Under the pieces are notes generated by a model. It made no database searches. It was not told where the DNA came from and saw only the letters and a list, made by a program, of their open reading frames with translations. From the NCBI RefSeq assembly GCF_000317615.1, contig NC_019780.1:124001-188000 (forward strand): DNA of 64,000 nt, in the 5' to 3' direction. Below, one piece after another: positions 1 through 64,000 of the stretch (positions are counted from its first letter, which is position 1; the number at the start of each line of letters is the position of its first letter). This DNA comes from Dactylococcopsis salina PCC 8305 (GTDB lineage Bacteria; Cyanobacteriota; Cyanobacteriia; Cyanobacteriales; Rubidibacteraceae). A program made the translations under genes and the position numbers.

Positions 1-1
1 T

Positions 2-850
2 TCTGTCACCAAAGTAGAACCAGAAGAAGATAGCAGTGTTGCCAGTGCGCCTTTACTCACAGTACAAAATTTACAAGTAGGGTTTCCTTTACGAGGAATT
101 TTTGGGCAAGCGAAACGATATTTTATGGCAGTGAATGGGGTTTCTTTTACGGTGTATCGTGGGGAAACCTTGGGGCTAGTTGGCGAGTCGGGTTGTGGTA
201 AATCAACTTTGGCACGAACGATTTTAAGATTGATTTCTCCCCGACAAGGACAGATATTTTTTAATGGGGAAAATATCACCCATTGGCAAGGAAAACAATT
301 GCGTCGTCTGCGTCGTCAGATGCAAATTGTGTTTCAAAATCCCTATAATTCTCTTAATCCTCGTCTCACCATTGGTAAAACCATTCTCGAACCTTTAACC
401 ATTCATAAGCGATATAAAACCACTCGTCAACGTAAAGAAAGAGTGGTGTATCTTTTAGAAAGAGTGGGATTAAGTGCCAAAGATATAAATCGCTATCCCC
501 ATGAGTTTTCAGGAGGACAACGCCAGCGCATTTGTATTGCTCGCGCTTTGGCTTTAAATCCTCAGTTTATTTTATGTGATGAGTCGGTTTCGGCGTTGGA
601 TGTTTCTGTCCAAGCACAAGTTTTAAATCTGTTGAAGGAGTTACAAAAAGAGTTTGGGTTAACTTATATTTTTATTTCCCATGATTTGAGCGTGGTGAAA
701 TTTATCAGCGATCGAGTTATGGTAATGAATCAAGGTAAAATTGAAGAAATAGACAGTGCTGAAAGCATTTATCAAACGCCAAAAACTGCTTATACTCGCC
801 AGCTAATTGATGCCATTCCTACCATTGAAAAACAATTTTCCTTAAGATAG
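2..850 (+). CDS. Oligopeptide/dipeptide ABC transporter ATP-binding protein (5' partial)
   Basis: Cytoplasmic ATPase that would power an oligopeptide/dipeptide-type importer. The frame stays open to the left edge of the window, so the N-terminus is missing; the ATG at 125 is internal, because the residues before it already look like the start of an ABC domain (LLTVQNLQVGF). Walker A (GESGCGKST), the signature (FSGGQRQR), Walker B (FILCDES) and the H-loop (FISHDLS) are all present. The C-terminal YQTPKTAYTRQLIDAIP segment is typical of the OppF/DppF class. The acidic stretch before the domain (VEPEEDSS) could be the linker of a fused two-ATPase protein, which cannot be decided from this window. 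No permease lies downstream. Confidence 0.88.
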   Translation, partial: SVTKVEPEEDSSVASAPLLTVQNLQVGFPLRGIFGQAKRYFMAVNGVSFTVYRGETLGLVGESGCGKSTLARTILRLISPRQGQIFFNGENITHWQGKQLRRLRRQMQIVFQNPYNSLNPRLTIGKTILEPLTIHKRYKTTRQRKERVVYLLERVGLSAKDINRYPHEFSGGQRQRICIARALALNPQFILCDESVSALDVSVQAQVLNLLKELQKEFGLTYIFISHDLSVVKFISDRVMVMNQGKIEEIDSAESIYQTPKTAYTRQLIDAIPTIEKQFSLR

Positions 851-1055
851 GATAATCCCCCCTAACCCCCCGATGATTGGGGGGAATCAGATAAAAAGTA
901 GAATCAGATAAAAAGTAGGTTGGGTGGAGCGAAGCGAAACCCAACACCAATTATAAGAATGAATTGTGAATTAATCCCCCCTAACCCCCCTTTGAAAGGG
1001 GGGAATCAGATAAAACCTGATCTAATACCATTTTCAAGGGGGGATATAATTTAAT
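851..1055. repeat. Intergenic cluster of type A and type B palindromic repeats
   Basis: Between the ABC ATPase and the DUF3493 gene are two type B units (CCCCCCTAACCCCCC with a GGGGGG arm) and one type A unit (GGTTGGGT ... AAACCCAAC), plus a lone GGGGGG half arm near 1035. The first B unit directly follows the ATPase stop and could form a hairpin there. No coding potential is seen. Confidence 0.75.
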
Positions 1056-1090
1056 CCGATTTTTTGATAATAGTGTAATGATTATTTCTT

Positions 1091-1363
1091 ATGACTAATT
1101 CTCCGAAACCTCCAGGCAAGAAGTTCTCCACCGAAAAATATAAACGATTACAAGCCGAAGCAAATGCTCCCTATCGGGGGCTACGAAAAACGATTTATGT
1201 TGTGTTTGCGGCTTCAGGGTTAATGGGGGCGTTTGTGATGCTCTCAAAATTAGCTGCCGGAACTAACATTGGAGAAACGTTACCAAATCTTGGGTTACAA
1301 GTGGGAATTGTAGCGTTGATGGTGTGGCTGTTTCGTTTAGATCAAGATAAAAAGGAGAAATAG
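1091..1363 (+). CDS. DUF3493 family small membrane protein (LPA1-like)
   Basis: A 90-residue protein with a basic, hydrophilic N-terminus and two hydrophobic segments at about 33-53 and 66-82. It resembles the DUF3493 domain of cyanobacteria and plants, whose plant members are linked to photosystem II accumulation; that link is family knowledge, not shown here. It ends three bases before the gamma-carbonic anhydrase-like gene and is probably co-transcribed with it and with the permease that follows. Confidence 0.75.
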   Translation: MTNSPKPPGKKFSTEKYKRLQAEANAPYRGLRKTIYVVFAASGLMGAFVMLSKLAAGTNIGETLPNLGLQVGIVALMVWLFRLDQDKKEK

Positions 1364-1366
1364 ACT

Positions 1367-1900
1367 ATGACAGGGGTTTGGTCGTCTCCAGATTTGTCTT
1401 TAGCCGCTTTTATTGCTCCCAATGCAACAGTGATGGGGGATGTTGTCCTGAAAACAGGGGCGAATGTTTGGTATAGTGCCGTTGTGCGAGGAGATGTGGA
1501 ACGGATTACGATCGGCGCTCACAGCAATGTTCAAGATGGAGCAGTATTACATGGTGATCCAGGTGAACCGACAATTTTAGAAGATTATGTCACCGTTGGA
1601 CATCGTGCTGTGATTCATTCGGCACACATCGAAGCAGGCTGTTTAATTGGAATTGGGGCTGTCGTCTTAAATGGGGTGCGAGTGGGTGCTGGTAGTATAA
1701 TTGGCGCAGGTTGTGTGGTGACAAAAGATGTCCCCGCTCGATCGTTAATGATGGGGATTCCCGCTAAAATGAAACGAGAGGTTTCCGAGACAGAAGTCCA
1801 AGAGTTGATTGAACACGCGAAACATTACGAGCAGTTGGCGTTAGTTCACGCGGGAAAAACGAATGATTTAGCAGCAACGATCAAAGCCTTTAAAAAATGA
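1367..1900 (+). CDS. Gamma-carbonic anhydrase family protein (left-handed beta helix)
   Basis: A 177-residue hexapeptide-repeat protein of the CamH/YrdA/PaaY type. Three histidines in the family's metal-site positions are visible: H62 (VLHGD), H79 (VGHRA) and H84 (VIHSA), with the 17- and 5-residue spacing of CamH-type proteins. The family includes metal-dependent carbonic anhydrases and related acyl-CoA thioesterases, so activity is unproven. It lacks the RuBisCO small-subunit-like repeats of CcmM, so it is not the carboxysomal protein. Its last four bases overlap the start of the permease gene (ATGA), indicating translational coupling. Confidence 0.85.
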   Translation: MTGVWSSPDLSLAAFIAPNATVMGDVVLKTGANVWYSAVVRGDVERITIGAHSNVQDGAVLHGDPGEPTILEDYVTVGHRAVIHSAHIEAGCLIGIGAVVLNGVRVGAGSIIGAGCVVTKDVPARSLMMGIPAKMKREVSETEVQELIEHAKHYEQLALVHAGKTNDLAATIKAFKK

Positions 1901-2688
1901 TTCTTTTAAACAATCTCCTTGCCATTTTCCGTCGAGAATTAAGTAGTTATTTCACCTCTCCACTTGCCTATTTAATCACCACTGTATTCTGGTTAATTTC
2001 TGGCTTTTTCTTCGTTTCCATTTTATTAGGACCCGAAGGAATCATTCAACAAGTCAGTCAACGAGAACAAATGGGTATTCCCGCCCCTCCCATTGATGTC
2101 GTTTATCAATTCATCAAATTTTATTTTGGTTTTTTGGGGTCACTGGTTTTATTTATCCTCCCTGCCCTCTCGATGGGATTATACACCGAAGAAAGGAAGC
2201 GAGGAACATTAGAACTTCTCGCCACTTCTCCCCTTACAAATTGGGTCATTGCATTAGGAAAACTCTTAGGAGTGATCACGTTTTTCACCGTGATGATCAT
2301 CCCCATTTTGGGCTATGAAATCTATATTTTTAATGCTGCTAGTCCCCCTGTTCCTCCTGCTGTTCCTTTACTCGCCCATGGGGCTTTAATTTTATTAGCT
2401 GCTGCCATCCTGTCTCTAGGAATGTTTATCTCTTCTTTAACAGATAGTACAATTTTTGCCGCGATTATTACTTTTGCTTTGGTCTTATTTTTATGGGTAA
2501 CTGATCTAATCGCCAACCGCGTTACAGGAGTCTGGGGAGAAATCTTAGAACATATTTCTTTGATTTCTAATTATGACATTTTAGTACAAGGAATTTTAGA
2601 TACAAATAGCCTTGTTGTTTTTGCCAGTTATATTTTACTGGGTTTATTTCTAACGGCACAATCCATTGAACTGTTACGAGGGAATTAG
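1897..2688 (+). CDS. ABC-2 type transporter permease (GldF-like)
   Basis: A 263-residue integral membrane protein with about six hydrophobic segments. The N-terminal FRRELSSYFTSPLAYLITTVFW and the central YTEERKRGTLELLATSPL match the ABC-2 permease subfamily that includes gliding-motility GldF. The start overlaps the upstream gene by four bases. No ATPase gene for it is visible; the ABC ATPase at the left edge belongs to a different importer class. The partner is probably encoded elsewhere, and the exported substrate is unknown. Confidence 0.85.
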   Translation: MILLNNLLAIFRRELSSYFTSPLAYLITTVFWLISGFFFVSILLGPEGIIQQVSQREQMGIPAPPIDVVYQFIKFYFGFLGSLVLFILPALSMGLYTEERKRGTLELLATSPLTNWVIALGKLLGVITFFTVMIIPILGYEIYIFNAASPPVPPAVPLLAHGALILLAAAILSLGMFISSLTDSTIFAAIITFALVLFLWVTDLIANRVTGVWGEILEHISLISNYDILVQGILDTNSLVVFASYILLGLFLTAQSIELLRGN

Positions 2689-2695
2689 TAAGTTT

Positions 2696-2718
2696 CCCCC
2701 CTGGCGAAGGTAGGGGGG
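2696..2718. terminator. Type B palindrome between convergent genes, possible bidirectional terminator
   Basis: CCCCCCT, a short loop and AGGGGGG form a strong hairpin between the permease (plus) and ctaE (minus). No long T-tract follows on either strand, so a terminator role is inferred from position. Confidence 0.45.
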
Positions 2719-2727
2719 ATTAAAAGA

Positions 2728-3342
2728 TTACAACAAATAAACTAAACCGAATAGAATCACCCAAACTACATCAACAAAATGCCAGTAAAGTTCGGCAGCT
2801 TCTACCCCAAAATGTTCTTCGCTGGTATAGTGATTTTTGCGCGTCGATCGTTGCAAAACAAATAAAATCAATAATAATCCTACCGTCACGTGCAACCCGT
2901 GAAACCCAGTGAGAACATAGAAACAACTGGTAAATAAATTCGTCGTTAAACCAAACTCCAGATTACTATACTCATAAAGTTGTCCGCCGAGGAAAATTGC
3001 GCCCATTAAAGCAGTTAAGCCGAACCAAAACTGTAACCCAGATACATCATTCTTTTTAATGGCACTTTGTCCTCTGTGCATCACAAAGCTACTAGAAATC
3101 AGAATAATCGAGTTAATACCAGGTAGCAATAACTCTAACTCTGGCGTTCCTTTTGGCGGCCATTCAGGAATAACAGAAGCATAAATGAGATAAGCGGCAA
3201 ATAATCCCAAAAAAATCATGCTTTCTGCAATCAAGAAAAGAACCACGCCAAACATCCGTAAATCAGGATGTTCTTCATGGTCAGTATTGACGCTTTCTGT
3301 GTAATTAAGTGCTTGTGACTGATCAACTGTTGAACCTTGCAT
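2728..3342 (-). CDS. ctaE: Cytochrome c oxidase subunit III
   Basis: A 204-residue subunit III of the thylakoid/plasma-membrane aa3-type oxidase, with about five transmembrane segments. Characteristic stretches are FLIAESMIFLGLFAAYLIY near residue 35 and the TGFHGLHVTVGLLL and YWHFVDVVWVILF motifs toward the end. Subunit III stabilises the catalytic core and is short in this group (about 200 residues). It is the third gene of ctaC-ctaD-ctaE, but a 230-bp spacer full of type A repeats separates it from ctaD. Confidence 0.95.
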   Translation of the reverse strand: MQGSTVDQSQALNYTESVNTDHEEHPDLRMFGVVLFLIAESMIFLGLFAAYLIYASVIPEWPPKGTPELELLLPGINSIILISSSFVMHRGQSAIKKNDVSGLQFWFGLTALMGAIFLGGQLYEYSNLEFGLTTNLFTSCFYVLTGFHGLHVTVGLLLILFVLQRSTRKNHYTSEEHFGVEAAELYWHFVDVVWVILFGLVYLL

Positions 3343-3364
3343 TAATCTTTTTACCTCAAAATAT

Positions 3365-3572
3365 ATGAATGTTTAGTACATCGTCGGTGGTGTTGGGTTT
3401 CTTCCGAAAGATCGTAGGTTGGGTGAAACGAAGTGTAACCCAACGCAATTGGTGGTGTTGGGTTTCGTAGCCTCCACCCAACCTACAAACTGCTTGATGT
3501 TGGGTTTCGTAAACTCCACCCAACCTACAAACTGTTTGATGTTGGGTTTCGTAAACGCCACCCAACCTACCA
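3365..3572. repeat. Type A palindromic repeats (four copies) between ctaD and ctaE
   Basis: Four imperfect copies of GTTGGGT(T)...ACCCAACCTAC fill the spacer, with a period of about 58 bases in the last three copies. The arms are complementary, so the leader between the two oxidase genes could fold into serial hairpins. Reading frames across it are products of the repeats and are not credible genes. Confidence 0.8.
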
Positions 3573-3576
3573 ACTA

Positions 3577-5244
3577 CTAACTCATGTCTGCTTTGACTTC
3601 CGACAATAATTCTTGTACCGATCGTTCGTCCTCTTCTGAGACATCAATCCCATAGTCATAGGGACCTGACCATAAGACTGGTTCTTCCTCAAAGTTTTCA
3701 ATGATGGGAGGAGAACTGGTTTGCCATTCTAAAGTCAAGGCTTTCCAAGGATTCGCCCCAGCTTCTTTCCCTTTAAATACTGACAAAATTAAATTCACAA
3801 TAAAGGGAAATGTGGAAACTGCCAAAATATATGACCCAGCCGTGCAAATCATATTCAGGAATTGATATTCGGGATCATAAATGGCAATGCGTCGGTTCAT
3901 TCCTTGTAATCCTAACTGGTGCATCGGAAGGAAGGTCAGATTTAAACCAACAAAGGTAAGTCCAAAATGGATTTTTCCCCAGGTTTCATTGAGGTATTTT
4001 CCAGTCATTTTCGGATACCAGTGATAAATCGCGGAAAATAGTCCTAACACGCTACCGCCAAAGAGAACATAGTGGAGGTGGGCAACAATGAAATAGGTGT
4101 CGTGAACGTGGATATCAAAGGGAACAGAGGCAATCATCACCCCACTTAAGCCCCCAATGAGGAACGCAGAAACAAATCCCATACCGAATAACATGGCGCT
4201 ATTGAGACGGATTTTTCCGCCCCAAATGGTGGCACACCAGCCAAAGACTTTAATTCCCGTGGGAACGGCGATGATCATGGTGGTTGCCATAAAGAACATC
4301 CGTAACCAGCCAGGTGTTCCACTGCTAAACATATGGTGGGCCCAGACGATTAAACCGAGGAAACTAATGGCAAGACTGGAAAATGCGATCGCGCGGTAGC
4401 CAAAAATCGGTTTACGGGAGTGAACGGGCAGAACTTCTGAAATTACTCCAAAAAACGGCAGAATCATAATATAAACTGCGGGATGGGAGTAAAACCAGAA
4501 CATATGTTGATAAACGATCGGATCACCGCCACCAGTGGGATTAAAAAAGGCAGTGCCAGCAATCAAATCAAAAGACAACAGAATCAAAGCCGCTGCTAAA
4601 ACGGGGGTACTGACTAAAACCATCGCCCCAGTTGCCAACATTGACCAGCAAAATAAGGGCATATCAAACAAACCCATTTCTGGCATCCGCATTTTGAGGA
4701 TGGTGGCAGCAAAGTTCATCGCCCCTAAAATCGAGGAAGTTCCTAAAATCAAAATGCTGAGAATCCAAATTTCTTCCCCAGCTTTTCCCGTCATCAAACT
4801 GAGGGGAGGATAAGAAGTCCAACCCGCTTGTGGGGCGCCGACAAAGAAACTCGCCATTAACAGTAAGCCACCTGGCGGAATCATCCAAAACGCCACCGCA
4901 TTCAGTTTCGGAAATGCCATATCCTTCGCGCCAATCATCAAAGGAATTAAATAGTTGGCAAAACCAGCCCCGGCGGGAACAATCCAGAGAAAAATCATCA
5001 CCGTACCATGAACGGTAAACAGTTGGTTATACACTTCTGGACTAACAAAGTCTGATTCGGGGGTTGCTAACTCGGTACGAACGGCGGCGGCTAATGCCCC
5101 CCCGATGAGATAGAAAATAAAGGAGGTGACGAGATATTGAATCCCGATCACTTTATGGTCGGTGCTGAAGGTGAAATAATCGGTCCAAGTTCGTTTTTCC
5201 TCAATGTGTTCTTTTGCTTGAGGAGTTGCTACGGGAGTGGTCAT
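3577..5244 (-). CDS. ctaD: Cytochrome c oxidase subunit I
   Basis: A 555-residue, 12-helix catalytic subunit carrying heme a and the heme a3-CuB centre. Visible ligand motifs are FTVHGTVMIFLW (heme a His), FYSHPAVYIMILP (CuB His with the cross-linked Tyr four residues on), the WAHHMFS di-histidine of CuB, and IVAHLHYVLFGG (heme a3 and heme a His). Length is normal for cyanobacterial CtaD. It lies 20 bp downstream of ctaC with the same orientation, so the two are co-transcribed. Confidence 0.97.
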   Translation of the reverse strand: MTTPVATPQAKEHIEEKRTWTDYFTFSTDHKVIGIQYLVTSFIFYLIGGALAAAVRTELATPESDFVSPEVYNQLFTVHGTVMIFLWIVPAGAGFANYLIPLMIGAKDMAFPKLNAVAFWMIPPGGLLLMASFFVGAPQAGWTSYPPLSLMTGKAGEEIWILSILILGTSSILGAMNFAATILKMRMPEMGLFDMPLFCWSMLATGAMVLVSTPVLAAALILLSFDLIAGTAFFNPTGGGDPIVYQHMFWFYSHPAVYIMILPFFGVISEVLPVHSRKPIFGYRAIAFSSLAISFLGLIVWAHHMFSSGTPGWLRMFFMATTMIIAVPTGIKVFGWCATIWGGKIRLNSAMLFGMGFVSAFLIGGLSGVMIASVPFDIHVHDTYFIVAHLHYVLFGGSVLGLFSAIYHWYPKMTGKYLNETWGKIHFGLTFVGLNLTFLPMHQLGLQGMNRRIAIYDPEYQFLNMICTAGSYILAVSTFPFIVNLILSVFKGKEAGANPWKALTLEWQTSSPPIIENFEEEPVLWSGPYDYGIDVSEEDERSVQELLSEVKADMS

Positions 5245-5264
5245 AAAATCAGTGTCTCTCTCGT

Positions 5265-6332
5265 TTAGTGAATATGTGCTTCTAGTTGCTCTAAAGTGTG
5301 ATCATTAACCCCAATTTTTTCGGCGTAGGGGGCTAATAAGGGATCACTGCTTCCAATGGCAACGGTATCGTCTAACGGCTGACTTTGGGCGACTTGTTGT
5401 TCTTTAATCCAAGTTTCGTACTCTTCTGGGCTTTCCACAATTAACTGAGTTTTCATCGCCCCATGGTAGGGACCGCATAACTCAGCACAGATGATGGGAT
5501 AAGTGCCGAGACGTTCTGGGGTAAAGCTGATTTTGCTTTCTCGACCAGGAACCGCATCTTGTTTAATCCGCAATTGAGGGACCCAGAAAGCATGAATGAC
5601 ATCACCTGCTTCGATGTTTAATTTCACAGGTTGCCCGATCGGGACGTGCAATTCTCCAGACACCACACCGCTATCAGGATAAGTAAATAAGAAGGCATAT
5701 TGAATCGCATTCACATCCACTGCTAAGGATTTGAGATTTTTCCCCTGATTACTGGGAGATTCTCCCAAACCCAGAGAAAGATAGTTGGAAGCTGATGCGA
5801 TTAAGCCTTGTAATCCTTGATTAGAATCGGTTTTTTCTGCAACTTGTTGCGGACCGAAATCCCTAGACGCGGCTGGGTTCAATCCTCCCATGCCGTTATA
5901 GACTTCAAAACTGTAAATGGAAAGAATCAAAACAATAACAGTGGGAATAGCAGTCCACACAATTTCGAGGGAAACATTCCCTTCCATGGGCGGCCCATCA
6001 CTATCGTCTCCTGGCTTTTGGCGAAAGCGAATCGCTGAATAAATTAATACCCCTTCGATGAGTAAAAATAACGCTGTGGCAATGGTCATCATTAGGCGAA
6101 AAATTCCATCCACTGCTTCGGCTTCAGGAGAAGCAGCGACGGGAAGTAAGCCGTTATCTTGACCGTACCAAAGACTGATGATGGCGACAAAGATCGCGAT
6201 CGAAATAATTGTAATTTTGTTAGCAGTAGTCACGGTTATTAACGCTGATTTCCTTGCGATTTCTAGTTTTTTAGAGGTTACTCCCAATAGTGACACATCT
6301 GCCGGAACTTGGGATTGGTTGAATAGGATCAT
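5265..6332 (-). CDS. ctaC: Cytochrome c oxidase subunit II
   Basis: Subunit II of the aa3 oxidase carries the CuA electron-entry site. The CuA ligand loop CAELCGPYHGAM lies around residues 279-290, after two transmembrane helices. The start is uncertain. The ATG at 6332 gives 355 residues, but an in-frame GTG at 6233 would give a protein beginning shortly before the first helix (TIISIAIFVAIISLWYGQ), which is the usual cyanobacterial N-terminus, preceded by a distant AAGGAAA. A 40-residue low-conservation segment near residues 165-205 (QVAEKTDSNQGLQG) is inserted before the cupredoxin domain. The gene diverges from ctaA. Confidence 0.95.
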   Translation of the reverse strand: MILFNQSQVPADVSLLGVTSKKLEIARKSALITVTTANKITIISIAIFVAIISLWYGQDNGLLPVAASPEAEAVDGIFRLMMTIATALFLLIEGVLIYSAIRFRQKPGDDSDGPPMEGNVSLEIVWTAIPTVIVLILSIYSFEVYNGMGGLNPAASRDFGPQQVAEKTDSNQGLQGLIASASNYLSLGLGESPSNQGKNLKSLAVDVNAIQYAFLFTYPDSGVVSGELHVPIGQPVKLNIEAGDVIHAFWVPQLRIKQDAVPGRESKISFTPERLGTYPIICAELCGPYHGAMKTQLIVESPEEYETWIKEQQVAQSQPLDDTVAIGSSDPLLAPYAEKIGVNDHTLEQLEAHIH

Positions 6333-6624
6333 CCCTCATCTACGTTAAAACAAACCATCAGAAAATTCAGGGAAAGGGCGAAAATTTCAACCTTTTTTTG
6401 TTTTTTCTTTGGGATCGCAACAATTTGAAACAATTATCCCGATCGAAATGTAAAGAAATATCAAAGACGACTCCCTTTAATCGGAAGAATATCTAAAACA
6501 ATGGAAATAAGTCTGTTCAATAATTACAGTAGTGATCGACGTGAAAAAATTACTTTTTTGTCAATGCTAAGTTAAAGGTGAGCGATTACTTAGGAATTAA
6601 TAAAGTTTTTATAATTTTGGGATT

Positions 6625-7548
6625 ATGACGGAATCAGTTATTTACCAGAAAAATCAGTCTTCCTCCGCACAATTTTCCGCTAAACAACGGGTAAGACGGT
6701 TAATTTGGAAAATTGCTCTGGCTACCTTTATTTTAATGGCGATCGGAAGCGCGACTCGTGTCATGGATGCGGGGTTAGCTTGTCCAGATTGGCCCCTGTG
6801 TTATGGTCAGTTTGTGCCGTCGCAGCAAATGAATTTACAGGTGTTTCTAGAGTGGTTTCACCGTCTGGATGCCGCAATCATTGGCTTAACGACGATCGGG
6901 TTGGTGGTTTTGTGTGTTTGGTATCATAAAGAACTGCCACGCTGGTTGCCTTGGACTGCTTTACTGGCTTTAATGCTGGTCATCGGTCAAGGGATGTTAG
7001 GGGCGCTGACGGTGACAGAGTTACTGCGTTTCGATATTGTTACCGCGCATTTAGGAACGGCTTTACTCTTTTTCTGTTTACTCATTGGGATGGGAACGGC
7101 TTTGCTTCCCTATGAAGGAACAACCACTGCGGAAAAATTGACTTGGTTGGGTGGGATGGCGGCGGCTTTGGTCTATTTACAAAGTTTGTTGGGAGGATTA
7201 ATTGCCTCTCGTTGGGCGGTACATCAGTGTTACACGGGTTTTGAGTTGTGTTCGGTGATGAATACTCACTTACTCGGAGTGATTCCTGCAACATTAGCCA
7301 CCTTAGCGGTGGTGATCTTTTCTTGGCGAACTCCCGCCCTTCATCCCGCACTTCGCAAACTGGCGAATGTGTCGGGAGGACTTCTTTTTCTCCAGATTTT
7401 GGTGGGGTTTGCAACGTTTCATCTTCATCTCCAAGTTGAACCCCTGACTGTGACTCATCAAGCAGTGGGGGCTGCCTTATTAGGAGGATTAGTCGCTTAT
7501 ACTGTTTTAGCAGTGCGCGATCGATCGATTCCTTCCTCTTCGGTTTAG
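6625..7548 (+). CDS. ctaA: Heme A synthase (COX15/CtaA family)
   Basis: A 307-residue membrane enzyme that oxidises heme O to heme A for the adjacent oxidase. Eight hydrophobic segments are visible. Conserved heme-ligand histidines occur in EWFHRLDA, VTAHLGTALLF, MNTHLLG and VTHQAVGAALL. The N-terminal motif GSATRVMDAGLACPDWPLCYGQ contains the family's DxGLxCPDWP signature. It starts 292 bp from ctaC in the opposite direction; I saw no assigned operator in that A/T-rich divergent spacer. The heme O synthase gene follows after a repeat array. Confidence 0.95.
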   Translation: MTESVIYQKNQSSSAQFSAKQRVRRLIWKIALATFILMAIGSATRVMDAGLACPDWPLCYGQFVPSQQMNLQVFLEWFHRLDAAIIGLTTIGLVVLCVWYHKELPRWLPWTALLALMLVIGQGMLGALTVTELLRFDIVTAHLGTALLFFCLLIGMGTALLPYEGTTTAEKLTWLGGMAAALVYLQSLLGGLIASRWAVHQCYTGFELCSVMNTHLLGVIPATLATLAVVIFSWRTPALHPALRKLANVSGGLLFLQILVGFATFHLHLQVEPLTVTHQAVGAALLGGLVAYTVLAVRDRSIPSSSV

Positions 7549-7552
7549 AATT

Positions 7553-7900
7553 GCCCCCTAACCCCCAATTCTGGGGGAATTGCCCCCTAACCCCCAATTC
7601 TGGGGGAATTGCCCCCTAGCCCCCAATTCTGGGGGGATTGCCCCCTAACCCCCAATTCTGGGGGGATTGCCCCCTAGCCCCCAATTCTGGGGGGATTGCC
7701 CCCTAACCCCCAATTCTGGGGGGATTGCCCCCTAACCCCCAATTCTGGGGGGATTGCCCCCTAACCCCCAATTCTGGGGGGATTGCCCCCTAGCCCCCAA
7801 TTCTGGGGGGATTGCCCCCTAGCCCCCAATTCTGGGGGGATTGCCCCCTAACCCCCAATTCTGGGGGGATTGCCCCCTAGCCCCCAATTCTGGGGGGATT
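7553..7900. repeat. Tandem array: 12 copies of a 29-bp type B palindrome
   Basis: Exactly twelve 29-bp units run head to tail from just after the ctaA stop. Each has the form GCCCCCTA(A/G)CCCCCAATTCTGGGGG(G/A)ATT. Variation is limited to A/G in the CTA(A/G)CC position and to GGGGGAATT versus GGGGGGATT in the first two units. Each unit contains complementary arms CCCCCAATT/CTGGGGG, so the array can fold into twelve consecutive hairpins between ctaA and ctaB. There are no unique spacers, so it is not a CRISPR array. Confidence 0.95.
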
Positions 7901-7944
7901 AACACAAGTTTTCTCATTCATTGTTGAATTTTTAAGGAATAAAT

Positions 7945-8895
7945 ATGACAGGGACCAGTCTTTCTCCCCGTAACGAAACCTTCTTACAGGTGATTCAAAG
8001 TTATTATCAACTTACCAAACCTCGCATTATTCCCTTACTCCTGATTACCACCGCAGCGGCGATGTGGTTAGCGGGAAACGGACAAGTTGACCCCCTGAAT
8101 GTGTTTATCACTCTCTTGGGGGGAACACTGGCGGCGGCTTCGGCACAAACCCTCAATTGTATCTATGACAAGGATATTGATTATGAGATGCAGCGCACTC
8201 GGAAACGTCCGATTCCTTCGGGGAGAGTACAACCACAACACGCTTTATTATTTGCGATCGCGTTGGCTGTGCTATCTTTTACTTTAATGGCTTGGTTTGT
8301 CAATGTTTTAAGTGCTTTACTCGCTCTTTCTGGTATTTTCGTCTATATGCTGGTTTATACACACTGGCTAAAACGTCATAGCACCCAAAATATTGTGATT
8401 GGTGGGGCTGCTGGAGCAATCCCTGCGTTAGTGGGTTGGTCTGCGGTAACAGGTGAGTTGAGTTGGACGGCGTGGTTTTTGTTTGCGATCGTGTTCTTCT
8501 GGACTCCTCCACATTTTTGGGCGTTAGCCATGATGATCTGTGATGATTATGCAGAAGTAAATGTCCCGATGTTACCCGTAATTAAAGGGCTGAAAAATAC
8601 CGCCGAACAGGTGTTTGCTTATACGTTGTTTGTTGTTCCTTTAAGTTTTGGTCTGATTTATCCTTTAGGTGAGTCGGGATGGATTTATGGTATATTTTCT
8701 GCGGTGCTAGGTGCGTTTTTTATTGCTAAGGCGTGGGACTTACGACAAGCACCAGAAGATAAAATGAAGGCGCGATCGATGTTTAAATATTCCATCCTTT
8801 ACATGATGCTGTTGTGTACGGGAATTGTCTTTGATAGTTTACCGTTTACTCGCCAAATCATTGCTTTAGTAACAGATACCATTACTCAAATTTAG
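7945..8895 (+). CDS. ctaB: Protoheme IX farnesyltransferase (heme O synthase)
   Basis: A 316-residue UbiA-family prenyltransferase that adds a farnesyl group to heme B to give heme O, the substrate of CtaA. The two Asp-rich substrate motifs are visible: NCIYDKDIDYEMQRTRKRP around residue 72 and CDDYAEVNVPMLP around residue 209. About eight to nine transmembrane segments are present. An AAGGA Shine-Dalgarno precedes the ATG. It is the second heme A gene next to the oxidase operon, a standard cyanobacterial arrangement. Confidence 0.95.
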   Translation: MTGTSLSPRNETFLQVIQSYYQLTKPRIIPLLLITTAAAMWLAGNGQVDPLNVFITLLGGTLAAASAQTLNCIYDKDIDYEMQRTRKRPIPSGRVQPQHALLFAIALAVLSFTLMAWFVNVLSALLALSGIFVYMLVYTHWLKRHSTQNIVIGGAAGAIPALVGWSAVTGELSWTAWFLFAIVFFWTPPHFWALAMMICDDYAEVNVPMLPVIKGLKNTAEQVFAYTLFVVPLSFGLIYPLGESGWIYGIFSAVLGAFFIAKAWDLRQAPEDKMKARSMFKYSILYMMLLCTGIVFDSLPFTRQIIALVTDTITQI

Positions 8896-8905
8896 TTTCA
8901 TTCTT

Positions 8906-8928
8906 CCCCCATTTTGGGGGACTTTTTA
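8906..8928 (+). terminator. Rho-independent terminator after ctaB
   Basis: CCCCC-ATTTT-GGGGG stem-loop followed by ACTTTTT, 11 bp after the ctaB stop. This is a type B palindrome with a T-tract and so is a good intrinsic terminator. Confidence 0.75.
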
Positions 8929-8939
8929 TGGAAATCTAA

Positions 8940-9165
8940 ATGTTACTTCACTCACGATGCTGATTACTGAACTTAAAGAAGTAGGTTTTGGAATGGGCTA
9001 ACAATCAAGCCTGTATCAACGATAATCATATTTTGCGCTCAATTCTTCAGACAAAACCTGCTTATAGGTGGTAGAAAGATTTTCTTCCACTGAGACACAG
9101 CAAATGAATCCACTCTCTTTAAACTTTTGGTAAGGGCTTTGCAAGGGTGGGTTTTCTTTTACGAG
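8940..9165 (-). pseudogene. Decayed PIN-type toxin-antitoxin remnant
   Basis: On the minus strand a frame ending at 9016 reads PPLQSPYQKFKESGF, then CCVSVEENLSTTYKQVL and SAKYDYR before its stop. This resembles the C-terminal half of small antitoxins paired with PIN-domain toxins in cyanobacteria, but it has no usable start. Overlapping its end, an ATG at 9029 begins MIIVDTGLIV, the classical first beta strand of a PIN/VapC nuclease with its first catalytic Asp, but stops after 18 codons at 8973. A further fragment in another frame (NQHRE) could be the next conserved part. I read this as a truncated, frame-broken vapBC-like locus; family assignment rests on motif resemblance. Confidence 0.45.
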
Positions 9166-9169
9166 TCCC

Positions 9170-9556
9170 TTAAAATTGTATAACAGTTGAGTTTGAACAA
9201 TGAAGAATTAAACGATTACCATCGGGATCATAGGCGTAAATTTCTTGTCCGTGAGAAGCGGTAACAATGTCTCCAGGTGGCGGATATCCTAAAGAAGCAA
9301 GTTGCTCGATCGAGCTTTTTAAGTCAACAACTTCGATACATAAACTCATCCCACTTTTTTCAGGTTGACTAAACTCTAATTGATGGCTGACTTTCGGTTG
9401 AAATAAACCTAACTTTAAGCCACCTTTCAACTGAAACTCTGCATATTTGTTTGGTAGATAAGGATGAGGAGATTGCTTCAAAATTTCCTGATAAAAGAGA
9501 ACTAATTTCTCGATTTCAACGGAAGCGATGGTTATAAAAACAGTTTGGTATTGCAT
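9170..9556 (-). CDS. VOC (glyoxalase/bleomycin-resistance fold) family protein
   Basis: A 128-residue single vicinal-oxygen-chelate domain. It opens with TVFITIASVEIEKLVLFYQ and ends with the family's typical DPDGNRLILH strand. The metal-ligand pattern is incomplete: the N-terminal position expected to be His/Gln is not clear, so catalytic activity cannot be inferred. It stands alone on the minus strand; the decayed antitoxin frame begins at its stop codon. Substrate is unknown. Confidence 0.8.
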   Translation of the reverse strand: MQYQTVFITIASVEIEKLVLFYQEILKQSPHPYLPNKYAEFQLKGGLKLGLFQPKVSHQLEFSQPEKSGMSLCIEVVDLKSSIEQLASLGYPPPGDIVTASHGQEIYAYDPDGNRLILHCSNSTVIQF

Positions 9557-9740
9557 TTTTATCTTGATCTTTCCTCGTCAATAATGGCTGATTTAATGAT
9601 TAATTCTTATGCTGTTTCACTGATCATGCAAAGTGTTAAAACTAAAACGAAATGAAGTCCAACAGCAACGTTAATTTGGTTCGGTTATGCTTCACTCACC
9701 CCACCTACTACTAACATCAATTATCACCGTAAAAGTGCAA

Positions 9741-9975
9741 GGGAGATAAGGGAGACAAGGGAGACAAGGGAGACAAGGGAGACAAGGGAGACAAGGAAGA
9801 CAAGGGAGACAAGGGAGCGATTTTTCTTCCCCATCTTCCCCATCTCCCCCATCTCCCCCATCTCCCCCATCTCCCCCATCTCCCCCATCTTCCCCATCTT
9901 CCCCATCTTGCCTCTTGCCTAAGGCAACTTGCCTCTTGCCTTTTGCCTTACTAAACCAACCAATGGACTTTTTCA
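9741..9975. repeat. Two 9-bp minisatellites plus GCCTTTT-type heptamer tract
   Basis: The 590-bp gap between the VOC gene and ycf35 is mostly repeats. About eight units of the 9-mer GGGAGACAA (from 9741) are followed by nine units of the 9-mer CCCCATCT(C/T) (9829-9909), giving a purine-rich tract next to a pyrimidine-rich one. Then come heptamers (TTGCCTC/TTGCCTT) and a fragment matching the end of the dispersed element found at 15.7 and 62.6 kb. The repeat-encoded reading frames (GDGGDG... and LPCLPCL...) are low-complexity and not credible as genes. Confidence 0.85.
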
Positions 9976-10042
9976 GCAAGCCCTAATTACAACCAACCTT
10001 TTGCCTTGAGATGTTCGATAGCTGAGTTTGTTCTGCTGAAAC

Positions 10043-10073
10043 AAAAAAAAGGGTCAACCCTGATGGTTAACCC
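10043..10073 (-). terminator. Rho-independent terminator of ycf35
   Basis: Read on the minus strand, GGGTTAACC-ATCAG-GGTTGACCC forms a 9-bp stem (one G-U) and is followed by eight T residues, about 70 bp past the ycf35 stop. This is the clearest intrinsic terminator of the region. Confidence 0.85.
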
Positions 10074-10143
10074 GTTGCAGCTTGGGAACGCGCAGTAGAG
10101 ACGCTTTCAGTTAACGCCTGTACTTAGTTAGAGATGGATAATC

Positions 10144-10494
10144 TTACTGAACCACTAACTTAACGTTGGCGTTTTGTAAACCACGTTGCTTCGCTTCTGC
10201 GAGGGTTTTGTTCACAGCATACTTTTGGTTAATGGAGTTAATTAATTCAGTTTGGTTGTGCTTTTTAGCGACACCCCAAAGGTCAGCGATGAGGTCAAAA
10301 GTACCATCAGCGTTTTCAGACCAACCTAAGTCATATTCGCCTTCGAGTTGAGCGACAATATCTGCACGGAGACGTTGACCATTGTAACCACGAACATCGG
10401 CGTTAGTTGCAACGTTGAGACCGAGGTCACTTAAGGAAGATTTGAGAACTTCTGCATCGCTGATTTTGGTACGGAGAGTGCTAAAGTGAGACAT
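10144..10494 (-). CDS. ycf35: Ycf35 family protein (DUF1257)
   Basis: A 116-residue protein beginning MSHFSTLRTKISDAE, recognised as the Ycf35/DUF1257 family kept in cyanobacteria and in red-algal plastid genomes. Function is unknown. It has no membrane segment or signal; the central GYNGQRLRADIVAQLEGEYDLGW region is the conserved core. It is transcribed after ycf46, separated by 150 bp and a hairpin, and has its own strong terminator. Confidence 0.9.
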   Translation of the reverse strand: MSHFSTLRTKISDAEVLKSSLSDLGLNVATNADVRGYNGQRLRADIVAQLEGEYDLGWSENADGTFDLIADLWGVAKKHNQTELINSINQKYAVNKTLAEAKQRGLQNANVKLVVQ

Positions 10495-10611
10495 TGTGAT
10501 TTCCTCCTAAATAGGTAGAGAGATAAACGTTAACTTTTTTGACACAAGCGATCGCACCATGTTATTATAAGTGACGATCTTTGATTTTGAGCTGCTAGCT
10601 AAGTCGCTAGC

Positions 10612-10641
10612 CTTTCCTCCTGTTGGCTGCAGGAGGGAAAG
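10612..10641 (-). terminator. Hairpin after ycf46, possible terminator or processing site
   Basis: CTTTCCTCCTG and CAGGAGGGAAAG are complementary arms around a short loop, starting four bases past the ycf46 stop. No T-tract follows on the minus strand, so it may stabilise the mRNA end instead of terminating. A palindromic GCTAGC pair lies just beyond. Confidence 0.5.
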
Positions 10642-10645
10642 CCTG

Positions 10646-12154
10646 TTAGAACTCCAGTCGCTGGTACTCAGCGACGGAGGATGAGGCAGGTCGGGCGCGT
10701 TGGTGCGCCCATTCTCGTAGGGCGTTGACCTGCTCTGTCATCGTTCGGGACAGTGGCAATGTTGCCTTGAGAGCCGCAATAATGTCAAGTTGCGTGAACT
10801 CTCGATCTTGAGCAAAAGCATCATACATCGCAGCGATTAATACTTGCTCAATTTCTGCCCCAGAAAAACCTTCTGATAATTTGGCTAACTGTTCCAAATC
10901 GAAGCGGGAAATGTCGGAACGTCGCTTTTGCAGATGAATGCGGAAAATATCACCGCGTTCTTGGGAGTTGGGTAAATCGACGAAGAAAATCTCATCGAAA
11001 CGTCCTTTCCGTAAAAACTCTCCTGGTAGGCGTTCTACGCGGTTGGCAGTTGCCATCACGAATACAGGAGAATCTTTTTCCTGCATCCAAGTTAGGAAAG
11101 ACCCAAAAATCCGACTGGATGTTCCGCCATCTGAGTCTGAAGAACCCGCACTTCCAGAGAAGGCTTTATCGAGTTCATCAATAAATAAGATTGCTGGCGA
11201 GATTGATTCGGCAGTCTTTAAGGCGTTGCGTAAGTTCGCTTCTGAACGTCCTACCGTTGAGCCGTCATAAATCCGACCCATATCTAATCTTAACAAAGGC
11301 AATCCCCATAAGCGAGAGGTTGTTTTTGCCGTGAGAGATTTACCGCAACCTGGAACTCCTAGAATTAACATTCCTTTCGGTTGAGGGAGACCATAATCTC
11401 TTGCTTTTTTGGTAAACGCCTCAGAACGCAGGGTTAACCACCGTTTCAGTTCCTCTAAACCACCAATGTTGTTGATCGTTTCGTCTTCTTCTAGAAACTC
11501 TAAGATGCCATTGCGACGAATCAGTTGCTTTTTCTCAGATAAAACCACATCCACTTCTGATTCTGTGAAGCGTTGCGCGGTCACATAAACCTTACGAAAG
11601 ACTTTTTCGGCTTCATCACGGGTTAATCCCAGTGTCGCTCGCAAGAGTTTTTCTCGAACATTGCTATCAAGGCGACGTTGCTTTGTCTTCTCCAGTTGCC
11701 TGGTTAGCACCTGATCCAACTCGGCTAAGTCGGGTAGCGGATAATCTAAAACCACCACTTCCTTTTCTAACTCGATCGGCACTTCTTGCACGGGAGACAT
11801 AATGATTATAATCTTATCTGTTCCCTTGAAACTGGCGATCGCATCCCTTAACCAGCGCGTTGTTGCTGGAGAATCAATGAACGGATGTAAATCCTTGAAA
11901 ACATAGATTCCGGGTTCTTTTTGTCGCACCACCCACTCGATCGCGGCTTCTGGAGACACCGTATTGCGCTGGGGTGTTTGTTGTGGCTTCCCATACTCCA
12001 TGATGCCGTGGGTAACAGTCCACACATACACCGATCGAGATTCGGCTTCTTCCACAATCTCCGAGATTGCTTGCTCAGCCCGCTCCTCCTCTGGAGTCAC
12101 GAGGTAGATAAGAGGATATTGAGCTTTAATTAGTACACTGAGCTCTTCGCGCAT
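10646..12154 (-). CDS. ycf46: Ycf46-type AAA ATPase
   Basis: A 502-residue soluble AAA+ protein of the plastid/cyanobacterial Ycf46 family. An N-terminal domain of about 230 residues (MREELSVLIKAQYPLIYLVT...) precedes a single AAA module with Walker A GVPGCGKS near residue 268, Walker B ILFIDELDKAF, the sensor-1 region FVMATANRVERLP and an arginine-finger region EFLRKGRFDE. Family members have been linked to carbon use and stress responses in Synechocystis; the molecular role is unclear. It lies between a ribbon-helix-helix/zinc-ribbon gene upstream and ycf35 downstream, all on the minus strand. Confidence 0.92.
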   Translation of the reverse strand: MREELSVLIKAQYPLIYLVTPEEERAEQAISEIVEEAESRSVYVWTVTHGIMEYGKPQQTPQRNTVSPEAAIEWVVRQKEPGIYVFKDLHPFIDSPATTRWLRDAIASFKGTDKIIIIMSPVQEVPIELEKEVVVLDYPLPDLAELDQVLTRQLEKTKQRRLDSNVREKLLRATLGLTRDEAEKVFRKVYVTAQRFTESEVDVVLSEKKQLIRRNGILEFLEEDETINNIGGLEELKRWLTLRSEAFTKKARDYGLPQPKGMLILGVPGCGKSLTAKTTSRLWGLPLLRLDMGRIYDGSTVGRSEANLRNALKTAESISPAILFIDELDKAFSGSAGSSDSDGGTSSRIFGSFLTWMQEKDSPVFVMATANRVERLPGEFLRKGRFDEIFFVDLPNSQERGDIFRIHLQKRRSDISRFDLEQLAKLSEGFSGAEIEQVLIAAMYDAFAQDREFTQLDIIAALKATLPLSRTMTEQVNALREWAHQRARPASSSVAEYQRLEF

Positions 12155-12220
12155 GGCTTTTCACCTTATCCTTAGATGTTTTCCCTTGATGATCGAATAA
12201 TCATCTCGGTTGGGGTTTAC

Positions 12221-12583
12221 CTAGCAAGGAACGAGTTGTTCCTGATCTTGTGAGTGGTCGGAATCAGCAGCAGTTCTTACCTGTTGATTAACTTGGTCGG
12301 TGGCAAATTCTCCAGCTTCCGCTGAAGGTTGAGTTTTGAGAGCGTTTAACTCTCCGTCTTCCATGATTAGAGCGCTCTCGCATTGCGGACACTCGTAAAG
12401 ACGGTAAGTTTGACCGTATCTTTGTTGCTCTACTTCCTCAACCACTTCGGAGTGGTTGAGATAGAACATAACTGCTTGTTCAACTAAACCTGACATGGTT
12501 TCGCTGTCTGTGGCAGCTTTCACCTTCAGATTGCGATGAACTTCCGGTGGGAGATAAAGCGTAACTTTCTGCTTATCTGACAT
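12221..12583 (-). CDS. Ribbon-helix-helix protein with C-terminal CxxC zinc-ribbon-like segment
   Basis: A 120-residue protein. Residues 1-50 (KQKVTLYLPPEVHRNLKVKA...) have the beta-strand/helix/helix pattern of MetJ/CopG-type ribbon-helix-helix proteins. This is followed by YECPQCESALI, a single CPxC pair that could be half a zinc ribbon, and a polar tail. It lies 66 bp upstream of ycf46 on the same strand, so it may be a transcriptional regulator or an accessory partner of that ATPase. The RHH call is from the visible motif and no specific family name is claimed. Confidence 0.7.
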   Translation of the reverse strand: MSDKQKVTLYLPPEVHRNLKVKAATDSETMSGLVEQAVMFYLNHSEVVEEVEQQRYGQTYRLYECPQCESALIMEDGELNALKTQPSAEAGEFATDQVNQQVRTAADSDHSQDQEQLVPC

Positions 12584-12682
12584 ATTCTTTATGTTTGTTG
12601 TACCCGGGTATTAATCGCCACTATAGCCAGATTCTTCTAGAACGTCAAGCTGTTAAGCCAGTATGATGGTATTTTTGTAATA

Positions 12683-13519
12683 TTACTTAACATAATCAGC
12701 GATTTTTTCTTCTGTAATTAGGGTTAAACTGACCCAAGTTCCCCGTTGATCATACCGACGCATCAGTCTTTGACGCTGATTGGGAGAAACTAACCATCCC
12801 GCTTCGAGAAAAAACGGCTGACGGTTTTGTATCTGTCGCGGTGTGGTACAAGAAGCACCGTCAGGTAATAATAAAACTTGTATGGTATGGACTCCCTGTT
12901 CAAAGACTAAGCAGTTGTCTTGTATGCTGGCGCTAGAACTCAATTCCCAATGATCGGTTTTGAGGGTTTGATGTAACCTGTTTCCTTGTTGAGTAACGCT
13001 CAGTTTTGTGGAATAAGTGTCTTTGGGAGTTAAATCGGGATATAGAGTCATTGCTTCCCCGCGCCATTCTCCCAGTAATTGCTTGATCGTCAAACGGGGA
13101 GAAGATTCGATCGCGCTTCCCTGACGATGTTCTCGAATCAAAGTAATGCGATTTAACTCACTTTGTTGATTGTAGAGAGGAATCATCCTCAAGCGTCGAT
13201 CGCCCGCTAAAAAACCCAATTCCGCACCAAACTCGCTAAAAGGGGAAAACTGACTTGATCCCACAGAAAACGCCCCATTTTCAAAAATCAGAGTATTACG
13301 ATTAAGGCTTTCATACGCCATTGTTTGTTGAGACGTTGCTTCTTCACCCCAAACCGAAAACTTTTCAATGGTTTGACGAACGGTTTGCTGTTGGTTTAAA
13401 CCTTCTAAAGAAACCAAGCTGGGAGTATCTTCTAAAACTTCTCCTTGTGGCGAAAGTTGAGTAAACGATCCTTCCCAGACACCGAGATGAGTTAGTAAAT
13501 TATTCCACTGTTGAGTCAT
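12683..13519 (-). CDS. DUF3598 family protein
   Basis: A 278-residue soluble protein starting MTQQWNNLLTHLGVWEGSFT, the recognisable N-terminus of DUF3598, a mostly cyanobacterial family of two lipocalin-like halves. The second half begins near TIKQLLGEWRGEAMTLYPDL, repeating the 'GxWxG' theme of the first half. The open frame reaches seven codons upstream, but the ATG at 13519 matches the family N-terminus. No function is established; related folds bind hydrophobic ligands. It stands alone, flanked by repeats upstream. Confidence 0.82.
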   Translation of the reverse strand: MTQQWNNLLTHLGVWEGSFTQLSPQGEVLEDTPSLVSLEGLNQQQTVRQTIEKFSVWGEEATSQQTMAYESLNRNTLIFENGAFSVGSSQFSPFSEFGAELGFLAGDRRLRMIPLYNQQSELNRITLIREHRQGSAIESSPRLTIKQLLGEWRGEAMTLYPDLTPKDTYSTKLSVTQQGNRLHQTLKTDHWELSSSASIQDNCLVFEQGVHTIQVLLLPDGASCTTPRQIQNRQPFFLEAGWLVSPNQRQRLMRRYDQRGTWVSLTLITEEKIADYVK

Positions 13520-13562
13520 TATTGATAATTTCGATCGCACATTTTCTTGTTTATAGCAAAAA

Positions 13563-13985
13563 CGTCGGTTGGGTGGAGGTAGCGAAACCTAACATAAATT
13601 AGTCATTGGTCATTGGTCATTGGTCATTAGTCATGGGAAAACAAAGGACAAAGGACAAAAATGTAGGTTGGGTGGAGGTAACGAAACCCAACGCCAATTA
13701 TAAGAAGCGTAGGTTGGGTGGAGGTAACGAAACCCAACGCCAATTATAAGCAACTACCTGAACCTGATCTCACCCCAATTTTCGGGGAAATGTCGCCCCC
13801 TAACCCCCAAGTTTGGGGGAATTTAAGTAAAAACGTATTAGGTGGGGTTGGGTTTCACTTCTCTTCACCCAACCTACGTTTTCGTCCTTCGTCCTTCGTC
13901 CTTTGTCCTTTGTTTTCCAATGACTAATGACCAATGACTGATTGTTGTTGGGTTTCGCTTCTCTTCACCCAACCTACAAATTAAG
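13563..13985. repeat. Type A and B palindromes with heptamer tracts
   Basis: A repeat cluster upstream of DUF3598. It holds at least five type A half-pairs (GGTTGGGTGGAGGTAACGAA followed by ACCCAAC), one type B unit near 13795, heptamer tracts of TCATTGG (13605-13635), GGACAAA, and CCTTCGT/CCTTTGT, arranged roughly symmetrically. The open frame inside it at 13718-13927 is made of repeats and is not annotated. Confidence 0.8.
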
Positions 13986-14222
13986 GAGAGTCTTTTAAGC
14001 ACCTATGCCAAATGAATTCCACATCCGCCAACTGGGAAAGCCAAGCAGTGCCGTGCTTTTGAGGATTGTAAATCGGCAATTTATTCTGTACACCTGCTTA
14101 AAAGCTAAAACTTAGGATTTACTGAGAAACTGATTAATTTTTGGGAAACGCTTTGTTCTCAGGAGAATTTAAGCCGCTTTCTTTACACTCAAGTCAAGCA
14201 AATTAAAACAATTAAGGAGTTA
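13986..14222 (+). other. Gap upstream of TauE/SafE gene with possible decayed coding sequence
   Basis: This stretch holds no intact gene. Two out-of-phase frames look protein-like: one around 14023-14102 (PPTGKAKQCRAFEDCKSAIY) and one from about 14117 to the next start (EKLINFWETLCSQENLSRFL), which runs into the downstream start codon. They may be remnants of one lost gene; I do not recognise it. An AAGGAG Shine-Dalgarno for the exporter lies at the right end. Confidence 0.3.
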
Positions 14223-14225
14223 TTG

Positions 14226-15110
14226 ATGAGTTTAGAGTATTGGTATATGTTTCCCATTTCTGTTATTATTGCAACGATCGCGATGGCTTCTGGTGTGGAA
14301 GGAGCAACCTTTTTTACCCCTTTATTTCTTTTAGGATTAAAGTTACCCACTGCTGTCGCAATTGGAACGGGTTTAATTACTGAAGTATTCGGATTTAGTA
14401 GTGGTTTGTATGCTTACATTAAAAAGGGATTGATCGATTATAAGTTAGGTAGGATGTTGTTAATGTTTAGTATTCCTACTGCTTTATTGGGAACTTGGGT
14501 TGCTGGTTTTATTCCTTCAGATATTCTCAAAACCATTCTCAGTGTGGGATTATTTGTGATTGCCACCAGTTTCCTGAGATCACCGCAAGAGGAAACGGTA
14601 GAATTACTTGATAAAAACAATACCAATTTTGAAAATAAAGAACCAGAAACCTGCATTACTGCTAATACTGGAGAAACGTTTTGTTATACAATTAGCGATC
14701 GAACGGAAGGAAGATTATTAATTAGTATTGGTGGCTTATTTATTGGGATGGTATCCACAGGATTAGGAGAACTCAATGGATTTTTCCTGATTCAACGCTG
14801 TCGTGTTCCCAGCAAAGTTGCGGTTGCAACCAGTGTTTTTATTGTCGCTATTACTGCTTTAATTGCTTCCATTGGTCATGTTTTTCACTTCATACAAGCG
14901 GGAGGAGACAATCTCAATACAGTGATTAATTTAGTGATTTTTACCGCACCAGGTGTCTTAGTGGGCGCACAATTCGGGTCAATTGTTGCTAATCGTCTCT
15001 CGCAAAAAGTATTAGAACGAAGTATGGGAATTTTATTTATTCTCGTCGGGATATTAATCTTTGGCGAGTTAATTTTACGCCATCGAGAAAGTTTAATCAG
15101 TGTTTTGTAA
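14226..15110 (+). CDS. TauE/SafE family sulfite/anion exporter
   Basis: A 294-residue integral membrane protein with about eight hydrophobic segments in two halves. The N-terminal half carries ASGVEGATFFTPLFLLGLKLP and the second half the repeated GGLFIGMVSTGLGELNGFFL, the paired glycine-rich motifs of the TauE/SafE (DUF81) family, which exports sulfite, sulfoacetate or related anions. Between them lies a hydrophilic loop with two cysteines (ETCITANTGETFC). Starting at the ATG at 14226 puts AAGGAG seven bases upstream; a TTG one codon earlier is less likely. Substrate is not deducible. Confidence 0.85.
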   Translation: MSLEYWYMFPISVIIATIAMASGVEGATFFTPLFLLGLKLPTAVAIGTGLITEVFGFSSGLYAYIKKGLIDYKLGRMLLMFSIPTALLGTWVAGFIPSDILKTILSVGLFVIATSFLRSPQEETVELLDKNNTNFENKEPETCITANTGETFCYTISDRTEGRLLISIGGLFIGMVSTGLGELNGFFLIQRCRVPSKVAVATSVFIVAITALIASIGHVFHFIQAGGDNLNTVINLVIFTAPGVLVGAQFGSIVANRLSQKVLERSMGILFILVGILIFGELILRHRESLISVL

Positions 15111-15112
15111 TT

Positions 15113-15170
15113 CGTTATTCGTTATTTGTTATTGGTTATTAGTCATTAGTAATTGGTCATTGGATAACAA
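15113..15170. repeat. Heptamer repeat tract (TTCGTTA/TTATTGG-type)
   Basis: Short run of degenerate 7-mers (TTCGTTA, TTTGTTA, TTGGTTA, GTCATTG) between the exporter and panD, of the short tandemly repeated repetitive type known from cyanobacterial genomes. Confidence 0.6.
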
Positions 15171-15242
15171 AAGACAACTGGTAACTGATATCGGATAAAA
15201 TAGACAAATAAAGCAACAGTAATTGAGGTTAAACAATCGCCT

Positions 15243-15623
15243 ATGCAGCGAACGTTTCTTTTGGGGAAAATCCATAACTGTCGCGTCAGTGATAGTAATC
15301 TAAATTATATGGGTAGTGTTGGGATTGATCAAAACTTATTGGATGCGTCGAACATTAACCCCTATGAACAAGTACAAGTGCTTAATATCACCACAGGAGC
15401 GAGATTAATGACCTATGCGATCGCCCTTGAAGCCAACTCAGGGCGCATCGAATTAAATGGCGCAGCCGCTCGCTCTGGAGAAGTGAACGATCGACTGATT
15501 ATCCTCAGCTACGGATTACTCACCCCAGAAGAAGTCAAAACTCATTCTCCCTCCATTGTTTTTGTCGATGAACACAACCAACCGATCGACCCCATTTTGG
15601 CACAATCCAGCGTTTGGGTTTAA
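15243..15623 (+). CDS. panD: Aspartate 1-decarboxylase
   Basis: A 126-residue pyruvoyl enzyme making beta-alanine from aspartate for pantothenate and coenzyme A. The self-cleavage site Gly24-Ser25 is visible in NYMGSVGID; cleavage leaves Ser25 as the pyruvoyl group. Other family positions are K9 (LGKIH), Y58-type residues in TYAIA, and the NGAAAR loop. Length is normal. It stands alone between repeat tracts. Confidence 0.95.
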   Translation: MQRTFLLGKIHNCRVSDSNLNYMGSVGIDQNLLDASNINPYEQVQVLNITTGARLMTYAIALEANSGRIELNGAAARSGEVNDRLIILSYGLLTPEEVKTHSPSIVFVDEHNQPIDPILAQSSVWV

Positions 15624-15643
15624 ATGTTCAGAAATTACACATT

Positions 15644-15722
15644 TGCCCCCTAAATCCCCCATCATCGCGCGTTCCCTTGCGGAACCAAGTTCCGCGGAGT
15701 CGCTCCTCAATTCTGGGGGACT
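15644..15722. repeat. Type B palindrome with an internal insertion
   Basis: CCCCCTAAATCCCCC and AATTCTGGGGG arms are separated by a ~45-bp G/C-rich insert that has its own inverted repeat (GCGCGTTCCC...GGAACCAAGTTCCGCGG). It lies 20 bp past panD and could act as a terminator hairpin. Confidence 0.55.
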
Positions 15723-15734
15723 TTATAATTAATG

Positions 15735-15945
15735 CCTCCTGTTAGGAAACTGAAAGTTTTACCAAATAAGGATTTAAGGCGATTAAGTTAAGGTAAAAAT
15801 GCAAGTTCATTGATTGTTCAATCGTCACGCACCTTGCATCAACCCCTTAAACTCCTACCGATCAATCAACACTCTTGCCTTTTGCCTTTTGCCTTTTGCC
15901 TTACTCAACCAACCAATGGACTTTTTCAGCAACCCCTAATTAGTT
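15735..15945. mobile_element. Dispersed ~210-bp non-coding element, copy 1
   Basis: Starting near GGAAACTGAAAGTTTTACC and ending near GACTTTTTCAGCAACCCC, this stretch matches the element at 62600-62815 over most of its length, including AATGCAAGTTCATTGATTG, CTACCGATCAATCAAC and a GCCTTTT heptamer run. A fragment of the right end also occurs at 9948-9987. With no coding sequence and repeated in three places it resembles a MITE or the remains of an insertion sequence. The cysK stop codon lies inside or at its right edge. Confidence 0.6.
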
Positions 15946-16914
15946 AGGTAATAAACCCTTAGCCTCCAACCATTCTGAGTTATAGAGGCGAGACTGATAA
16001 CGAGTGCCACTATCACAAAGAATAGTGACGATCGTCTGTCCCGGTCCCATTTCCTTCGCTAAAGCATAGGCAGCCGCGACATTAATTCCCACCGAGCCAC
16101 CCATAAACAGCCCCTCTTCATACAGTAACCGATAGACCATCTTCACACAGGTGGGATCATCAATCTGAATCGCATCATCGGTGGGCGCTCCCTGCATATT
16201 AGCGGTAATCCGACTATTCCCAATTCCCTCAGTAATTGAACCGCCTTCAGTATTAATTTCTCCCGTTTTTACATAACTATACAAGCCACTTCCCATTGGA
16301 TCAGCGACAATACATTTAATCTCAGGATTCACCTCCTTAAAGTACATCGAAGCACCAGCATAAGTTCCGCCAGTACCCGTCGCCGCTACCCAGACATTGA
16401 TTTTACCATCAGTCTGTTGCCAAATTTCTGGCGCGGTGGTTTCGTAGTGAGCGCGTCGGTTGGCTAAATTATCAAATTGGTTCGCCCAGATGGCGTTTTC
16501 TGTTTCTTCTGCAATGCGTCCAGATACTTTAATATAATTGTTAGGGTCACGATAGGGAACGGCGGGAACAGTTTTCACTTCTGCGCCTAATGTGCGTAAA
16601 GCGTCAATTTTTTCCTGCGATTGGGTTTCAGGGATAATAATCAAGCATTTATAACCTTTTGCGTTGCAAATATGCGCTAAACCGATTCCTGTATTACCTG
16701 CTGTTCCTTCGACAACGACTCCACCAGGTTTGAGTAGTCCTTTCTCTTCTGCATCTTTAATAATATAAAGCGCTGCACGGTCTTTAACTGAACCACCTGG
16801 ATTAAGAAATTCTGCTTTTCCTAAAATTTCACATCCTGTTTCGTCACTTAAACGATTGAGACGAATTAAGGGTGTATTGCCAACTGTACCAACAAAGCCT
16901 TGTCTAACGTCCAT
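15940..16914 (-). CDS. cysK: Cysteine synthase family PLP enzyme
   Basis: A 324-residue fold-type II PLP enzyme that makes cysteine from O-acetylserine and sulfide. The PLP lysine is in NPGGSVKDRAAL (about K44), the substrate loop is EGTAGNTGIGLA, the phosphate-binding loop is ATGTGGTYAG and the SITEGIG motif precedes the C-terminal part. The EGTAGNTG form of the loop, instead of EPTSGNTG, marks a separate subfamily common in cyanobacteria and eukaryotes, so a related activity is possible. The gene stands alone on the minus strand; its last codons lie at the edge of the dispersed element. Confidence 0.9.
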   Translation of the reverse strand: MDVRQGFVGTVGNTPLIRLNRLSDETGCEILGKAEFLNPGGSVKDRAALYIIKDAEEKGLLKPGGVVVEGTAGNTGIGLAHICNAKGYKCLIIIPETQSQEKIDALRTLGAEVKTVPAVPYRDPNNYIKVSGRIAEETENAIWANQFDNLANRRAHYETTAPEIWQQTDGKINVWVAATGTGGTYAGASMYFKEVNPEIKCIVADPMGSGLYSYVKTGEINTEGGSITEGIGNSRITANMQGAPTDDAIQIDDPTCVKMVYRLLYEEGLFMGGSVGINVAAAYALAKEMGPGQTIVTILCDSGTRYQSRLYNSEWLEAKGLLPN

Positions 16915-17062
16915 TTGATTTGCATACTGATTAATCTATCTATTCCCATTAGACCAATTCAACTGTAACGTGGCAAATGATCAGTTATGTTCGGTAGTCT
17001 GGGATGGTGGACTTCCCGCACCGATATAATTGATCAGAAATCTCAAGAACCTAAATAAGCTC

Positions 17063-18241
17063 ATGGATGTGGACGTAAAATGGAAAAGATGGACGATCGC
17101 GCTGCCGCTTTCGGTAATTACGGTAATGGGAATGGTGATTGTTTATCGTCTTCAAGCTGAAGACAACTCTGAAACTCAATCTCCTCCTATTTCTCAATCT
17201 TTACCAAAAGTAACGAGAGTAACTGCTTTAGGACGGCTTGAACCAAAAGGGGAAGTGATACAAGTTTCGACTTCGCAACGATCGGCGCGGGTTGAAGAAT
17301 TATTAGTGACGGAAGGGGAGACGGTAGAAGCGGGATCAGTGATTGCGATTTTAGATAGTTTTCCCATCCGCAAAGCAGCCGTAACCAAAGCACAGCAAGA
17401 AGTGGCTGTCGCTCGATCGCGTTTAGCTAAAATCCAAGCAGGGGCGCAACAAGGAACAATTAACGCCCAAAAAGCAACTATTGAACGTTTAAAGGCAGAA
17501 TTAACGGGAGAAAAAGCGACACAAACTGCAACCATTGAACGCTTAAAAGCTGAGTTTCGCACCGCAAAAGCTGAGTTAGAACGATATGAATTTTTAGCAG
17601 CAGAAGGCGCAATTTCTCGATCGGAATTAGATCAAAGACGGCTAGATTTAGAGACGGCTAGGGAAAGGTATCAAGAAGCAATAACCACCAGAGATAAAAC
17701 AATTAATACTTTAGAAAAACAGATTTTAGAAGCCGAAGCAACCCTTGAAGAAATTACAGAAATTAGACCTGTTGATCTACAGGAAGCAGAAGCGCAATTG
17801 CAAAGCGCGATCGCCTCTTTAGAACAAGCAAAAGCGGATTTAGAATTATCAAAAATTACTGCACCAAGAAAGGGACAAATTATAGAAATAAACACTGATG
17901 CTGGTGAAGTTGTCAGTGAAACTGAAGGCATTATTCAGTTAGGAAATACGGAAAAAATGGTAGCAGTTGCAGAAGTTTACGAAAGTGATATTAGGAGAGT
18001 TAAACTTGGACAAGTGGCAACGCTTACTTCTGAAAGTAATAGTTTTGAGGAAGAATTAAGCGGAAAAGTCAGTCAAATTGGTTTGAAAATTGGCAAAAAA
18101 GATGTTTTAAGTAGTGATCCAGCCGCGAATGTTGATGTCCGAGTCATTGAAGTAGAAATAGAACTCAGCCCCGCATCAAGTCAAGTGGTAAAAGGATTAA
18201 CAAATGCTCAAGTTTTAGTTAGAATTGATACAGATGATTAG
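17063..18241 (+). CDS. devB: DevB-type membrane fusion protein of an ABC exporter
   Basis: A ~392-residue HlyD-family periplasmic adaptor with one N-terminal transmembrane segment (about residues 11-28). An RVTALGRLEPKGEV strand opens the lipoyl/barrel region. A long helical hairpin (about 100-265) of QQEVAVARSRLAKIQ-type heptads follows, and a beta-barrel ends the protein. The ALGRLEP motif is typical of DevB. The frame also allows a TTG at 17030, 11 codons upstream; neither start has a strong Shine-Dalgarno. It is followed by the DevC permease and DevA ATPase, completing a TolC-dependent exporter, but a 400-bp repeat block separates devB from devC. Confidence 0.9.
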   Translation: MDVDVKWKRWTIALPLSVITVMGMVIVYRLQAEDNSETQSPPISQSLPKVTRVTALGRLEPKGEVIQVSTSQRSARVEELLVTEGETVEAGSVIAILDSFPIRKAAVTKAQQEVAVARSRLAKIQAGAQQGTINAQKATIERLKAELTGEKATQTATIERLKAEFRTAKAELERYEFLAAEGAISRSELDQRRLDLETARERYQEAITTRDKTINTLEKQILEAEATLEEITEIRPVDLQEAEAQLQSAIASLEQAKADLELSKITAPRKGQIIEINTDAGEVVSETEGIIQLGNTEKMVAVAEVYESDIRRVKLGQVATLTSESNSFEEELSGKVSQIGLKIGKKDVLSSDPAANVDVRVIEVEIELSPASSQVVKGLTNAQVLVRIDTDD

Positions 18242-18271
18242 GATTTATATTTTATAAATTCTTTCGCCTTC

Positions 18272-18640
18272 GCCCCCTAACCCCCAAGTTTGGGGGGAAA
18301 AGATAAAAAGTAGTAGTAAAAAGTAGGTTGGGTGGAGGGAAACGAAACCCAACAACAATATTCGTTATTCGTTATTCGTTATTCGTTATTTGTTCACTGA
18401 TTACTGATCACTGATCACTGGTCACTGGTCACTGCAATGGGTGGAGGGAAACGAAACCCAACAACAATATTCGTTATTCGTTATTTGTTATTCGTTATTT
18501 GTTCACTGGTCACTGGTTACTGGGAGACGTTCCATGGAACGTCTCTACATTGGTCACTGATCACTGATCACTGATCACTGATCACTGGCCACTGGTCACT
18601 GCAATGGGTGGAGGGAAACGAAGCCCAACACAAATTAAAA
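18272..18640. repeat. Repeat block between devB and devC (types A and B, heptamers, CCATGG palindrome)
   Basis: One type B unit (18272-18298), three type A units (GGTTGGGTGGAGGGAAACGA / ACCCAACA), long heptamer runs of TTCGTTA and of ATCACTG/GTCACTG, and a perfect 22-nt palindrome centred on CCATGG (GAGACGTTC arms) at 18524-18545. The last type A unit ends only a few bases before devC, so it supplies part of its leader. No gene is present. Confidence 0.85.
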
Positions 18641-18643
18641 GAT

Positions 18644-19789
18644 ATGTCAATTTCTCTTTCTTGGTTACAAATTTCTCATAGTAAAATTCGCTTACTCATT
18701 GCTTTAGCTGGAATTGGGTTTGCGGATATCTTAATGTTTTTACAGTTAGGCTTTCGGGCTGCACTTTTTGAAAGCGCAATTACACTTCATAAACGCATTG
18801 AAGGAGACATTTTTTTAATGAGTTCTCAATCGACAGCGCTAATTGGTTTAGATCGGTTTTCTCAACGTCGAATGTATCAAGCGCTTGCGGTAGAAGGTGT
18901 GGAATCAATGTCTCCTATTTATATTAATTTTGCTTTGTGGAAAAATCCGATCGATAAAAATACAAGAGGGATTATGGTCATTGGAATTGATCCCTCGGAT
19001 CAGGTTTTAAATCTGCCGAATTTTGAGGAAAATAAGGAAATACTAAAACTAGAAGATTATGTTTTATTTGATAAAAAATCTCGTTCCGAATTTGGTCCGA
19101 TCGCGCAATTATATGCAGAAAATAAAGTTGTTAAAACAGAAGTTAGTGAACAACAGGTGACGGTAGGAGGATTATTTGAACTGGGCGCATCTTTTGGCGC
19201 AGATGGTAACATCATTACTAGCGAAAGCAACTTTCTTCGCATTGCTGGCGGTGAACAGGGGCTTATAGAAATTGGTGTTTTAAGGGTTAGTGATGATGCT
19301 AATTTAGACGTAGTTTTAGCCAAAGTTCGTCAAATTCTTCCCGATGATGTTCAAGTTTTTTCTAAAGAAGAGTTTATGGATCATGAGAAGTCTTATTGGC
19401 AAAATAGCACCGCGATCGGGTTTATTTTTACTTTAGGAACAGCCATTGGTTTAGTTGTTGGCATTGTCATTGTTTATCAGATTCTTTACACTGATGTTTC
19501 TGATCATCTTCCTGAATACGCAACCCTAAAAGCGATGGGATATCGAGATCGTTATTTCCTAAGTTTAGTGTTTCAAGAGGCGTTAATTTTAGCGGTTTTA
19601 GGCTTTATTCCTAGCGCTGGAATCGCAACCGTTTTATATCAGTTAACCTTACAAGCAACAGGATTACCGATTGTAATGACAGTAACTCGGTTGGGAACGG
19701 TTTTTGTTTTAACAGTTGTTATGTGTACATTTTCAGGGGCGATCGCGGTGCGACGCTTAGAAAAAGCTGATCCGGCTGATATTTTTTAA
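18644..19789 (+). CDS. devC: DevC-type ABC exporter permease
   Basis: A 381-residue MacB/FtsX-type permease. It has an N-terminal transmembrane segment (LLIALAGIGFADILMFLQLG), a large extracytoplasmic domain (about 45-255), and three C-terminal transmembrane segments beginning TAIGFIFTLGTAIGLVVGIV. The DevC hallmarks IRLLIALAGI and FADILMFLQLGF are present. The frame runs back into the repeat block to an ATG at 18608, but the ATG at 18644 gives the family N-terminus (MSISLSWLQISHSKIRLL). It works with DevB and DevA; in Anabaena this transporter exports heterocyst glycolipids, whereas unicellular relatives export unknown lipids or toxins. Confidence 0.92.
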   Translation: MSISLSWLQISHSKIRLLIALAGIGFADILMFLQLGFRAALFESAITLHKRIEGDIFLMSSQSTALIGLDRFSQRRMYQALAVEGVESMSPIYINFALWKNPIDKNTRGIMVIGIDPSDQVLNLPNFEENKEILKLEDYVLFDKKSRSEFGPIAQLYAENKVVKTEVSEQQVTVGGLFELGASFGADGNIITSESNFLRIAGGEQGLIEIGVLRVSDDANLDVVLAKVRQILPDDVQVFSKEEFMDHEKSYWQNSTAIGFIFTLGTAIGLVVGIVIVYQILYTDVSDHLPEYATLKAMGYRDRYFLSLVFQEALILAVLGFIPSAGIATVLYQLTLQATGLPIVMTVTRLGTVFVLTVVMCTFSGAIAVRRLEKADPADIF

Positions 19790-19804
19790 AACCTAAAGTT
19801 CAGG

Positions 19805-20509
19805 ATGAAAACAATGGGTAGTGAATCTTTAATTAGATTAGAAAATGTTTCCCACTTTTATGGGGAAGGAAAATTAAAGAAACAAACTTTATTTGATATC
19901 AATTTAACCCTAACTGCTGGGGAAATTGTGATTATGACGGGTCCCTCTGGCTCGGGAAAAACTACACTTTTAACCCTAATCGGTGGCTTGCGATCGGCAC
20001 AAACGGGTAGTTTGAAAGTGTTAGGAAAAGAGTTAGTTGGTGCTAAGAAAAAGCAGTTAATTGAGGTGCGGCGCTACATCGGTTATATTTTTCAAGGACA
20101 TAATTTGTTGGATTGTCTCACCGCGCAACAAAATGTCCAAATGGCGATGGAATTACATCCCGTTTCAGAAAAAGAGGCGAAAACACTGTCTTTTGAAATG
20201 TTAACCGCAGTGGGATTGAGCGATCGCGCTCATTATCATCCTCACTATCTTTCGGGAGGACAAAAACAGCGAGTTGCCATTGCTAGAGCCTTAGTCAGTC
20301 ATCCCAAAATGATTTTAGCAGACGAACCCACCGCAGCCCTCGATGGAAAATCAGGACGAGCCGTTGTGGAAGTGATGCAAAAATTGGCACGAGAACAGGG
20401 TTGCGCGATTCTGCTGGTTACCCATGATAATCGGATTTTAGATGTCGCCGATCGCACCATTCACCTAGAAGATGGATATTTAAGCAATCAGCGTTTACTC
20501 ACTCCATGA
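19805..20509 (+). CDS. devA: DevA-type ABC exporter ATP-binding protein
   Basis: A 234-residue ABC ATPase of the MacB/LolD class: Walker A GPSGSGKTTLL near residue 44, signature LSGGQKQRVAIARAL, Walker B MILADEPTAALD and an H-loop LLVTHDNRI. An ENVSHFYGEGKLKKQTL segment precedes Walker A as in DevA proteins. It lies 15 bp after devC and is co-transcribed with it. It energises the DevBC exporter. Confidence 0.92.
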   Translation: MKTMGSESLIRLENVSHFYGEGKLKKQTLFDINLTLTAGEIVIMTGPSGSGKTTLLTLIGGLRSAQTGSLKVLGKELVGAKKKQLIEVRRYIGYIFQGHNLLDCLTAQQNVQMAMELHPVSEKEAKTLSFEMLTAVGLSDRAHYHPHYLSGGQKQRVAIARALVSHPKMILADEPTAALDGKSGRAVVEVMQKLAREQGCAILLVTHDNRILDVADRTIHLEDGYLSNQRLLTP

Positions 20510-20513
20510 TCTC

Positions 20514-20900
20514 AGTAGGTTGGGTGGAGGTAACGAAAGACAAAGGACAAAAATGTAGGTTGGGTGGAGGTAACGAAACCCAAAGGACAAAAACGTAGGT
20601 TGGGTGGAGGTAACGAAACCCAACTCCACCTAACTGATGGGTAATTTGTTGGGTTATCACCCAACCTACGACTGATAGGTGATTGGTTGGGTTATCACTC
20701 AACCTACGACTGATAGGTAATTTGTTGGGTTCTCACCCAACCTACGACTGATCAAGTCCCCCAGAATTGGGGGATTTAGGGGGCTAATAGGTGATTTGTT
20801 GGGTTATCACCCAACCTACGACTGATAGGTGATTGGTTGGGTTCTCACCCAACCTACGACTGATCAAGTCCCCCAGAATTGGGGGATTTAGGGGGCAAAC
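20514..20900. repeat. Repeat block: about eight type A and two type B palindromes
   Basis: The gap between devA and the short-chain dehydrogenase gene consists almost wholly of GTAGGTTGGGTGGAGGTAAC / GGTTGGGTTATCACCCAACC units and two type B units (CCCCCAGAATTGGGGG, near 20758 and 20868). Some type A copies are almost perfect inverted repeats (TTGGGTTATCACCCAA) and would form tight hairpins. A duplication is visible, with ACTGATCAAGTCCCCCAGAA occurring twice. No gene is seen. Confidence 0.88.
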
Positions 20901-20956
20901 GTAACTCCTAGATAACTTTTGGTAAACTTAAAAAAACTTTACAAATAATATTACCC

Positions 20957-21742
20957 ATGAAAACTGCTCTTATTACTGGCGCATCACTGGGAATCGGTGC
21001 GGCTTTTGCCAAAGCACTCGCCAAACGCAAATATAATCTGATTTTAGTGGCTCGTTCTCAAGAGAAACTAGAACAACTCGCCGAACAATTGGAAAGAGAT
21101 CATCAAATTACAACCGAAGTGATCACTCAAGATTTAACGATCGCGAATGCTTCCCAAACTGTATTTGATACCGTCACCGCAAAAGGACTACAAGTTGATT
21201 TACTGGTGAATAATGCGGGGTTTGGTGATTATGGCTTATTTGCAGAAACCGCTTTGGATAAACAGTTACAGATGATTCAACTCAATATTGCGGCGTTAAC
21301 CGCTTTGACTCATCTCTTTTTAACTCCCATGCGCGATCGAAAAGAAGGGGGAATCATCAACATTGCTTCTGTTGCTGGCTTTCAACCGATTCCTTATATG
21401 TCCATTTACGCCGCGACAAAAGCCTTTGTGTTAAGTTTTAGCGAAGCACTGTGGGCAGAAAATCAAGACGCTGGCATCACAGTCAGTTGTATTTGTCCAG
21501 GGCCAACAGAAACCGAATTTTTCAAAACTGCTAATTTTCCCACCCGTTCCGACACAGAATCAGGGAAAAGTAATAATGCTTCCCCAGAAGACGTAGTAGA
21601 AACCGCTTTAGAAGGGTTTGAGAAAAAACAAGCCACTGTGATCACTGGCGGCGTTTTTAATCAGGTGATTGCTACCCTTCCTCGTTTGTTACCGCGAGAG
21701 ACTCTAGTTAGTGCGATCGGGAAACAGTTTCGTCCTAAATAA
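20957..21742 (+). CDS. Short-chain dehydrogenase/reductase
   Basis: A 261-residue classical SDR. The cofactor motif TGASLGIG is at residues 8-15, NNAG lies near residue 89, the catalytic Ser is in INIASVAG and the YxxxK pair is in SIYAATKAF (about 151/155). Arg33-type residues after the second beta strand (LVARSQEKLE) suggest NADP(H) preference. Substrate cannot be inferred; close relatives are annotated as DltE/YqjQ-like dehydrogenases. It stands alone after the repeat block. Confidence 0.88.
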   Translation: MKTALITGASLGIGAAFAKALAKRKYNLILVARSQEKLEQLAEQLERDHQITTEVITQDLTIANASQTVFDTVTAKGLQVDLLVNNAGFGDYGLFAETALDKQLQMIQLNIAALTALTHLFLTPMRDRKEGGIINIASVAGFQPIPYMSIYAATKAFVLSFSEALWAENQDAGITVSCICPGPTETEFFKTANFPTRSDTESGKSNNASPEDVVETALEGFEKKQATVITGGVFNQVIATLPRLLPRETLVSAIGKQFRPK

Positions 21743-21829
21743 TAGCCTCCTAGCGATCGGACTGCTAAACAGGATACAATGAGAACGATCTGTTAAAAAA
21801 CTTTACATAGAAGCGTTTAATCCTTGATA

Positions 21830-23503
21830 GTGGACTCGCAAGCAACCTATTCCATTGAATTTGACCCCATAGAAGAAGCTCTCCAAGACTTCCGTAATGG
21901 TCGCCCTTTAGTCGTCGTAGATGACGAAAATCGCGAAAATGAAGGCGATCTCATTTGTTCTGCTCAATTTGCTACTCCTGCGATGATTAACTTTATGGCG
22001 GTAGAAGCAAGAGGTTTGATCTGTCTCGCCATGACTGGAAATCGTTTAGATGAGCTTGATTTACCTTTAATGGTGAGTAAAAATACAGATACGAACCAAA
22101 CGGCGTTTACCGTTAGCATTGACGCGGCGAAACATTTAGGAACAACCACGGGAATTTCCGCAGAAGATCGCGCTCGTACCATTCAAATTGCGATTAATCC
22201 CACTTCTCACCCAGAAGATTTAGCCCGTCCGGGTCATGTGTTTCCCATTCGAGCGAAAGAAGGGGGAGTCTTAAAACGGGCTGGACATACAGAAGCGGCG
22301 GTGGATTTGTGCCGATTATCGGGTTTGACCCCTGCTGGTGTGATCTGTGAAATTCAAAACCCTGATGGCTCAATGGCACGTTTACCAGAATTGGGGGAAT
22401 ATGCGAAAAAGCATAACCTGAAATTGATTAGTATTGCAGATTTAATTAGTTATCGTTTACAGCACGATCGGTTTGTGTACAGAGAAACAATTTGTCAGTT
22501 ACCAACCCAGTTTGGGGAATTTCAAATTTACGCCTATCGCAATCAATTAGACGACACCGAACATATTGCCATTGTCAAAGGTGATCCGAGTACATTCAAA
22601 GATGAACCCGTAATGGTGCGAATGCACTCAGAATGTCTCACTGGGGATGCTTTAGGATCGATGCGCTGTGACTGTCGAATGCAATTACAAGCCGCTCTCA
22701 AAATGATTGAAAATGCAGGAAAAGGAGTGGTTGTTTATTTGCGTCAAGAAGGGCGTGGGATTGGTTTGGTTAACAAGTTAAAAGCCTATTCGCTTCAGGA
22801 TATGGGGTTAGATACCGTAGAAGCAAACGAGCGTTTGGGTTTTCCTGCGGATTTAAGAGATTATGGCATGGGAGCGCAAATGCTTAATGATTTGGGAGTG
22901 AAACAGATTCGTCTCATTACCAATAATCCTCGCAAAATTGCTGGTTTGAAAGGATATGGTTTGGAAATTTCCGAGCGTGTTCCCTTGTTGATTGAAGCGA
23001 CAGATTATAATTCCGTTTATTTAGCAACGAAGGCGAAAAAACTGGGTCATCTCTTATTACAAACTTATTTGGTTAGTGTCGCTATTGACTGGCGCGATCG
23101 ATTACAATCTGTGACCGATCGATATTACCGTCTAGAACGATTGCGAGAGTTGGCTAATGATTATCACCTTTTAGTTCAAGAAGAAGCTCGTCCCGTTGCG
23201 ATCGCCCTCTTTGGCACACCTGATCTAACGATCCATTTGGGGTTTGATCAAGCAAATTTAGCCCCCTCGGAATGGTACACCAATTCCGATCATCCTTATG
23301 TGATTGCCATTTGTAAAATTCTCGATGAAATTGCTAGTTGGGAAGAGGTGAAACGAGTGGAATTTTTGATTTCTTCTGGGAATGATCCGATGAGCGGCTT
23401 ACAAGTTAAACTCAATCGTGAACCGCATCAACATCAGGAAAATCCTTCAGTAGTGCGCGATCGACTCACCCCTCAAACCATTTACAGTTTTGTTAATGAT
23501 TGA
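21830..23503 (+). CDS. ribBA: Bifunctional 3,4-dihydroxy-2-butanone 4-phosphate synthase / GTP cyclohydrolase II
   Basis: A two-domain enzyme giving both precursors of riboflavin. The RibB domain (about 1-205) shows [15 protein letters not shown] and [14 protein letters not shown]. The RibA domain (about 210-405) shows the zinc cysteines in [14 protein letters not shown], the catalytic RQEGRGIGL and the NNPRKI motif. About 150 further residues follow as a C-terminal extension found in cyanobacterial RibBA proteins, with no motif I recognise. No ATG is near: a GTG at 21830 or a TTG two codons upstream must serve as start. I prefer the GTG from the usual N-terminus (VDSQAT...). It is a single gene, not a rib operon. 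Confidence 0.94.
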
Positions 23504-23542
23504 TAATTTTCTCTAACATCAGGAAATGATCAGGCTAATCAA

Positions 23543-24772
23543 TTAACTCAAATAGAAATAGACAGCTTGTAAACTGCCAACTAAAAATCCTAAAATTCCT
23601 CCTAAATTTACGATCGCTTGTAACTCATTTTTGACGATCGAGTTTACCGTTGTTTCTAACTGTTCGGGTGTCGTCGCATTAACGCGGTTAATGATGACTT
23701 CATCAATAGATAAAATCGGAATTACTTTCGTCACAATGGCTTCTAATTCTTCTTCTAAATATCGTTCTAAAATTAGAGATAATTCCTCACTGATTACCTC
23801 TAAGGATTGATCCACAGACTCCGAAGATTGTAAACGTTTAATGATTAAAACCGCTACATCTTCCCAATCGATCGAGCTTCCTAGAGATTGTAATAAAGTC
23901 GCACCTTTGTTTTGTAAATAAGTTTGTACCGCCTCCCGAACACTTTTTCGCAGTTGTCTCACCGTAGAAACGGGTAAATTTTGCAAAGATAAACTTTTTA
24001 ACCAATCACGAAGACGAGTGCGAATTTCCAGAGTTAAAACTAATTCCTCTATTCTCATATTTGCGGTTTCTTTCTCATCTAAACAAAACGCCCGCAATCG
24101 ATTTAAAGTATTACGAAGACCAAATAAATTAGCAACAACCCAATAAGTACCACTGGATTTTTCACGGAAGGTTTCATCAATGACTTGAATATTGCGATCA
24201 GTGAGTAAATCAATAATAATCAACCGCAGACGATTCGGGGGAAGTACCACATCCACTAACCAATCCGACAACTGTTTGGCTTGATTATCCGTAAATTGAA
24301 AGTCAATGAGAACTTGATCAAAAATCTGGTTGATTTGTGCTTCTAAAAAGTCTTCCCGTCTCGATAAGACTTTAATTAAACGGGGTAACGACTCACTAAA
24401 TAAATCACGGAGAACATTTCCTAAAACTTGAGCACTTTTTTCTTGTTTATTTTGTCCAACTTGTTGTAAAGACGATTTTAATAACCAAGAAATCGCCCTT
24501 TTTACTCGTTCTGGTTCAAGCAAACGGCGGGCAATTTTTTGTAATTCCTGCGGCGTTAGTAGTGACCCCATAATTGTATTCGCTACCCGTTTCGCGAGAT
24601 TCCCTTGATTACGGGGAATTAAACCAGGTGTAAACGGAAGACGCTGTTTCCCAACATATAGGGGTTGATAAGGACGAAACAGCATTTTTATAGCAATATC
24701 ATTGGTGAAATAACCAATAATTCCACCCGCTACTGGAGGAACAATCATTAACCCAAGATCAGAGAAATTCAA
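23543..24772 (-). CDS. DUF445 family membrane protein
   Basis: A 409-residue protein. It opens with a transmembrane segment followed by [19 protein letters not shown] and [17 protein letters not shown], the diagnostic DUF445 stretches. A long charged helical middle (about 90-380) follows, and the protein ends with a second transmembrane segment ([20 protein letters not shown]). The family is widespread in bacteria with no assigned function. It is the first gene downstream of the duplicated promoter cassette, whose promoters point toward it, so that cassette may form its long leader. Confidence 0.88.
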
Positions 24773-24878
24773 AATAACTAATAGTAATCATACAATTCGA
24801 CACTGTTTCCATTTTAGAGCTTGCAGCCTTGATCTCATCAGTTCTGCTAATCCTTCCACCTGACAACGCCCCGCATCT

Positions 24879-25312
24879 GCTATAATCTATATTGATGGCG
24901 AAATTTTTTTCAGTACCATCTAGCTCTGGGTTCTCAACTCAACCCTTTGAGCAAACGTCTATCCTGAACAATTTTAATTGAAAGTAATAAGCAACAGAAA
25001 GATAACATTCTCCTAATTCTGTCAACCCCTCTTTACAAATCTTTGCTCTTTGCAACAAAAATCCATGGCAGTTGTCATTAGAATTTTCTAAAAAATGCTC
25101 GATCGAGGACGCTGTAATCAGTCTTAGAGGAGTCTATTTTGGCAGCAACATAGAACATCCTCATCGATTATTGTTTCTGTCAATATACCTGAAACGTCGC
25201 AATCTCGTCAATATTTCACAGCAATTTTTATCGTAAACTTTTGTAAACTCTCGTCATTAATAGAATCTAACTATGATTTAGCTGTAAACCATAGATTTAT
25301 TTCAATATTATT
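24879..25312 (-). repeat. Duplicated ~430-bp non-coding unit, copy 1
   Basis: Together with copy 2 (25328-25761) this makes a direct repeat of period 449 bp. By eye there are about 15 substitutions and one indel over ~420 bases (about 96% identity). Each unit, read on the minus strand, starts with a candidate RpaB site and a sigma70-like promoter and ends about 300 bp later in a GGGTTGA...AACCC stem. A central stretch of about 80 bases around TCTTTACAAATCTTTGC and the promoter region are unchanged between copies. No convincing gene is inside, though a 28-codon frame exists in both. It could encode a regulatory RNA. Confidence 0.9.
25182..25248 (-). promoter_or_regulatory. HLR1-like RpaB site plus sigma70-like promoter, copy 1
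   Basis: On the minus strand, 25248-25230 reads TTTACAAAAGTTTACGAT: two TTTAC-type octamers with a 2-nt spacer. It matches the HLR1 consensus (G/T)TTACA(T/A)(T/A)NN(G/T)TTACA(T/A)(T/A) except for one base. It is followed by TTGACG (25211-25206), an 18-bp spacer and TATATT (25187-25182). The predicted start is near 25175. HLR1 is the established binding motif of the cyanobacterial regulator RpaB; here it lies upstream of -35, the layout associated with activation. Confidence 0.65.
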
Positions 25313-25327
25313 CCTGCTATAATCAAT

Positions 25328-25761
25328 GCTATAATCAATATTGATGGCGAAATTTTTTTTCAGTACCATCTAGCTCTGGGTTTTCAAATCAACCCTGTGA
25401 GCAAACATCTATCCTGACCAATTTTAATTGAAAATAATAAGCAACAGAAAGATAACATTCTCCTAATCCTGTCAACCCCTCTTTACAAATCTTTGCTCTT
25501 TGCAACAAAAATCCATGGCAGTTGTCATTAGAATTTTCTAGAAAATGCTCGATCGAGGACGCTGTAATCAGTCTTAGAGGAGTCTATTTTGGTAGCGAGA
25601 TAGAACATCCTCATCGATTATTGTTTTTGTCAATATACCTGAAACGTCGCAATCTCGTCAATATTTCACAGCAATTTTTATCGTAAACTTTTGTAAACTC
25701 TCGTTATTAATAGAATCTAACTATGATTTAGCTATAACCCATAGATTTATTTCCATACATT
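25328..25761 (-). repeat. Duplicated ~430-bp non-coding unit, copy 2
   Basis: Second copy of the unit described at 24879-25312. It lies directly downstream of truB (minus strand), so its promoter could act after truB termination. Copy 2 has TTTTCTAGAAAA, a perfect palindrome, where copy 1 has one changed base. A TATAAT-like box on the plus strand (GCTATAATCAAT) occurs at the left edge of both copies. Confidence 0.9.
25632..25698 (-). promoter_or_regulatory. HLR1-like RpaB site plus sigma70-like promoter, copy 2
   Basis: Same elements as in copy 1 and identical in sequence: HLR1-like motif at 25698-25680, TTGACG at 25661-25656, 18-bp spacer, TATATT at 25637-25632. Conservation of all three blocks between copies, while nearby bases differ, supports function. 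Confidence 0.65.
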
Positions 25762-25806
25762 TTGCAATTGGAGAAAGAAACCCGTAAAATTTCCTTTCCT
25801 GAAACT

Positions 25807-26721
25807 TCACGCTTCCATAACAGTTTTCGGTTTTAAAATTTCGGGGGGAACTTTTTCCCCAACCCCTAAAAATAAACCATCTTCCCGATAGACTCGTAGA
25901 AAACTAGGGCGATCGCTGGCGGTTGATAACACAACAAATTGTCCTTGACACCAACGTCGGGCTTGGTTGGAGTCTAAATCAATTCTTTCTAAATGCTGTA
26001 ACGGATAGTCTAGGGGAAGCGGCGTAAATTTTCCGTCTCTGAGTTCGGTTTCTAAATTAGGGAGTGTGAAACTATCCTCTAAAGAGAAACCACTGCTTTT
26101 AGTTCGTCTTAATGCGGATAATGTGCCACCCGTTCCCACCGCTTTTCCTAAATCTCGCGCGATCGATCGAATGTAAGTCCCACTTTTGCAACGAATCTCA
26201 AGCGTGAGTTCTGGAAACTCTCCCCCCTGCCAGTTTAAGATTTCAATCTGATCAATTTCTACCTCTCGCGGCGGAACATCAACGGATTTTCCTTGTCTGG
26301 CGAGTTCATACAATCGTTTTCCATCTTTTTGAATCGCACTGTAAACGGGTGGAATTTGGATAATTTTCCCTAAAAACTGCTGTAAATGAGGTTTAACCTG
26401 ATCTAAGGTGAGATGAGAAGCTGAAGTTTGTTCAATGATCTCTCCTTCTAAATCGTCGCTACTGGTACGCCAACCCAAACGAATCGTTGCCTGATAGGCT
26501 TTTCCATTCGGAAGAAATTGTAATAAACGAGTCGCTTTTCCCACCGCTAGGGGTAAAACGCCAGTAGCTGCGGGATCAAGAGTACCACCATGTCCCACTC
26601 GTTTCATTTTCGCCCAACGTCTCACTTTCGCTACACAGTCATGGGAAGTGACATCGATCGGCTTATCTATATTAATAAAGCCCATTAAAGGCTGATTCGT
26701 AAAAGCAGTTTCAGTGATCAC
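25807..26721 (-). CDS. truB: tRNA pseudouridine(55) synthase
   Basis: A 304-residue enzyme that makes pseudouridine 55 in the T-loop of tRNAs. The catalytic Asp is in GHGGTLDPAATGVLPL (about residue 47), preceded by the INIDKPIDVTSHDCVAKVRR opening and followed by YSAIQKDGKRLYELAR and the CKSGTYIRSIARDLG motif. A PUA-like C-terminal part starts near residue 240. The start overlaps the end of the small upstream gene by 11 bases, implying translational coupling. Confidence 0.95.
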   Translation of the reverse strand: MITETAFTNQPLMGFINIDKPIDVTSHDCVAKVRRWAKMKRVGHGGTLDPAATGVLPLAVGKATRLLQFLPNGKAYQATIRLGWRTSSDDLEGEIIEQTSASHLTLDQVKPHLQQFLGKIIQIPPVYSAIQKDGKRLYELARQGKSVDVPPREVEIDQIEILNWQGGEFPELTLEIRCKSGTYIRSIARDLGKAVGTGGTLSALRRTKSSGFSLEDSFTLPNLETELRDGKFTPLPLDYPLQHLERIDLDSNQARRWCQGQFVVLSTASDRPSFLRVYREDGLFLGVGEKVPPEILKPKTVMEA

Positions 26722-26926
26722 GATGCTCCTGATTAAGTGCGGATTCGACTTCGGCTAAACGTTCCTCTACTTCCGTCAAACGCTGATGACAAGAGGGAAG
26801 TTCTAAGTACAGCTTTAAAGCAGCGATGACAATATCAGACTTGCTTTGTCCAGTTTGGTGCATTCGATCGATAATCGCTTGTTCGATTTCGGGTGGGATT
26901 CTGACACCGAGGAAGGGATTGGGCAT
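26711..26926 (-). CDS. Small ribbon-helix-helix-like protein with coiled-coil tail
   Basis: A 71-residue protein. MPNPFLGVRIPPEIEQAIID followed by QSKSDIVIAALKLYL fits a beta-strand/helix/helix DNA-binding fold of the CopG type, and the last 20 residues (LTEVEERLAEVESALN) form a short coiled coil. It overlaps truB by 11 bases. Similar small proteins are frequent in cyanobacteria and often resemble antitoxins, but no toxin gene is next to it, so the role is open. Confidence 0.7.
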   Translation of the reverse strand: MPNPFLGVRIPPEIEQAIIDRMHQTGQSKSDIVIAALKLYLELPSCHQRLTEVEERLAEVESALNQEHRDH

Positions 26927-27353
26927 TAAATTTTTCCCTTAATTTACGATCGGGTCTCAGTCATAGGGAAACATGATAACAGGTGTTAATTCATTACAAT
27001 CTACTTATTTCACAGAATGAATTAAAACTCCACTAAAATTAGAGTGGATACTTACTTAATAATAAATAAAAGTTACAAATATCTTTTCAAACTGTTTTTT
27101 TTGTGATAAATAAAGCAATTTTGTCTTGACTAACCATTTTGAAAATTTATGTTATCATCGTGATAACACTTTGTAATAATTCTTTACGACTTAGGGGTTG
27201 ACTTGAGAGACTGTTTATGATTAATCGGACTTTTCAATCAAAAAACCAAACCAAATCCAACTTGAATAATGAATGAATAAATAAAAAAGAGAGAGTAAAA
27301 CCGATCAGTTTAAGTCAAGTTTGAAGCATTATTTATAAGGAGAAATAAACCAG
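26927..27353 (+). promoter_or_regulatory. Leader of the RpaB-like gene with promoter and palindromic operator candidate
   Basis: A 427-bp A/T-rich gap between divergent genes. It contains TTGACT at 27126-27131, an 18-bp spacer and TGTTAT. The -10 region is part of a perfect inverted repeat, TGTTATCA-TCG-TGATAACA (27150-27168), which could be an operator. A single GTTACAAA half-site of the HLR1 type lies at about 27070. If this promoter is used, the 5' leader is about 190 nt. The gene start has AAGGAG at about 27339. Confidence 0.5.
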
Positions 27354-28079
27354 ATGGAAAAAATTCTAGTGGTTGATGACGAAGCAGCCGTGCGTCGAAT
27401 TTTACAAACTCGCCTTTCGATGGTGGGATATGAAGTGATTACCGCAGGCGATGGTGAACAAGCGTTAAAAGTATTTGCAGAAGAAGACCCAGATTTGGTG
27501 GTTTTAGATGTGATGATGCCCAACGGAGACGGTTATTTTACTTGTAAAGAATTAAGAAAAGAGTCGAATGTTCCGATTATTATGTTAACCGCTTTGGGAG
27601 ATGTTGCCGATCGAATTACAGGCTTACAAATTGGTGCTGATGATTATTTAGTGAAACCGTTTTCTCCCAAAGAATTAGAAGCAAGAATTAATACGGTTTT
27701 ACGACGATTGAAAAAGAATGTTGACGCTGCGATTCCTCCTTCGGGAGTGATGCAAGTGGGACAATTACAAATTGATACCAATAAGCGTAGGGTTTATATG
27801 GGAAATGAATTAGTTCGCTTGACGGGTCGAGAATATAATTTGTTGGAATTACTGGCAAGTCATTCGGGAGAGTCCATTTCTCGCACCGAAATTTTAAAGC
27901 AGATTTGGGGCTATGCACCCCAGCGACATGGGGATTTGCGAGTGGTTGATGTCCATGTGTCACGGTTACGAGGGAAAATTGAATCTGATCCGAAAAATCC
28001 AGAATTGATTATTACCGAACGGGGAACTGGGTATTTGTTCCAAAGAGCCAAAGTTGTTAATAAGGCTCAGGCTTGTTGA
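27354..28079 (+). CDS. rpaB: RpaB/Ycf27-like response regulator (OmpR/PhoB family)
   Basis: A 241-residue two-domain regulator. The receiver has D8-D9, phosphoacceptor D52 (VVLDVMMPN), T79 and K101 (LVKPFSP). The winged-helix domain ends with RVVDVHVSRLRGKIE and ERGTGYLFQR. The block ALGDVADRITGLQIGADDYL, the linker and the C-terminal motif match RpaB/Ycf27, the cyanobacterial high-light and redox regulator. It departs from typical RpaB in the middle (GDLRVVDV instead of VDTRVVDV, YFTCKELR) and in a ten-residue C-terminal tail ending in Cys. It may therefore be a paralogue; only a genome search can tell. Confidence 0.82.
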   Translation: MEKILVVDDEAAVRRILQTRLSMVGYEVITAGDGEQALKVFAEEDPDLVVLDVMMPNGDGYFTCKELRKESNVPIIMLTALGDVADRITGLQIGADDYLVKPFSPKELEARINTVLRRLKKNVDAAIPPSGVMQVGQLQIDTNKRRVYMGNELVRLTGREYNLLELLASHSGESISRTEILKQIWGYAPQRHGDLRVVDVHVSRLRGKIESDPKNPELIITERGTGYLFQRAKVVNKAQAC

Positions 28080-28165
28080 TTAAGCTGAAAAAATAGCTCG
28101 ATCGCGCTGGTAGAATAACTGTAGGCGTACAAAATACCACTCGCGATCGGGCTGCCATCGAAAAA

Positions 28166-29974
28166 ATGACTCAGCAACTGACTTCACCCCATTCCTCCCG
28201 TGTTAAGGGACAATCTCAACTCTTACTATTACAAGGATTAGGATATTTACTCCCGTTAAGTTTCCTCAGTGGCGGTATTGTCATGGCACAATCTTCTGTC
28301 CAACCGCTTCCCAGCTTCAATCAAAACGATTCTTCCCAATTAGAACTAATTCAGGCTTCGGAAACGCAGAAAGAACCATTACCCGCGCCAGATTACGAGT
28401 CAGTTCCCCCGATGCGGTTAAATGAGCCTGATGTACAAAAAACTCAATCCCAACCTCAACCCGAATCTAAGCCCAAATCTAAACCAAAACTGAAACCGAT
28501 TCAACCCTTAGTTAATTCTGAGTCGAATCAAGTTCCAGAGGTATCCTCAGAATCAGCGCCATCTACTCCCAAGCAACCCTCAACTCCAACCGTAAAATTA
28601 GAACCCAGAGAAGCGACAGAACCCAATCAAACACCAGAAACCCCAGAGAAACAGCCATCACCATCGCCACTTCCAGAAGAGAAAACAACCACCACCGCAA
28701 TTAACGATTTTATTGATCTTAATGGCTATCCCGAAGCAGGAGAAAACAGTCTTCCCACACCACGAGTGGAAGTGCGCGATCGATCCAACGACTGCACAAC
28801 AGTAGTGGAAAATGGTAAACTCACCAGTGGCACTTGTAACCTTGCGGAAACCGACTCCAACTCCCAACAAGCATTAGTAGAAATCGATCAACTGCCTCCC
28901 CTTCCTCAAGATTTTAAACAGCCCGATCGATCTCAAACTAAGAAACCGAGACGCATTTACACCCCTCCCGAAGACTTACCGCAACTCAAACTCCCTGGCA
29001 ATGGCGACTCAGCATTATTATTCCCTCTGAGTAGAGAAGTCGGAATCAGTTCTAACTACGGTTGGCGGATACACCCCATTTATGGAAACCGTCGCTTTCA
29101 CACTGGAACCGACTTTGTAGCCCCCGAAGGAACACCCGTTTTAGCCACCAAATCAGGGCGAGTCGTCTTAGCAGACTATACCAGTGGATATGGTTTAATC
29201 GTCGGGTTGCGACATGATGGTAACAACGAATCCCGTTACGCTCACCTCTCACAAATTCATGTTCAACCTGGACAATGGGTGGAACAAGGAACAGTCATTG
29301 GTCGTGTCGGGAATACTGGTTTATCAACCGGACCCCATTTGCACTTTGAATGGCGCATTCGGAAAGGTTCGCGCTGGATTGCAGTTAACGCTGGAAAACA
29401 ACTCTTAGCCGCCAGAGACAACATTGATCCCAGCGAAATTCACTTTGAAGCCATCGCCGATGCAAATCAAGAAGTCAAAGGCAATAATTTTCTCGCCTAC
29501 TTACCCGAAATTCTTGCCTCTCTCCCCTCTCCTCCAGCCTCTTGGATGTCAATTCCAGAATTGTCCTTTCTCAATCGGGGAAACTTCAATCAAGCCTATG
29601 AGCGTAAAGCCTCACTGGCTTCCTTTTCTCAACGCAATAACTCCGTTTTAGTGTTGCCATTTTCCTTACCGAAAGTGTTAGCATCACTCTTTAATTGGCA
29701 ACCGCCACAGTTATTTGTTCAGGAAAACTTACAGCGCGTATCAACAGGAAATCAAGTGAGTTTTAGAGATCAAGAAACTGCTTATCGTCCTCCCTCCTCT
29801 TTTGAGAATGATCCAACAGTCTCCGATGACAAAATCTTAGGACTTGTCTCGGAAGCGGAAAGTTTAGAATCATTAAGTAATCTTGAGGCACTGGATACGC
29901 TTAATTTTTCTTCTCCTTCTGAGGAAACACCACAAGCCTTCTCTGGAAAAAATAGTCCGATAAGAGAAAAATAA
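28166..29974 (+). CDS. M23 family metallopeptidase (LytM-type, envelope)
   Basis: A 602-residue secreted or membrane-anchored peptidoglycan hydrolase candidate. An N-terminal hydrophobic segment (about 20-45, ending VMAQSS) acts as signal or anchor. Next is a long Pro/Ser/Gln/Lys-rich linker (about 50-200). The LytM domain spans about 285-420 with zinc ligands in HTGTDF (His 311, Asp 315) and HLHFEW (about 391-393), and a GNTGLSTGPH motif between them. A low-complexity C-terminal region of about 180 residues follows. It acts on peptide cross-bridges. The next gene starts nine bases downstream, so the two are probably co-transcribed. Confidence 0.9.
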   Translation: MTQQLTSPHSSRVKGQSQLLLLQGLGYLLPLSFLSGGIVMAQSSVQPLPSFNQNDSSQLELIQASETQKEPLPAPDYESVPPMRLNEPDVQKTQSQPQPESKPKSKPKLKPIQPLVNSESNQVPEVSSESAPSTPKQPSTPTVKLEPREATEPNQTPETPEKQPSPSPLPEEKTTTTAINDFIDLNGYPEAGENSLPTPRVEVRDRSNDCTTVVENGKLTSGTCNLAETDSNSQQALVEIDQLPPLPQDFKQPDRSQTKKPRRIYTPPEDLPQLKLPGNGDSALLFPLSREVGISSNYGWRIHPIYGNRRFHTGTDFVAPEGTPVLATKSGRVVLADYTSGYGLIVGLRHDGNNESRYAHLSQIHVQPGQWVEQGTVIGRVGNTGLSTGPHLHFEWRIRKGSRWIAVNAGKQLLAARDNIDPSEIHFEAIADANQEVKGNNFLAYLPEILASLPSPPASWMSIPELSFLNRGNFNQAYERKASLASFSQRNNSVLVLPFSLPKVLASLFNWQPPQLFVQENLQRVSTGNQVSFRDQETAYRPPSSFENDPTVSDDKILGLVSEAESLESLSNLEALDTLNFSSPSEETPQAFSGKNSPIREK

Positions 29975-29983
29975 AAATTCTTT

Positions 29984-32347
29984 ATGACCTCTTCTCCCAC
30001 CGCAACCGAACAACATCCCCTTCGCAGCGTCCATACCAATAACTTTCCTTACCTCCTCCAACAACTGGGGATATCTCTCGTTGTCTCCACTTATCAAGCA
30101 GGAAAATTAATCCTGCTTCGTGCTGACAATAATGTGATTAATACTCACTTCCGCACCTTTCAAAAACCCATGGGGTTAGCCGCCACCCGTGAGAAAATCA
30201 GTCTCGGTAGCGCCCATCAAATTTTTGAATTACGGAATGTTCCCGCCGTTAGCCAAAAACTTGATCCGCCGAACCGTCACGATGCCTGTTTTCTTCCCCG
30301 AAAAGTTCATTTTACAGGAGACATTGATATCCATGAGATGGCGTATGTGGGAAATAATGCAGAGGAACTGTGGTTTATCAATACTCGCTTTTCCTGTTTA
30401 TGTACCCTCGATGAAGTACATAGTTTTGTTCCTCGTTGGCGACCTGATTTTATTTCTGCTTATGACCTGACCGATCGTTGTCATCTTAACGGTTTAGCAA
30501 TCCGAAATCAACAACCGCGCTACGTCACCGCATTAGGAGAAACCGACACCCCAGGCGGTTGGCGTAAAAATAAAGCCAATGGGGGAATTTTAATCGACAT
30601 TAGTAACAATCAGATTCTGTGTCGGGGGCTTTCCATGCCTCATTCTCCCCGTTGGTATCGAGAACAGTTGTGGTTTTTAGAATCTGGATATGGATCATTA
30701 GCAAAAGTTGATTTAAGTACAGGAAAATGGGAAACTATCGCCAGAGTGCCAGGGTTTACACGGGGAATCGAATTTTGGGGAGATTTTGCCTTTATTGGTT
30801 TATCGCAAGTGCGCGAGTCGGCGGTGTTTAGTGGTCTTCCCCTCACTAAAAGCAATGAACCGCGTTTTTGTGGCGTTTGGGTGGTTAACATCAACACAGG
30901 AGAAACGGTTGCTTTCCTGCGCTTTGAAGAGGGAGTACAGGAAGTTTTTGCGGTGAGTGTCCTTCCCAACATTCGTTTTCCTGAAGTCATCGACTGGGAT
31001 GAGAACTTGTTACGAAGTTCTTATGTTCTCCCAGATGAAGCGTTGAAGGAGACGGTACAACCGACAGATACACCACGCACCATTAATGATTATCTACAAT
31101 TAGGAAACCAAGCCTATCATCAGCGAGACTTAGAAACCGCAGCGAAACATTATCTCTACTGTTTAGAACTCGATCCAAATTTTACCATTGCCCGTTATAA
31201 CTTAGGCGTGGTTTATTTAGAACAAGAAAAATCAGACTTAGCGTTTCAAGAATTAAAAGAAGTTGTCGCCAATGATCCTAACTACGCCGAGGCGTATAAT
31301 AATCTTGGTATTCTCTACCATCGTCGCCATGAACTTTCCACAGCCATAGCATATTTCCGTCACGCCATTTCTCTGCGCTATGAGTTTCCAGACGCTCATT
31401 TTAATATGGGAATGACCCTTTTAGAAGCAGGAGAGTTTCTATCAGGATGGGAAGCGTCAGAATGGCGCTGGAAGACACCAAAATTTACTCCTTTTCAATG
31501 TCCGCATCCACAATGGCAGGGAGAAGATATCAGCAACAAAACTTTATTAGTCCATACCGAACAAGGCGCTGGTGATGCGATTCAGTTTATCAGATATTTA
31601 CCGTTAGTTGCTAAAAAATGTCGGCGGGTGTTGTTATGTTGTACGGAAGATTTAAAGCCACTGTTTGAAACCGTAGAAGGGCTTAATGAGATTTATCTTC
31701 CTGGAGAAATTTCCACCAGTGCGTTTGATACTTATATTCCTTTGATGAGTCTTCCCTACGTTTTGCAAACGACATTAGAGACGATTCCCAACTCTATTCC
31801 CTATCTGGGAAAAGGATTAATCGAACAACCTTTATCATTACCTGAACCTAAATCTAATTTACCAAAAATCGGTTTCGTTTGGGCAGGAAGTCCGACTCAT
31901 AATAATGATCATCATCGGTCATGTCAATTAAAAGATTTCTTACCTCTTTTAGAATTAGAAGGCTTTTGTTTTTATAGTTTACAAAAGGGAGAAAAAGCTA
32001 ACGCATTAGCCACTCTTCCGAATACTTTATCGGTAATTGATCTCAGTCCAAGATTAAATAATTACGCGGATACAGCAAAAGCAATTCAAGCCTTAGATTT
32101 AGTTATTGGTGTGGATACTTCGGTTGTCCATTTAGCGGGTGCGTTAGGAAAACCTGTTTGGACATTACTTTGTTACGCTTCTGACTGGCGCTGGTTATTA
32201 GATAGAAATGACAGTCCTTGGTATCCCACGATGCGGTTGTTTCGACAAAACACTTTAGATGATTGGAAAAGTGTCATGGAAGAAGTTAAAATTGCTTTAT
32301 CTAGCGTCCTGATTCATCCGCTCTCAGCTAGAAACTCATGGATTTGA
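29984..32347 (+). CDS. TIGR03032 domain / TPR / glycosyltransferase-like three-module protein
   Basis: A 787-residue cytoplasmic protein with three visible modules. Residues 1-345 match the TIGR03032 (DUF4915) family of unknown function, with the typical SVHTNNFPYLLQQLGISLVV opening, NRHDACFLPR and GGILIDI stretches. Residues 355-470 are at least three tetratricopeptide repeats (AYHQRDLETAAKHYLYCLEL; YAEAYNNLGILYHRR). Residues 500-787 resemble a heptosyltransferase (GT9)-like fold: LLVHTEQGAGDAIQFIRYL at its start and VIGVDTSVVHLAGALGKPVW at its end. The C-terminal module suggests a sugar-nucleotide substrate. No function is established for the whole. Confidence 0.8.
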   Translation: MTSSPTATEQHPLRSVHTNNFPYLLQQLGISLVVSTYQAGKLILLRADNNVINTHFRTFQKPMGLAATREKISLGSAHQIFELRNVPAVSQKLDPPNRHDACFLPRKVHFTGDIDIHEMAYVGNNAEELWFINTRFSCLCTLDEVHSFVPRWRPDFISAYDLTDRCHLNGLAIRNQQPRYVTALGETDTPGGWRKNKANGGILIDISNNQILCRGLSMPHSPRWYREQLWFLESGYGSLAKVDLSTGKWETIARVPGFTRGIEFWGDFAFIGLSQVRESAVFSGLPLTKSNEPRFCGVWVVNINTGETVAFLRFEEGVQEVFAVSVLPNIRFPEVIDWDENLLRSSYVLPDEALKETVQPTDTPRTINDYLQLGNQAYHQRDLETAAKHYLYCLELDPNFTIARYNLGVVYLEQEKSDLAFQELKEVVANDPNYAEAYNNLGILYHRRHELSTAIAYFRHAISLRYEFPDAHFNMGMTLLEAGEFLSGWEASEWRWKTPKFTPFQCPHPQWQGEDISNKTLLVHTEQGAGDAIQFIRYLPLVAKKCRRVLLCCTEDLKPLFETVEGLNEIYLPGEISTSAFDTYIPLMSLPYVLQTTLETIPNSIPYLGKGLIEQPLSLPEPKSNLPKIGFVWAGSPTHNNDHHRSCQLKDFLPLLELEGFCFYSLQKGEKANALATLPNTLSVIDLSPRLNNYADTAKAIQALDLVIGVDTSVVHLAGALGKPVWTLLCYASDWRWLLDRNDSPWYPTMRLFRQNTLDDWKSVMEEVKIALSSVLIHPLSARNSWI

Positions 32348-32348
32348 G

Positions 32349-34184
32349 TTAATATCCTCTTGGCGTGATCATCCAGTGCTGATGTTGTTTCGTGGTGCGA
32401 TTACCGATAATGACCACAGTAAGCATATCAATGGGATGCTCTAACATTTCTTTTAAGTTGGTGAGGATCACTTGTTCGTCTGGTCGGGAAATGGAACGCA
32501 CTAAAGCAACGGGGGTTTCAGGAGAACGATCGGCGCTTAAGATGCGATGGGCAACTTTGATGTGTTCGGTCCGAGTGCGCGATCGAGGGTTATATAATCC
32601 AACAATAAAGTCAGCTTCGGCGGCGGCGGTTAACCGTTTTTCAATCACGTCCCAAGGTGTTAATAAGTCACTAAGACTAATCGCACAAAAATCGTGCGTC
32701 AAGGGTGCTCCCAATTTGGCGGCGGCGGCTTGCATCGCGGTTATGCCTGGAAATACCGCTACTTTTGGACTTTTTCCATCCCAACCCGCTGCAATCAATT
32801 CTTCAAACACTAGCCCCCCCATACCATAAATCCCAATGTCACCAGAGGAAACCACTGCTACATTTAATCCCCAGTTTGCGAGGGAAATCGATCGTTGCGC
32901 CCGTTGTCTTTCTTCCGTGATGGCGTAAGATTCAATGATTTGTCCGGGACGTTGTAAGGGGCGAATTAAGTCTAAATACAGAGAATAACCAATGATCACA
33001 TCAGCTTTGGTAATCGCACTACGGGCAGCTGGGGGAATTTGATTTAAATCTCCAGGGCCTGTTCCCACTAAATACAGTTGTCCTGTGTTGCCAATATATT
33101 CACGGGGCGATCGAGCGACAGCAACTGTTACCGCACCGTGATCGGATTTAAAGATTTGTTTGGACACCACAAGGGAGGTTTCCCCTGCTGTTTCTAGGGT
33201 GGCAGCTTTAATCGCAGCCGCTTCCGCGACACTGGATGTTCCCACTTCTTGGGCGACTACTGGCGAGGGGTTGGGAACAGACACTTGATTTAAATCCGCT
33301 GCTGAATACAGTTTTAAGGGGTAATTATTCGTTTCAGCAAGTGCTAAAATTCCCACTTCATCCCCTTTTAGCTCGATCGTTGCTAACCCTGCGATCGACT
33401 TTTCTGCGAAACCGTACTGCTGGAACGTTGTCCGCACTGCATCAGCAATCACCTCTTTTGCCGTACCTCTCTCACAGCCTAAACCCACCCATAACACACG
33501 CGGATGCCAGCAGACTTGAGGAAGGTTAGCCTTTACAAGCGAAACTCGATCGGTGATCCAAACTTCTGCTTGTGGGGAAGTCTCTCCCTCCTGAAACTGA
33601 AAACAATGGGTTTCGGGAAGACTTTTCTGCCAAAGCGTTGATCCCACCTCTTGAACCACCTTCACAGGTTGCTGATGGGCGACCATGCGACTAACCGCCG
33701 TCCAATCTCCCTCTCCCTTTTGCCATTGCAAGGGTTTTCCCATGATATCAACCCCTGGCAGTTTCAAACTCGCAGATGCCCCAGTCAGAATCGCATTTCC
33801 GCCCAATTCCTGCGCCAACAAACGGCTTAACTGTTCACCACCCCCCTGATGACCACCACACAAACTAATCACATTTTCTCCCCCCTCATCCATCACGATA
33901 ATTGCAGGATCACTGCTTTTATCCTCTAACAAAGGCGCAATTAAACGCACCACCGCCCCTGTCGCCATGACAAAAATAATTCCCCGATACTGCGACCAAA
34001 TACTTTGGAGATGAACCCTTAATTTCTCGGTATAGGGAACAACGCCCGTCTGATCTTGAAACTCAGGGGGAACAAATAAGGTAACACCATTTTTCGCACA
34101 AAATGGTTGTAAGATTTGTATCGCTTTCGGCGTGGGCGCGATCGCGCAGAGAGGAGAAAACTGATCGAATAATGATTGACTCAT
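32349..34184 (-). CDS. cobJ: Cobalt-precorrin bifunctional protein CbiG/CobJ (precorrin-3B C17-methyltransferase)
   Basis: A 611-residue fusion for the corrin ring of cobalamin. Residues 1-330 are a CbiG-like part (cobalt-precorrin-5A hydrolase), with CGGHQGGGEQLSRLLAQELG in the middle domain and VGLGCERGTAKEVI in the C-terminal domain. Residues 368-611 are a CobJ/CbiH methyltransferase: YLVGTGPGDLNQIPPAAR, VSSGDIGIYGMGG and VGLYNPRSRTR. The fusion is common in cyanobacteria. It lies convergently next to the TIGR03032 gene with one base between stops; rpsU is upstream on the same strand. Confidence 0.92.
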   Translation of the reverse strand: MSQSLFDQFSPLCAIAPTPKAIQILQPFCAKNGVTLFVPPEFQDQTGVVPYTEKLRVHLQSIWSQYRGIIFVMATGAVVRLIAPLLEDKSSDPAIIVMDEGGENVISLCGGHQGGGEQLSRLLAQELGGNAILTGASASLKLPGVDIMGKPLQWQKGEGDWTAVSRMVAHQQPVKVVQEVGSTLWQKSLPETHCFQFQEGETSPQAEVWITDRVSLVKANLPQVCWHPRVLWVGLGCERGTAKEVIADAVRTTFQQYGFAEKSIAGLATIELKGDEVGILALAETNNYPLKLYSAADLNQVSVPNPSPVVAQEVGTSSVAEAAAIKAATLETAGETSLVVSKQIFKSDHGAVTVAVARSPREYIGNTGQLYLVGTGPGDLNQIPPAARSAITKADVIIGYSLYLDLIRPLQRPGQIIESYAITEERQRAQRSISLANWGLNVAVVSSGDIGIYGMGGLVFEELIAAGWDGKSPKVAVFPGITAMQAAAAKLGAPLTHDFCAISLSDLLTPWDVIEKRLTAAAEADFIVGLYNPRSRTRTEHIKVAHRILSADRSPETPVALVRSISRPDEQVILTNLKEMLEHPIDMLTVVIIGNRTTKQHQHWMITPRGY

Positions 34185-34198
34185 AGAAAAATAAATAG

Positions 34199-34215
34199 CC
34201 CCGCAACTCGGCGGG
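34199..34215 (-). terminator. Hairpin after rpsU, weak terminator candidate
   Basis: On the minus strand CCCGC-CGAGTT-GCGGG is followed by GCTATTTATTTTT, between rpsU and cobJ. Short stem, imperfect T-tract. Confidence 0.45.
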
Positions 34216-34247
34216 AGGAATAATCAAAACAAATATTAAACTGAACT

Positions 34248-34424
34248 TTAACGATATCGTTTTTTACGTCGTGCTATTTCTTTGCGTTTTTTCTTCTCAA
34301 TGGGAGTCTCATGGAAACGAGTGCGCTTAATATCTGCAAAAATGCCAGCTTTGGAAACTTGACGCTTAAAGCGGCGCAATGCTGACTCAATATGTTCATT
34401 TTGACCGACCGTCACTTGGGTCAT
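34248..34424 (-). CDS. rpsU: 30S ribosomal protein S21
   Basis: A 58-residue basic protein translated from the minus strand: [20 protein letters not shown] opening, a [11 protein letters not shown] core and a Lys/Arg-rich tail ending KKRYR. This is the standard cyanobacterial S21, a component of the small ribosomal subunit involved in translation initiation. AAGGAGG lies upstream of the ATG. The rbp gene is 240 bp upstream on the same strand, matching the rbp-rpsU pairing known in cyanobacteria. Confidence 0.95.
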
Positions 34425-34664
34425 AGATTTAACCTCCTTAATTCATTACAACCTCATTATTTAACCATGAAAAAAATTCTCCACCAACTCAGCAAACCCG
34501 AATCGTTTTTGCTGGCATTATTTGTTGATGAAGACATTTAGATGTTTTACAAATTCACTTGGCACTAATCAATCGGAAAAATTACTACAAATTTCTCTAA
34601 TATCCTAGCATATCAACCTAGTTTGGGGGGTTTCACCTTTCTCTCTGATTGATTATGATCAGAT

Positions 34665-34964
34665 TTAATATCGATCGTCTCGGTTTCTTCTCCCACTTCC
34701 ACCACTACGATTGTTGTTTTCAGTACGAGGACGAGCCTTATTTACTCGTAACTCTCTCCCCATCCATTCTGCACCATCGAGAACTTCGATCGCTGAAACT
34801 TCTTCAGACTCAGATTCTAACTCGACGAAACCAAACCCTCGGACTTTTCCAGTTTCCCGATCCACAGGAATCGTAACACGCTTTACCGTTCCGTAATCAG
34901 CAAAGACTTCATTAAGCTCTTGTTCTGTAACTTCATAAGGTAAGTTACCAACATAAATCGACAT
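34665..34964 (-). CDS. rbp: RNA-binding protein, single RRM (cyanobacterial Rbp type)
   Basis: A 99-residue protein with one RNA recognition motif (about 1-80), RNP2 SIYVGNLPYEV at the N-terminus and RNP1 VRGFGFVEL near residue 45. A short Gly/Arg/Asn-rich tail (NNNRSGGSGRRNRDDRY) follows. Cyanobacterial members are small and often cold-inducible, and have been linked to mRNA localisation near the thylakoid. Upstream lies a ~150-bp untranslated leader before the next gene, where family members carry regulatory leader sequences. Confidence 0.93.
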   Translation of the reverse strand: MSIYVGNLPYEVTEQELNEVFADYGTVKRVTIPVDRETGKVRGFGFVELESESEEVSAIEVLDGAEWMGRELRVNKARPRTENNNRSGGSGRRNRDDRY

Positions 34965-35117
34965 GAAACAAACAGACTCCGAAATTGAAAATAATCTTTA
35001 ATTGTCATGGTTTACAAAAAACACCCGATCGCTTTTGATTGAGTTTTTTTTGCATCCCAATTCAATGGGACATTATAGCACAACCGAGCCTGCTTGATCT
35101 GAATTGTACTTAAATTT

Positions 35118-35827
35118 TTAAGGAAATTGCCACTGCGTTAAAACCCCAACGCGACTGTCTTTAGAAACCGCTGCATTTTGCTTTTGAATCTCTACCCCTA
35201 AACGCAATTGATCACTAACCGCATAACCGACCGCCAGGGTGGTTAAACCGACTTCTGTCTCCTTTCCTGGGGAGAGAAAACTTTGAGTCAAACGAATATC
35301 GGCTGCATCAGTGCGAGATAAAACCAGACGCAATTGCAAACCGACATTGAGTCCATCTTCCTGATAGTCTTCTGTCTCTAAGTAATGATAACCGACTACG
35401 GGAGCAAGATTAAAATAGTTACCGAGAGAAAATAGAGAGTAAAAAAGATTGCCTTCAAAATGAACGCGGTCAGCATTTAAACTTTGACTATATCCAATAT
35501 TAGCCGTAATTCCTGTAGTTCCGAAAAAAACATCTTCTACACCGACTTGAAAGCCTCCGAGATCATCACTAGAAGGATATTGAACAATTCCTAATTTCAC
35601 TTTCGTATTAAAACTCGGATCATTACGAATATCCTCTAAAACATTGGGAATTTCTGTTCCCCATTTTTTAAAAACTGGACTACTTTGAATTAAATTCGAG
35701 TCAATATCTAACGCTTCCTCTAAACTCGGATTTGCCTGTGTTTTTGAGTTAGGAAATAAAGTAATAAAAACACTACAAACAGAAGCAACTACCCACTTAA
35801 TTTTAATAACTTAATCCCCCTTGCCAT
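35118..35827 (-). pseudogene. Frameshifted secreted/outer-membrane-like protein gene
   Basis: The intact frame at 35118-35600 (160 codons from a GTG) is only the 3' part. The same frame is open upstream to 35810 and encodes WVVASVCSVFITLF then PNSKTQA, a signal-peptide-like stretch, then PSLEEALDIDSNL. It has no ATG, GTG or TTG before an in-frame TAA at 35813. An ATG at 35827 with GAGGAAGG and a TATACT box upstream begins MARGIKLLK in another frame. One extra A in the AAAA run at 35802-35805 would join the two into a ~236-residue protein. The body is rich in alternating beta strands (VGYHYLETEDYQEDGLNVGL) and ends WQFP, barrel-like. Family unknown. Confidence 0.6.
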
Positions 35828-35879
35828 ATCGGTTAAACCTTCCTCAAATCTAGTATAATTCTTCTCCTAATTGACTGAC

Positions 35880-36235
35880 AAAAGAGCCAAAACCCAAAAA
35901 ATAACGGTAGAGTTGGGTTACGCGGTAGCTTCACCGAACCTACGACTGACTGATATTACGCCGTAGCTTCACCGAACCTACGACTGACTGATATTACGCC
36001 GTAGCTTCACCGAACCTAAGACTGACAAAACAGCCAAAACCCAAAAAAAATAACGGTAGAGTTGGGTTACGCCGTAGCTTCACCCATCTTGTGGGCAAAT
36101 GGGATGGGAGGGGGGGGACTCAGTTGGAAAAATCAAGACTAAAATCAACGTGGGCTTCATACGGTGATGCAACTAATGCATTTGTAAAAAGTTGATCAAC
36201 CGTTCCCCCTTGTGAAGGGGGGCTAGGGGGGATTG
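35880..36235. repeat. Variant type A repeats plus one type B unit upstream of sepF
   Basis: Three or four units of GTAGAGTTGGGTTACGC(C/G)GTAGCTTCACC with the spacer GAACCTACGACTGACTGATA repeat at about 53-bp spacing from 35909. A GGGAGGGGGGG run and one type B unit (CCCCCTTGTGAAGGGGGG, near 36206) follow. No gene is seen between the pseudogene start at 35827 and sepF at 36380. Confidence 0.75.
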
Positions 36236-36379
36236 ATTGACAATTCATTTAGGATTGCCATAAAAGTTCAGGTTAGCAACAAGGACAAATCAAAAATAAT
36301 GATTTTTTAGTCAACTTGGCTAACACAATCTCGAAAATTAAAACTAATAGCTGTATCGGTTTGTGAGGGAGGAAAAACG

Positions 36380-36970
36380 GTGAGTAACGTATTCAACAGA
36401 TTAAGAGATTTTGTCGGTTTTAATGAACCCGAAGACGTGGAAGAATATTATGAAGATGAAGAAATGGAGGACACTAACTATCGTCCGCAAGAGGTGACTC
36501 CTCCCCCAGAAAATGAACGTCCCCCTCGTCGTCGTTTAAAAGAGCGAACCCAGTTCACTCCAGAAACACGAGAAACAATGCCCACCACTTCTAAAAGTAA
36601 TGTAATTGGTATGCCTGGTGCAAATAACGGATTAAATGAAATTGTGGTCATCGAGCCACAGTCTTTTGAGAAAATGCCAGAAGTGATTCAGGCGCTACGA
36701 AAACGGAAAACGGTTCTTTTGAACTTAAATATGATGGAACCTGATGACGCACAACGAGCGGTGGATTTTGTTGCTGGTGGAACATTTGCCATTGATGGCA
36801 ATCAAGAGCGTGTGGGAGAAAGTATTTTTCTCTTTACTCCCGATTGTGTGAATGTTACCAGTCACTCTCATAGCACGCAGGGGCTGACAGCCCCAAATCC
36901 CAGTAATGTTCACCAAATGAATCCGAATCCGACCAACTGGCGCAACCAAGGTGATCAAATCCCACAGTAG
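36380..36970 (+). CDS. sepF: Cell division protein SepF
   Basis: A 196-residue septum protein that binds the FtsZ tail and anchors the ring to the membrane. The N-terminal amphipathic helix is [14 protein letters not shown], followed by an acidic/Pro-rich linker (about 15-75). The SepF core spans about 85-165: [40 protein letters not shown] and [20 protein letters not shown]. The C-terminal tail is Asn/Pro-rich. Start is a GTG with GAGGGAGG upstream. It lies 43 bp upstream of proC, the usual cyanobacterial pairing. Confidence 0.95.
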
Positions 36971-37013
36971 GTTAAAATAAGACCGCATAGAAACGATAGT
37001 TGATTAATTAAAA

Positions 37014-37829
37014 GTGTCTATACGGTTTGGAATGATTGGCGGCGGGGTGATGGGTGAAGCGATCCTCTCCCGCCTCATTAAAGAAAAAATGTATTCTCCA
37101 GAAACAGTCTTGGTGAGTGAACCTTCCTCAGACAGACGAGAGGAGTTAGCGCAACGTTATCAGATTGAGGTAACGGATAGTAATCGTAAGGTAATGCAGT
37201 CCGCTTCCGAAGTGTTATTACTGGCGGTGAAGCCTCAAGTTTTACCTCGTATTGAAGCTGATTGGGATGGTGCAAAGGAAAATATAGAGCATTTACCCCT
37301 TTTAATCTCGATTTTGGCTGGAATCCCTATTTTAAGACTGGAAGCAGGATTAGACCCCCTTCCTGTGGTGCGAGTGATGCCGAATACGAATGCAACGGTG
37401 GGCGCAAGTATGAGCGCGATCGCCCCTGGTTCGAGATTAAGAACAGAACAGTTGACCCTTGCGAAAACGATTCTCAGCACGATCGGGCAGGTGGTAGAAG
37501 TGTCAGAATCGGCAATGGACGCGGTAACAGGGGTGTCGGGTTCGGGTCCGGCGTATGTAGCACTGTTGATTGAATCTCTCGCTGATGGGGGAGTAAGTGC
37601 GGGTTTACCGCGCTCGATCGCCCAACAGTTGGCAATACAGACTGTTCTCGGAACCGCGACTCTCCTCCAAGAAGAACAAATTCATCCCGCACAACTCAAA
37701 GATCGGGTGACTAGCCCTGGTGGTACAACGATCGCGGGGGTGGCGGAGTTAGAAGCGTCAGGATTTCGATCGGCAATTATCAAAGCCGTACAAGCCGCAC
37801 AAGCTCGATCGGCGGAATTAGGACATTAG
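37014..37829 (+). CDS. proC: Pyrroline-5-carboxylate reductase
   Basis: A 271-residue enzyme for the last step of proline synthesis, NAD(P)H-dependent. The dinucleotide-binding motif GMIGGGVMGEAIL is at residues 6-18, VVRVMPNTNATVGASM follows, and the C-terminal SGSGPAYVALLIESLADGG and TSPGGTTIAG motifs are diagnostic. Start is a GTG. It shares a transcription unit with sepF. The C-terminus is convergent with rfaE2 across six bases. Confidence 0.95.
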   Translation: MSIRFGMIGGGVMGEAILSRLIKEKMYSPETVLVSEPSSDRREELAQRYQIEVTDSNRKVMQSASEVLLLAVKPQVLPRIEADWDGAKENIEHLPLLISILAGIPILRLEAGLDPLPVVRVMPNTNATVGASMSAIAPGSRLRTEQLTLAKTILSTIGQVVEVSESAMDAVTGVSGSGPAYVALLIESLADGGVSAGLPRSIAQQLAIQTVLGTATLLQEEQIHPAQLKDRVTSPGGTTIAGVAELEASGFRSAIIKAVQAAQARSAELGH

Positions 37830-37835
37830 AAAGGT

Positions 37836-38324
37836 TTACCCCTGTAAGATTTTCCGAATCACATCGCTAGTGGAAGTGGGAACTTCGATTTGAATCAATT
37901 GAATGCTCCCACCGTAGCTTTGTACCGTTTTCGCTTCTGGTAACGTCTCGATGGTATAGTCTCCCCCTTTGGCGTAGATATCTGGTTTCAGAGTTTGAAT
38001 TAATTCCGTTGCGGTTGTTTCGGAAAAAATCACCACAGCATCCACAACCCTTAACGCCGCTAAAACTTCCGCCCGTTGACTTTCAGGAAGAATTGGACGC
38101 GGGGGAAAACCAGTTTTTTGAGGTTTAATCCGACTCACTGATAAATCACTATTGACTCCCACAACCAATGTTTTTCCTAACGATTTCGCTGTTTGTAAAT
38201 AACGCAGATGACCCACGTGCAGCAAATCAAAACAACCGTTGGTTAAAACCAATGGTCGCCATTGTTCAGGGTTTTCCTTGATTTCGACCTCTAACGCCGC
38301 TAAAGTCGAATAAACCTTTGACAT
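37836..38324 (-). CDS. rfaE2: Adenylyltransferase of the RfaE/HldE C-terminal type
   Basis: A 162-residue nucleotidyltransferase. The LTNGCFDLLHVGHLRYL stretch carries the HxGH nucleotide-binding signature, and later motifs are VGVNSDLSVSRIK, RAEVLAAL and YAKGGDYTIETLPEA. It activates heptose 1-phosphate (or a related sugar phosphate) for envelope glycan synthesis. The kinase half of HldE is not fused and not in the window. The reading frame extends to a TTG 10 codons upstream; the ATG at 38324 is preferred. Convergent with proC. Confidence 0.88.
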   Translation of the reverse strand: MSKVYSTLAALEVEIKENPEQWRPLVLTNGCFDLLHVGHLRYLQTAKSLGKTLVVGVNSDLSVSRIKPQKTGFPPRPILPESQRAEVLAALRVVDAVVIFSETTATELIQTLKPDIYAKGGDYTIETLPEAKTVQSYGGSIQLIQIEVPTSTSDVIRKILQG

Positions 38325-38379
38325 GATGAGTGATTGATTATTTTGACGAGACAACTGCTTAATTCTAATTGATAGTAAT

Positions 38380-38645
38380 CCCCCCTAACCCCCCGATGAT
38401 TGGGGGGAATCAGATAAAAAGTAGGTTGGGTGGAGAGAAGTGAAACCCAACACCAATTACAAGCAATGGCTCTGAACCTGATCTCAGAAGTGAGAAAAAG
38501 ATTAAATTATACCATGTTGGAAAAGTCAAGTTGCATTAAAGCCCCCCAAACCCCCCAAGTCTGGGGGGCTTAAAGAGTCGATACTGTAGCGCCAGTTTTT
38601 CAAAATGGTATTAGTTCCCCCAATCTTGGGGGTTAGGGGGCTAAA
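38380..38645. repeat. Type B (three) and type A (one) repeats
   Basis: Between rfaE2 and the DUF2993 gene lie three type B units (near 38380, 38540 and 38615) and one type A unit (38422-38455). The remaining ~90 bp before the next start shows no gene. Confidence 0.75.
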
Positions 38646-38738
38646 ACTATAAATCCGCCTCAGTAAAGACGACAGTTAACATAAATTAATATAAGATGGA
38701 ACTTAAATTCACAAGCTAATAATTAATTAAGAATAACC

Positions 38739-39488
38739 ATGCTGTTTTCGTTAGCCACCCAAGATTTAGGACAACAAACTCTTAATCGCATCGCAGAATT
38801 TGCGCTTTCTAGTCAACTGGATGAGTCAGATCAGCTAAGTGTTGATGTGAAAACTGATCCCAGTTTACTTGCTCAAGGAAAACTAGCATCTCTCACCATA
38901 GATGGCGAAGGGTTGGTGATGCAAAAAGATTTACGAATGCAGAAAATGGTGATTCAATTGGAGAATATTGCGGTTAGTCCGATTAAAGCCTTAACAGGAA
39001 ATATTGAGTTAACAGAAACCAGTACAGGAAAAGCGGATATTGTTCTCACAGAAGCCGATATTAACCGCGCTTTTAATTCCCAAACTCTACAGGAACAAAT
39101 GCAAAACTTGCAGATGCAAATTGATAATGATCCTGTAACTTTAGATGTTTTAGCCGTAGAATGTCATTTATTGCCACAGGGAGCGATCGGGATTAATGCT
39201 AAAATAAAAATTCGAGAAACTGAGGAGATTCAGCAAACTTATTTTACAACCATTCCTCGTGTTAGTGATGGCGGAAGAGGCGTTTCTCTTAATAATGTCA
39301 GTTATGCAGAAGGAAAAGAACTCTCGCCGAAGTTAACAGAAGCACTGTTAGAAAAAGCTAGAAGTATTCTGAATTTAAGTAACTTTGAAATGGATGGAAT
39401 TAGTTTAGAAATTAACCAATTATTGGTCAAAAAAGGAGAACTAGATTTGAGCGCGATCGCGCAGATAACTAAATTTCCCAAACCGTAA
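38739..39488 (+). CDS. DUF2993 (LmeA-like) protein
   Basis: A 249-residue protein matching the DUF2993 family of cyanobacteria and actinobacteria. It has the typical LMQKDLRMQKMVIQLENIAVSP-type core and the late-conserved ADINRAFNSQ. Actinobacterial members bind phospholipid or act on mannan; the cyanobacterial role is unknown. No signal peptide or transmembrane segment is obvious, since it starts with a short hydrophobic stretch only (MLFSLATQDL). It is followed after three bases by a DUF167 gene and then DUF790, forming a likely three-gene operon. Confidence 0.8.
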   Translation: MLFSLATQDLGQQTLNRIAEFALSSQLDESDQLSVDVKTDPSLLAQGKLASLTIDGEGLVMQKDLRMQKMVIQLENIAVSPIKALTGNIELTETSTGKADIVLTEADINRAFNSQTLQEQMQNLQMQIDNDPVTLDVLAVECHLLPQGAIGINAKIKIRETEEIQQTYFTTIPRVSDGGRGVSLNNVSYAEGKELSPKLTEALLEKARSILNLSNFEMDGISLEINQLLVKKGELDLSAIAQITKFPKP

Positions 39489-39491
39489 TCA

Positions 39492-39713
39492 ATGAAGAAA
39501 CTTTCCGTTAAAGTTAAACCCAATTCTAAACAGCAAAAAGTGGAAACGGGGGAGAATGGCGACTTAATTATTCGTCTTAAATCTCCTCCTGTAGAAGGGA
39601 AAGCGAACGCCGAATTGATTAAATTATTAGCGAAAACCTACGGCGTGAGAAAATCTCAAGTTAAAATTAAATCGGGATTAACTGCTAAAATCAAACAGGT
39701 AGAGATTGAGTAA
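39492..39713 (+). CDS. DUF167 / YggU family protein
   Basis: A 73-residue protein covering a single DUF167 domain: [10 protein letters not shown] opening, [20 protein letters not shown] core and [11 protein letters not shown] end. Family structures show a small alpha/beta fold of unknown function. It begins three bases after the DUF2993 stop and ends eight bases before the DUF790 gene. Confidence 0.88.
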
Positions 39714-39720
39714 AGAATGA

Positions 39721-40947
39721 ATGCTAAAAAGTGACCATTTAATTCATCGACAAAATGGGGAGAGTATTATTCCCAAACAGTTGTTAGTGGAAGATACAAA
39801 TGGCGCGATTACTTTAGCTAATGAATTGATTTCCTGTTTTGAACAATCCGTCGGAAAACCGCAAAAAGAACTCGATCGAGCGTTATCAGAAAAAGAAGCA
39901 GACAACACGGATTATCGGATTCAAAGAGGATTAGCACACCTTTTAAAAAATAATTTCTCCACCTTTGAAATCATTAGTCCTCTTGAACCACAAACCTTGC
40001 GTCAACGGGTATTTAGTAAAGCTGCCAATACCATCCCCACCCCTCATCACCGTCAAGCAACCTTAGAAACCCTCGCCAACGAACTCACCACAGAACTTAA
40101 ACGCACCGTTTTCATCTCAGAAATTGAACAAGGACTTTACGCAGACTTACAAGAAAACCGCATCCTAACACAATTTGAAACTCCCGCACCAGAGACACTT
40201 CTCCATCGCTACAATCTCTCCCAAGTACAAGGCATTCTTTACCGCGCCACCTTAATTGAAATCAACGCCCACCGAAATGTTCCAGGACAATATAAACTTC
40301 TCTTTCGCTATCTCAAACTCTTTCAACTCATGGCTTATATCGAAGGAGACGCAGATCATGGGTTCACCATCACCATTGACGGACCCGCAAGTGTGTTTAA
40401 GTCCAGTACCCGTTACGGGTTAGCCTTAGCGAAGTTACTCCCCGCGTTACTCCATGTCAGTCGTTGGGAATTGAAAGTTATTATAGAACAGCGCGATCGA
40501 TACAGTAAAGCCCTCAGACAAGGACGATTTAGCCTTGATAGTCATTGTGGGCTAGTCAGCCATTATCCGCCTGGAAAGCCCTACGATAGCCTGCTAGAAG
40601 AATCATTTGCCAAACGCTGGGAGAAAGAAAAAACGCAATGGCAACTAGAGAGAGAAGTTGACCTCATTCCCATTCCAGGAAGCGTAATGATTCCAGACTT
40701 TCGCTTAGTTCATCCTAATGGAAACGAGTTTCTCCTAGAAATCATCGGTTATTGGCGACCTGAATACCTAAGAAAAAAATTCTATCAAGTGCGTAACTCG
40801 CAAGTCGATAACTTGATTTTAGCCATTTCCGAACGTTTAAATCTCGATAAAGCTGGAGTCAACTTCGACAATGTTCCCGCCAAGCTAGTGTGGTTCAAAG
40901 ATAAATTATCCCCGAAAGCCGTCTTAGCTGTTTTAGCCGAGGATTAA
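39721..40947 (+). CDS. DUF790 family protein (Bax1-like nuclease)
   Basis: A 408-residue protein of the DUF790 family, whose archaeal members (Bax1) are nuclease partners of the XPB helicase. An N-terminal all-helical part precedes a middle region with GSVMIPDFRLVHPNGNEFLL and IIGYWRPEYLRKKF, a PD-(D/E)xK-like arrangement (PD...E-I) near residues 324-345. No XPB helicase gene is visible here, so the partner is elsewhere or absent. It is the last gene of the DUF2993-DUF167-DUF790 run. DNA repair or processing is an inference from the archaeal relatives. Confidence 0.78.
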   Translation: MLKSDHLIHRQNGESIIPKQLLVEDTNGAITLANELISCFEQSVGKPQKELDRALSEKEADNTDYRIQRGLAHLLKNNFSTFEIISPLEPQTLRQRVFSKAANTIPTPHHRQATLETLANELTTELKRTVFISEIEQGLYADLQENRILTQFETPAPETLLHRYNLSQVQGILYRATLIEINAHRNVPGQYKLLFRYLKLFQLMAYIEGDADHGFTITIDGPASVFKSSTRYGLALAKLLPALLHVSRWELKVIIEQRDRYSKALRQGRFSLDSHCGLVSHYPPGKPYDSLLEESFAKRWEKEKTQWQLEREVDLIPIPGSVMIPDFRLVHPNGNEFLLEIIGYWRPEYLRKKFYQVRNSQVDNLILAISERLNLDKAGVNFDNVPAKLVWFKDKLSPKAVLAVLAED

Positions 40948-41004
40948 TATAATGAGAAATTGTTACAATCCTTAATGGTAACGATAACGAGAGAGAGGAC
41001 AACT

Positions 41005-41481
41005 ATGGAATTACCAGAATCAGTTAAAGTTTGGTCGCAATTTTTCCACCCTGCTTTTATGTGGATTTTGTTAGGGGCTTCCGTTTACACATTGTATTTA
41101 GGAATACAATTTCGCCGCGCCCGTAATGGTGCAGAGGGAGTAAAAGAGAAAAAGGGAAAATTGAGAGAGAAACACTATACTTTAAGTTCAATTTTATTAG
41201 CTTTAGTGGTGTTAGGAAATCTCGGAGGAATGGCAATTACCTATATTAATAATGGTAAATTATTTGTCGGTCCTCACCTGTTAGTGGGTTTAGGAATGTT
41301 GGCGCTTTTTGCTGCTTCGGCTGCGTTAGTACCTTGGATGACAAAAGGAAACAATTTAGCCCGTAATGCTCACATTGTATTTAATGTTGGGATTCTTGGC
41401 TTATTTAGTTGGCAAGCTCTAACAGGAATGCAAATTTTATTTAAAATTATTGGTGGTTTAGGCGGCAGTGATGCAGCTTAA
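41005..41481 (+). CDS. DUF4079 family membrane protein
   Basis: A 158-residue protein with four transmembrane segments (about 13-32, 56-76, 86-106 and 120-143). The conserved sequences HPAFMWILLG, SILLALVVLGNLGGMAITY and GPHLLVGLGML match the DUF4079 family found in cyanobacteria, where some members are cytochrome b561-like. The ATG at 41005 is preceded by AGAGAGG; the frame also extends to an ATG 15 codons upstream without a Shine-Dalgarno. Function unknown. Confidence 0.8.
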   Translation: MELPESVKVWSQFFHPAFMWILLGASVYTLYLGIQFRRARNGAEGVKEKKGKLREKHYTLSSILLALVVLGNLGGMAITYINNGKLFVGPHLLVGLGMLALFAASAALVPWMTKGNNLARNAHIVFNVGILGLFSWQALTGMQILFKIIGGLGGSDAA

Positions 41482-41489
41482 TTCTTAGT

Positions 41490-41760
41490 AGATGTAGGTT
41501 GGGTGGAGGTGACGAAACCCAACAAAATTTGTCTTTCGTCCTTCGTCCTTTGTCCTTTGTTTTCCAATGACTAATGACTAATGTACAGACGTGCCATGGA
41601 ACGTCTCTACCTAATGACTAATTGGTGTTGGGTTTAGCGCTGGCTTCACCCAACCTACTTTTGATCTGATCACTGGTCACTGATCGATGTTGGGTTACAC
41701 GCTTGTTTCACCCAATCTACTGCTGAAATCCCCGCAATTGGTATCAATTCAGGGGGACTC
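41490..41760. repeat. Type A repeats with heptamer tracts and a CCATGG palindrome
   Basis: Three type A units (near 41497, 41632 and 41687), CCTTCGT/CCTTTGT heptamers, TGACTAA runs, a GACGTGCCATGGAACGTC palindrome at 41588-41606 and a half type B unit. The remaining ~110 bases before gyrA hold an A/T-rich leader. The frame at 41687-41941 is a repeat artefact overlapping gyrA. Confidence 0.8.
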
Positions 41761-41873
41761 CGTAAGTTATAATGGGAGGGTAAATCGTAAAATTAGTAGC
41801 ATTAATCAGAAAAAAGAAGGAGTGTTTCTCTTTCTTGTTTTTACTTCTGATTGCAACGGAGTTTTAAAAAATT

Positions 41874-44414
41874 ATGACCCCTTCCCAAGAGCGGATTATC
41901 CCGACCGAACTGCGAAACGAAATGTCTCAATGTTATCTTGAGTACGCGATGAGCGTCATTGTGGGTCGGGCGTTACCAGATGCACGAGATGGTTTGAAAC
42001 CCGTTCATCGACGCATTTTATATGCGATGTATGAGTTGGGACTCACCGCCGATCGTCCTTTTCGGAAATGCGCTCGTGTGGTGGGGGAAGTGTTAGGGAA
42101 ATATCACCCCCATGGCGATACGGCGGTTTATGATGCTTTGGTGCGGATGGCGCAACTCTTCTCAATGCGCGATCCTTTGATTAATGGTCATGGGAATTTT
42201 GGCTCGATCGATAACGATCCCCCGGCGGCAATGCGTTACACAGAATGCCGCTTACAAGCTCTTTCCACTGATGCCCTACTACAGGATATCGAATCCGATA
42301 CTGTTGATTTTATCGACAACTTTGATGGGTCGCAACAAGAACCGATGGTTCTTCCCTCCCGTATCCCACAACTGCTATTAAATGGGTCTTCTGGGATTGC
42401 GGTGGGAATGGCGACGAATATTCCCCCGCATAATTTAGGAGAATTAGTGGATGGCGCGATCGCGCTCATTCAAAATCCTGATCTGACCACAGCAGAATTA
42501 ATGCAATATATCCCTGGCCCTGACTTTCCTACGGGAGGACAAATTTTAGGACGCAGTGGGATTAAAGCGGCTTACGAGGAAGGACGAGGATCAATTACCA
42601 TGCGTGGGGTTGCGGAAATTGAAACCCTCTCCCAACCTGGAAGACAGGATAAAGAAGCGATTATTGTCACGGAACTTCCCTATCAAAGTAATAAAGCCGC
42701 CATCATCGAGAAAATTGCGGAACTGGTCAACGACAAAAAACTGGAGGGGATTTCTGATATTCGGGATGAGAGCGATCGAACGGGGATGCGAATCGTGATC
42801 GAACTGCGAAAAGATGCTTATCCTCGCGTAGTTCTTAATAATCTTTATAAACAAACGCCCTTACAAATGAATTTTGGGGCGAATATGTTGGCGTTAGTCA
42901 ACGGAGAACCGCAACACCTCAACTTAAAGAAATTTCTGGAAGTCTTCGTTGAATTTCGCGTCGAAACCATTACCCGTCGCACCACTTACCTATTAAGAAA
43001 AGCACAAGAACGGGATCATATCCTACAGGGATTATTAATCGCCCTCCAAGATATTGAAGCAGTTATTCGCATCATTAGAAGCGCAGCGGATACCCCAACC
43101 GCAAAAGCCAACCTCACAGAACATTTCGGACTGTCAGAAGCGCAAACCGATGCAATTTTGCAAATGCAGTTACGGCGGTTGACCGCATTAGAAGCGGAAA
43201 AAATCCAAGCTGAACACGAAGACTTACTGGCGAAAATTACTGATTACCAAGACATTCTAGCCCGACGGGAACGCATTGAAGAGATTATTCAAACGGAATT
43301 AACCCAGATTAAAGAAAAATATGCCACTCCTCGCCGTACCATCATTGAAAGCGCAGAAGGAGAAATTGTTGATCTAGATTTGATTGCCAATGAACAAGCG
43401 ATTATTCTCCTCACCGAACAAGGGTATATTAAACGGATGCCAGTGGATACCTTTGGCTCACAGAATCGGGCGACACGAGGAAAATCGGCGGCGAAAATGA
43501 AAGAAGATGATGGCGTAGAGCATTTTATTAGTTGCTGTGACCATGACCATCTCTTATTTTTCAGCGATCGAGGCGTAGTTTATGCCCTCAATGCTTACCA
43601 AATCCCGATCGGGTCTCGGACTTCCAGAGGAACGCCACTATTGCAGATGTTACCCATTTCTCAAGCAGAAAAGATCACCACAGTGTTATCAGTGCGAGAG
43701 TTTACCGAAGAAGACTATTTAATTATGCTGACGAAACAGGGGAACATCAAGAAAACCTCTCTGTCTGCGTTTAGTAATATTCGTAGTAACGGGTTAATTG
43801 CGATTTCCCTTGCTGAGGAAGACCAATTGCGTTGGGTGCGGTTGGCAAAAGAAAGCGATAGTATTATTATTGGTTCTCGACTGGGAATGGCGATTCATTT
43901 CCGCGCTAGTCACGAGCAATTACGCCCTCTCGGACGGGCAACCCGAGGCGTAAAAGCAATGAAGCTGAAACCCAATGATGAGTTAATCAGCATGGATATT
44001 CTTCCCGCGCAAGTGATCGCAGAGATGAAGGAAGAAGCCACCGAAGAAGACGCATCGATCGAAGAACCGACACAGGAAGAAACCCTCTGGATTTTAGCGA
44101 TTACCAAAGGCGGTTACGGAAAACGAGTTCCTATCACTCAATTTCGCCTACAAAAACGGGCTGGTAAAGGCTTAAGTGCGATGAAATTCCGCAAACAGGA
44201 CTGTTTAGCTGCTTTGAAAGTGGTTCACGCAGACGAGGAATTAATGTTAGTCACGAATCGAGGGATTATCATTCGTCAGGGAACAGATGCGATTCCCAGA
44301 CAGTCTCGACAAGCAACTGGGGTGAGAGTACAACGGTTAGATCAAGACGATGCGATCGCGGCGGTAGCCTTAGTTCCCCCAGCAGAAGAAGAGGAAACTG
44401 GAGAAGACGAATAA
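41874..44414 (+). CDS. gyrA: DNA gyrase subunit A
   Basis: An 846-residue type II topoisomerase breakage-reunion subunit. The active-site tyrosine is Y122 (AAMRYTE), and the [20 protein letters not shown] helix lies before it. The C-terminal beta-pinwheel carries six RxxR-type blades, but the GyrA box position reads QNRATRGKS instead of the QRRGGKG form, so the supercoiling-specific box is degenerate. Classification as gyrase rather than topoisomerase IV follows cyanobacterial usage. AAGGAGT lies about 55 bp upstream, not in a Shine-Dalgarno position. The stop overlaps the next start by one base. Confidence 0.93.
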
Positions 44415-44995
44415 TGTCAACGGATTTGGGGTTAAAACTTGCTCAATGGTTGGCAGGAGAATTTGAGAACAAAGAGCAAGCCATGTCCGAACCTGCATGG
44501 TTTGTTAGTCTTAAATTATGGCATCGTCCGCTCCCGTTTCTGATTGATGGCAATTATGCGCTATTTGCAGAACAAGCACCCGCTTTAAAGCTCGATCGAC
44601 CTTATCGTCAACGAGTATTTGTTATCACCGCCACCGATCCGATCGCGATCCAATATTACGCTTTTAAGCAACCGCAACTATGGCAAGGATCAGGAAGGAA
44701 TCCTCAACAATTAGACTCTCTTCGTCTGGATGATTTGGAGAAGTTGCCAGATTGTGTTTTGCAAGTCACCGACACCGAAAAGGAGTTTTCTGCAAAACCT
44801 TTGCCTAACGCGGTGTGTCAGTTTTACGCCCAAGGTCGCCTTTGTGAGGTGAAATTAGGGTTTACCGTCACCGCAGAAGAATTTTTCAGTGATGACAAAG
44901 GCATTGATCCAGAAACGAAAAAACCGATTTGGGGGGCTTTAATGTCTCCCTATCGGTTTCAGAAAATTCAATCTTTCACGGTTTCCGAAGCCTGA
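44414..44995 (+). CDS. cpcT: Chromophore lyase CpcT/CpeT family
   Basis: A 193-residue phycobiliprotein lyase. Recognised by SLKLWHRPLPFLIDGNYALF, the PYRQRVFVI strand and the PKKPIWGALMSPYRFQKI-like end (actually KKPIWGALMSPYRFQKIQSF). Family members attach phycocyanobilin to Cys155 of beta-phycocyanin, or phycoerythrobilin in CpeT. It starts on the last base of the gyrA stop, an unusual partner. Its 3' end overlaps the convergent DUF393 gene by 28 bases. Confidence 0.88.
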   Translation: MSTDLGLKLAQWLAGEFENKEQAMSEPAWFVSLKLWHRPLPFLIDGNYALFAEQAPALKLDRPYRQRVFVITATDPIAIQYYAFKQPQLWQGSGRNPQQLDSLRLDDLEKLPDCVLQVTDTEKEFSAKPLPNAVCQFYAQGRLCEVKLGFTVTAEEFFSDDKGIDPETKKPIWGALMSPYRFQKIQSFTVSEA

Positions 44996-45384
44996 CAGCC
45001 GATGGGATAGGGGGAATGATAGGTTCGATCGCGTTTACCAAACCACTGATAACGATTATCACGTATCCCAGCATAAGCTCGATCGCCGATCGGTTTCAAG
45101 CCTGGAATTTGTCGATATAAAGCAATTAATCCTTCTGCAAAAGGGATTTTACGAGCGATTTCCTCGGCTGCGTCACTTCCCTGCCAACGCATATTTGTGT
45201 TTTCGGCATCAATTAGGATCATGCCTAACTCACAATCTTGTTCTGTAATTCCAAAGCGATTTAAAGTGACTTGATCTTGCATCGGAATATAATCAAACTG
45301 TTTTCCTTGATCTAGCTTTTCCATTTGTTGGACAAGGGAGACACAAAGATTGCAATTGCCATCATAGATAACGTGATATTTCAT
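44968..45384 (-). CDS. DCC family (DUF393) thiol-disulfide oxidoreductase-like protein
   Basis: A 138-residue protein opening with YDGNCNLCVSLVQQM, the DxxCxxC hallmark of the DCC family, with Cys11 and Cys14. The rest of the thioredoxin-like fold is present, including GMILIDAENTNMRWQGSDAA and a late IPGLKPIGDRAYAGI. Substrate is unknown. It lies three bases downstream of plsY and overlaps the end of cpcT on the opposite strand. Confidence 0.85.
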   Translation of the reverse strand: MKYHVIYDGNCNLCVSLVQQMEKLDQGKQFDYIPMQDQVTLNRFGITEQDCELGMILIDAENTNMRWQGSDAAEEIARKIPFAEGLIALYRQIPGLKPIGDRAYAGIRDNRYQWFGKRDRTYHSPYPIGCQASETVKD

Positions 45385-45386
45385 GG

Positions 45387-46034
45387 TTAACTAGAAACTT
45401 TTTGTCCAATTTTAGGTTCAGTTCCCGCTAAAATGCGATCGATGTTGGTGCGATGTCGCCAGAACACATAAAACGCGGCACACACCGCAAAAATAATGTA
45501 AGGAAGCGGTTCATTCAACGTGATCATAAATACATTGATCCCGATCGCGCTCATTAACGAACTCAAAGACACCATTCGTGATGCAGCCAGAGTCATCCCA
45601 AAAACCGCAACTCCCGCCAAAGCTACAGGAGGAGTCATCACTAATAACGTCCCCAAACTCGTCGCCACCGACTTACCGCCACTAAAGCCTAACCAAACCG
45701 ACTTACTATGACCAAACACTGCAGCCAATGCAGTTAAAACCACTAGCCAAGCCGTCCAGTCTTCGCTAAGGGCAACATTTGGCAACTGTACCACACCCAG
45801 TTTAACAATTCCCACCGCGATCGCGCCCTTGAGTAAATCAATCAACAAAACAGCTACAGCCGCTTTTGCGCCCAACACCCGTAAAACATTTGTCGCACCC
45901 GTTGATCCTGATCCATATTCTCGAATATCAATTTTTTGTAACCAATAACCCGCTAAAAAACCAGTGGGAATTGATCCGAGTAAATAAGCAGTCATCAGTA
46001 ACGCGCCATTAATTAAAAGTAAATCATAACTCAT
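45387..46034 (-). CDS. plsY: Glycerol-3-phosphate acyltransferase (acyl-phosphate-dependent)
   Basis: A ~215-residue membrane acyltransferase that makes lysophosphatidate. The family motifs are visible: GSIPTGFLAGYW and YGSGSTGATNVLRVLG (motif 1 region), a glycine-rich VFGHSKSVWLGFSGGKSVATSLG (motif 2) and ALRVLG-type loops, with five transmembrane segments. The start at 46034 (ATG) has TGGAG eight bases upstream; the frame runs five codons further to a TTG. DUF393 follows downstream after three bases. Confidence 0.93.
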   Translation of the reverse strand: MSYDLLLINGALLMTAYLLGSIPTGFLAGYWLQKIDIREYGSGSTGATNVLRVLGAKAAVAVLLIDLLKGAIAVGIVKLGVVQLPNVALSEDWTAWLVVLTALAAVFGHSKSVWLGFSGGKSVATSLGTLLVMTPPVALAGVAVFGMTLAASRMVSLSSLMSAIGINVFMITLNEPLPYIIFAVCAAFYVFWRHRTNIDRILAGTEPKIGQKVSS

Positions 46035-46197
46035 TTTATTTAACTCCAAAAGACTTATTTTTTTATTTCAATCTAGATTTTATTGTATTTTGTCCCCTTC
46101 TCTAACTCTAAATAACCAATGTATAAAAATAATGATCTTATCTTAATCAAATTCGTTTTTTTCGGGAAACCTATCACCAGAGGAAACAACATTTATG

Positions 46198-46283
46198 GAT
46201 GATGTTGGGTTGTCACCCAACCTACCAGATAGCTAGATTTATGGATGATGTTGGGTTATCACCCAACCTACCAGATAGCGGAT
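46198..46283. repeat. Two type A units
   Basis: Two copies of GATGTTGGGTT(G/A)TCACCCAACC with a CTACCAGATAGC tail. The cores TTGGGTTGTCACCCAA and TTGGGTTATCACCCAA would form tight hairpins. Confidence 0.8.
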
Positions 46284-46755
46284 TAATTCCCCCAGAATTG
46301 GGGGCGAGGGGGCAGATTAACAATTCCCCCAAAATTGGGGGCGAGGGGGCAGATTAACAATTCCCCCAAAATTGGGGGGCAGGGGGCAGATTAACAATTC
46401 CCCCAAAATTGGGGGCGAGGGGGCAGATTAACAATTCCCCCAAAATTGGGGGGCAGGGGGCAGATTAACAATTCCCCCAAAATTGGGGGGCAGGGGGCAG
46501 ATTAACAATTCCCCCAAAATTGGGGGCGAGGGGGCAGATTAACAATTCCCCCAGAATTGGGGGCGAGGGGGCAGATTAACAATTCCCCCAGAATTGGGGG
46601 CGAGGGGGCAGATTAACAATTCCCCCAGAATTGGGGGCGAGGGGGCAGATTAACAATTCCCCCAGAATTGGGGGCGAGGGGGCAGATTAACAATTCCCCC
46701 AAAATTGGGGGCGAGGGGGCAGATTAACAATTCCCCCAAAATTGGGGGCGAGGGC
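46284..46755. repeat. Tandem array: 13 copies of a 37-bp type B palindrome
   Basis: Thirteen units of ATTCCCCCA(A/G)AATTGGGGG followed by CGAGGGGGC or GCAGGGGGC and AGATTAACA repeat at an exact 37-bp period. Units fall into AGAATT and AAAATT versions and into GGGCGAGG and GGGGCAGG versions, arranged as interleaved blocks, so local duplications of several units at once seem to have occurred. The last unit is truncated at the pgsA stop. Confidence 0.95.
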
Positions 46756-46761
46756 AACATT

Positions 46762-47301
46762 TTACTTTTGAGTTTTCTTGCTCATTGAAGGAATGACATA
46801 AATTAAACCAGAAACTAAGGTTAGAAAAACAGCAAGCCAAAATAAAATCTGCGAAAAAATTAACCAATTATTGTTATCAATTGGCGCAATTAAAACCGCG
46901 ATCGCAACAATTTGAAGCACCGTTTTTACTTTTCCTAACTGATTCGCACTCGGCAATTTTTCCCCTGCTAAATTAGGATTAACTCGCCAGCCCGCGATCG
47001 CGATTTCCCGCCCTAAAATCAAGAAAACGCCCCAAGCTGGAATTGTCCCCCATTCAACTAATACCAAAAGTGGTGCAAAAATCAAGAGCTTATCCACAAG
47101 GGGATCGAGAAATTTTCCTAAATCCGTTACCTGATCCAGTTTACGAGCCAAATAACCATCTAGCCAATCCGTCGCCGCTACTAACAGAAAAATTCCCAAA
47201 CCAATTCCCTGAGAGGTGGGAGAAGACTGAGACAGAAAATAGAAAATAAACGGAATCCCTAACAGTCGGGAGAGAGTGATTTGGGTGGGAAGATTGACCA
47301 T
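46762..47301 (-). CDS. pgsA: CDP-diacylglycerol-glycerol-3-phosphate 3-phosphatidyltransferase
   Basis: A 179-residue membrane enzyme of the CDP-alcohol phosphatidyltransferase family, making phosphatidylglycerol phosphate; PG is essential for cyanobacterial photosystems. The family signature D-G-x2-A-R-x8-G-x3-D-x3-D is visible as DWLDGYLARKLDQVTDLGKF followed by LDPLVDK. Four to five transmembrane segments are seen. The N-terminal MVNLPTQITLSRLLGIPFIF is typical. It terminates against the type B array. Confidence 0.93.
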   Translation of the reverse strand: MVNLPTQITLSRLLGIPFIFYFLSQSSPTSQGIGLGIFLLVAATDWLDGYLARKLDQVTDLGKFLDPLVDKLLIFAPLLVLVEWGTIPAWGVFLILGREIAIAGWRVNPNLAGEKLPSANQLGKVKTVLQIVAIAVLIAPIDNNNWLIFSQILFWLAVFLTLVSGLIYVIPSMSKKTQK

Positions 47302-47350
47302 AAAAAATTAATTATCGATCATTAGTGAAATCAAGAAAACCCTCTCACTC

Positions 47351-47770
47351 TTACAAAATTGTGAGATAAGTTTGACTGGGACCCATTGGTAAAACTCGCA
47401 CCTGTTGTTTCTGTAAATCTAGTTCTAACCCTAATGCTTCTAAAGGAATGACTCCTAATAAAGGTTCAGTTCCCCCAGGTAATTCTAAGCATTCAAACGT
47501 CCCTTCTCGATCGTATAAGGAAAGAACAGCATCCCGAAAAATTCTGGCTTTTCTTAATCCTGATGCGGTACTGACATCCACCTCTTTTAATAACTTTAAT
47601 CCTAATTGGGCAATTAATTCTGAAGGAAGACACAACGTTGTTGCGCCAGTATCTACTAAAATTTTATTCAAGGTAACGGTGCGAATTTCCTTTTCTGGGA
47701 TTAGGCCCTCCTCAGCCCGAATTTGATCCGCACGATTAGTAATCGTCACTGTGGTTAAAACTTTACCCAT
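47351..47770 (-). CDS. Retropepsin-like aspartic protease domain protein
   Basis: A 139-residue protein with a single retroviral-aspartyl-protease-type domain: the catalytic motif is ILVDTGATTLCLPSELIA near residue 39 and a second strand GVIPLEALGL near 107. Such small proteins are common in cyanobacteria; whether they cleave anything is not known. It lies 11 bp downstream of the broken pfpI gene on the same strand. Confidence 0.8.
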   Translation of the reverse strand: MGKVLTTVTITNRADQIRAEEGLIPEKEIRTVTLNKILVDTGATTLCLPSELIAQLGLKLLKEVDVSTASGLRKARIFRDAVLSLYDREGTFECLELPGGTEPLLGVIPLEALGLELDLQKQQVRVLPMGPSQTYLTIL

Positions 47771-47781
47771 TTTCTGATGAG

Positions 47782-48491
47782 TTAATCCTTTAAATTTAGA
47801 GCTTCATATTGATTTAAGGTTGCTTTGATCCAAGCGGCATTATCGCGGTAATGAGTCGCAGTGACAAGATTTCGATCGACCACCACTGCTTCCGATTTAA
47901 AGTGACCTCCCGCATTAACCAAATCATCCTTACATCCTGGATAAGCTGTGACATTGCGATCGGCGACCACTTGCGCTGAGAGTGACACACTCCCCAACCA
48001 ATTTTTCGATGTGGTTGGGGCTTCTCACCAACTCCACCTATCGGTTCGGATACTCGATGAGCTTTATTTTACTTCTCCCGGATGCCCCTCGGTTGAAGGT
48101 TCCTCAGTCTTCAGAAATTAATTCTGTATCAATTAGTAGGTGGCGATTAGCACTTGGGTATTAAGCCTACTTGTTTGATTATACCGCAAATGGGCTGATT
48201 CATGAGGGGCTGTCATCTGGGGTCTCCCCAGATGTTTATACGCCCCGTCTACGACTAAATTTAAAATTGTAGTCGTAGGATTCTCAGCCCTCCTGCTAAA
48301 TCATAATCGGTTTCTTTAATCTCATCTGCGTCAACGGTAGCATTCGCCGCCACCCCATGCTTCCCTTTCACATCCACTTTCCCTTTTGTTGCCACATCAA
48401 CTGTAAACTCAGCTTCTTGCAAACGATAAAAGGGATAAGCGAACTCTGTATCCTCAAACCCATTATCCACAATAATCACAGCCCGTTTCAT
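47782..48491 (-). pseudogene. Disrupted DJ-1/PfpI family protein gene
   Basis: The 5' part (start ATG 48491 with GGAGG upstream) encodes AVIIVDNGFEDTEFAYPFY through KETDYDLA, the first part of a PfpI/DJ-1 domain. The 3' part (47782-47990) encodes LSAQVVADRNVTAYPGCK and VVVDRNLVTATHYRDNAAW, its last third. Between them a ~300-bp non-coding element replaces the central segment, including the nucleophile-Cys turn (usually AICHG). Because the middle of the protein is absent, the gene should be inactive. It lies upstream of the retropepsin gene. Confidence 0.82.
47990..48288. mobile_element. Small non-autonomous element in pfpI, IS200/IS605-like
   Basis: The insert begins near CCCCAACCA...TGGTTGGGG (a 9-bp-stem hairpin at 47991-48019) and contains CATCTGGGG-TCT-CCCCAGATG and CTACGACTA...TAGTCGTAG hairpins near the other end. 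On the minus strand a frame ends EEPSTEGHPGEVK, reminiscent of C-termini of cyanobacterial TnpB-type proteins, followed by non-coding sequence. I infer a MITE-like derivative of an IS200/IS605 element keeping only its ends. Exact boundaries are uncertain by about 15 bp. Confidence 0.55.
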
Positions 48492-48592
48492 GCTTAAATC
48501 CTCCCTGTAATTCAAATCTTTCTATCTTTCGTATATTCTCAGCCTATCAAGTCAAGGTTAAAATATCATCGCTGTTGCCATTAGACATCACA

Positions 48593-49222
48593 ATGAATAC
48601 AACTCCTGAGTTTTGGGAATCTCGCTATCAATTAGGCACCGATCGCTGGGACATGGGAAAAGCTGCCCCTGGACTGGTAAATTTATTAGCATCAGAGGAC
48701 GCTCCCTCCCCTGGGAAAACCCTCGTCATTGGCTGTGGAAGGGGCTATGATGCCCTTTTATTTGCCCAAGCTGGACATGAAGTCATCGGCGTTGATTTCG
48801 CCCCTAGCGCGATCGAAGCTGCCAGAGATTTCAGCAAAAAAGCCAACCTTCCCGTGTCGTTTCTCCAAGAAGACATTTTTAACCTTCCCCAAAACTATAC
48901 CGACCATTTCGACTATGTAGTCGAACACACCTGTTTTTGCGCCCTTCCCCCAGAAAAACGCATCCCCTACATTAATCTTGTTCATTCCCTACTCAAACCC
49001 AGCGGCGAACTTTTCGCCATCTTCTTTACCCATCAACGTTCCGGTGGGCCGCCATACGGGATTCAACCCCCAGAAATCAGAGACTTATTCACCCCTCAAT
49101 TTGAAATTGTTCAGTTAACCCCGATCGAAAACTCTGTTCCCTCCCGACAAGGAGAAGAACATTTTGGCAGATTACGCCCCTTAAAACAAAAAGCGCATCA
49201 ACAAAGAACCAACACTGGTTAA
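48593..49222 (+). CDS. SAM-dependent methyltransferase (thiopurine S-methyltransferase-like)
   Basis: A 209-residue class I methyltransferase: WESRYQLGTDRWDMGKAAPG opens, the SAM-binding motif LVIGCGRGYDALLFAQAGHE is at about 51-70, DFAPSAIEAA follows and VEHTCFCALPPEKR is the post-II loop typical of TPMT-like enzymes. Substrate unknown. The ATG at 48593 is used; the frame extends six codons to a TTG. Its end overlaps the convergent pentapeptide gene by 42 bp. Confidence 0.85.
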   Translation: MNTTPEFWESRYQLGTDRWDMGKAAPGLVNLLASEDAPSPGKTLVIGCGRGYDALLFAQAGHEVIGVDFAPSAIEAARDFSKKANLPVSFLQEDIFNLPQNYTDHFDYVVEHTCFCALPPEKRIPYINLVHSLLKPSGELFAIFFTHQRSGGPPYGIQPPEIRDLFTPQFEIVQLTPIENSVPSRQGEEHFGRLRPLKQKAHQQRTNTG

Positions 49223-49951
49223 CACCCGATTTAAACCACCGCCACCGCCATTATTTTCTCGCGGTTGACGAGCAATTTCCATCGCCTTTAAAAATTGTTG
49301 TGACGCTTGCACGCCTGTGGGATTGTTCTGTAACTCAAAAAGTTCTGCTGCGACTTGTGCATCTTGAGTGGCGGCGATTTCATTTCCCAAGCGAAAACGA
49401 GCGACTCCTCTCCCTAAATAAGCGGGTGCATATTCGCTATTTGCCTCGATCGCATAATTACAGTATTCGATCGCCCTTTCGTAGTTTCCTTCCTGCGCTT
49501 CGGCAACCGCTAGACGGTAAAATTGTTCTGCAGAACTGGCTTCAGTGGGAACACCGATCGCTCCTTGAATGTAAGCACTTTCTAAACTGGTAGCTTGTAG
49601 TTGAGCATTAGTTAAATAAGCGTTTCTCAAATCCGTTGCCACCAAATTTGCCCCGCTTAAATTTGCCCCCCTTAAATCCGCCCCATGAAGGGAAGCCCCG
49701 CTTAAATTTGCCCCCCTTAAATCCGCCCCTGTCAGATCAGCACGACTGAGATTAGCATTAGTTAAATTCGCTCTTTGTAATTGCGCCCCAGCTAAATCTG
49801 CTCTCACTAAACCAGCATTAACTAAGTTACACTCCTCACAGGCTTTTGTGGTAAAAAGTTGATTGAGATCATTTAAGTTTTCTGCGATCGCTGTAGCAGG
49901 AGACAGCATTATAATTAGGAAACCAGCAGTGGTAGTAGTGTGAAAAGACAT
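49181..49951 (-). CDS. Secreted pentapeptide-repeat protein with TPR-like C-terminus
   Basis: A 256-residue protein. A signal peptide (residues 1-23, ending PATAIA) is followed by about 15 A(D/N)Lxx pentapeptides (LVRADLAGAQLQRANLTNAN) forming a right-handed beta helix to about residue 120. A helical region with a TPR-like pair (AVAEAQEGNYERAIEYCNYA; YAPAYLGRGVARFRLGN) comes next, and a Gly-rich hydrophobic end. Function unknown. The CEECN pair at the start of the repeats may form a disulfide. Confidence 0.85.
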   Translation of the reverse strand: MSFHTTTTAGFLIIMLSPATAIAENLNDLNQLFTTKACEECNLVNAGLVRADLAGAQLQRANLTNANLSRADLTGADLRGANLSGASLHGADLRGANLSGANLVATDLRNAYLTNAQLQATSLESAYIQGAIGVPTEASSAEQFYRLAVAEAQEGNYERAIEYCNYAIEANSEYAPAYLGRGVARFRLGNEIAATQDAQVAAELFELQNNPTGVQASQQFLKAMEIARQPRENNGGGGGLNRVLTSVGSLLMRFLF

Positions 49952-49972
49952 AGATATTTTGCTCCCATTTGA

Positions 49973-50974
49973 TTAAAAATGTCGGTTTTGATGCCATTGC
50001 CACGCATGACGAATAATGTTATTTAAATCCGCATATTGTGGCTGCCAACCTAAAATCTGACGCGCTTTTTCACTGCTTCCCACTAACATCGGGGGATCAC
50101 CAGAGCGACGATCGGCTTCTTCTACGGTAAACTCTTTTTCAGTGACAGCTTTTGCCGTAGCAATCATTTCTCGCACGGTAAAACCATTACCATTGCCTAA
50201 ATTAAAGACTTCACTGTTCCCGTCATTCAGTAAGTATTCTAATCCCAAAACATGAGCTTGCGCCAAGTCAGTGACATGAATATAATCTCGAATACAAGTG
50301 CCATCTCTTGTCGGATAATCAGTGCCAAAAATTTTGATCGCATTTCGTTTTCCTAAAGCGGTTAGTAAAATCAGAGGGATGAGATGGGTTTCTGGATTAT
50401 GATCTTCGCCTGTGCGCGCTTGCGGATCAGCACCAGCTGCATTAAAATAACGAAAAATTACTGATTTGAAATCATAAGCTCGATCGAAATCTTGGAGAAT
50501 GCGCTCCACCATTAATTTACTCGCACCATAGGGATTAATTGGGTTTTGAGGATGGTTTTCTGGAATGGGAACAGTTTCGGGAACCCCATAAGTCGCGCAA
50601 GTAGAGGAAAATACAAACTTATCAAGGTTCAAGGTTTGCATTGCTTCTAAAAGCGTCAGTGTTCCCACAACATTATTGTGATAATATTTCGCTGGATTTT
50701 CGACAGATTCTCCCACATAGGCATAAGCGGCAAAGTGCATCACGGCGGTGATTTCTCGGTTGTTGAAGATTTGGTCAAGGAGCGCGCGATCGCAAGTATC
50801 CCCGACAACTAATTCCACCTTTAAACTTTTTTCTACTACATCCCGATGCCCATAAACCAAATTATCAAGAATCACCACATCGTAACCTCTTTCCTTGAGA
50901 GCCAGCACTGCATGAGAACCAATATAACCCGCACCACCAGTAACAAGAATGGTTTGATTGTTAGAAGATGACAT
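49973..50974 (-). CDS. galE: UDP-glucose 4-epimerase
   Basis: A 333-residue NAD-dependent epimerase of the extended SDR family interconverting UDP-glucose and UDP-galactose. The motif TGGAGYIGSH is near residue 12, the catalytic Ser-Tyr pair is in SSTCATYG and YGASKLM (YxxxK), and GDPPMLVGSS near the C-terminus binds the substrate. The ATG at 50974 is the true start; 22 further in-frame codons upstream are repeat sequence. The gene lies 22 bp after the pentapeptide gene on the same strand. Confidence 0.94.
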   Translation of the reverse strand: MSSSNNQTILVTGGAGYIGSHAVLALKERGYDVVILDNLVYGHRDVVEKSLKVELVVGDTCDRALLDQIFNNREITAVMHFAAYAYVGESVENPAKYYHNNVVGTLTLLEAMQTLNLDKFVFSSTCATYGVPETVPIPENHPQNPINPYGASKLMVERILQDFDRAYDFKSVIFRYFNAAGADPQARTGEDHNPETHLIPLILLTALGKRNAIKIFGTDYPTRDGTCIRDYIHVTDLAQAHVLGLEYLLNDGNSEVFNLGNGNGFTVREMIATAKAVTEKEFTVEEADRRSGDPPMLVGSSEKARQILGWQPQYADLNNIIRHAWQWHQNRHF

Positions 50975-51008
50975 AATTGCAATAATTAATAAATAAACTC
51001 CGTTAATT

Positions 51009-51420
51009 GTAGGTTGGGTGAAGCCAAAAGCGTAACCCAACCCAACTCAGTAGAACTGTAGGTGGGGTGAAGCCAAAAGCGTAACCCAACAAAACTGAGA
51101 ACTGTAGGTGGGGTGAAGCCAAAAGCGTAACCCAACAAAACTGAGAACTGTAGGTGGGGTGAAGCCAAAAGCGTAACCCAACCCAACTCAGTAGAACTGT
51201 AGGTGGGGTGAAGCCAAAAGCGTAACCCAACAAAACTGAGAACTGTAGGTGGGGTTACGTTTCCCTCCACCGAACCTACTTTCTAATGACTAATGACCAA
51301 TTGGTGTTGGGTTACGTTTCCCTCCACCCAACCTACTTTCTGATTAGTGTTGGGTTACGTTTCCCTCCACCCAACCTACTTTCTCCGTTAATTGTAGTTA
51401 ATTGTAGTTAATTGTAGGTT
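51009..51420. repeat. Tandem array of type A repeats upstream of galE
   Basis: Five units of GTAGGTGGGGTGAAGCCAAA / AGCGTAACCCAAC alternate between 46- and 49-bp lengths (AAAACTGAGAACT or CCAACTCAGTAGAACT spacers). Three inverted copies (TTGGGTTACGTTTCCCTCCA) follow. All lie in the leader of galE. The frames across it (two 'FGFTPPTVLSF' repeats) are not genes. Confidence 0.9.
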
Positions 51421-51600
51421 GGGTGAAGCCAAAAGCGTAACCCAACAAAACTCAGAACTGTAGGTTGGTAACTGATTAGATCAAGCACAACTGGTCACTG
51501 GTCACTGGTCACTGGTCACTGGTCACTGGTCACTGATTGGTGTTGGGTTTCGCTTCCCTCCACCCAACCTACTTTCTGCTTTTTATTACTACCAAAAACT
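51421..51600. repeat. Type A units and (GTCACTG)n heptamer tract
   Basis: A further type A unit is followed by at least six consecutive GTCACTG heptamers (about 51490-51533) and an inverted type A unit. Nothing coding is seen between here and the receiver gene at 51682. Confidence 0.85.
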
Positions 51601-51681
51601 TATTTCTGATGACAGAGGGGAAATTGTCACCTAACCCTTACAATTGGTGAGTGTTGGAAGTTAGTGACAGCCTAGTAAACT

Positions 51682-52077
51682 TTGAGTAAACAAGCCACAC
51701 AACAAAAAACCTTGCGAGTTCTAATTGCTGACGATCATGAGTTAACCCGCTATACTCTAGAACTCATCTTATCGAATCGACAAGCCTTTACCCTAGTGGG
51801 AGTCGCTAGAAACGGGAAAGAGGCTTTGGAAATGGCAAAAGAAAACGCTCCCGATGTGTTGGTAATGGATTTACAAATGCCTGTCATGGATGGACTCAGT
51901 GCTTCCACTCAAATTAAACAAACTCACCCCAAAGCACAAATTATCGCTTATTCTTCCCTAGAAGACCCGAAAATGGAAGCGACAATGGAAAACGCCCCGA
52001 TTGATGCGTTTTGTAGTAAAGAAACCCCAACTGAAGATTTAATTCATCTCATTCAACAATTGGGAGACAATCATTAA
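51682..52077 (+). CDS. Stand-alone response-regulator receiver protein
   Basis: A 131-residue CheY-like receiver with acidic pocket residues in LIADDHELTR, phosphoacceptor Asp in VLVMDLQMPVMDG (about residue 61), the T/S switch in IIAYSSLED (Ser) and K in CSKETPTEDLI. The sequence style is of NarL/FixJ receivers, but no output domain follows. A kinase or effector partner is not in the window. The only available start is a TTG at 51682 without a clear Shine-Dalgarno. Confidence 0.85.
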   Translation: MSKQATQQKTLRVLIADDHELTRYTLELILSNRQAFTLVGVARNGKEALEMAKENAPDVLVMDLQMPVMDGLSASTQIKQTHPKAQIIAYSSLEDPKMEATMENAPIDAFCSKETPTEDLIHLIQQLGDNH

Positions 52078-52256
52078 TTTCGCTGCGCTTCTGGAAAGGT
52101 TTCCTTAAATTCCTCAATTAAATCATCTAATTCCTCTAACGCTTGATTCACATCTAAACGTAAACTACCGATGTTCGGTTGTTCCATGAGATCAACCAAA
52201 ACCTCGCGCTTGCTTTCAATTTTACGGATTCGATCGATCAATGCTTGTTTATCCAT
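52074..52256 (-). CDS. Small conserved-looking helical protein, function unknown
   Basis: A 60-residue charged helical protein (MDKQALIDRIRKIESKREVL) overlapping the receiver gene stop by four bases on the opposite strand. No domain is recognised. Two amphipathic helices (about 3-25 and 33-53) could pair. It has an ordinary ATG but no strong ribosome-binding site, so it is called with moderate confidence. Confidence 0.55.
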   Translation of the reverse strand: MDKQALIDRIRKIESKREVLVDLMEQPNIGSLRLDVNQALEELDDLIEEFKETFPEAQRN

Positions 52257-52318
52257 GACTATCTTTGTTTATAGGGTCTAAGGTAAACTATAAATGCTCA
52301 ATACACGGTTATGTCAAG

Positions 52319-52888
52319 ATGCTTGGTAAAATCTCTTTAGGAAAATGGGGAATGATTATTGGGGGAACGCTCGCTGTCGTTGGTTTTATTGCTTATGGCG
52401 CGGGAAATGCCACCCTTAATTTAGCAGGATTCTTTTACGGAATTCCAGTTTTTTTAGGCGGATTAGCCTTAAAAGCTGCGGAATTGAAACCCACTCCCTA
52501 CACAAAAGAAACGCCTCCTGAAGTCGTAAAATTAAGGGAAGAAAAATCCACTCCCACTCAAAATCAAATTCGCAATGATGTAACTCGTTACCGCTACGGA
52601 GAACAAGTTCATTTACAAGAGTCTTTAGAACGATTAGGATTAAGTCCAACTGATGAAGAACGACCGATTTTAAGTGGATTGCGAGAAGAACTTATTGATG
52701 GCTCTTATGGCTTAGTTTTAGAGTTTGAATCCTCGCTTGTGTCTTGGGAAAATTGGCAAGAAAGACAAGAAAAAATTGAGCGGTTTTTTGGTCCGAATAT
52801 TCGCGCTCATCTGACGCAACCAGAACCCGATTGGGTAGAATTAGCTCTAGTTGCAACTCCTGAAGTTTCCAGTGAGGACAAGGAATGA
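52319..52888 (+). CDS. DUF2854 family membrane-associated protein
   Basis: A ~189-residue protein: two transmembrane helices near the N-terminus (about 11-30 and 36-55, GKWGMIIGGTLAVVGFIAYG), then a cytosolic part with ERLGLSPTDEERPILSGL and YGLVLEFESS. It matches DUF2854, a cyanobacterial and plastid family of unknown role. The ATG at 52319 is taken; a TTG at 52265 would add 18 residues without hydrophobic character. Confidence 0.8.
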   Translation: MLGKISLGKWGMIIGGTLAVVGFIAYGAGNATLNLAGFFYGIPVFLGGLALKAAELKPTPYTKETPPEVVKLREEKSTPTQNQIRNDVTRYRYGEQVHLQESLERLGLSPTDEERPILSGLREELIDGSYGLVLEFESSLVSWENWQERQEKIERFFGPNIRAHLTQPEPDWVELALVATPEVSSEDKE

Positions 52889-53011
52889 ATTTAATTTAAG
52901 GCAAAAGAGCGAGACTAAATCATCAAAAATAAAACCGCACCACCGTTTTATTCAACAGCGCGATCGCGGCTAGTTTGGAGTTTTCTAAATACAATAGAAG
53001 AGTAAAAAAAG

Positions 53012-53239
53012 GTGAACAGACAGCAACAATATACAGTTATTCTTGAAAAAGGAGCATCTAGTTATGGTGCTTATGTCCCAGATTTACTAGGATGTGTTGC
53101 GGTTGGTGAGACAAAAGAGGAGGTGATCGCGCTAATTCAAGAAGCCATTGAGTTACATCTTGAAGATTTAGTTGAAACAGGTCAAAACCTTCCCGAACCT
53201 TGTTCAAGTAGTGAAGTTGTTATTGTTAAAGCTAGGTAA
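53012..53239 (+). CDS. HicB-type antitoxin, apparently without HicA
   Basis: A 75-residue protein with the HicB fold: YTVILEKGASSYGAYVPDLL then GCVAVGETKEEVIALIQEAI, followed by HLEDLVETGQNLPEP. HicB proteins usually neutralise the HicA mRNA interferase, whose gene should be adjacent. No HicA frame of about 60-80 codons is visible on either side, so this copy seems solitary. The start is a GTG. Confidence 0.82.
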   Translation: MNRQQQYTVILEKGASSYGAYVPDLLGCVAVGETKEEVIALIQEAIELHLEDLVETGQNLPEPCSSSEVVIVKAR

Positions 53240-53270
53240 GAAAGACCAACAGTTACTGATCTTAAAAATT

Positions 53271-53513
53271 ATGTCAAAAATTATGTCCTCAGAAGCAATT
53301 ACGACGATCGTTAAAATGATTGAATCTTTACCTGAAGAAACTCAAGACCAAGTTGTTAATCACCTACGAGAATATATTGATGAATTGCAAGATGAGATCA
53401 AATGGGAACAATCCTTTGAGCGCACCCAATCTCAACTTATTGCTGCTGCGAAAAAAGCCAAGCAGGAAGTAGCAAAAGGTAAAGCAACGGCGATGGACTA
53501 TGATCAATTATGA
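53271..53513 (+). CDS. Antitoxin of a RelBE-like pair
   Basis: An ~80-residue acidic, helical protein (IVKMIESLPEETQDQVVNHL... KAKQEVAKGKATAMDYDQL). Its end overlaps the toxin start by four bases (ATGA). The amphipathic helix pattern and the C-terminal acidic tail fit antitoxins of RelE/ParE toxins; the family name is not certain. Start may be the ATG at 53271 or the one at 53283. Confidence 0.75.
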   Translation: MSKIMSSEAITTIVKMIESLPEETQDQVVNHLREYIDELQDEIKWEQSFERTQSQLIAAAKKAKQEVAKGKATAMDYDQL

Positions 53514-53773
53514 ACTCCGCAGTTCTTCCTTCTTTTTGGAGAAGTTATCGCCAACTTAGTAGTGAAATTAGACAAAGCGCGAGAAAAGCATATCGTTTAT
53601 GGGCAGAAAATCCTTTTCATCCGTCTCTACGTTTTAAGTGTATTAATAGCCAAGAGGGGATTTGGTCAGTCAGGATAACAAAAAAATACCGTGCTTTAGG
53701 AGTTTTAGAAGAAGATACCGTAACTTGGTTTTGGATTGGAAGCCATGACGATTATGAACGGTACTTTGGATAA
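53510..53773 (+). CDS. RelE/ParE-type toxin
   Basis: An 87-residue basic protein (SFWRSYRQLSSEIRQSARKA then WAENPFHPSLRFKCI, SVRITKKYRALGVL and FWIGSHDDYERYF). The N-terminal helix pair and the central RITKKYR/ALG strand fit the RelE-fold toxin family, which cleaves mRNA at the ribosome or inhibits gyrase. It is paired with the antitoxin upstream (four-base overlap). Known members end with a Tyr/His catalytic residue; here HDDYERYF may play that part. Confidence 0.82.
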   Translation: MNSAVLPSFWRSYRQLSSEIRQSARKAYRLWAENPFHPSLRFKCINSQEGIWSVRITKKYRALGVLEEDTVTWFWIGSHDDYERYFG

Positions 53774-53965
53774 GTAAGTTTTGGAAAAAATCGGCGATCG
53801 CGCTTTTTCAAGAGTGCGATCGTCAAGAAATGTAAAGATTTGTTTGAGTCGTGTTAAAGACTGTTTCAAAATCGGGGGCGATCGAAGCAATGGGGAAGAA
53901 ATTCCTAAAACCTACGTGGTAGGATGCCAAAAGTGAGTAAAAACTAGAAGTAGAGGAGATAGACC

Positions 53966-55186
53966 TTGGTGTTAAGGGTTGCTGTTGTCGGATCAGGACC
54001 GGCGGGTTCTTCTGCGGCGGAGGTATTAGCCAAAGCGGGAATTGAAACCTATCTATTTGAACGGAAACTAGATAATGCAAAACCTTGTGGTGGTGCAATT
54101 CCTCTCTGCATGGTTAGCGAGTTTGACCTCCCGCCAGAAATTATCGATCGGCGCGTGAGAAAAATGAAAATGATCTCGCCATCTAATGTCGCCGTTGATA
54201 TTAATTTAGAAAACGAAGAAGAATATATCGGAATGTGCCGTCGGGAAGTCCTAGACGGCTTTTTAAGAAATCGAGCCGCCGAACTGGGCGCGAATTTAAT
54301 CAATGGGACTGTGCATCGCTTGGAATTACCCCAAGCAAGTAATGAATCCTATACACTCCATTACGCAGATCATTCTGATGGCAGTGCTGTGGGAACAGCA
54401 AAAACCCTACAAGTGGATTTAGTCATCGGTGCTGATGGGGCAAACTCACGGGTTGCCAAAGCGATCGAAGCGGGAGATTACAACTACGCGATCGCCTTCC
54501 AAGAGCGGATTCGGATTCCCGAAGAAAAAATGGGTTACTACGAAGAATTGGCGGAAATGTATGTCGGTGACGATGTTTCCCCAGACTTCTATGCTTGGGT
54601 ATTCCCGAAATATGACCACGTGGCAGTAGGAACTGGCACAATGAAGGTCAATAAAGCAAAAATTAAAGACCTCCAAGCTGGCATCCGCGCTCGCGCTGCC
54701 GAACGGATTACAGGTGGAGAGATCATTAAAGTGGAAGCGCATCCTATCCCTGAACATCCTCGTCCCCATCGGGTTCGCGATCGGGTGGCTCTCGTGGGAG
54801 ACGCAGCCGGAACCGTGACTAAATCCTCTGGAGAAGGCATTTATTTCGCGGCTAAATCGGCTCGGATGTGTGCCGAAACCATTGTCGAAACTTCCAAAAA
54901 TGGACAGCGTATCCCCACCGAAGATGACCTCAAACTTTACATCAAACGTTGGGATAAACGCTATGGCATGACTTACCTGGTGTTAGACTTACTCCAACGA
55001 GTTTTCTATCGGTCTGATGCCAGTCGGGAAGCGTTCGTGGAAATGTGTTCCGATAAAGATGTCCAGCGTCTGACTTTTGATAGCTATCTTTATAAAACCG
55101 TCGCCCCTGGTAATCCTTGGGTACAAATGAAGATTACCGCGAAAACGGTCGGTAGTCTCCTCAGAGGACACGCTCTCGCCCCCTAG
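53966..55186 (+). CDS. chlP: Geranylgeranyl diphosphate reductase
   Basis: A 406-residue FAD-dependent reductase making phytyl groups for chlorophyll and tocopherol. The FAD-binding motif VAVVGSGPAGSSAAEVLAKA is at residues 5-24, a second motif is LVGDAAGTVTKSSGEGIYFA and LVIGADGANSRVAKAI lies between. The start codon is TTG at 53966 (or GTG at 53969); AGAGGAG lies about eight bases upstream and supports it. The gene stands alone, with repeats and a terminator downstream. Confidence 0.95.
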   Translation: MVLRVAVVGSGPAGSSAAEVLAKAGIETYLFERKLDNAKPCGGAIPLCMVSEFDLPPEIIDRRVRKMKMISPSNVAVDINLENEEEYIGMCRREVLDGFLRNRAAELGANLINGTVHRLELPQASNESYTLHYADHSDGSAVGTAKTLQVDLVIGADGANSRVAKAIEAGDYNYAIAFQERIRIPEEKMGYYEELAEMYVGDDVSPDFYAWVFPKYDHVAVGTGTMKVNKAKIKDLQAGIRARAAERITGGEIIKVEAHPIPEHPRPHRVRDRVALVGDAAGTVTKSSGEGIYFAAKSARMCAETIVETSKNGQRIPTEDDLKLYIKRWDKRYGMTYLVLDLLQRVFYRSDASREAFVEMCSDKDVQRLTFDSYLYKTVAPGNPWVQMKITAKTVGSLLRGHALAP

Positions 55187-55196
55187 ATTTTCTAAG

Positions 55197-55355
55197 TTCC
55201 CCCAGAGTTGGGGGTTAGGGGGCAATTGATTCTCATCAGTTCCCCCAGAGTTGGGGGTTAGGGGGCAATTGATTCTCATCAGTTCCCCCAGAGTTGGGGG
55301 TTAGGGGGCAATTGATTCTCATCAGTTCCCCCAGAGTTGGGGGTTAGGGGGCAAT
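55197..55355. repeat. Tandem array: four copies of a 43-bp type B unit
   Basis: GTTCCCCCAGAGTTGGGGGT followed by TAGGGGGCAATTGATTCTCA and TCA repeats four times at an exact 43-bp period, after the chlP stop. The palindromic core has AGAGTT as loop, a third version of the type B loop in this window. The fourth copy diverges after CAATTG. Confidence 0.93.
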
Positions 55356-55383
55356 TGCTAAAGCAAACCAGAATTCAACTTGG

Positions 55384-55414
55384 AGAGACGTTCAAAAGAG
55401 CGTCTCTTTTTTTT
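55384..55414 (+). terminator. Rho-independent terminator after chlP
   Basis: AGAGACG-TTCAAAAGAG-CGTCTCT stem followed by eight T residues. Shares its arms with the CCATGG-centred palindrome seen elsewhere in the window. Confidence 0.85.
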
Positions 55415-55601
55415 CGTTATAGCACTAGCAACTTAGGTTAGGACATTACTGATCGCTAAAACCTTTTCACCATAGGACTTTTGCCTGTTGCCTGTTGCCT
55501 GTTGCCTAGCGCGTAGCGCTATAAAACCGAACGCCAACACCAAGAGAAAAAAAAGAAAACTGTTAATCTAGAATGCGATAGAGTGTGTAAAACAGTAGGA
55601 C

Positions 55602-56330
55602 ATGATGGACGAAAATAAACAACAAGACACAGCCAATAATGAAGCTCAAACTCCTCCAGAAGAGGAACAAGCGCAACAGCCAGAAACAGCGGTTTCTGTG
55701 GAAGCCGAAGCGGTAGAAACGGCAGCTGAGGGGGAAAGTCAAGAGCAAACCGCAACCGAGCAATCTGCAAATACAGAACAGTTACAATCGGAAATTCAAG
55801 CCCTCCAACAAAAATTAGAACAAGAAACCCAACAACGGGAAAGCGTCACCGCGCAAGCGAAACGTCTAGCGGCAGATTTTGAAAATTTCCGCCGTCGTAG
55901 CGAGACGCAAAAAGAAGAAATTAAGCAAAATGAGAAACGGGAAACTCTATCCAAAATTTTAGAGATCGTGGATAATTTTGAACGAGCGCGATCGCAAATT
56001 AAACCCGCCACAGAAGGGGAAAAGAATATTCATAAAAGCTATCAAGGGGTTTATAAGCAACTGGTAGAAGCAATGAAGAGTCTAGGAGTCTCAAAAATGC
56101 GCCCCGAAGGAGAGCCGTTTGATCCCTATTACCATGAAGCCATGTTGCGAGAACCGACTAATGAGCATCCTGAAGGGACAGTGATTGAAGAACTCAGATC
56201 AGGATATATGTTAGAAGATACGGTGCTTCGTCATGCGATGGTAAAAGTTGCCGCCGCCCCTGAACCCTCATCACAAGAAGAAGCCAGTGGAGACACAGAA
56301 AATAACAGCAATGAGGAACAACTGGCTTAA
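55602..56330 (+). CDS. grpE: Nucleotide exchange factor GrpE
   Basis: A 242-residue co-chaperone that releases ADP from DnaK. An acidic, Gln/Glu-rich N-terminal tail (about 1-70) precedes a coiled coil (about 70-130) and the beta-wing domain with the signature [20 protein letters not shown]. Starts with tandem ATGs at 55602. It is the first gene of the grpE-dnaK-dnaJ-tusA-rsgA run on the plus strand; the leader (from about 55415) shows TTGCCTG heptamers but no HrcA/CIRCE element that I could find. Confidence 0.93.
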
Positions 56331-56449
56331 TTGATCAAAAACATCTTTTCTTAGCAAATTTGCTAGTTTCCCTCCAGATTGAGGGAAAACTTTCTTATAG
56401 ATATCTTGTATATTTACGGAAAGGAAATCTCTATAACTTTATTAATCTC

Positions 56450-58600
56450 ATGGGAAAAGTGATCGGCATCGACCTCGGCACAACCAACAGTTGCTTTGCA
56501 GTCTTAGAAGGCGGTAAATCGGCGGTAATCGGAAACTCAGAAGGAGAACGGACAACGCCGAGTATTGTTGCTTTTACTAAAGACGAAGAGCGTTTAGTGG
56601 GTCAACTGGCGAAACGCCAGGCTGTTACCAATGCCGAAAATACGGTTTATAGTATTAAACGCTTTATTGGACGGCGTTGGGAAGACGCAGAAGTAGAACG
56701 GAAGCGGGTTTCTTATCACTGTGTGCCAGGGAAGGATCAGACCGTTGATGTGGAAAGTTGGGGAAAACAATACACTCCCCAAGAAATCTCAGCAATAATT
56801 TTACAGAAGCTCAAAGCAGATGCTGAAGATTATCTCAACGAATCGGTTACGGAAGCCGTGATTACCGTTCCCGCTTATTTTACCGATGCTCAACGTCAGG
56901 CGACGAAAGACGCAGGAACAATTGCTGGGTTGAATGTCTTGAGGATTATTAATGAACCGACTGCCGCTGCTTTAGCGTTTGGGATTGATAAACAAGAGGA
57001 ACAACAAAATGTTTTGGTGTATGACTTAGGGGGTGGCACGTTTGATGTTTCCATCCTTCGTTTAGGGGATGGGGTATTTGAAGTTAGAGCAACCGCAGGG
57101 AATAATCACTTAGGGGGAGATGATTTTGATAATGTGATTGTGCAGTGGATGCTTGCTGAATTTAAAAAACAGGAGGAGATTGACTTAACAAAAGATAAAA
57201 TGGCAATGCAACGGTTACGGGAAGCCGCCGAACGGGCAAAAATTGAGTTATCGACGCGCCCGAAAACTGTGATTAATCTCCCTTTTATTACGGCTTTTAG
57301 CAAAGGTGAGGGGGAAATTGGTCCGAAGCATCTAAAATTAGAGTTGACGCGATCGAAGTTTAATGAGCTTTCCCGTGATTTGGTACAAGGGACGATTCAA
57401 CCCTTAAATCAAGCGTTGGAAGATTCGGGTTTGAAGCTGAAAGAGATCGATCGAATCTTACTGGTCGGTGGCTCAACTCGTATTCCCGCAGTACAAGAAG
57501 CACTGAAAGAGTTTTTTCAGGGGAAAGAACCCGATCGATCGATCAATCCCGATGAAGCGGTTGCTTTGGGAGCGGCGATTCAAGGTGGGGTTTTAATCCA
57601 TGAGGAGGAAGTAGAAGATATCTTGCTTTTGGATGTGATTCCCCTGTCTCTGGGGATAGAAACCCTCGGAGAAGTTTTTACCAAAGTCATCGATCGAAAC
57701 ACAACGATCCCCACCAGTAAATCACAAACCTTTTCCACCGCCACCGACGGACAAACCTCTGTAGAAATCCACGTTTTACAAGGGGAACGGGCAATGGCAA
57801 CGGATAACAAAACCCTTGGTAAATTTCTCCTGACGGGGATTCCCGCAACCCCTCGCGGTGTTCCCCAAATTGAGGTCAGTTTCGATATTGATGTCAATGG
57901 CATCTTAAAAGTTTCCGCAGAAGATAAGGGAACAGGACGAGAACAAAGCATTGTGATCAAGGAAACTGGCGGTTTGTCTCAAAAAGAAATTGAACGGATG
58001 CAGAAAGAAGCCGAACAATATGCAGAAGAAGACCGTAAACGCATCCAAAGAATTGAACTCAGTAACCAAGCCGATAGCCTGTTTTATAGTCATCAATCCA
58101 CATTGAAAGATAATGAGCATTTGATCCCTCAAAAACTAAGAACGGCTGCGGAACAGAAGAAACAGCAATTAGTGAGCGCCCTAGAAGATTCAAACCTTGA
58201 ATTGGGAGTGATTCAAACTCGCTTAGAAGAGTACCGACAAGCGGTTTTAAGCATGGGATCAGAAGTGTACAGTCAAGGGGGAAATCGCACTCAAGACTCT
58301 TCTTCTAAAGACTATGAACCCGTAGAAAAAGAGGATATTACTCAAGAAAACCAATCCTCCTCGGCAAAAGAAGCAACACGGACTCAAGAAACTCCAGAAC
58401 TAGACCAAGTTTTCGGAACGTTTGAAGATGAAACTCAAGAGTCAAACCTTGTCACTGAATCCCATGATGAGGTAAATTTAGAGGATACAAGTCGCAATTA
58501 TCAAACCGAATTTGATCTTGAAGAAGATGGGTTCAATCCCTTTGAAGATTTTGATGAGGAAGAAGACCCCTCAGTCGATGATTACGAAGCTGTAGAATAG
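56450..58600 (+). CDS. dnaK: Hsp70 chaperone DnaK (DnaK1-like, long acidic tail)
   Basis: A 716-residue Hsp70. The nucleotide-binding domain shows [18 protein letters not shown] at the N-terminus, [15 protein letters not shown] and [15 protein letters not shown]; the substrate domain follows (about 385-500). The C-terminal ~120 residues after the lid are Asp/Glu-rich ([20 protein letters not shown]), longer than DnaK2-type proteins. Operon position beside grpE fits DnaK1 in Synechocystis-like genomes, an inference. The ATG at 56450 is the true start; the frame upstream is not conserved-looking. Confidence 0.93.
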
Positions 58601-58705
58601 GTGGAAACCATAAGCATTGAAGGCTACGGCGATACTTGCTAATCTCGTAAATGGAAATAAATTAAACTTAATATAGATAAACGCTAAACACTGAACCACT
58701 GCTTT

Positions 58706-59857
58706 ATGGCTGCCGATTATTACGAACTGTTGGGAATTTCCCGCAACGCAAGTAAAGAAGATATTAAACGCGCTTACCGCCGTCTCGCTCGACAATATCA
58801 TCCTGATGTGAACAAACAAGAGGGGGCGGAAGAACGATTTAAAGAAATTAACCGTGCCTACGAAGTGCTGTCAGAACCCGAAACGAGAGCGCGTTACGAT
58901 CGCTTTGGGGAAGCAGGTGTCAGCGCTGGTGCTGGTGCTGGTGCTGGTGGCACTGCTGGTTATCAAGACTTTGCTACTGATATGGGTGGCTTTGCTGATA
59001 TTTTTGAAACCATCTTTAGTGGCTTTGGTGGCGCAACCGCAGGCGGTTCGACTCGCCGTCGCACTGGACCCACTCGCGGCGATGATTTACGCCTTGATTT
59101 ACAAATCAACTTCCGAGAAGCGGTTTTTGGGGGAGAGAAAGAGATTCGTATTCCTCACTTAGAAACTTGTGAAACCTGCGAAGGGAGTGGCGCAAAACCA
59201 GGAAGCGGGGCAAGCACTTGCTCGACTTGTTCGGGAAGTGGACAGGTGAGACGGGCGACTCGTACTCCTTTCGGTAGTTTTGCTCAAGTTTCAGTGTGTC
59301 CCACTTGTAATGGTGAAGGGCGTGTTATTGAGGAAAAATGCGAAACCTGTGGTGGTGCAGGTCGCAAACGAGAAACGAAAAAGCTAAAAATTACCATTCC
59401 ACCTGGTGTGGATAATGGGACACGCTTACGAGTGTCCTCGGAAGGGGATGCAGGGCTACGCGGTGGCTCTCCTGGAGATTTATATGTTTATTTAGGGGTG
59501 AAACCAGACCCTGAGTTTAAACGGGATGGGTTGAATCTTCTCTCGGAGATTACTGTCAGCTATTTACAAGCGATTTTAGGCTGTCGGATTAAGGTGAACA
59601 CGGTTGATGGCGAGGAAGATTTGAATATCCCCGCAGGAACGCAACCTGATACGGTGTTGACTTTGGAAAGTAAGGGCGTTCCGAAATTGGGAAATCCTGT
59701 CAGTCGGGGTAATCATTTGATTACGGTTCATGTGGAAATTCCCACTCGTTTGAATGCGAAGGAACGAGAGTTATTAGAGGAATTGGCGAAAATTAAAGGG
59801 GAAAATAGCGGTAAAGGCGGATTAGAAGGATTTTTAGGACGGGTGTTTGGCGGATGA
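58706..59857 (+). CDS. dnaJ: Chaperone protein DnaJ (type I)
   Basis: A 383-residue Hsp40. The J domain (1-70) has the HPD motif in [10 protein letters not shown], a Gly/Ala-rich linker follows (AGAGAGGTAG), and the zinc-finger domain (about 145-215) has the four CxxCxGxG-type repeats beginning [30 protein letters not shown] and [10 protein letters not shown]. The C-terminal peptide-binding domain ends [13 protein letters not shown]. It presents substrates to DnaK. The next gene begins four bases before its stop. Confidence 0.95.
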
Positions 59858-60123
59858 GTGAATCAGCTTCAACAACAACTTCACAACCGATTCCTGATGC
59901 TCAGTTGGATTTGCGGGGAACGCCTTGTCCGATTAATTTTGTACGGACGAAGTTACGTCTCGAACAAATGGAAACGGGTGCGTTATTGGAGGTTTGGCTC
60001 GATCCTGGAGAACCGATCGAGCAGGTTCCCCACAGTCTAAAAGTAGAAGGTTATCCCATAGAAGGGCTTGAGGATCGCGGTGAGTTTTTCGCGCTGCAAG
60101 TGCGTCGATCGGTGCAACAATAA
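59854..60123 (+). CDS. TusA/SirA family sulfur-carrier-like protein
   Basis: An 89-residue protein with the [19 protein letters not shown] motif; the CP dipeptide is the sulfur-binding cysteine of TusA proteins used in tRNA thiolation and sulfur relay. The [20 protein letters not shown] segment completes the fold. It overlaps dnaJ (four bases) and rsgA (one base), so the three are translationally coupled. Its exact sulfur pathway is not evident. Confidence 0.88.
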
Positions 60124-61181
60124 TGACAGCGCCCGATCAACTCACAGGAACAGTGGTGGCGGTACAGGCGAATTTTTATCAGGTACAGTTAGACGATCGA
60201 GCGGTGAGATTACTTTGTACCCGTCGATCGCGCCTGCAGAAAATTGGACAGAAGGTTATGGTGGGCGATCGGGTTCGGGTAGTCGAACCAGACTGGACGG
60301 ATCAGCGTGGAGTAATTAACGAGGTGTTTCCTCGCGAGACGGAATTAGATCGTCCTCCTGTCGCCAATGCCAATCAGTTGGTTTTAGTGTTTGCCTTAGC
60401 ACAACCACCTTTAGAACCCATGCAGTTAAGCCGTTTTTTAGTGAAAGCAGAATCCACAGGAATTGATTTATGTGTTTGCTTAAATAAAAAAGATTTAGTC
60501 TCCGCCACAGAAAGGCAGGAATGGGAGGCACGGCTGCAAGGCTGGGGGTATTCCCCATTTTTGATTAGTGTGGAGCAACAAGCAGGGTTAGAGGCACTGC
60601 AAAAGCAATTAAACGATCGGACGACGATCTTCGCTGGCCCTTCTGGGGTGGGAAAATCTAGTTTAATTAATTTACTGATTCCCCAAGCACAATTACGAGT
60701 GAGTACAGTGTCGGGAAAACTTCAGCGCGGACGACATACGACACGCCATGTGGAGTTATTTTCTTTACCCAACGGGGGGTTACTTGCGGATACCCCAGGC
60801 TTTAATCAACCTGATCTCAATTGTGATCCGTTGACTTTAGCGACTTATTTTCCTGAAGCCAGAGAACGCTTAAAACAAGGAAGTTGTCGCTTTGGTGATT
60901 GTTTACATCGAGATGAACCCGATTGTGTGGTACGAGGGGAATGGGAACGATATCCCCATTATTTGGACTTTTTGAAAAGCGCGATCGAGCAATTAGAAGC
61001 GCGAGAACAAACCACCGACGCGGACAATAGTTTGAAACTCAAAATCAAAAGTTCAGGGGAACGCAGTTATGAACCGCGTTTAGAGCGAAAAAAATATCGC
61101 CGAGATTCTCGACGACAGCGCAATCAGGATTTACAAGAATGGTGTAAAGAAATGGACGAGGAAGACAACAACGATCTGTAA
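60123..61181 (+). CDS. rsgA: Small ribosomal subunit biogenesis GTPase RsgA
   Basis: A 352-residue circularly permuted GTPase that checks 30S maturation. An OB fold (about 1-75) precedes G4 (CLNKKDL), G1 (AGPSGVGKSSLIN near residue 172), G2 (RGRHTTRHVEL) and G3 (DTPGFNQ), and a C-terminal zinc finger with ligands in CRFGDCLHRDEPDC. Order G4-G1-G3 is the family hallmark. A basic C-terminal tail follows. It is the last gene of the chaperone operon. Confidence 0.95.
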   Translation: MTAPDQLTGTVVAVQANFYQVQLDDRAVRLLCTRRSRLQKIGQKVMVGDRVRVVEPDWTDQRGVINEVFPRETELDRPPVANANQLVLVFALAQPPLEPMQLSRFLVKAESTGIDLCVCLNKKDLVSATERQEWEARLQGWGYSPFLISVEQQAGLEALQKQLNDRTTIFAGPSGVGKSSLINLLIPQAQLRVSTVSGKLQRGRHTTRHVELFSLPNGGLLADTPGFNQPDLNCDPLTLATYFPEARERLKQGSCRFGDCLHRDEPDCVVRGEWERYPHYLDFLKSAIEQLEAREQTTDADNSLKLKIKSSGERSYEPRLERKKYRRDSRRQRNQDLQEWCKEMDEEDNNDL

Positions 61182-61221
61182 AGACGTTCCATCTTTTCTT
61201 CGTGCTGGGGATTCCCCTCTT

Positions 61222-61256
61222 CTTTTCCCCCCTTTCAAAGGGGGGTTAGGGGGGAT
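61222..61256. terminator. Type B palindrome between convergent rsgA and peroxiredoxin genes
   Basis: CCCCCCTTTCAAAGGGGGG, preceded by TTTT and followed by TTAGGGGGGATAG, forms a strong symmetrical hairpin at the meeting point of two convergent genes. Bidirectional terminator role is inferred. Confidence 0.5.
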
Positions 61257-61269
61257 AGGGAGAGATGAT

Positions 61270-61905
61270 CTACTGATTCGGTTGGGGAGTCATCCGTAAA
61301 TAAGGTTTAACCTCAGTCACCCCTTTCGGGAATTTCTGTTTCGCTTCCTCCGTGGAAATGGAAGGAACAACGACAACATCATCTCCTTCTTTCCAGTTAA
61401 CAGGAGTCGCCACTTGATAATTGTCAGTTAATTGTAGAGAATCAATCACCCGCAATAATTCAGGGAAGTTGCGACCGGTACTAGCAGGATAAGTCAAAGT
61501 GAGACGAAGTTTTTTCTGTGGATCAATGATAAACACCGATCGCACCGTGAGATTATTTAAAGAGTTGGGGTGAATCATCCCATAGAGATCAGACACTTTC
61601 CGATCGCCATCTGCGAGAATGGGATAATTAACAGAACAGGATTGAGTTTCGTTAATATCGTTAATCCATCCTTTGTGAGATTCGGCATCATCGACACTTA
61701 ACGCCAACACCTTCACATTGCGTTTATCAAATTCAGGTTTGAGACGAGCGACTTCTCCTAATTCAGTGGTACAAACTGGAGTATAATCCGCAGGGTGTGA
61801 AAATAAAATTACCCAACTATCTCCAGCCCACTCGTGAAAAGAAATATCTCCCATACTGGAGGCTTGTTGAAAATCGGGAACTACATCACCAAGTTGAAGT
61901 GTCAT
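61270..61905 (-). CDS. 1-Cys peroxiredoxin (Prx6 type)
   Basis: A 211-residue thiol peroxidase. The peroxidatic Cys45 sits in HPADYTPVCTTELGEVAR (Thr42 and Cys45 of the PxxxTxxC motif); no resolving Cys occurs in the family position, though Cys near residue 89 (TQSCSVNY) could be unusual. The C-terminal VNWKEGDDVVVVPSIS is typical for Prx6. It detoxifies peroxides and needs an external reductant. Stands alone on the minus strand, facing rsgA. Confidence 0.92.
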   Translation of the reverse strand: MTLQLGDVVPDFQQASSMGDISFHEWAGDSWVILFSHPADYTPVCTTELGEVARLKPEFDKRNVKVLALSVDDAESHKGWINDINETQSCSVNYPILADGDRKVSDLYGMIHPNSLNNLTVRSVFIIDPQKKLRLTLTYPASTGRNFPELLRVIDSLQLTDNYQVATPVNWKEGDDVVVVPSISTEEAKQKFPKGVTEVKPYLRMTPQPNQ

Positions 61906-62097
61906 AAATTTAATCTTCTCCGCAACACATTGAGCTTCTTTAGTTTAAAATTTTACCGTTAAACAACCGTTTTCCGATCGGCTTTTCGTTCATTCCTCAA
62001 AATCACTACCAAAAATAGATCAGAAAATTGTTCTGAGTCACATAAGATGAGACAATAGCAAGCAAAAGTCAAGCCTTGCCTTGGAGGAGATAAATTT

Positions 62098-62523
62098 ATG
62101 CGAAAGTTAGTGTCATTGTTAGCAGTTTTCCTATTGAGCGTTAGTTTCTTGTTAGGGATGGGACAATCTCCCGTCTTAGCGCTCAATGTTAACCAAGTTA
62201 ATGGGTCAGGTATTTCTATTTTGGCTCAATTCCGTAATGATGCGGATCAAAAATTAAAACAAATTGGCAATAAAATCGACTTGAATAACACAAATATCCA
62301 AGCCTTCCGCGACTTGAGAGGGTTTTATCCTACTCTCGCTCGTAAGATCATCGAAAATTCCCCTTATGAAAAAGTGGAAGATGTGTTCAACATCCCTGAT
62401 TTAAGTGAACGTCAAAAAGAGCGTTTAGAGGAAAACCTTGATGAGTTTGTAGTCACTGAACCGGAAAGCGCTTTTATTGAAGGGGGCGATCGGATCAACA
62501 ACGGCGTTTATGGCGGTTATTAA
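62098..62523 (+). CDS. psbU: Photosystem II 12 kDa extrinsic protein PsbU
   Basis: A 141-residue lumenal subunit stabilising the oxygen-evolving complex. A signal peptide of about 29 residues ([20 protein letters not shown] ending ALA-type) is followed by the mature domain with [20 protein letters not shown], helix-hairpin-helix-like [26 protein letters not shown] precedes the ATG. It is expressed from its own unit with the terminator at 62561. Confidence 0.96.
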
Positions 62524-62560
62524 TCAAATTCCCATTTAATCCTTAAAAATCAATTAAAAC

Positions 62561-62595
62561 ACCGTCTGTGGAGCTTTCTACAGACGGTTTTTTTA
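62561..62595 (+). terminator. Rho-independent terminator of psbU
   Basis: ACCGTCTGT-GGAGCTTTCT-ACAGACGGT stem with nine matched pairs followed by seven T residues, 40 bp past the stop. Confidence 0.9.
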
Positions 62596-62599
62596 GCTA

Positions 62600-62815
62600 G
62601 GCTTTGCTGTTGGGAAGCTGAAAGTTTTACCAAATAAGGATTTGATGCGATTAAGTTCTCGTAAAAATGCAAGTTCATTGATTGTTCAATCGTCAAAACC
62701 TTGCATCAAAACCTTCCCCTCCTACCGATCAATCAACCCTCTTGCCTTTTGCCTTTTGCCTCTTGCCTTACTACACCGAAAACATGAACTTTTCCAGCAA
62801 ACCCTATCTAAATCC
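62600..62815. mobile_element. Dispersed ~210-bp non-coding element, copy 2
   Basis: Starts near GGGAAGCTGAAAGTTTTACC and ends near GAACTTTTCCAGCAAACCC, matching the element at 15735-15945 in order and spacing, including AATGCAAGTTCATTGATTG, CTACCGATCAATCAAC and a heptamer run of CTTTTGC/CTCTTGC. It lies between psbU's terminator and the next minus-strand gene. The small reading frames inside (62642, 62682) are not credible. Confidence 0.6.
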
Positions 62816-63204
62816 TATTTTTGACGAAATTGGGTCATTTCTTCCCGTAACGTTGCCACTTCATCAGTAAGGGATTGTAAACGGGAGGGAAAGTCATCTC
62901 GATCGGGTTCGGTTTCTTGCTGAGACTGACTCGCCGTCGGGGTTTCCGTAGAAGAGGGCTGTTGTGTAGCAGACTGCTCTCCTTGATTGATTAATTCTTC
63001 TACAAAGCGACGAGCTTCAGTGGCGGTGGTTTCCCCTTTCTTTTCCCATTCTTGGGTGCGTTGGTTCAACTCTTCACTTAATTCCGACACCAGCTGCGAT
63101 CGTTTTTGCTCATTTTGTATCGTTTCCGTTGCCACAGAAATTGCTCCGAGCGTGACATAGAATCCTTGTTCAACAATTTTAAACGGCTGATTTTGATTAT
63201 CCAT
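62815..63204 (-). CDS. Phasin-like coiled-coil protein, function unknown
   Basis: A 129-residue soluble protein. Residues 1-70 are helical and amphipathic (VEQGFYVTLGAISVATETIQ; ELSEELNQRTQEWEKKGETT), a Ser/Thr/Gln-rich linker spans about 75-105, and the end (LQSLTDEVATLREEMTQFRQ) is a short coiled coil. The overall plan resembles phasin-like proteins of cyanobacteria, but family assignment is uncertain. It lies four bases after the next gene upstream, so they are co-transcribed. Confidence 0.65.
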   Translation of the reverse strand: MDNQNQPFKIVEQGFYVTLGAISVATETIQNEQKRSQLVSELSEELNQRTQEWEKKGETTATEARRFVEELINQGEQSATQQPSSTETPTASQSQQETEPDRDDFPSRLQSLTDEVATLREEMTQFRQK

Positions 63205-63207
63205 AAT

Positions 63208-63570
63208 TTACCCCTGATGCTGCTCTAGATATTCTGTCACATCTTCAACTAATCGTGTGAGTTCTGCTTCTGTCGTAAGGCGGATTCGCTCATCTCGAAC
63301 CGTTATCAAGACTTTTGCCGCGAAAGGAGTGGGATAGATATTCGGGTTACAAAATACCTCTAAAAATACCTCTCCTGTGTGGCGATATTCAGTGGGTGAC
63401 TGAGGCTGGGGTTTATTTCCCTCATTTACCGCTTGTGTTGTCACTTTAAACTTTTCCATCAAACTAGAAAGCGCCTGTTTTAAGTCTTGCGCCGCTTCGG
63501 GACTAAAATTAAATCGAATTGAACCTTGATCGAGATTTAAAGTTAATTGAGAAGAGAGATTCATCGTCAT
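63208..63570 (-). CDS. Hypothetical protein, conserved-looking, function unknown
   Basis: A 120-residue soluble protein (LSSQLTLNLDQGSIRFNFSP; VFLEVFCNPNIYPTPFAAKV; TRLVEDVTEYLEQHQG). It combines beta-rich segments in the N-terminal third with a helical C-terminus. No domain recognised. Start uncertain among ATGs at 63570 and 63564 or a TTG at 63579. It is the first of a two-gene unit with the phasin-like gene. Confidence 0.6.
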   Translation of the reverse strand: MTMNLSSQLTLNLDQGSIRFNFSPEAAQDLKQALSSLMEKFKVTTQAVNEGNKPQPQSPTEYRHTGEVFLEVFCNPNIYPTPFAAKVLITVRDERIRLTTEAELTRLVEDVTEYLEQHQG

Positions 63571-63640
63571 TTTTTTCAATAATTAAGGTTTAACTCTATC
63601 ATATTTAATGAGGAATAATCAATTATTACTTTTATTATAT

Positions 63641-64000
63641 TTACCCGCGATTACGAGTCTTTTTATGATAAATTCGTAATCCTTTCCAATTACAATTACT
63701 ACAATGATAACGACGGATTGGGATCAAATAAGACAGCCAACGTTGATATCCTTTTCGGTGCAGTTTATGGGTGTGGTGTTGACATACGGGACAAGTTTTA
63801 TCGTATCCGTAAAGGCGAAAAACATGATAGCGTAGCCGTTGTACAAAAAAGTAACTAACAGCTACAATGATGATTATTGCTAAAATGTTTTTCGGATTAA
63901 TCGCTGATTTTATTAGTGTGGGAAGCAGTGTAATGAGGTTATTTAATCCCTCAAGTAAGCTCGATCGCGCCGCACTGGGGAGGAAGAAATAAAGCCCGAT
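63641..64000 (-). CDS. Zinc-ribbon membrane protein, 5' partial
   Basis: The frame runs from the right edge of the window to a TAA at 63641 (119 visible codons) and has no Met, so the N-terminus is outside. It has a hydrophobic helix (PKNILAIIIIVAVSYFFVQR), then LRYHVFRLYGYDKTCPVCQH and, after 28 residues, RRYHCSNCNWKGLRIYH, two CxxC pairs forming a zinc ribbon, and a basic tail. No function is assigned. Confidence 0.6.
   Translation of the reverse strand: MGLYFFLPSAARSSLLEGLNNLITLLPTLIKSAINPKNILAIIIIVAVSYFFVQRLRYHVFRLYGYDKTCPVCQHHTHKLHRKGYQRWLSYLIPIRRYHCSNCNWKGLRIYHKKTRNRG

Follow-up and report, generated by a model that had tools for sequence, protein, structure and literature searches.

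What does a non-coding stretch do that stands twice, almost unchanged, between two cyanobacterial genes? In the window, i.e., the whole 64,000-nt stretch of the Dactylococcopsis salina PCC 8305 genome analysed here, such a duplication lies on the minus strand between a DUF445 gene (Pfam PF04286; 23543–24772, minus strand) and truB (25807–26721, minus strand). Its copies span 24878–25307 (430 bp) and 25327–25757 (431 bp), as delimited by BLAST of both copies and a repeat search. An earlier note on this DNA had taken the duplication for a pair of small RNA genes or for the leader of a neighbouring gene.

Anatomy of the duplicated element

The two copies share 95.8% identity over 431 aligned positions (BLAST), differing by 17 mismatches and one 1-nt gap, which agrees with the ~96% given in the earlier note. 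The exact 449-bp period reported there applies to the left end of the repeat, the period being 450 bp elsewhere (repeat search). Within each cassette, a core element was delimited by the fall of identity to background: in copy 1 it covers 25001–25286, from ~75 bp upstream of the −35 box of a promoter-like sequence, P1, to ~210 bp downstream, and in copy 2 it covers 25451–25736 (both on the minus strand). Profile R1, a sequence-only model built from 27 copies, matches these cores at 25006–25265 and 25455–25715, and the broader model R2, built from 37 copies, at 25005–25249 and 25455–25699. Another R2 match, at 25743–25805, is at chance level.

Across the family, the element is non-coding, ~280–310 bp long and sharply edged: pairwise identity climbs above the background (~0.25) some 70–100 bp upstream of the P1 −35 box and returns to it just past +210. 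This profile covers copies with the commonest spacing only, namely 13 from the own genome (a set cut to <80% identity) and 16 non-redundant g55/g96 copies of family f2, which we take as heterocystous Nostocales from an NsiR1 match beside one copy. The parts follow one another as an HLR1-like box, P1, a conserved post-start stretch, a central motif, ATTTT, and P2, a second promoter-like box.

In the window, the HLR1-like box TTTACAAAAGTTTACGAT occupies 25230–25247 in copy 1, 18 nt upstream of the −35 box, and 25680–25697 in copy 2, in both cases on the minus strand and with one mismatch to the consensus, just as the earlier note had described it. The promoter TTGACG-18-TATATT, also reported there, is present on the minus strand of both copies, at 25182–25211 and 25632–25661, and is conserved across the family. 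This P1 pair provides the best promoter matches of the region (10/12 letters); the region holds six promoter-like sites, not clearly more than its shuffles (mean 4.1, sd 2.1). The −35-like box of P2, TTGACA, lies on the same strand at 25020–25025, 186 bp from P1 measured start to start, and at 25470–25475; neither P2 nor the wider family had been noticed in the earlier note. With a start at ~25175 by rule of thumb, the putatively transcribed P1–P2 interior would cover 25026–25174 in copy 1 and 25476–25624 in copy 2 (minus strand).

Among the 28 copies of the own genome that were scored, the P1 −35 box reads TTGACG in 24 and ATGACG in four, the −10 box TATGAT in 17 and another TANNNT in 11, and P2 TTGACA in 22 and TTGACG in six; TG stands at the extended −10 place of P2 in 25 of the 28 and is absent in the window copies. 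A further copy, L059, missed by the search string and outside these 28, has the same parts. The P1 spacer contains an imperfect dyad. The post-start stretch reads AATAATCC..GGGATG..TGTC in the own genus and CCAAGGGGTTATTGTGTC in f2, and identity at +40 to +59 from P1 is 0.87–0.92 among own copies, equal to that of the promoter. The central motif is AAACCC..AT..TCGT, and conservation stops within the P2 promoter (TTGACA..TG).

With three mismatches allowed, the genome contains just four occurrences of a 43-nt hairpin sequence, all of them inside the P1 −35 box of an element (L255–L258; genome positions 1423417–1423459, 2590208–2590250, 2833273–2833315 and 3380280–3380322). It sits at an identical place in the four copies, with TGA on both sides. 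An insert splits off the 5′ part in four of the 29 own copies, and the four with an insert-split P1 −35 box retain only ATGACG. The nearest sister of one hairpin-bearing copy is without the hairpin, whose origin may be site-specific insertion or gene conversion. On the plus strand, the extended −10 sequence TGCTATAAT was found at 24878–24886, 25315–25323 and 25327–25335, reading into each cassette from its other side relative to P1; it is possibly an antisense promoter, and it was also seen by eye near some other copies of the element.

The HLR1 consensus, given in passages of PMC13421787 as KTTACAWWN2KTTACAWW, is matched without mismatch by the own copy before ntcA; the window copies have one mismatch each, one copy has two, and the other 24 of the 28 scored have three to seven. 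Judged by mismatches alone, the match was better than nearly all shuffles in four of the 28. The best match lies 18–19 nt upstream of the P1 −35 box in 23 of the 28, a shared position that is expected from common descent, and at 17–19 nt in 14 of 33 related loci checked. Identity of the HLR1-like stretch is 0.50–0.62, compared with 0.33 in the adjoining spacer, and the box was found in the own genus and in some other families. A regulator of the OmpR type would probably bind it. The gene of the regulator expected to bind HLR1, rpaB (27354–28079, plus strand; NCBIfam NF045944, 386 bits against a cut-off of 330), lies outside the element.

Relative to the inferred start at ~25175, the box spans about −72 to −55. 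This is near the range of about −66 to −45 in which, according to the same passages, upstream HLR1 sites activate in low light, sites over the start acting as repressing ones (PMC13421787). If RpaB is the regulator, such a position predicts activation in low light, whereas a high-light RNA would call for the reverse. Of the unit drawn in the earlier note, the HLR1-like box and the sigma-70-type promoter stand as conserved parts; the high-light RNA has become doubtful, since the box would by its position be of the upstream type described as activating in low light.

Copies in the genome and in the order

An R1 search of the own genome (3,781,008 bp, one contig) returned 29 dispersed copies at E 4.4e-41 or lower, the window pair being two of them, and the twin pair of small RNAs proposed earlier does not survive this count. 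The 27 further copies, together with the result that the broader profile has no match in 1.03 Mb of reversed or of block-shuffled sequence versus 184 in forward sequence (at least 30 bits, overlapping loci counted repeatedly), place the similarity of the cassettes beyond chance. Doublets of the main family were found at five loci (the window, L038, L040, L041 and L042), and recent near-identical duplicates at distant loci share ~490–500 bp, more than the core. Weaker R1 matches are also present in the genome, some as arrays: four matches 454–503 bp apart (1823268–1824824), five at intervals of 310–382 bp in L118, and a pair in L117. With scores of 11–25 bits, the L117 and L118 arrays are only probable relatives of the element.

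Within the order, R1 matched 61 of 388 genomes from 22 of 149 genera (E up to 1e-4), and R2 matched 100 of 376 genomes from 41 of 149 genera (E up to 1e-5). About five candidates were scored per genome, so that per-genome counts are lower bounds; some matches are themselves model members, and the E-values are rough. Applied to 291 genomes of the phylum, a sample whose share of other orders is not given, R2 matched 16 genomes, all in the own order and including the own genome. A pattern scan of named genomes matched Spirulina sp. CS-785/01 and one Scytonema metagenome-assembled genome; nine non-cyanobacterial records in the same scan were taken as chance. The same layout recurs in other families of the order, and the conservation in relatives anticipated by the earlier note is thereby borne out. 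Plasmids and phages gave no match to the window cassette or the L190 copy, and viral contigs gave none to the one f2-type pattern used as a query. A tandem array with a period of ~206 bp was seen at L170 (G265:C14), where adjacent matches overlap as if the P2 of one unit were the P1 of the next.

The element appears to stand free of genes, as its orientation to the next gene is mixed. Among the 29 own copies, the nearest downstream ORF runs with the element in nine and against it in 16, four having none within 1.5 kb; the counts are 11 with and 17 against for 28 f2 copies, and 13 with, 12 against and one absent for 26 other copies (ORFs of at least 100 aa, mechanical calls, several loci orthologous). 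Five of the six copies in the related genome G001 have a syntenic counterpart in the own genome, among them the copies that precede ntcA and mnmG, genes named in the own genome by NCBIfam. In the tree, mnmG is the only one of these five own/G001 pairs to form a group (support 97/75), and many own copies cluster with each other; the separation of the other four pairs speaks for conversion or a weak signal.

Spacing, fold and coding capacity

With P2 sought only 165–235 bp from P1, the P1–P2 distance is 185–187 bp in all 28 own copies scored (187 bp in 21) and 182–185 bp in all 29 f2 copies from g55 and g96 (184 bp in 24); L059 has 187 bp by hand count. Among the loci covered, 97 distinct copies carry both boxes: 79 fall at 182–188 bp, 13 at 204–205 bp, and the remaining five at 191, 193, 197, 214 and 217 bp, one each. 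The 204–205 class includes seven copies with ~9 extra bp before the central motif and six with all ~20 extra bp after it and none before. Part of the equality of these distances is due to common descent.

Gap columns make up 0–2% of the interior in 12 out of 12 orthologous groups, at 60–95% identity. In the flank from −150 to −60, they reach 14–37% in nine of the groups and are absent from three. In three groups, gaps make up 39–55% of the bin containing P2, probably an effect of this bin extending beyond the element. An interior that has diverged in sequence yet acquired few indels suggests a constraint on its length. Neither helical phasing of the P1–P2 distances (p 0.07–0.11) nor a 10–11 bp period of conservation (p 0.27 and 0.15) was significant.

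Searches for a known or structured RNA were negative. At the gathering score, Rfam has no match in the window, and a relaxed scan of 24700–25850 returned one chance-level match to an animal miRNA (E 1.1); on 16 related loci, Rfam matched only NsiR1, away from the element. This agrees with the earlier note, which had recognised no known RNA. No conserved helix was supported on either strand in 27 or, with L012 dropped, 26 genus-centred rows; the same holds for the 23 of 28 g55/g96 rows that were left when five divergent ones had been dropped. The sole predicted helix consists of four pairs in the P1 spacer and shows no compensatory change. Single folds of six sequences resemble those of their shuffles (z −0.63 to 0.55), and the idea of a structured RNA, as it might be drawn from the earlier note, thus finds no support. 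No intrinsic terminator was found at 24760–25810 of the window, and the repeat search found no inverted repeat of at least 20 nt in the cassette region.

Coding capacity was likewise sought: by eye, the copies share no reading frame, their frames being broken at different places. Stop-free runs in the forward frames of 29 copies have a median of 33–34 codons versus 24–26 in shuffled sequence, with single copies reaching 76; they appear slightly long but are not shared.

Explanations and related systems

A free-standing small-RNA gene has its own promoter, and by sequence the element carries one, the family-conserved TTGACG-18-TATATT. The reading we tentatively prefer, at somewhat less than an even chance, is that the element is a non-coding transcription unit in its own right, transcribed from P1 and probably under an OmpR-type regulator. 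It is based on two features that stand free of genes: a conserved promoter and, behind it, a stretch that is conserved as well, which a bare promoter would not need after its start. RpaB is the most likely regulator: by binding at the HLR1-like box it would activate P1, so that the promoter would be on in low light and off in high light. Transcription by RNA polymerase would begin near 25175 and 25625, and the predicted product would be a short, probably light-controlled, unstructured RNA of very roughly 150–200 nt. Least certain is the part played by the fixed interval: through it, P2 or a protein bound to both boxes might restrict the transcript or set its timing. The copies multiply by duplication, both nearby and at distant sites, and sequence probably passes between them. 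Should they be transcribed, related and probably light-controlled non-coding RNA genes could number as many as 29 in this genome, unusually many for a bacterium; roughly one in four sampled genomes of the order (100/376) has matches to related units. A near-fixed distance between promoter boxes, with neither coding capacity nor RNA structure, represents a constraint that current annotation misses.

The main rival of this RNA unit, possible at a clearly lower probability, is a DNA-level device in which P1 and P2 act as two promoter or operator boxes at a set distance, with one regulator or two polymerases on both and any RNA incidental. In relatives, both boxes read roughly TTGACR-AAAT-gap-ATTT; their near-constant distance in own, f2 and pooled copies (28/28, 29/29 and 79/97), the arrival at 204–205 bp through different insert placements, the nearly gap-free interior of all 12 orthologous groups and the lack of an RNA fold all point the same way. 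An interior with no fold and hardly any indels would fit a constraint on DNA at least as well as an RNA unit. However, the helical tests were not significant, no bridging protein is known, and much of the equality of distance reflects common descent, and P2 was sought in a restricted interval only. A more elaborate version would join the boxes, 184–187 (or 205) bp apart, and the upstream OmpR-type site into a single nucleoprotein switch of ~300 bp that measures distance between twin promoters, with the RNA as by-product or timer. This would be a new class of bacterial regulatory element, carried through a cyanobacterial order and multiplied to as many as 29 copies per genome; we regard it as speculative and unlikely.

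Comparably unlikely in our view is a selfish or mobile non-coding repeat that carries a promoter and persists because it spreads, not because it is used. Such a repeat might produce what is seen here: genomes with anything between no copy and 29, five loci with tandem doublets, recent copies that are almost identical yet lie far apart, a distribution limited to one clade, and a hairpin inserted at exactly the same position of four copies. However, the cassette region lacks long inverted repeats (at least 20 nt), the segment shared by recent copies (~490–500 bp) is not a unit that ends cleanly at the core, and syntenic copies hold their motifs and length between species while the adjoining non-coding DNA diverges. 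Least probable, and to us improbable, is a promoter or leader module of the neighbouring gene, the alternative that the earlier note had raised for DUF445. Copies in the same direction do lie just upstream of ntcA in the own genome, G001, G003 and G005 (with a weak match in G002), and just upstream of mnmG, trpS and, in L012/L092, a CHASE2-like gene (gene type by eye); conservation also breaks off within the P2 promoter, from which the next gene could be transcribed. Still, the nearest downstream ORF opposes the element in 16 of 25 own, 17 of 28 g55/g96 and 12 of 25 other copies, and no common function was seen among the neighbours. In the three relatives with a readable region upstream of DUF445 (G001, G002 and G003), another ORF lies directly upstream and the element is missing, which, with the mixed orientation, speaks against a duplicated DUF445 leader.

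Taken as a non-coding RNA unit, the element can be set beside several described systems. PsrR1 of Synechocystis 6803 is, in passages of PMC13421787, an RpaB-controlled, single trans-acting RNA that acts in high light. A non-coding RNA gene under RpaB is a known arrangement; by that description PsrR1 differs from the present element, which has 29 copies, a putative RNA product and an upstream site whose position predicts activation in low light. NsiR1, a tandem-array small RNA of heterocystous cyanobacteria, resembles it in having promoter-bearing units in tandem, but the one Rfam match to NsiR1 (RF02399, 39.9 bits, cut-off 39), at L156 3143–3194, lies ~1.4 kb from an element copy and not within it. 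The Yfr2 family shares with it several copies per genome and a wide occurrence in cyanobacteria, whereas the element matches no Rfam family and has no conserved fold.

RUP, IRU and Correia elements are examples of promoter-bearing small dispersed repeats and MITEs. Like the element, small repeats of this kind are dispersed, intergenic, ~100–300 bp long and non-coding, as excerpts of PMC2229807, PMC2759123 and PMC10969869 describe them; the element differs in the lack of inverted repeats of at least 20 nt in the cassette region, in synteny between species and in a near-fixed P1–P2 distance. In Rfam and in the published text covered, partly as excerpts and with subscription papers and supplements outside its scope, no description of the element was found, and the portions of PMC2662882 and PMC4734099 consulted contain no such family; the latter does group near-identical small-RNA copies into families. 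By its features, the element would work much as a small-RNA gene in many copies does, or a repeat that carries a promoter, although it shows no match to a known RNA, no fold and, at 20 nt or more, no inverted repeats.

Other repeats were noted in the same genome. Diverged tandem arrays at L116, L117 and L118 resemble subfamilies of the element and adjoin REP-like GTAGGTTGGGT..AAACCCAAC repeats. A second repeat family with GGCGAAATTTTTTTTCAG, its units ~300–390 bp apart (L047 5029; L049 4923 and 5259), has a 17-nt string in common with the right end of the window cassettes, and exact matches to a 17-nt string occur at about a dozen further places in the genome. R2 matches at 18627–18772 and 18905–19073 of the window fall within a devC permease gene and were rejected as chance. 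Directly before devC, 18329–18635 consists of short tandem repeats, TGGGTGGAGGGAAACGAAACCCAAC with runs of TCGTTATT and CACTGATCA.
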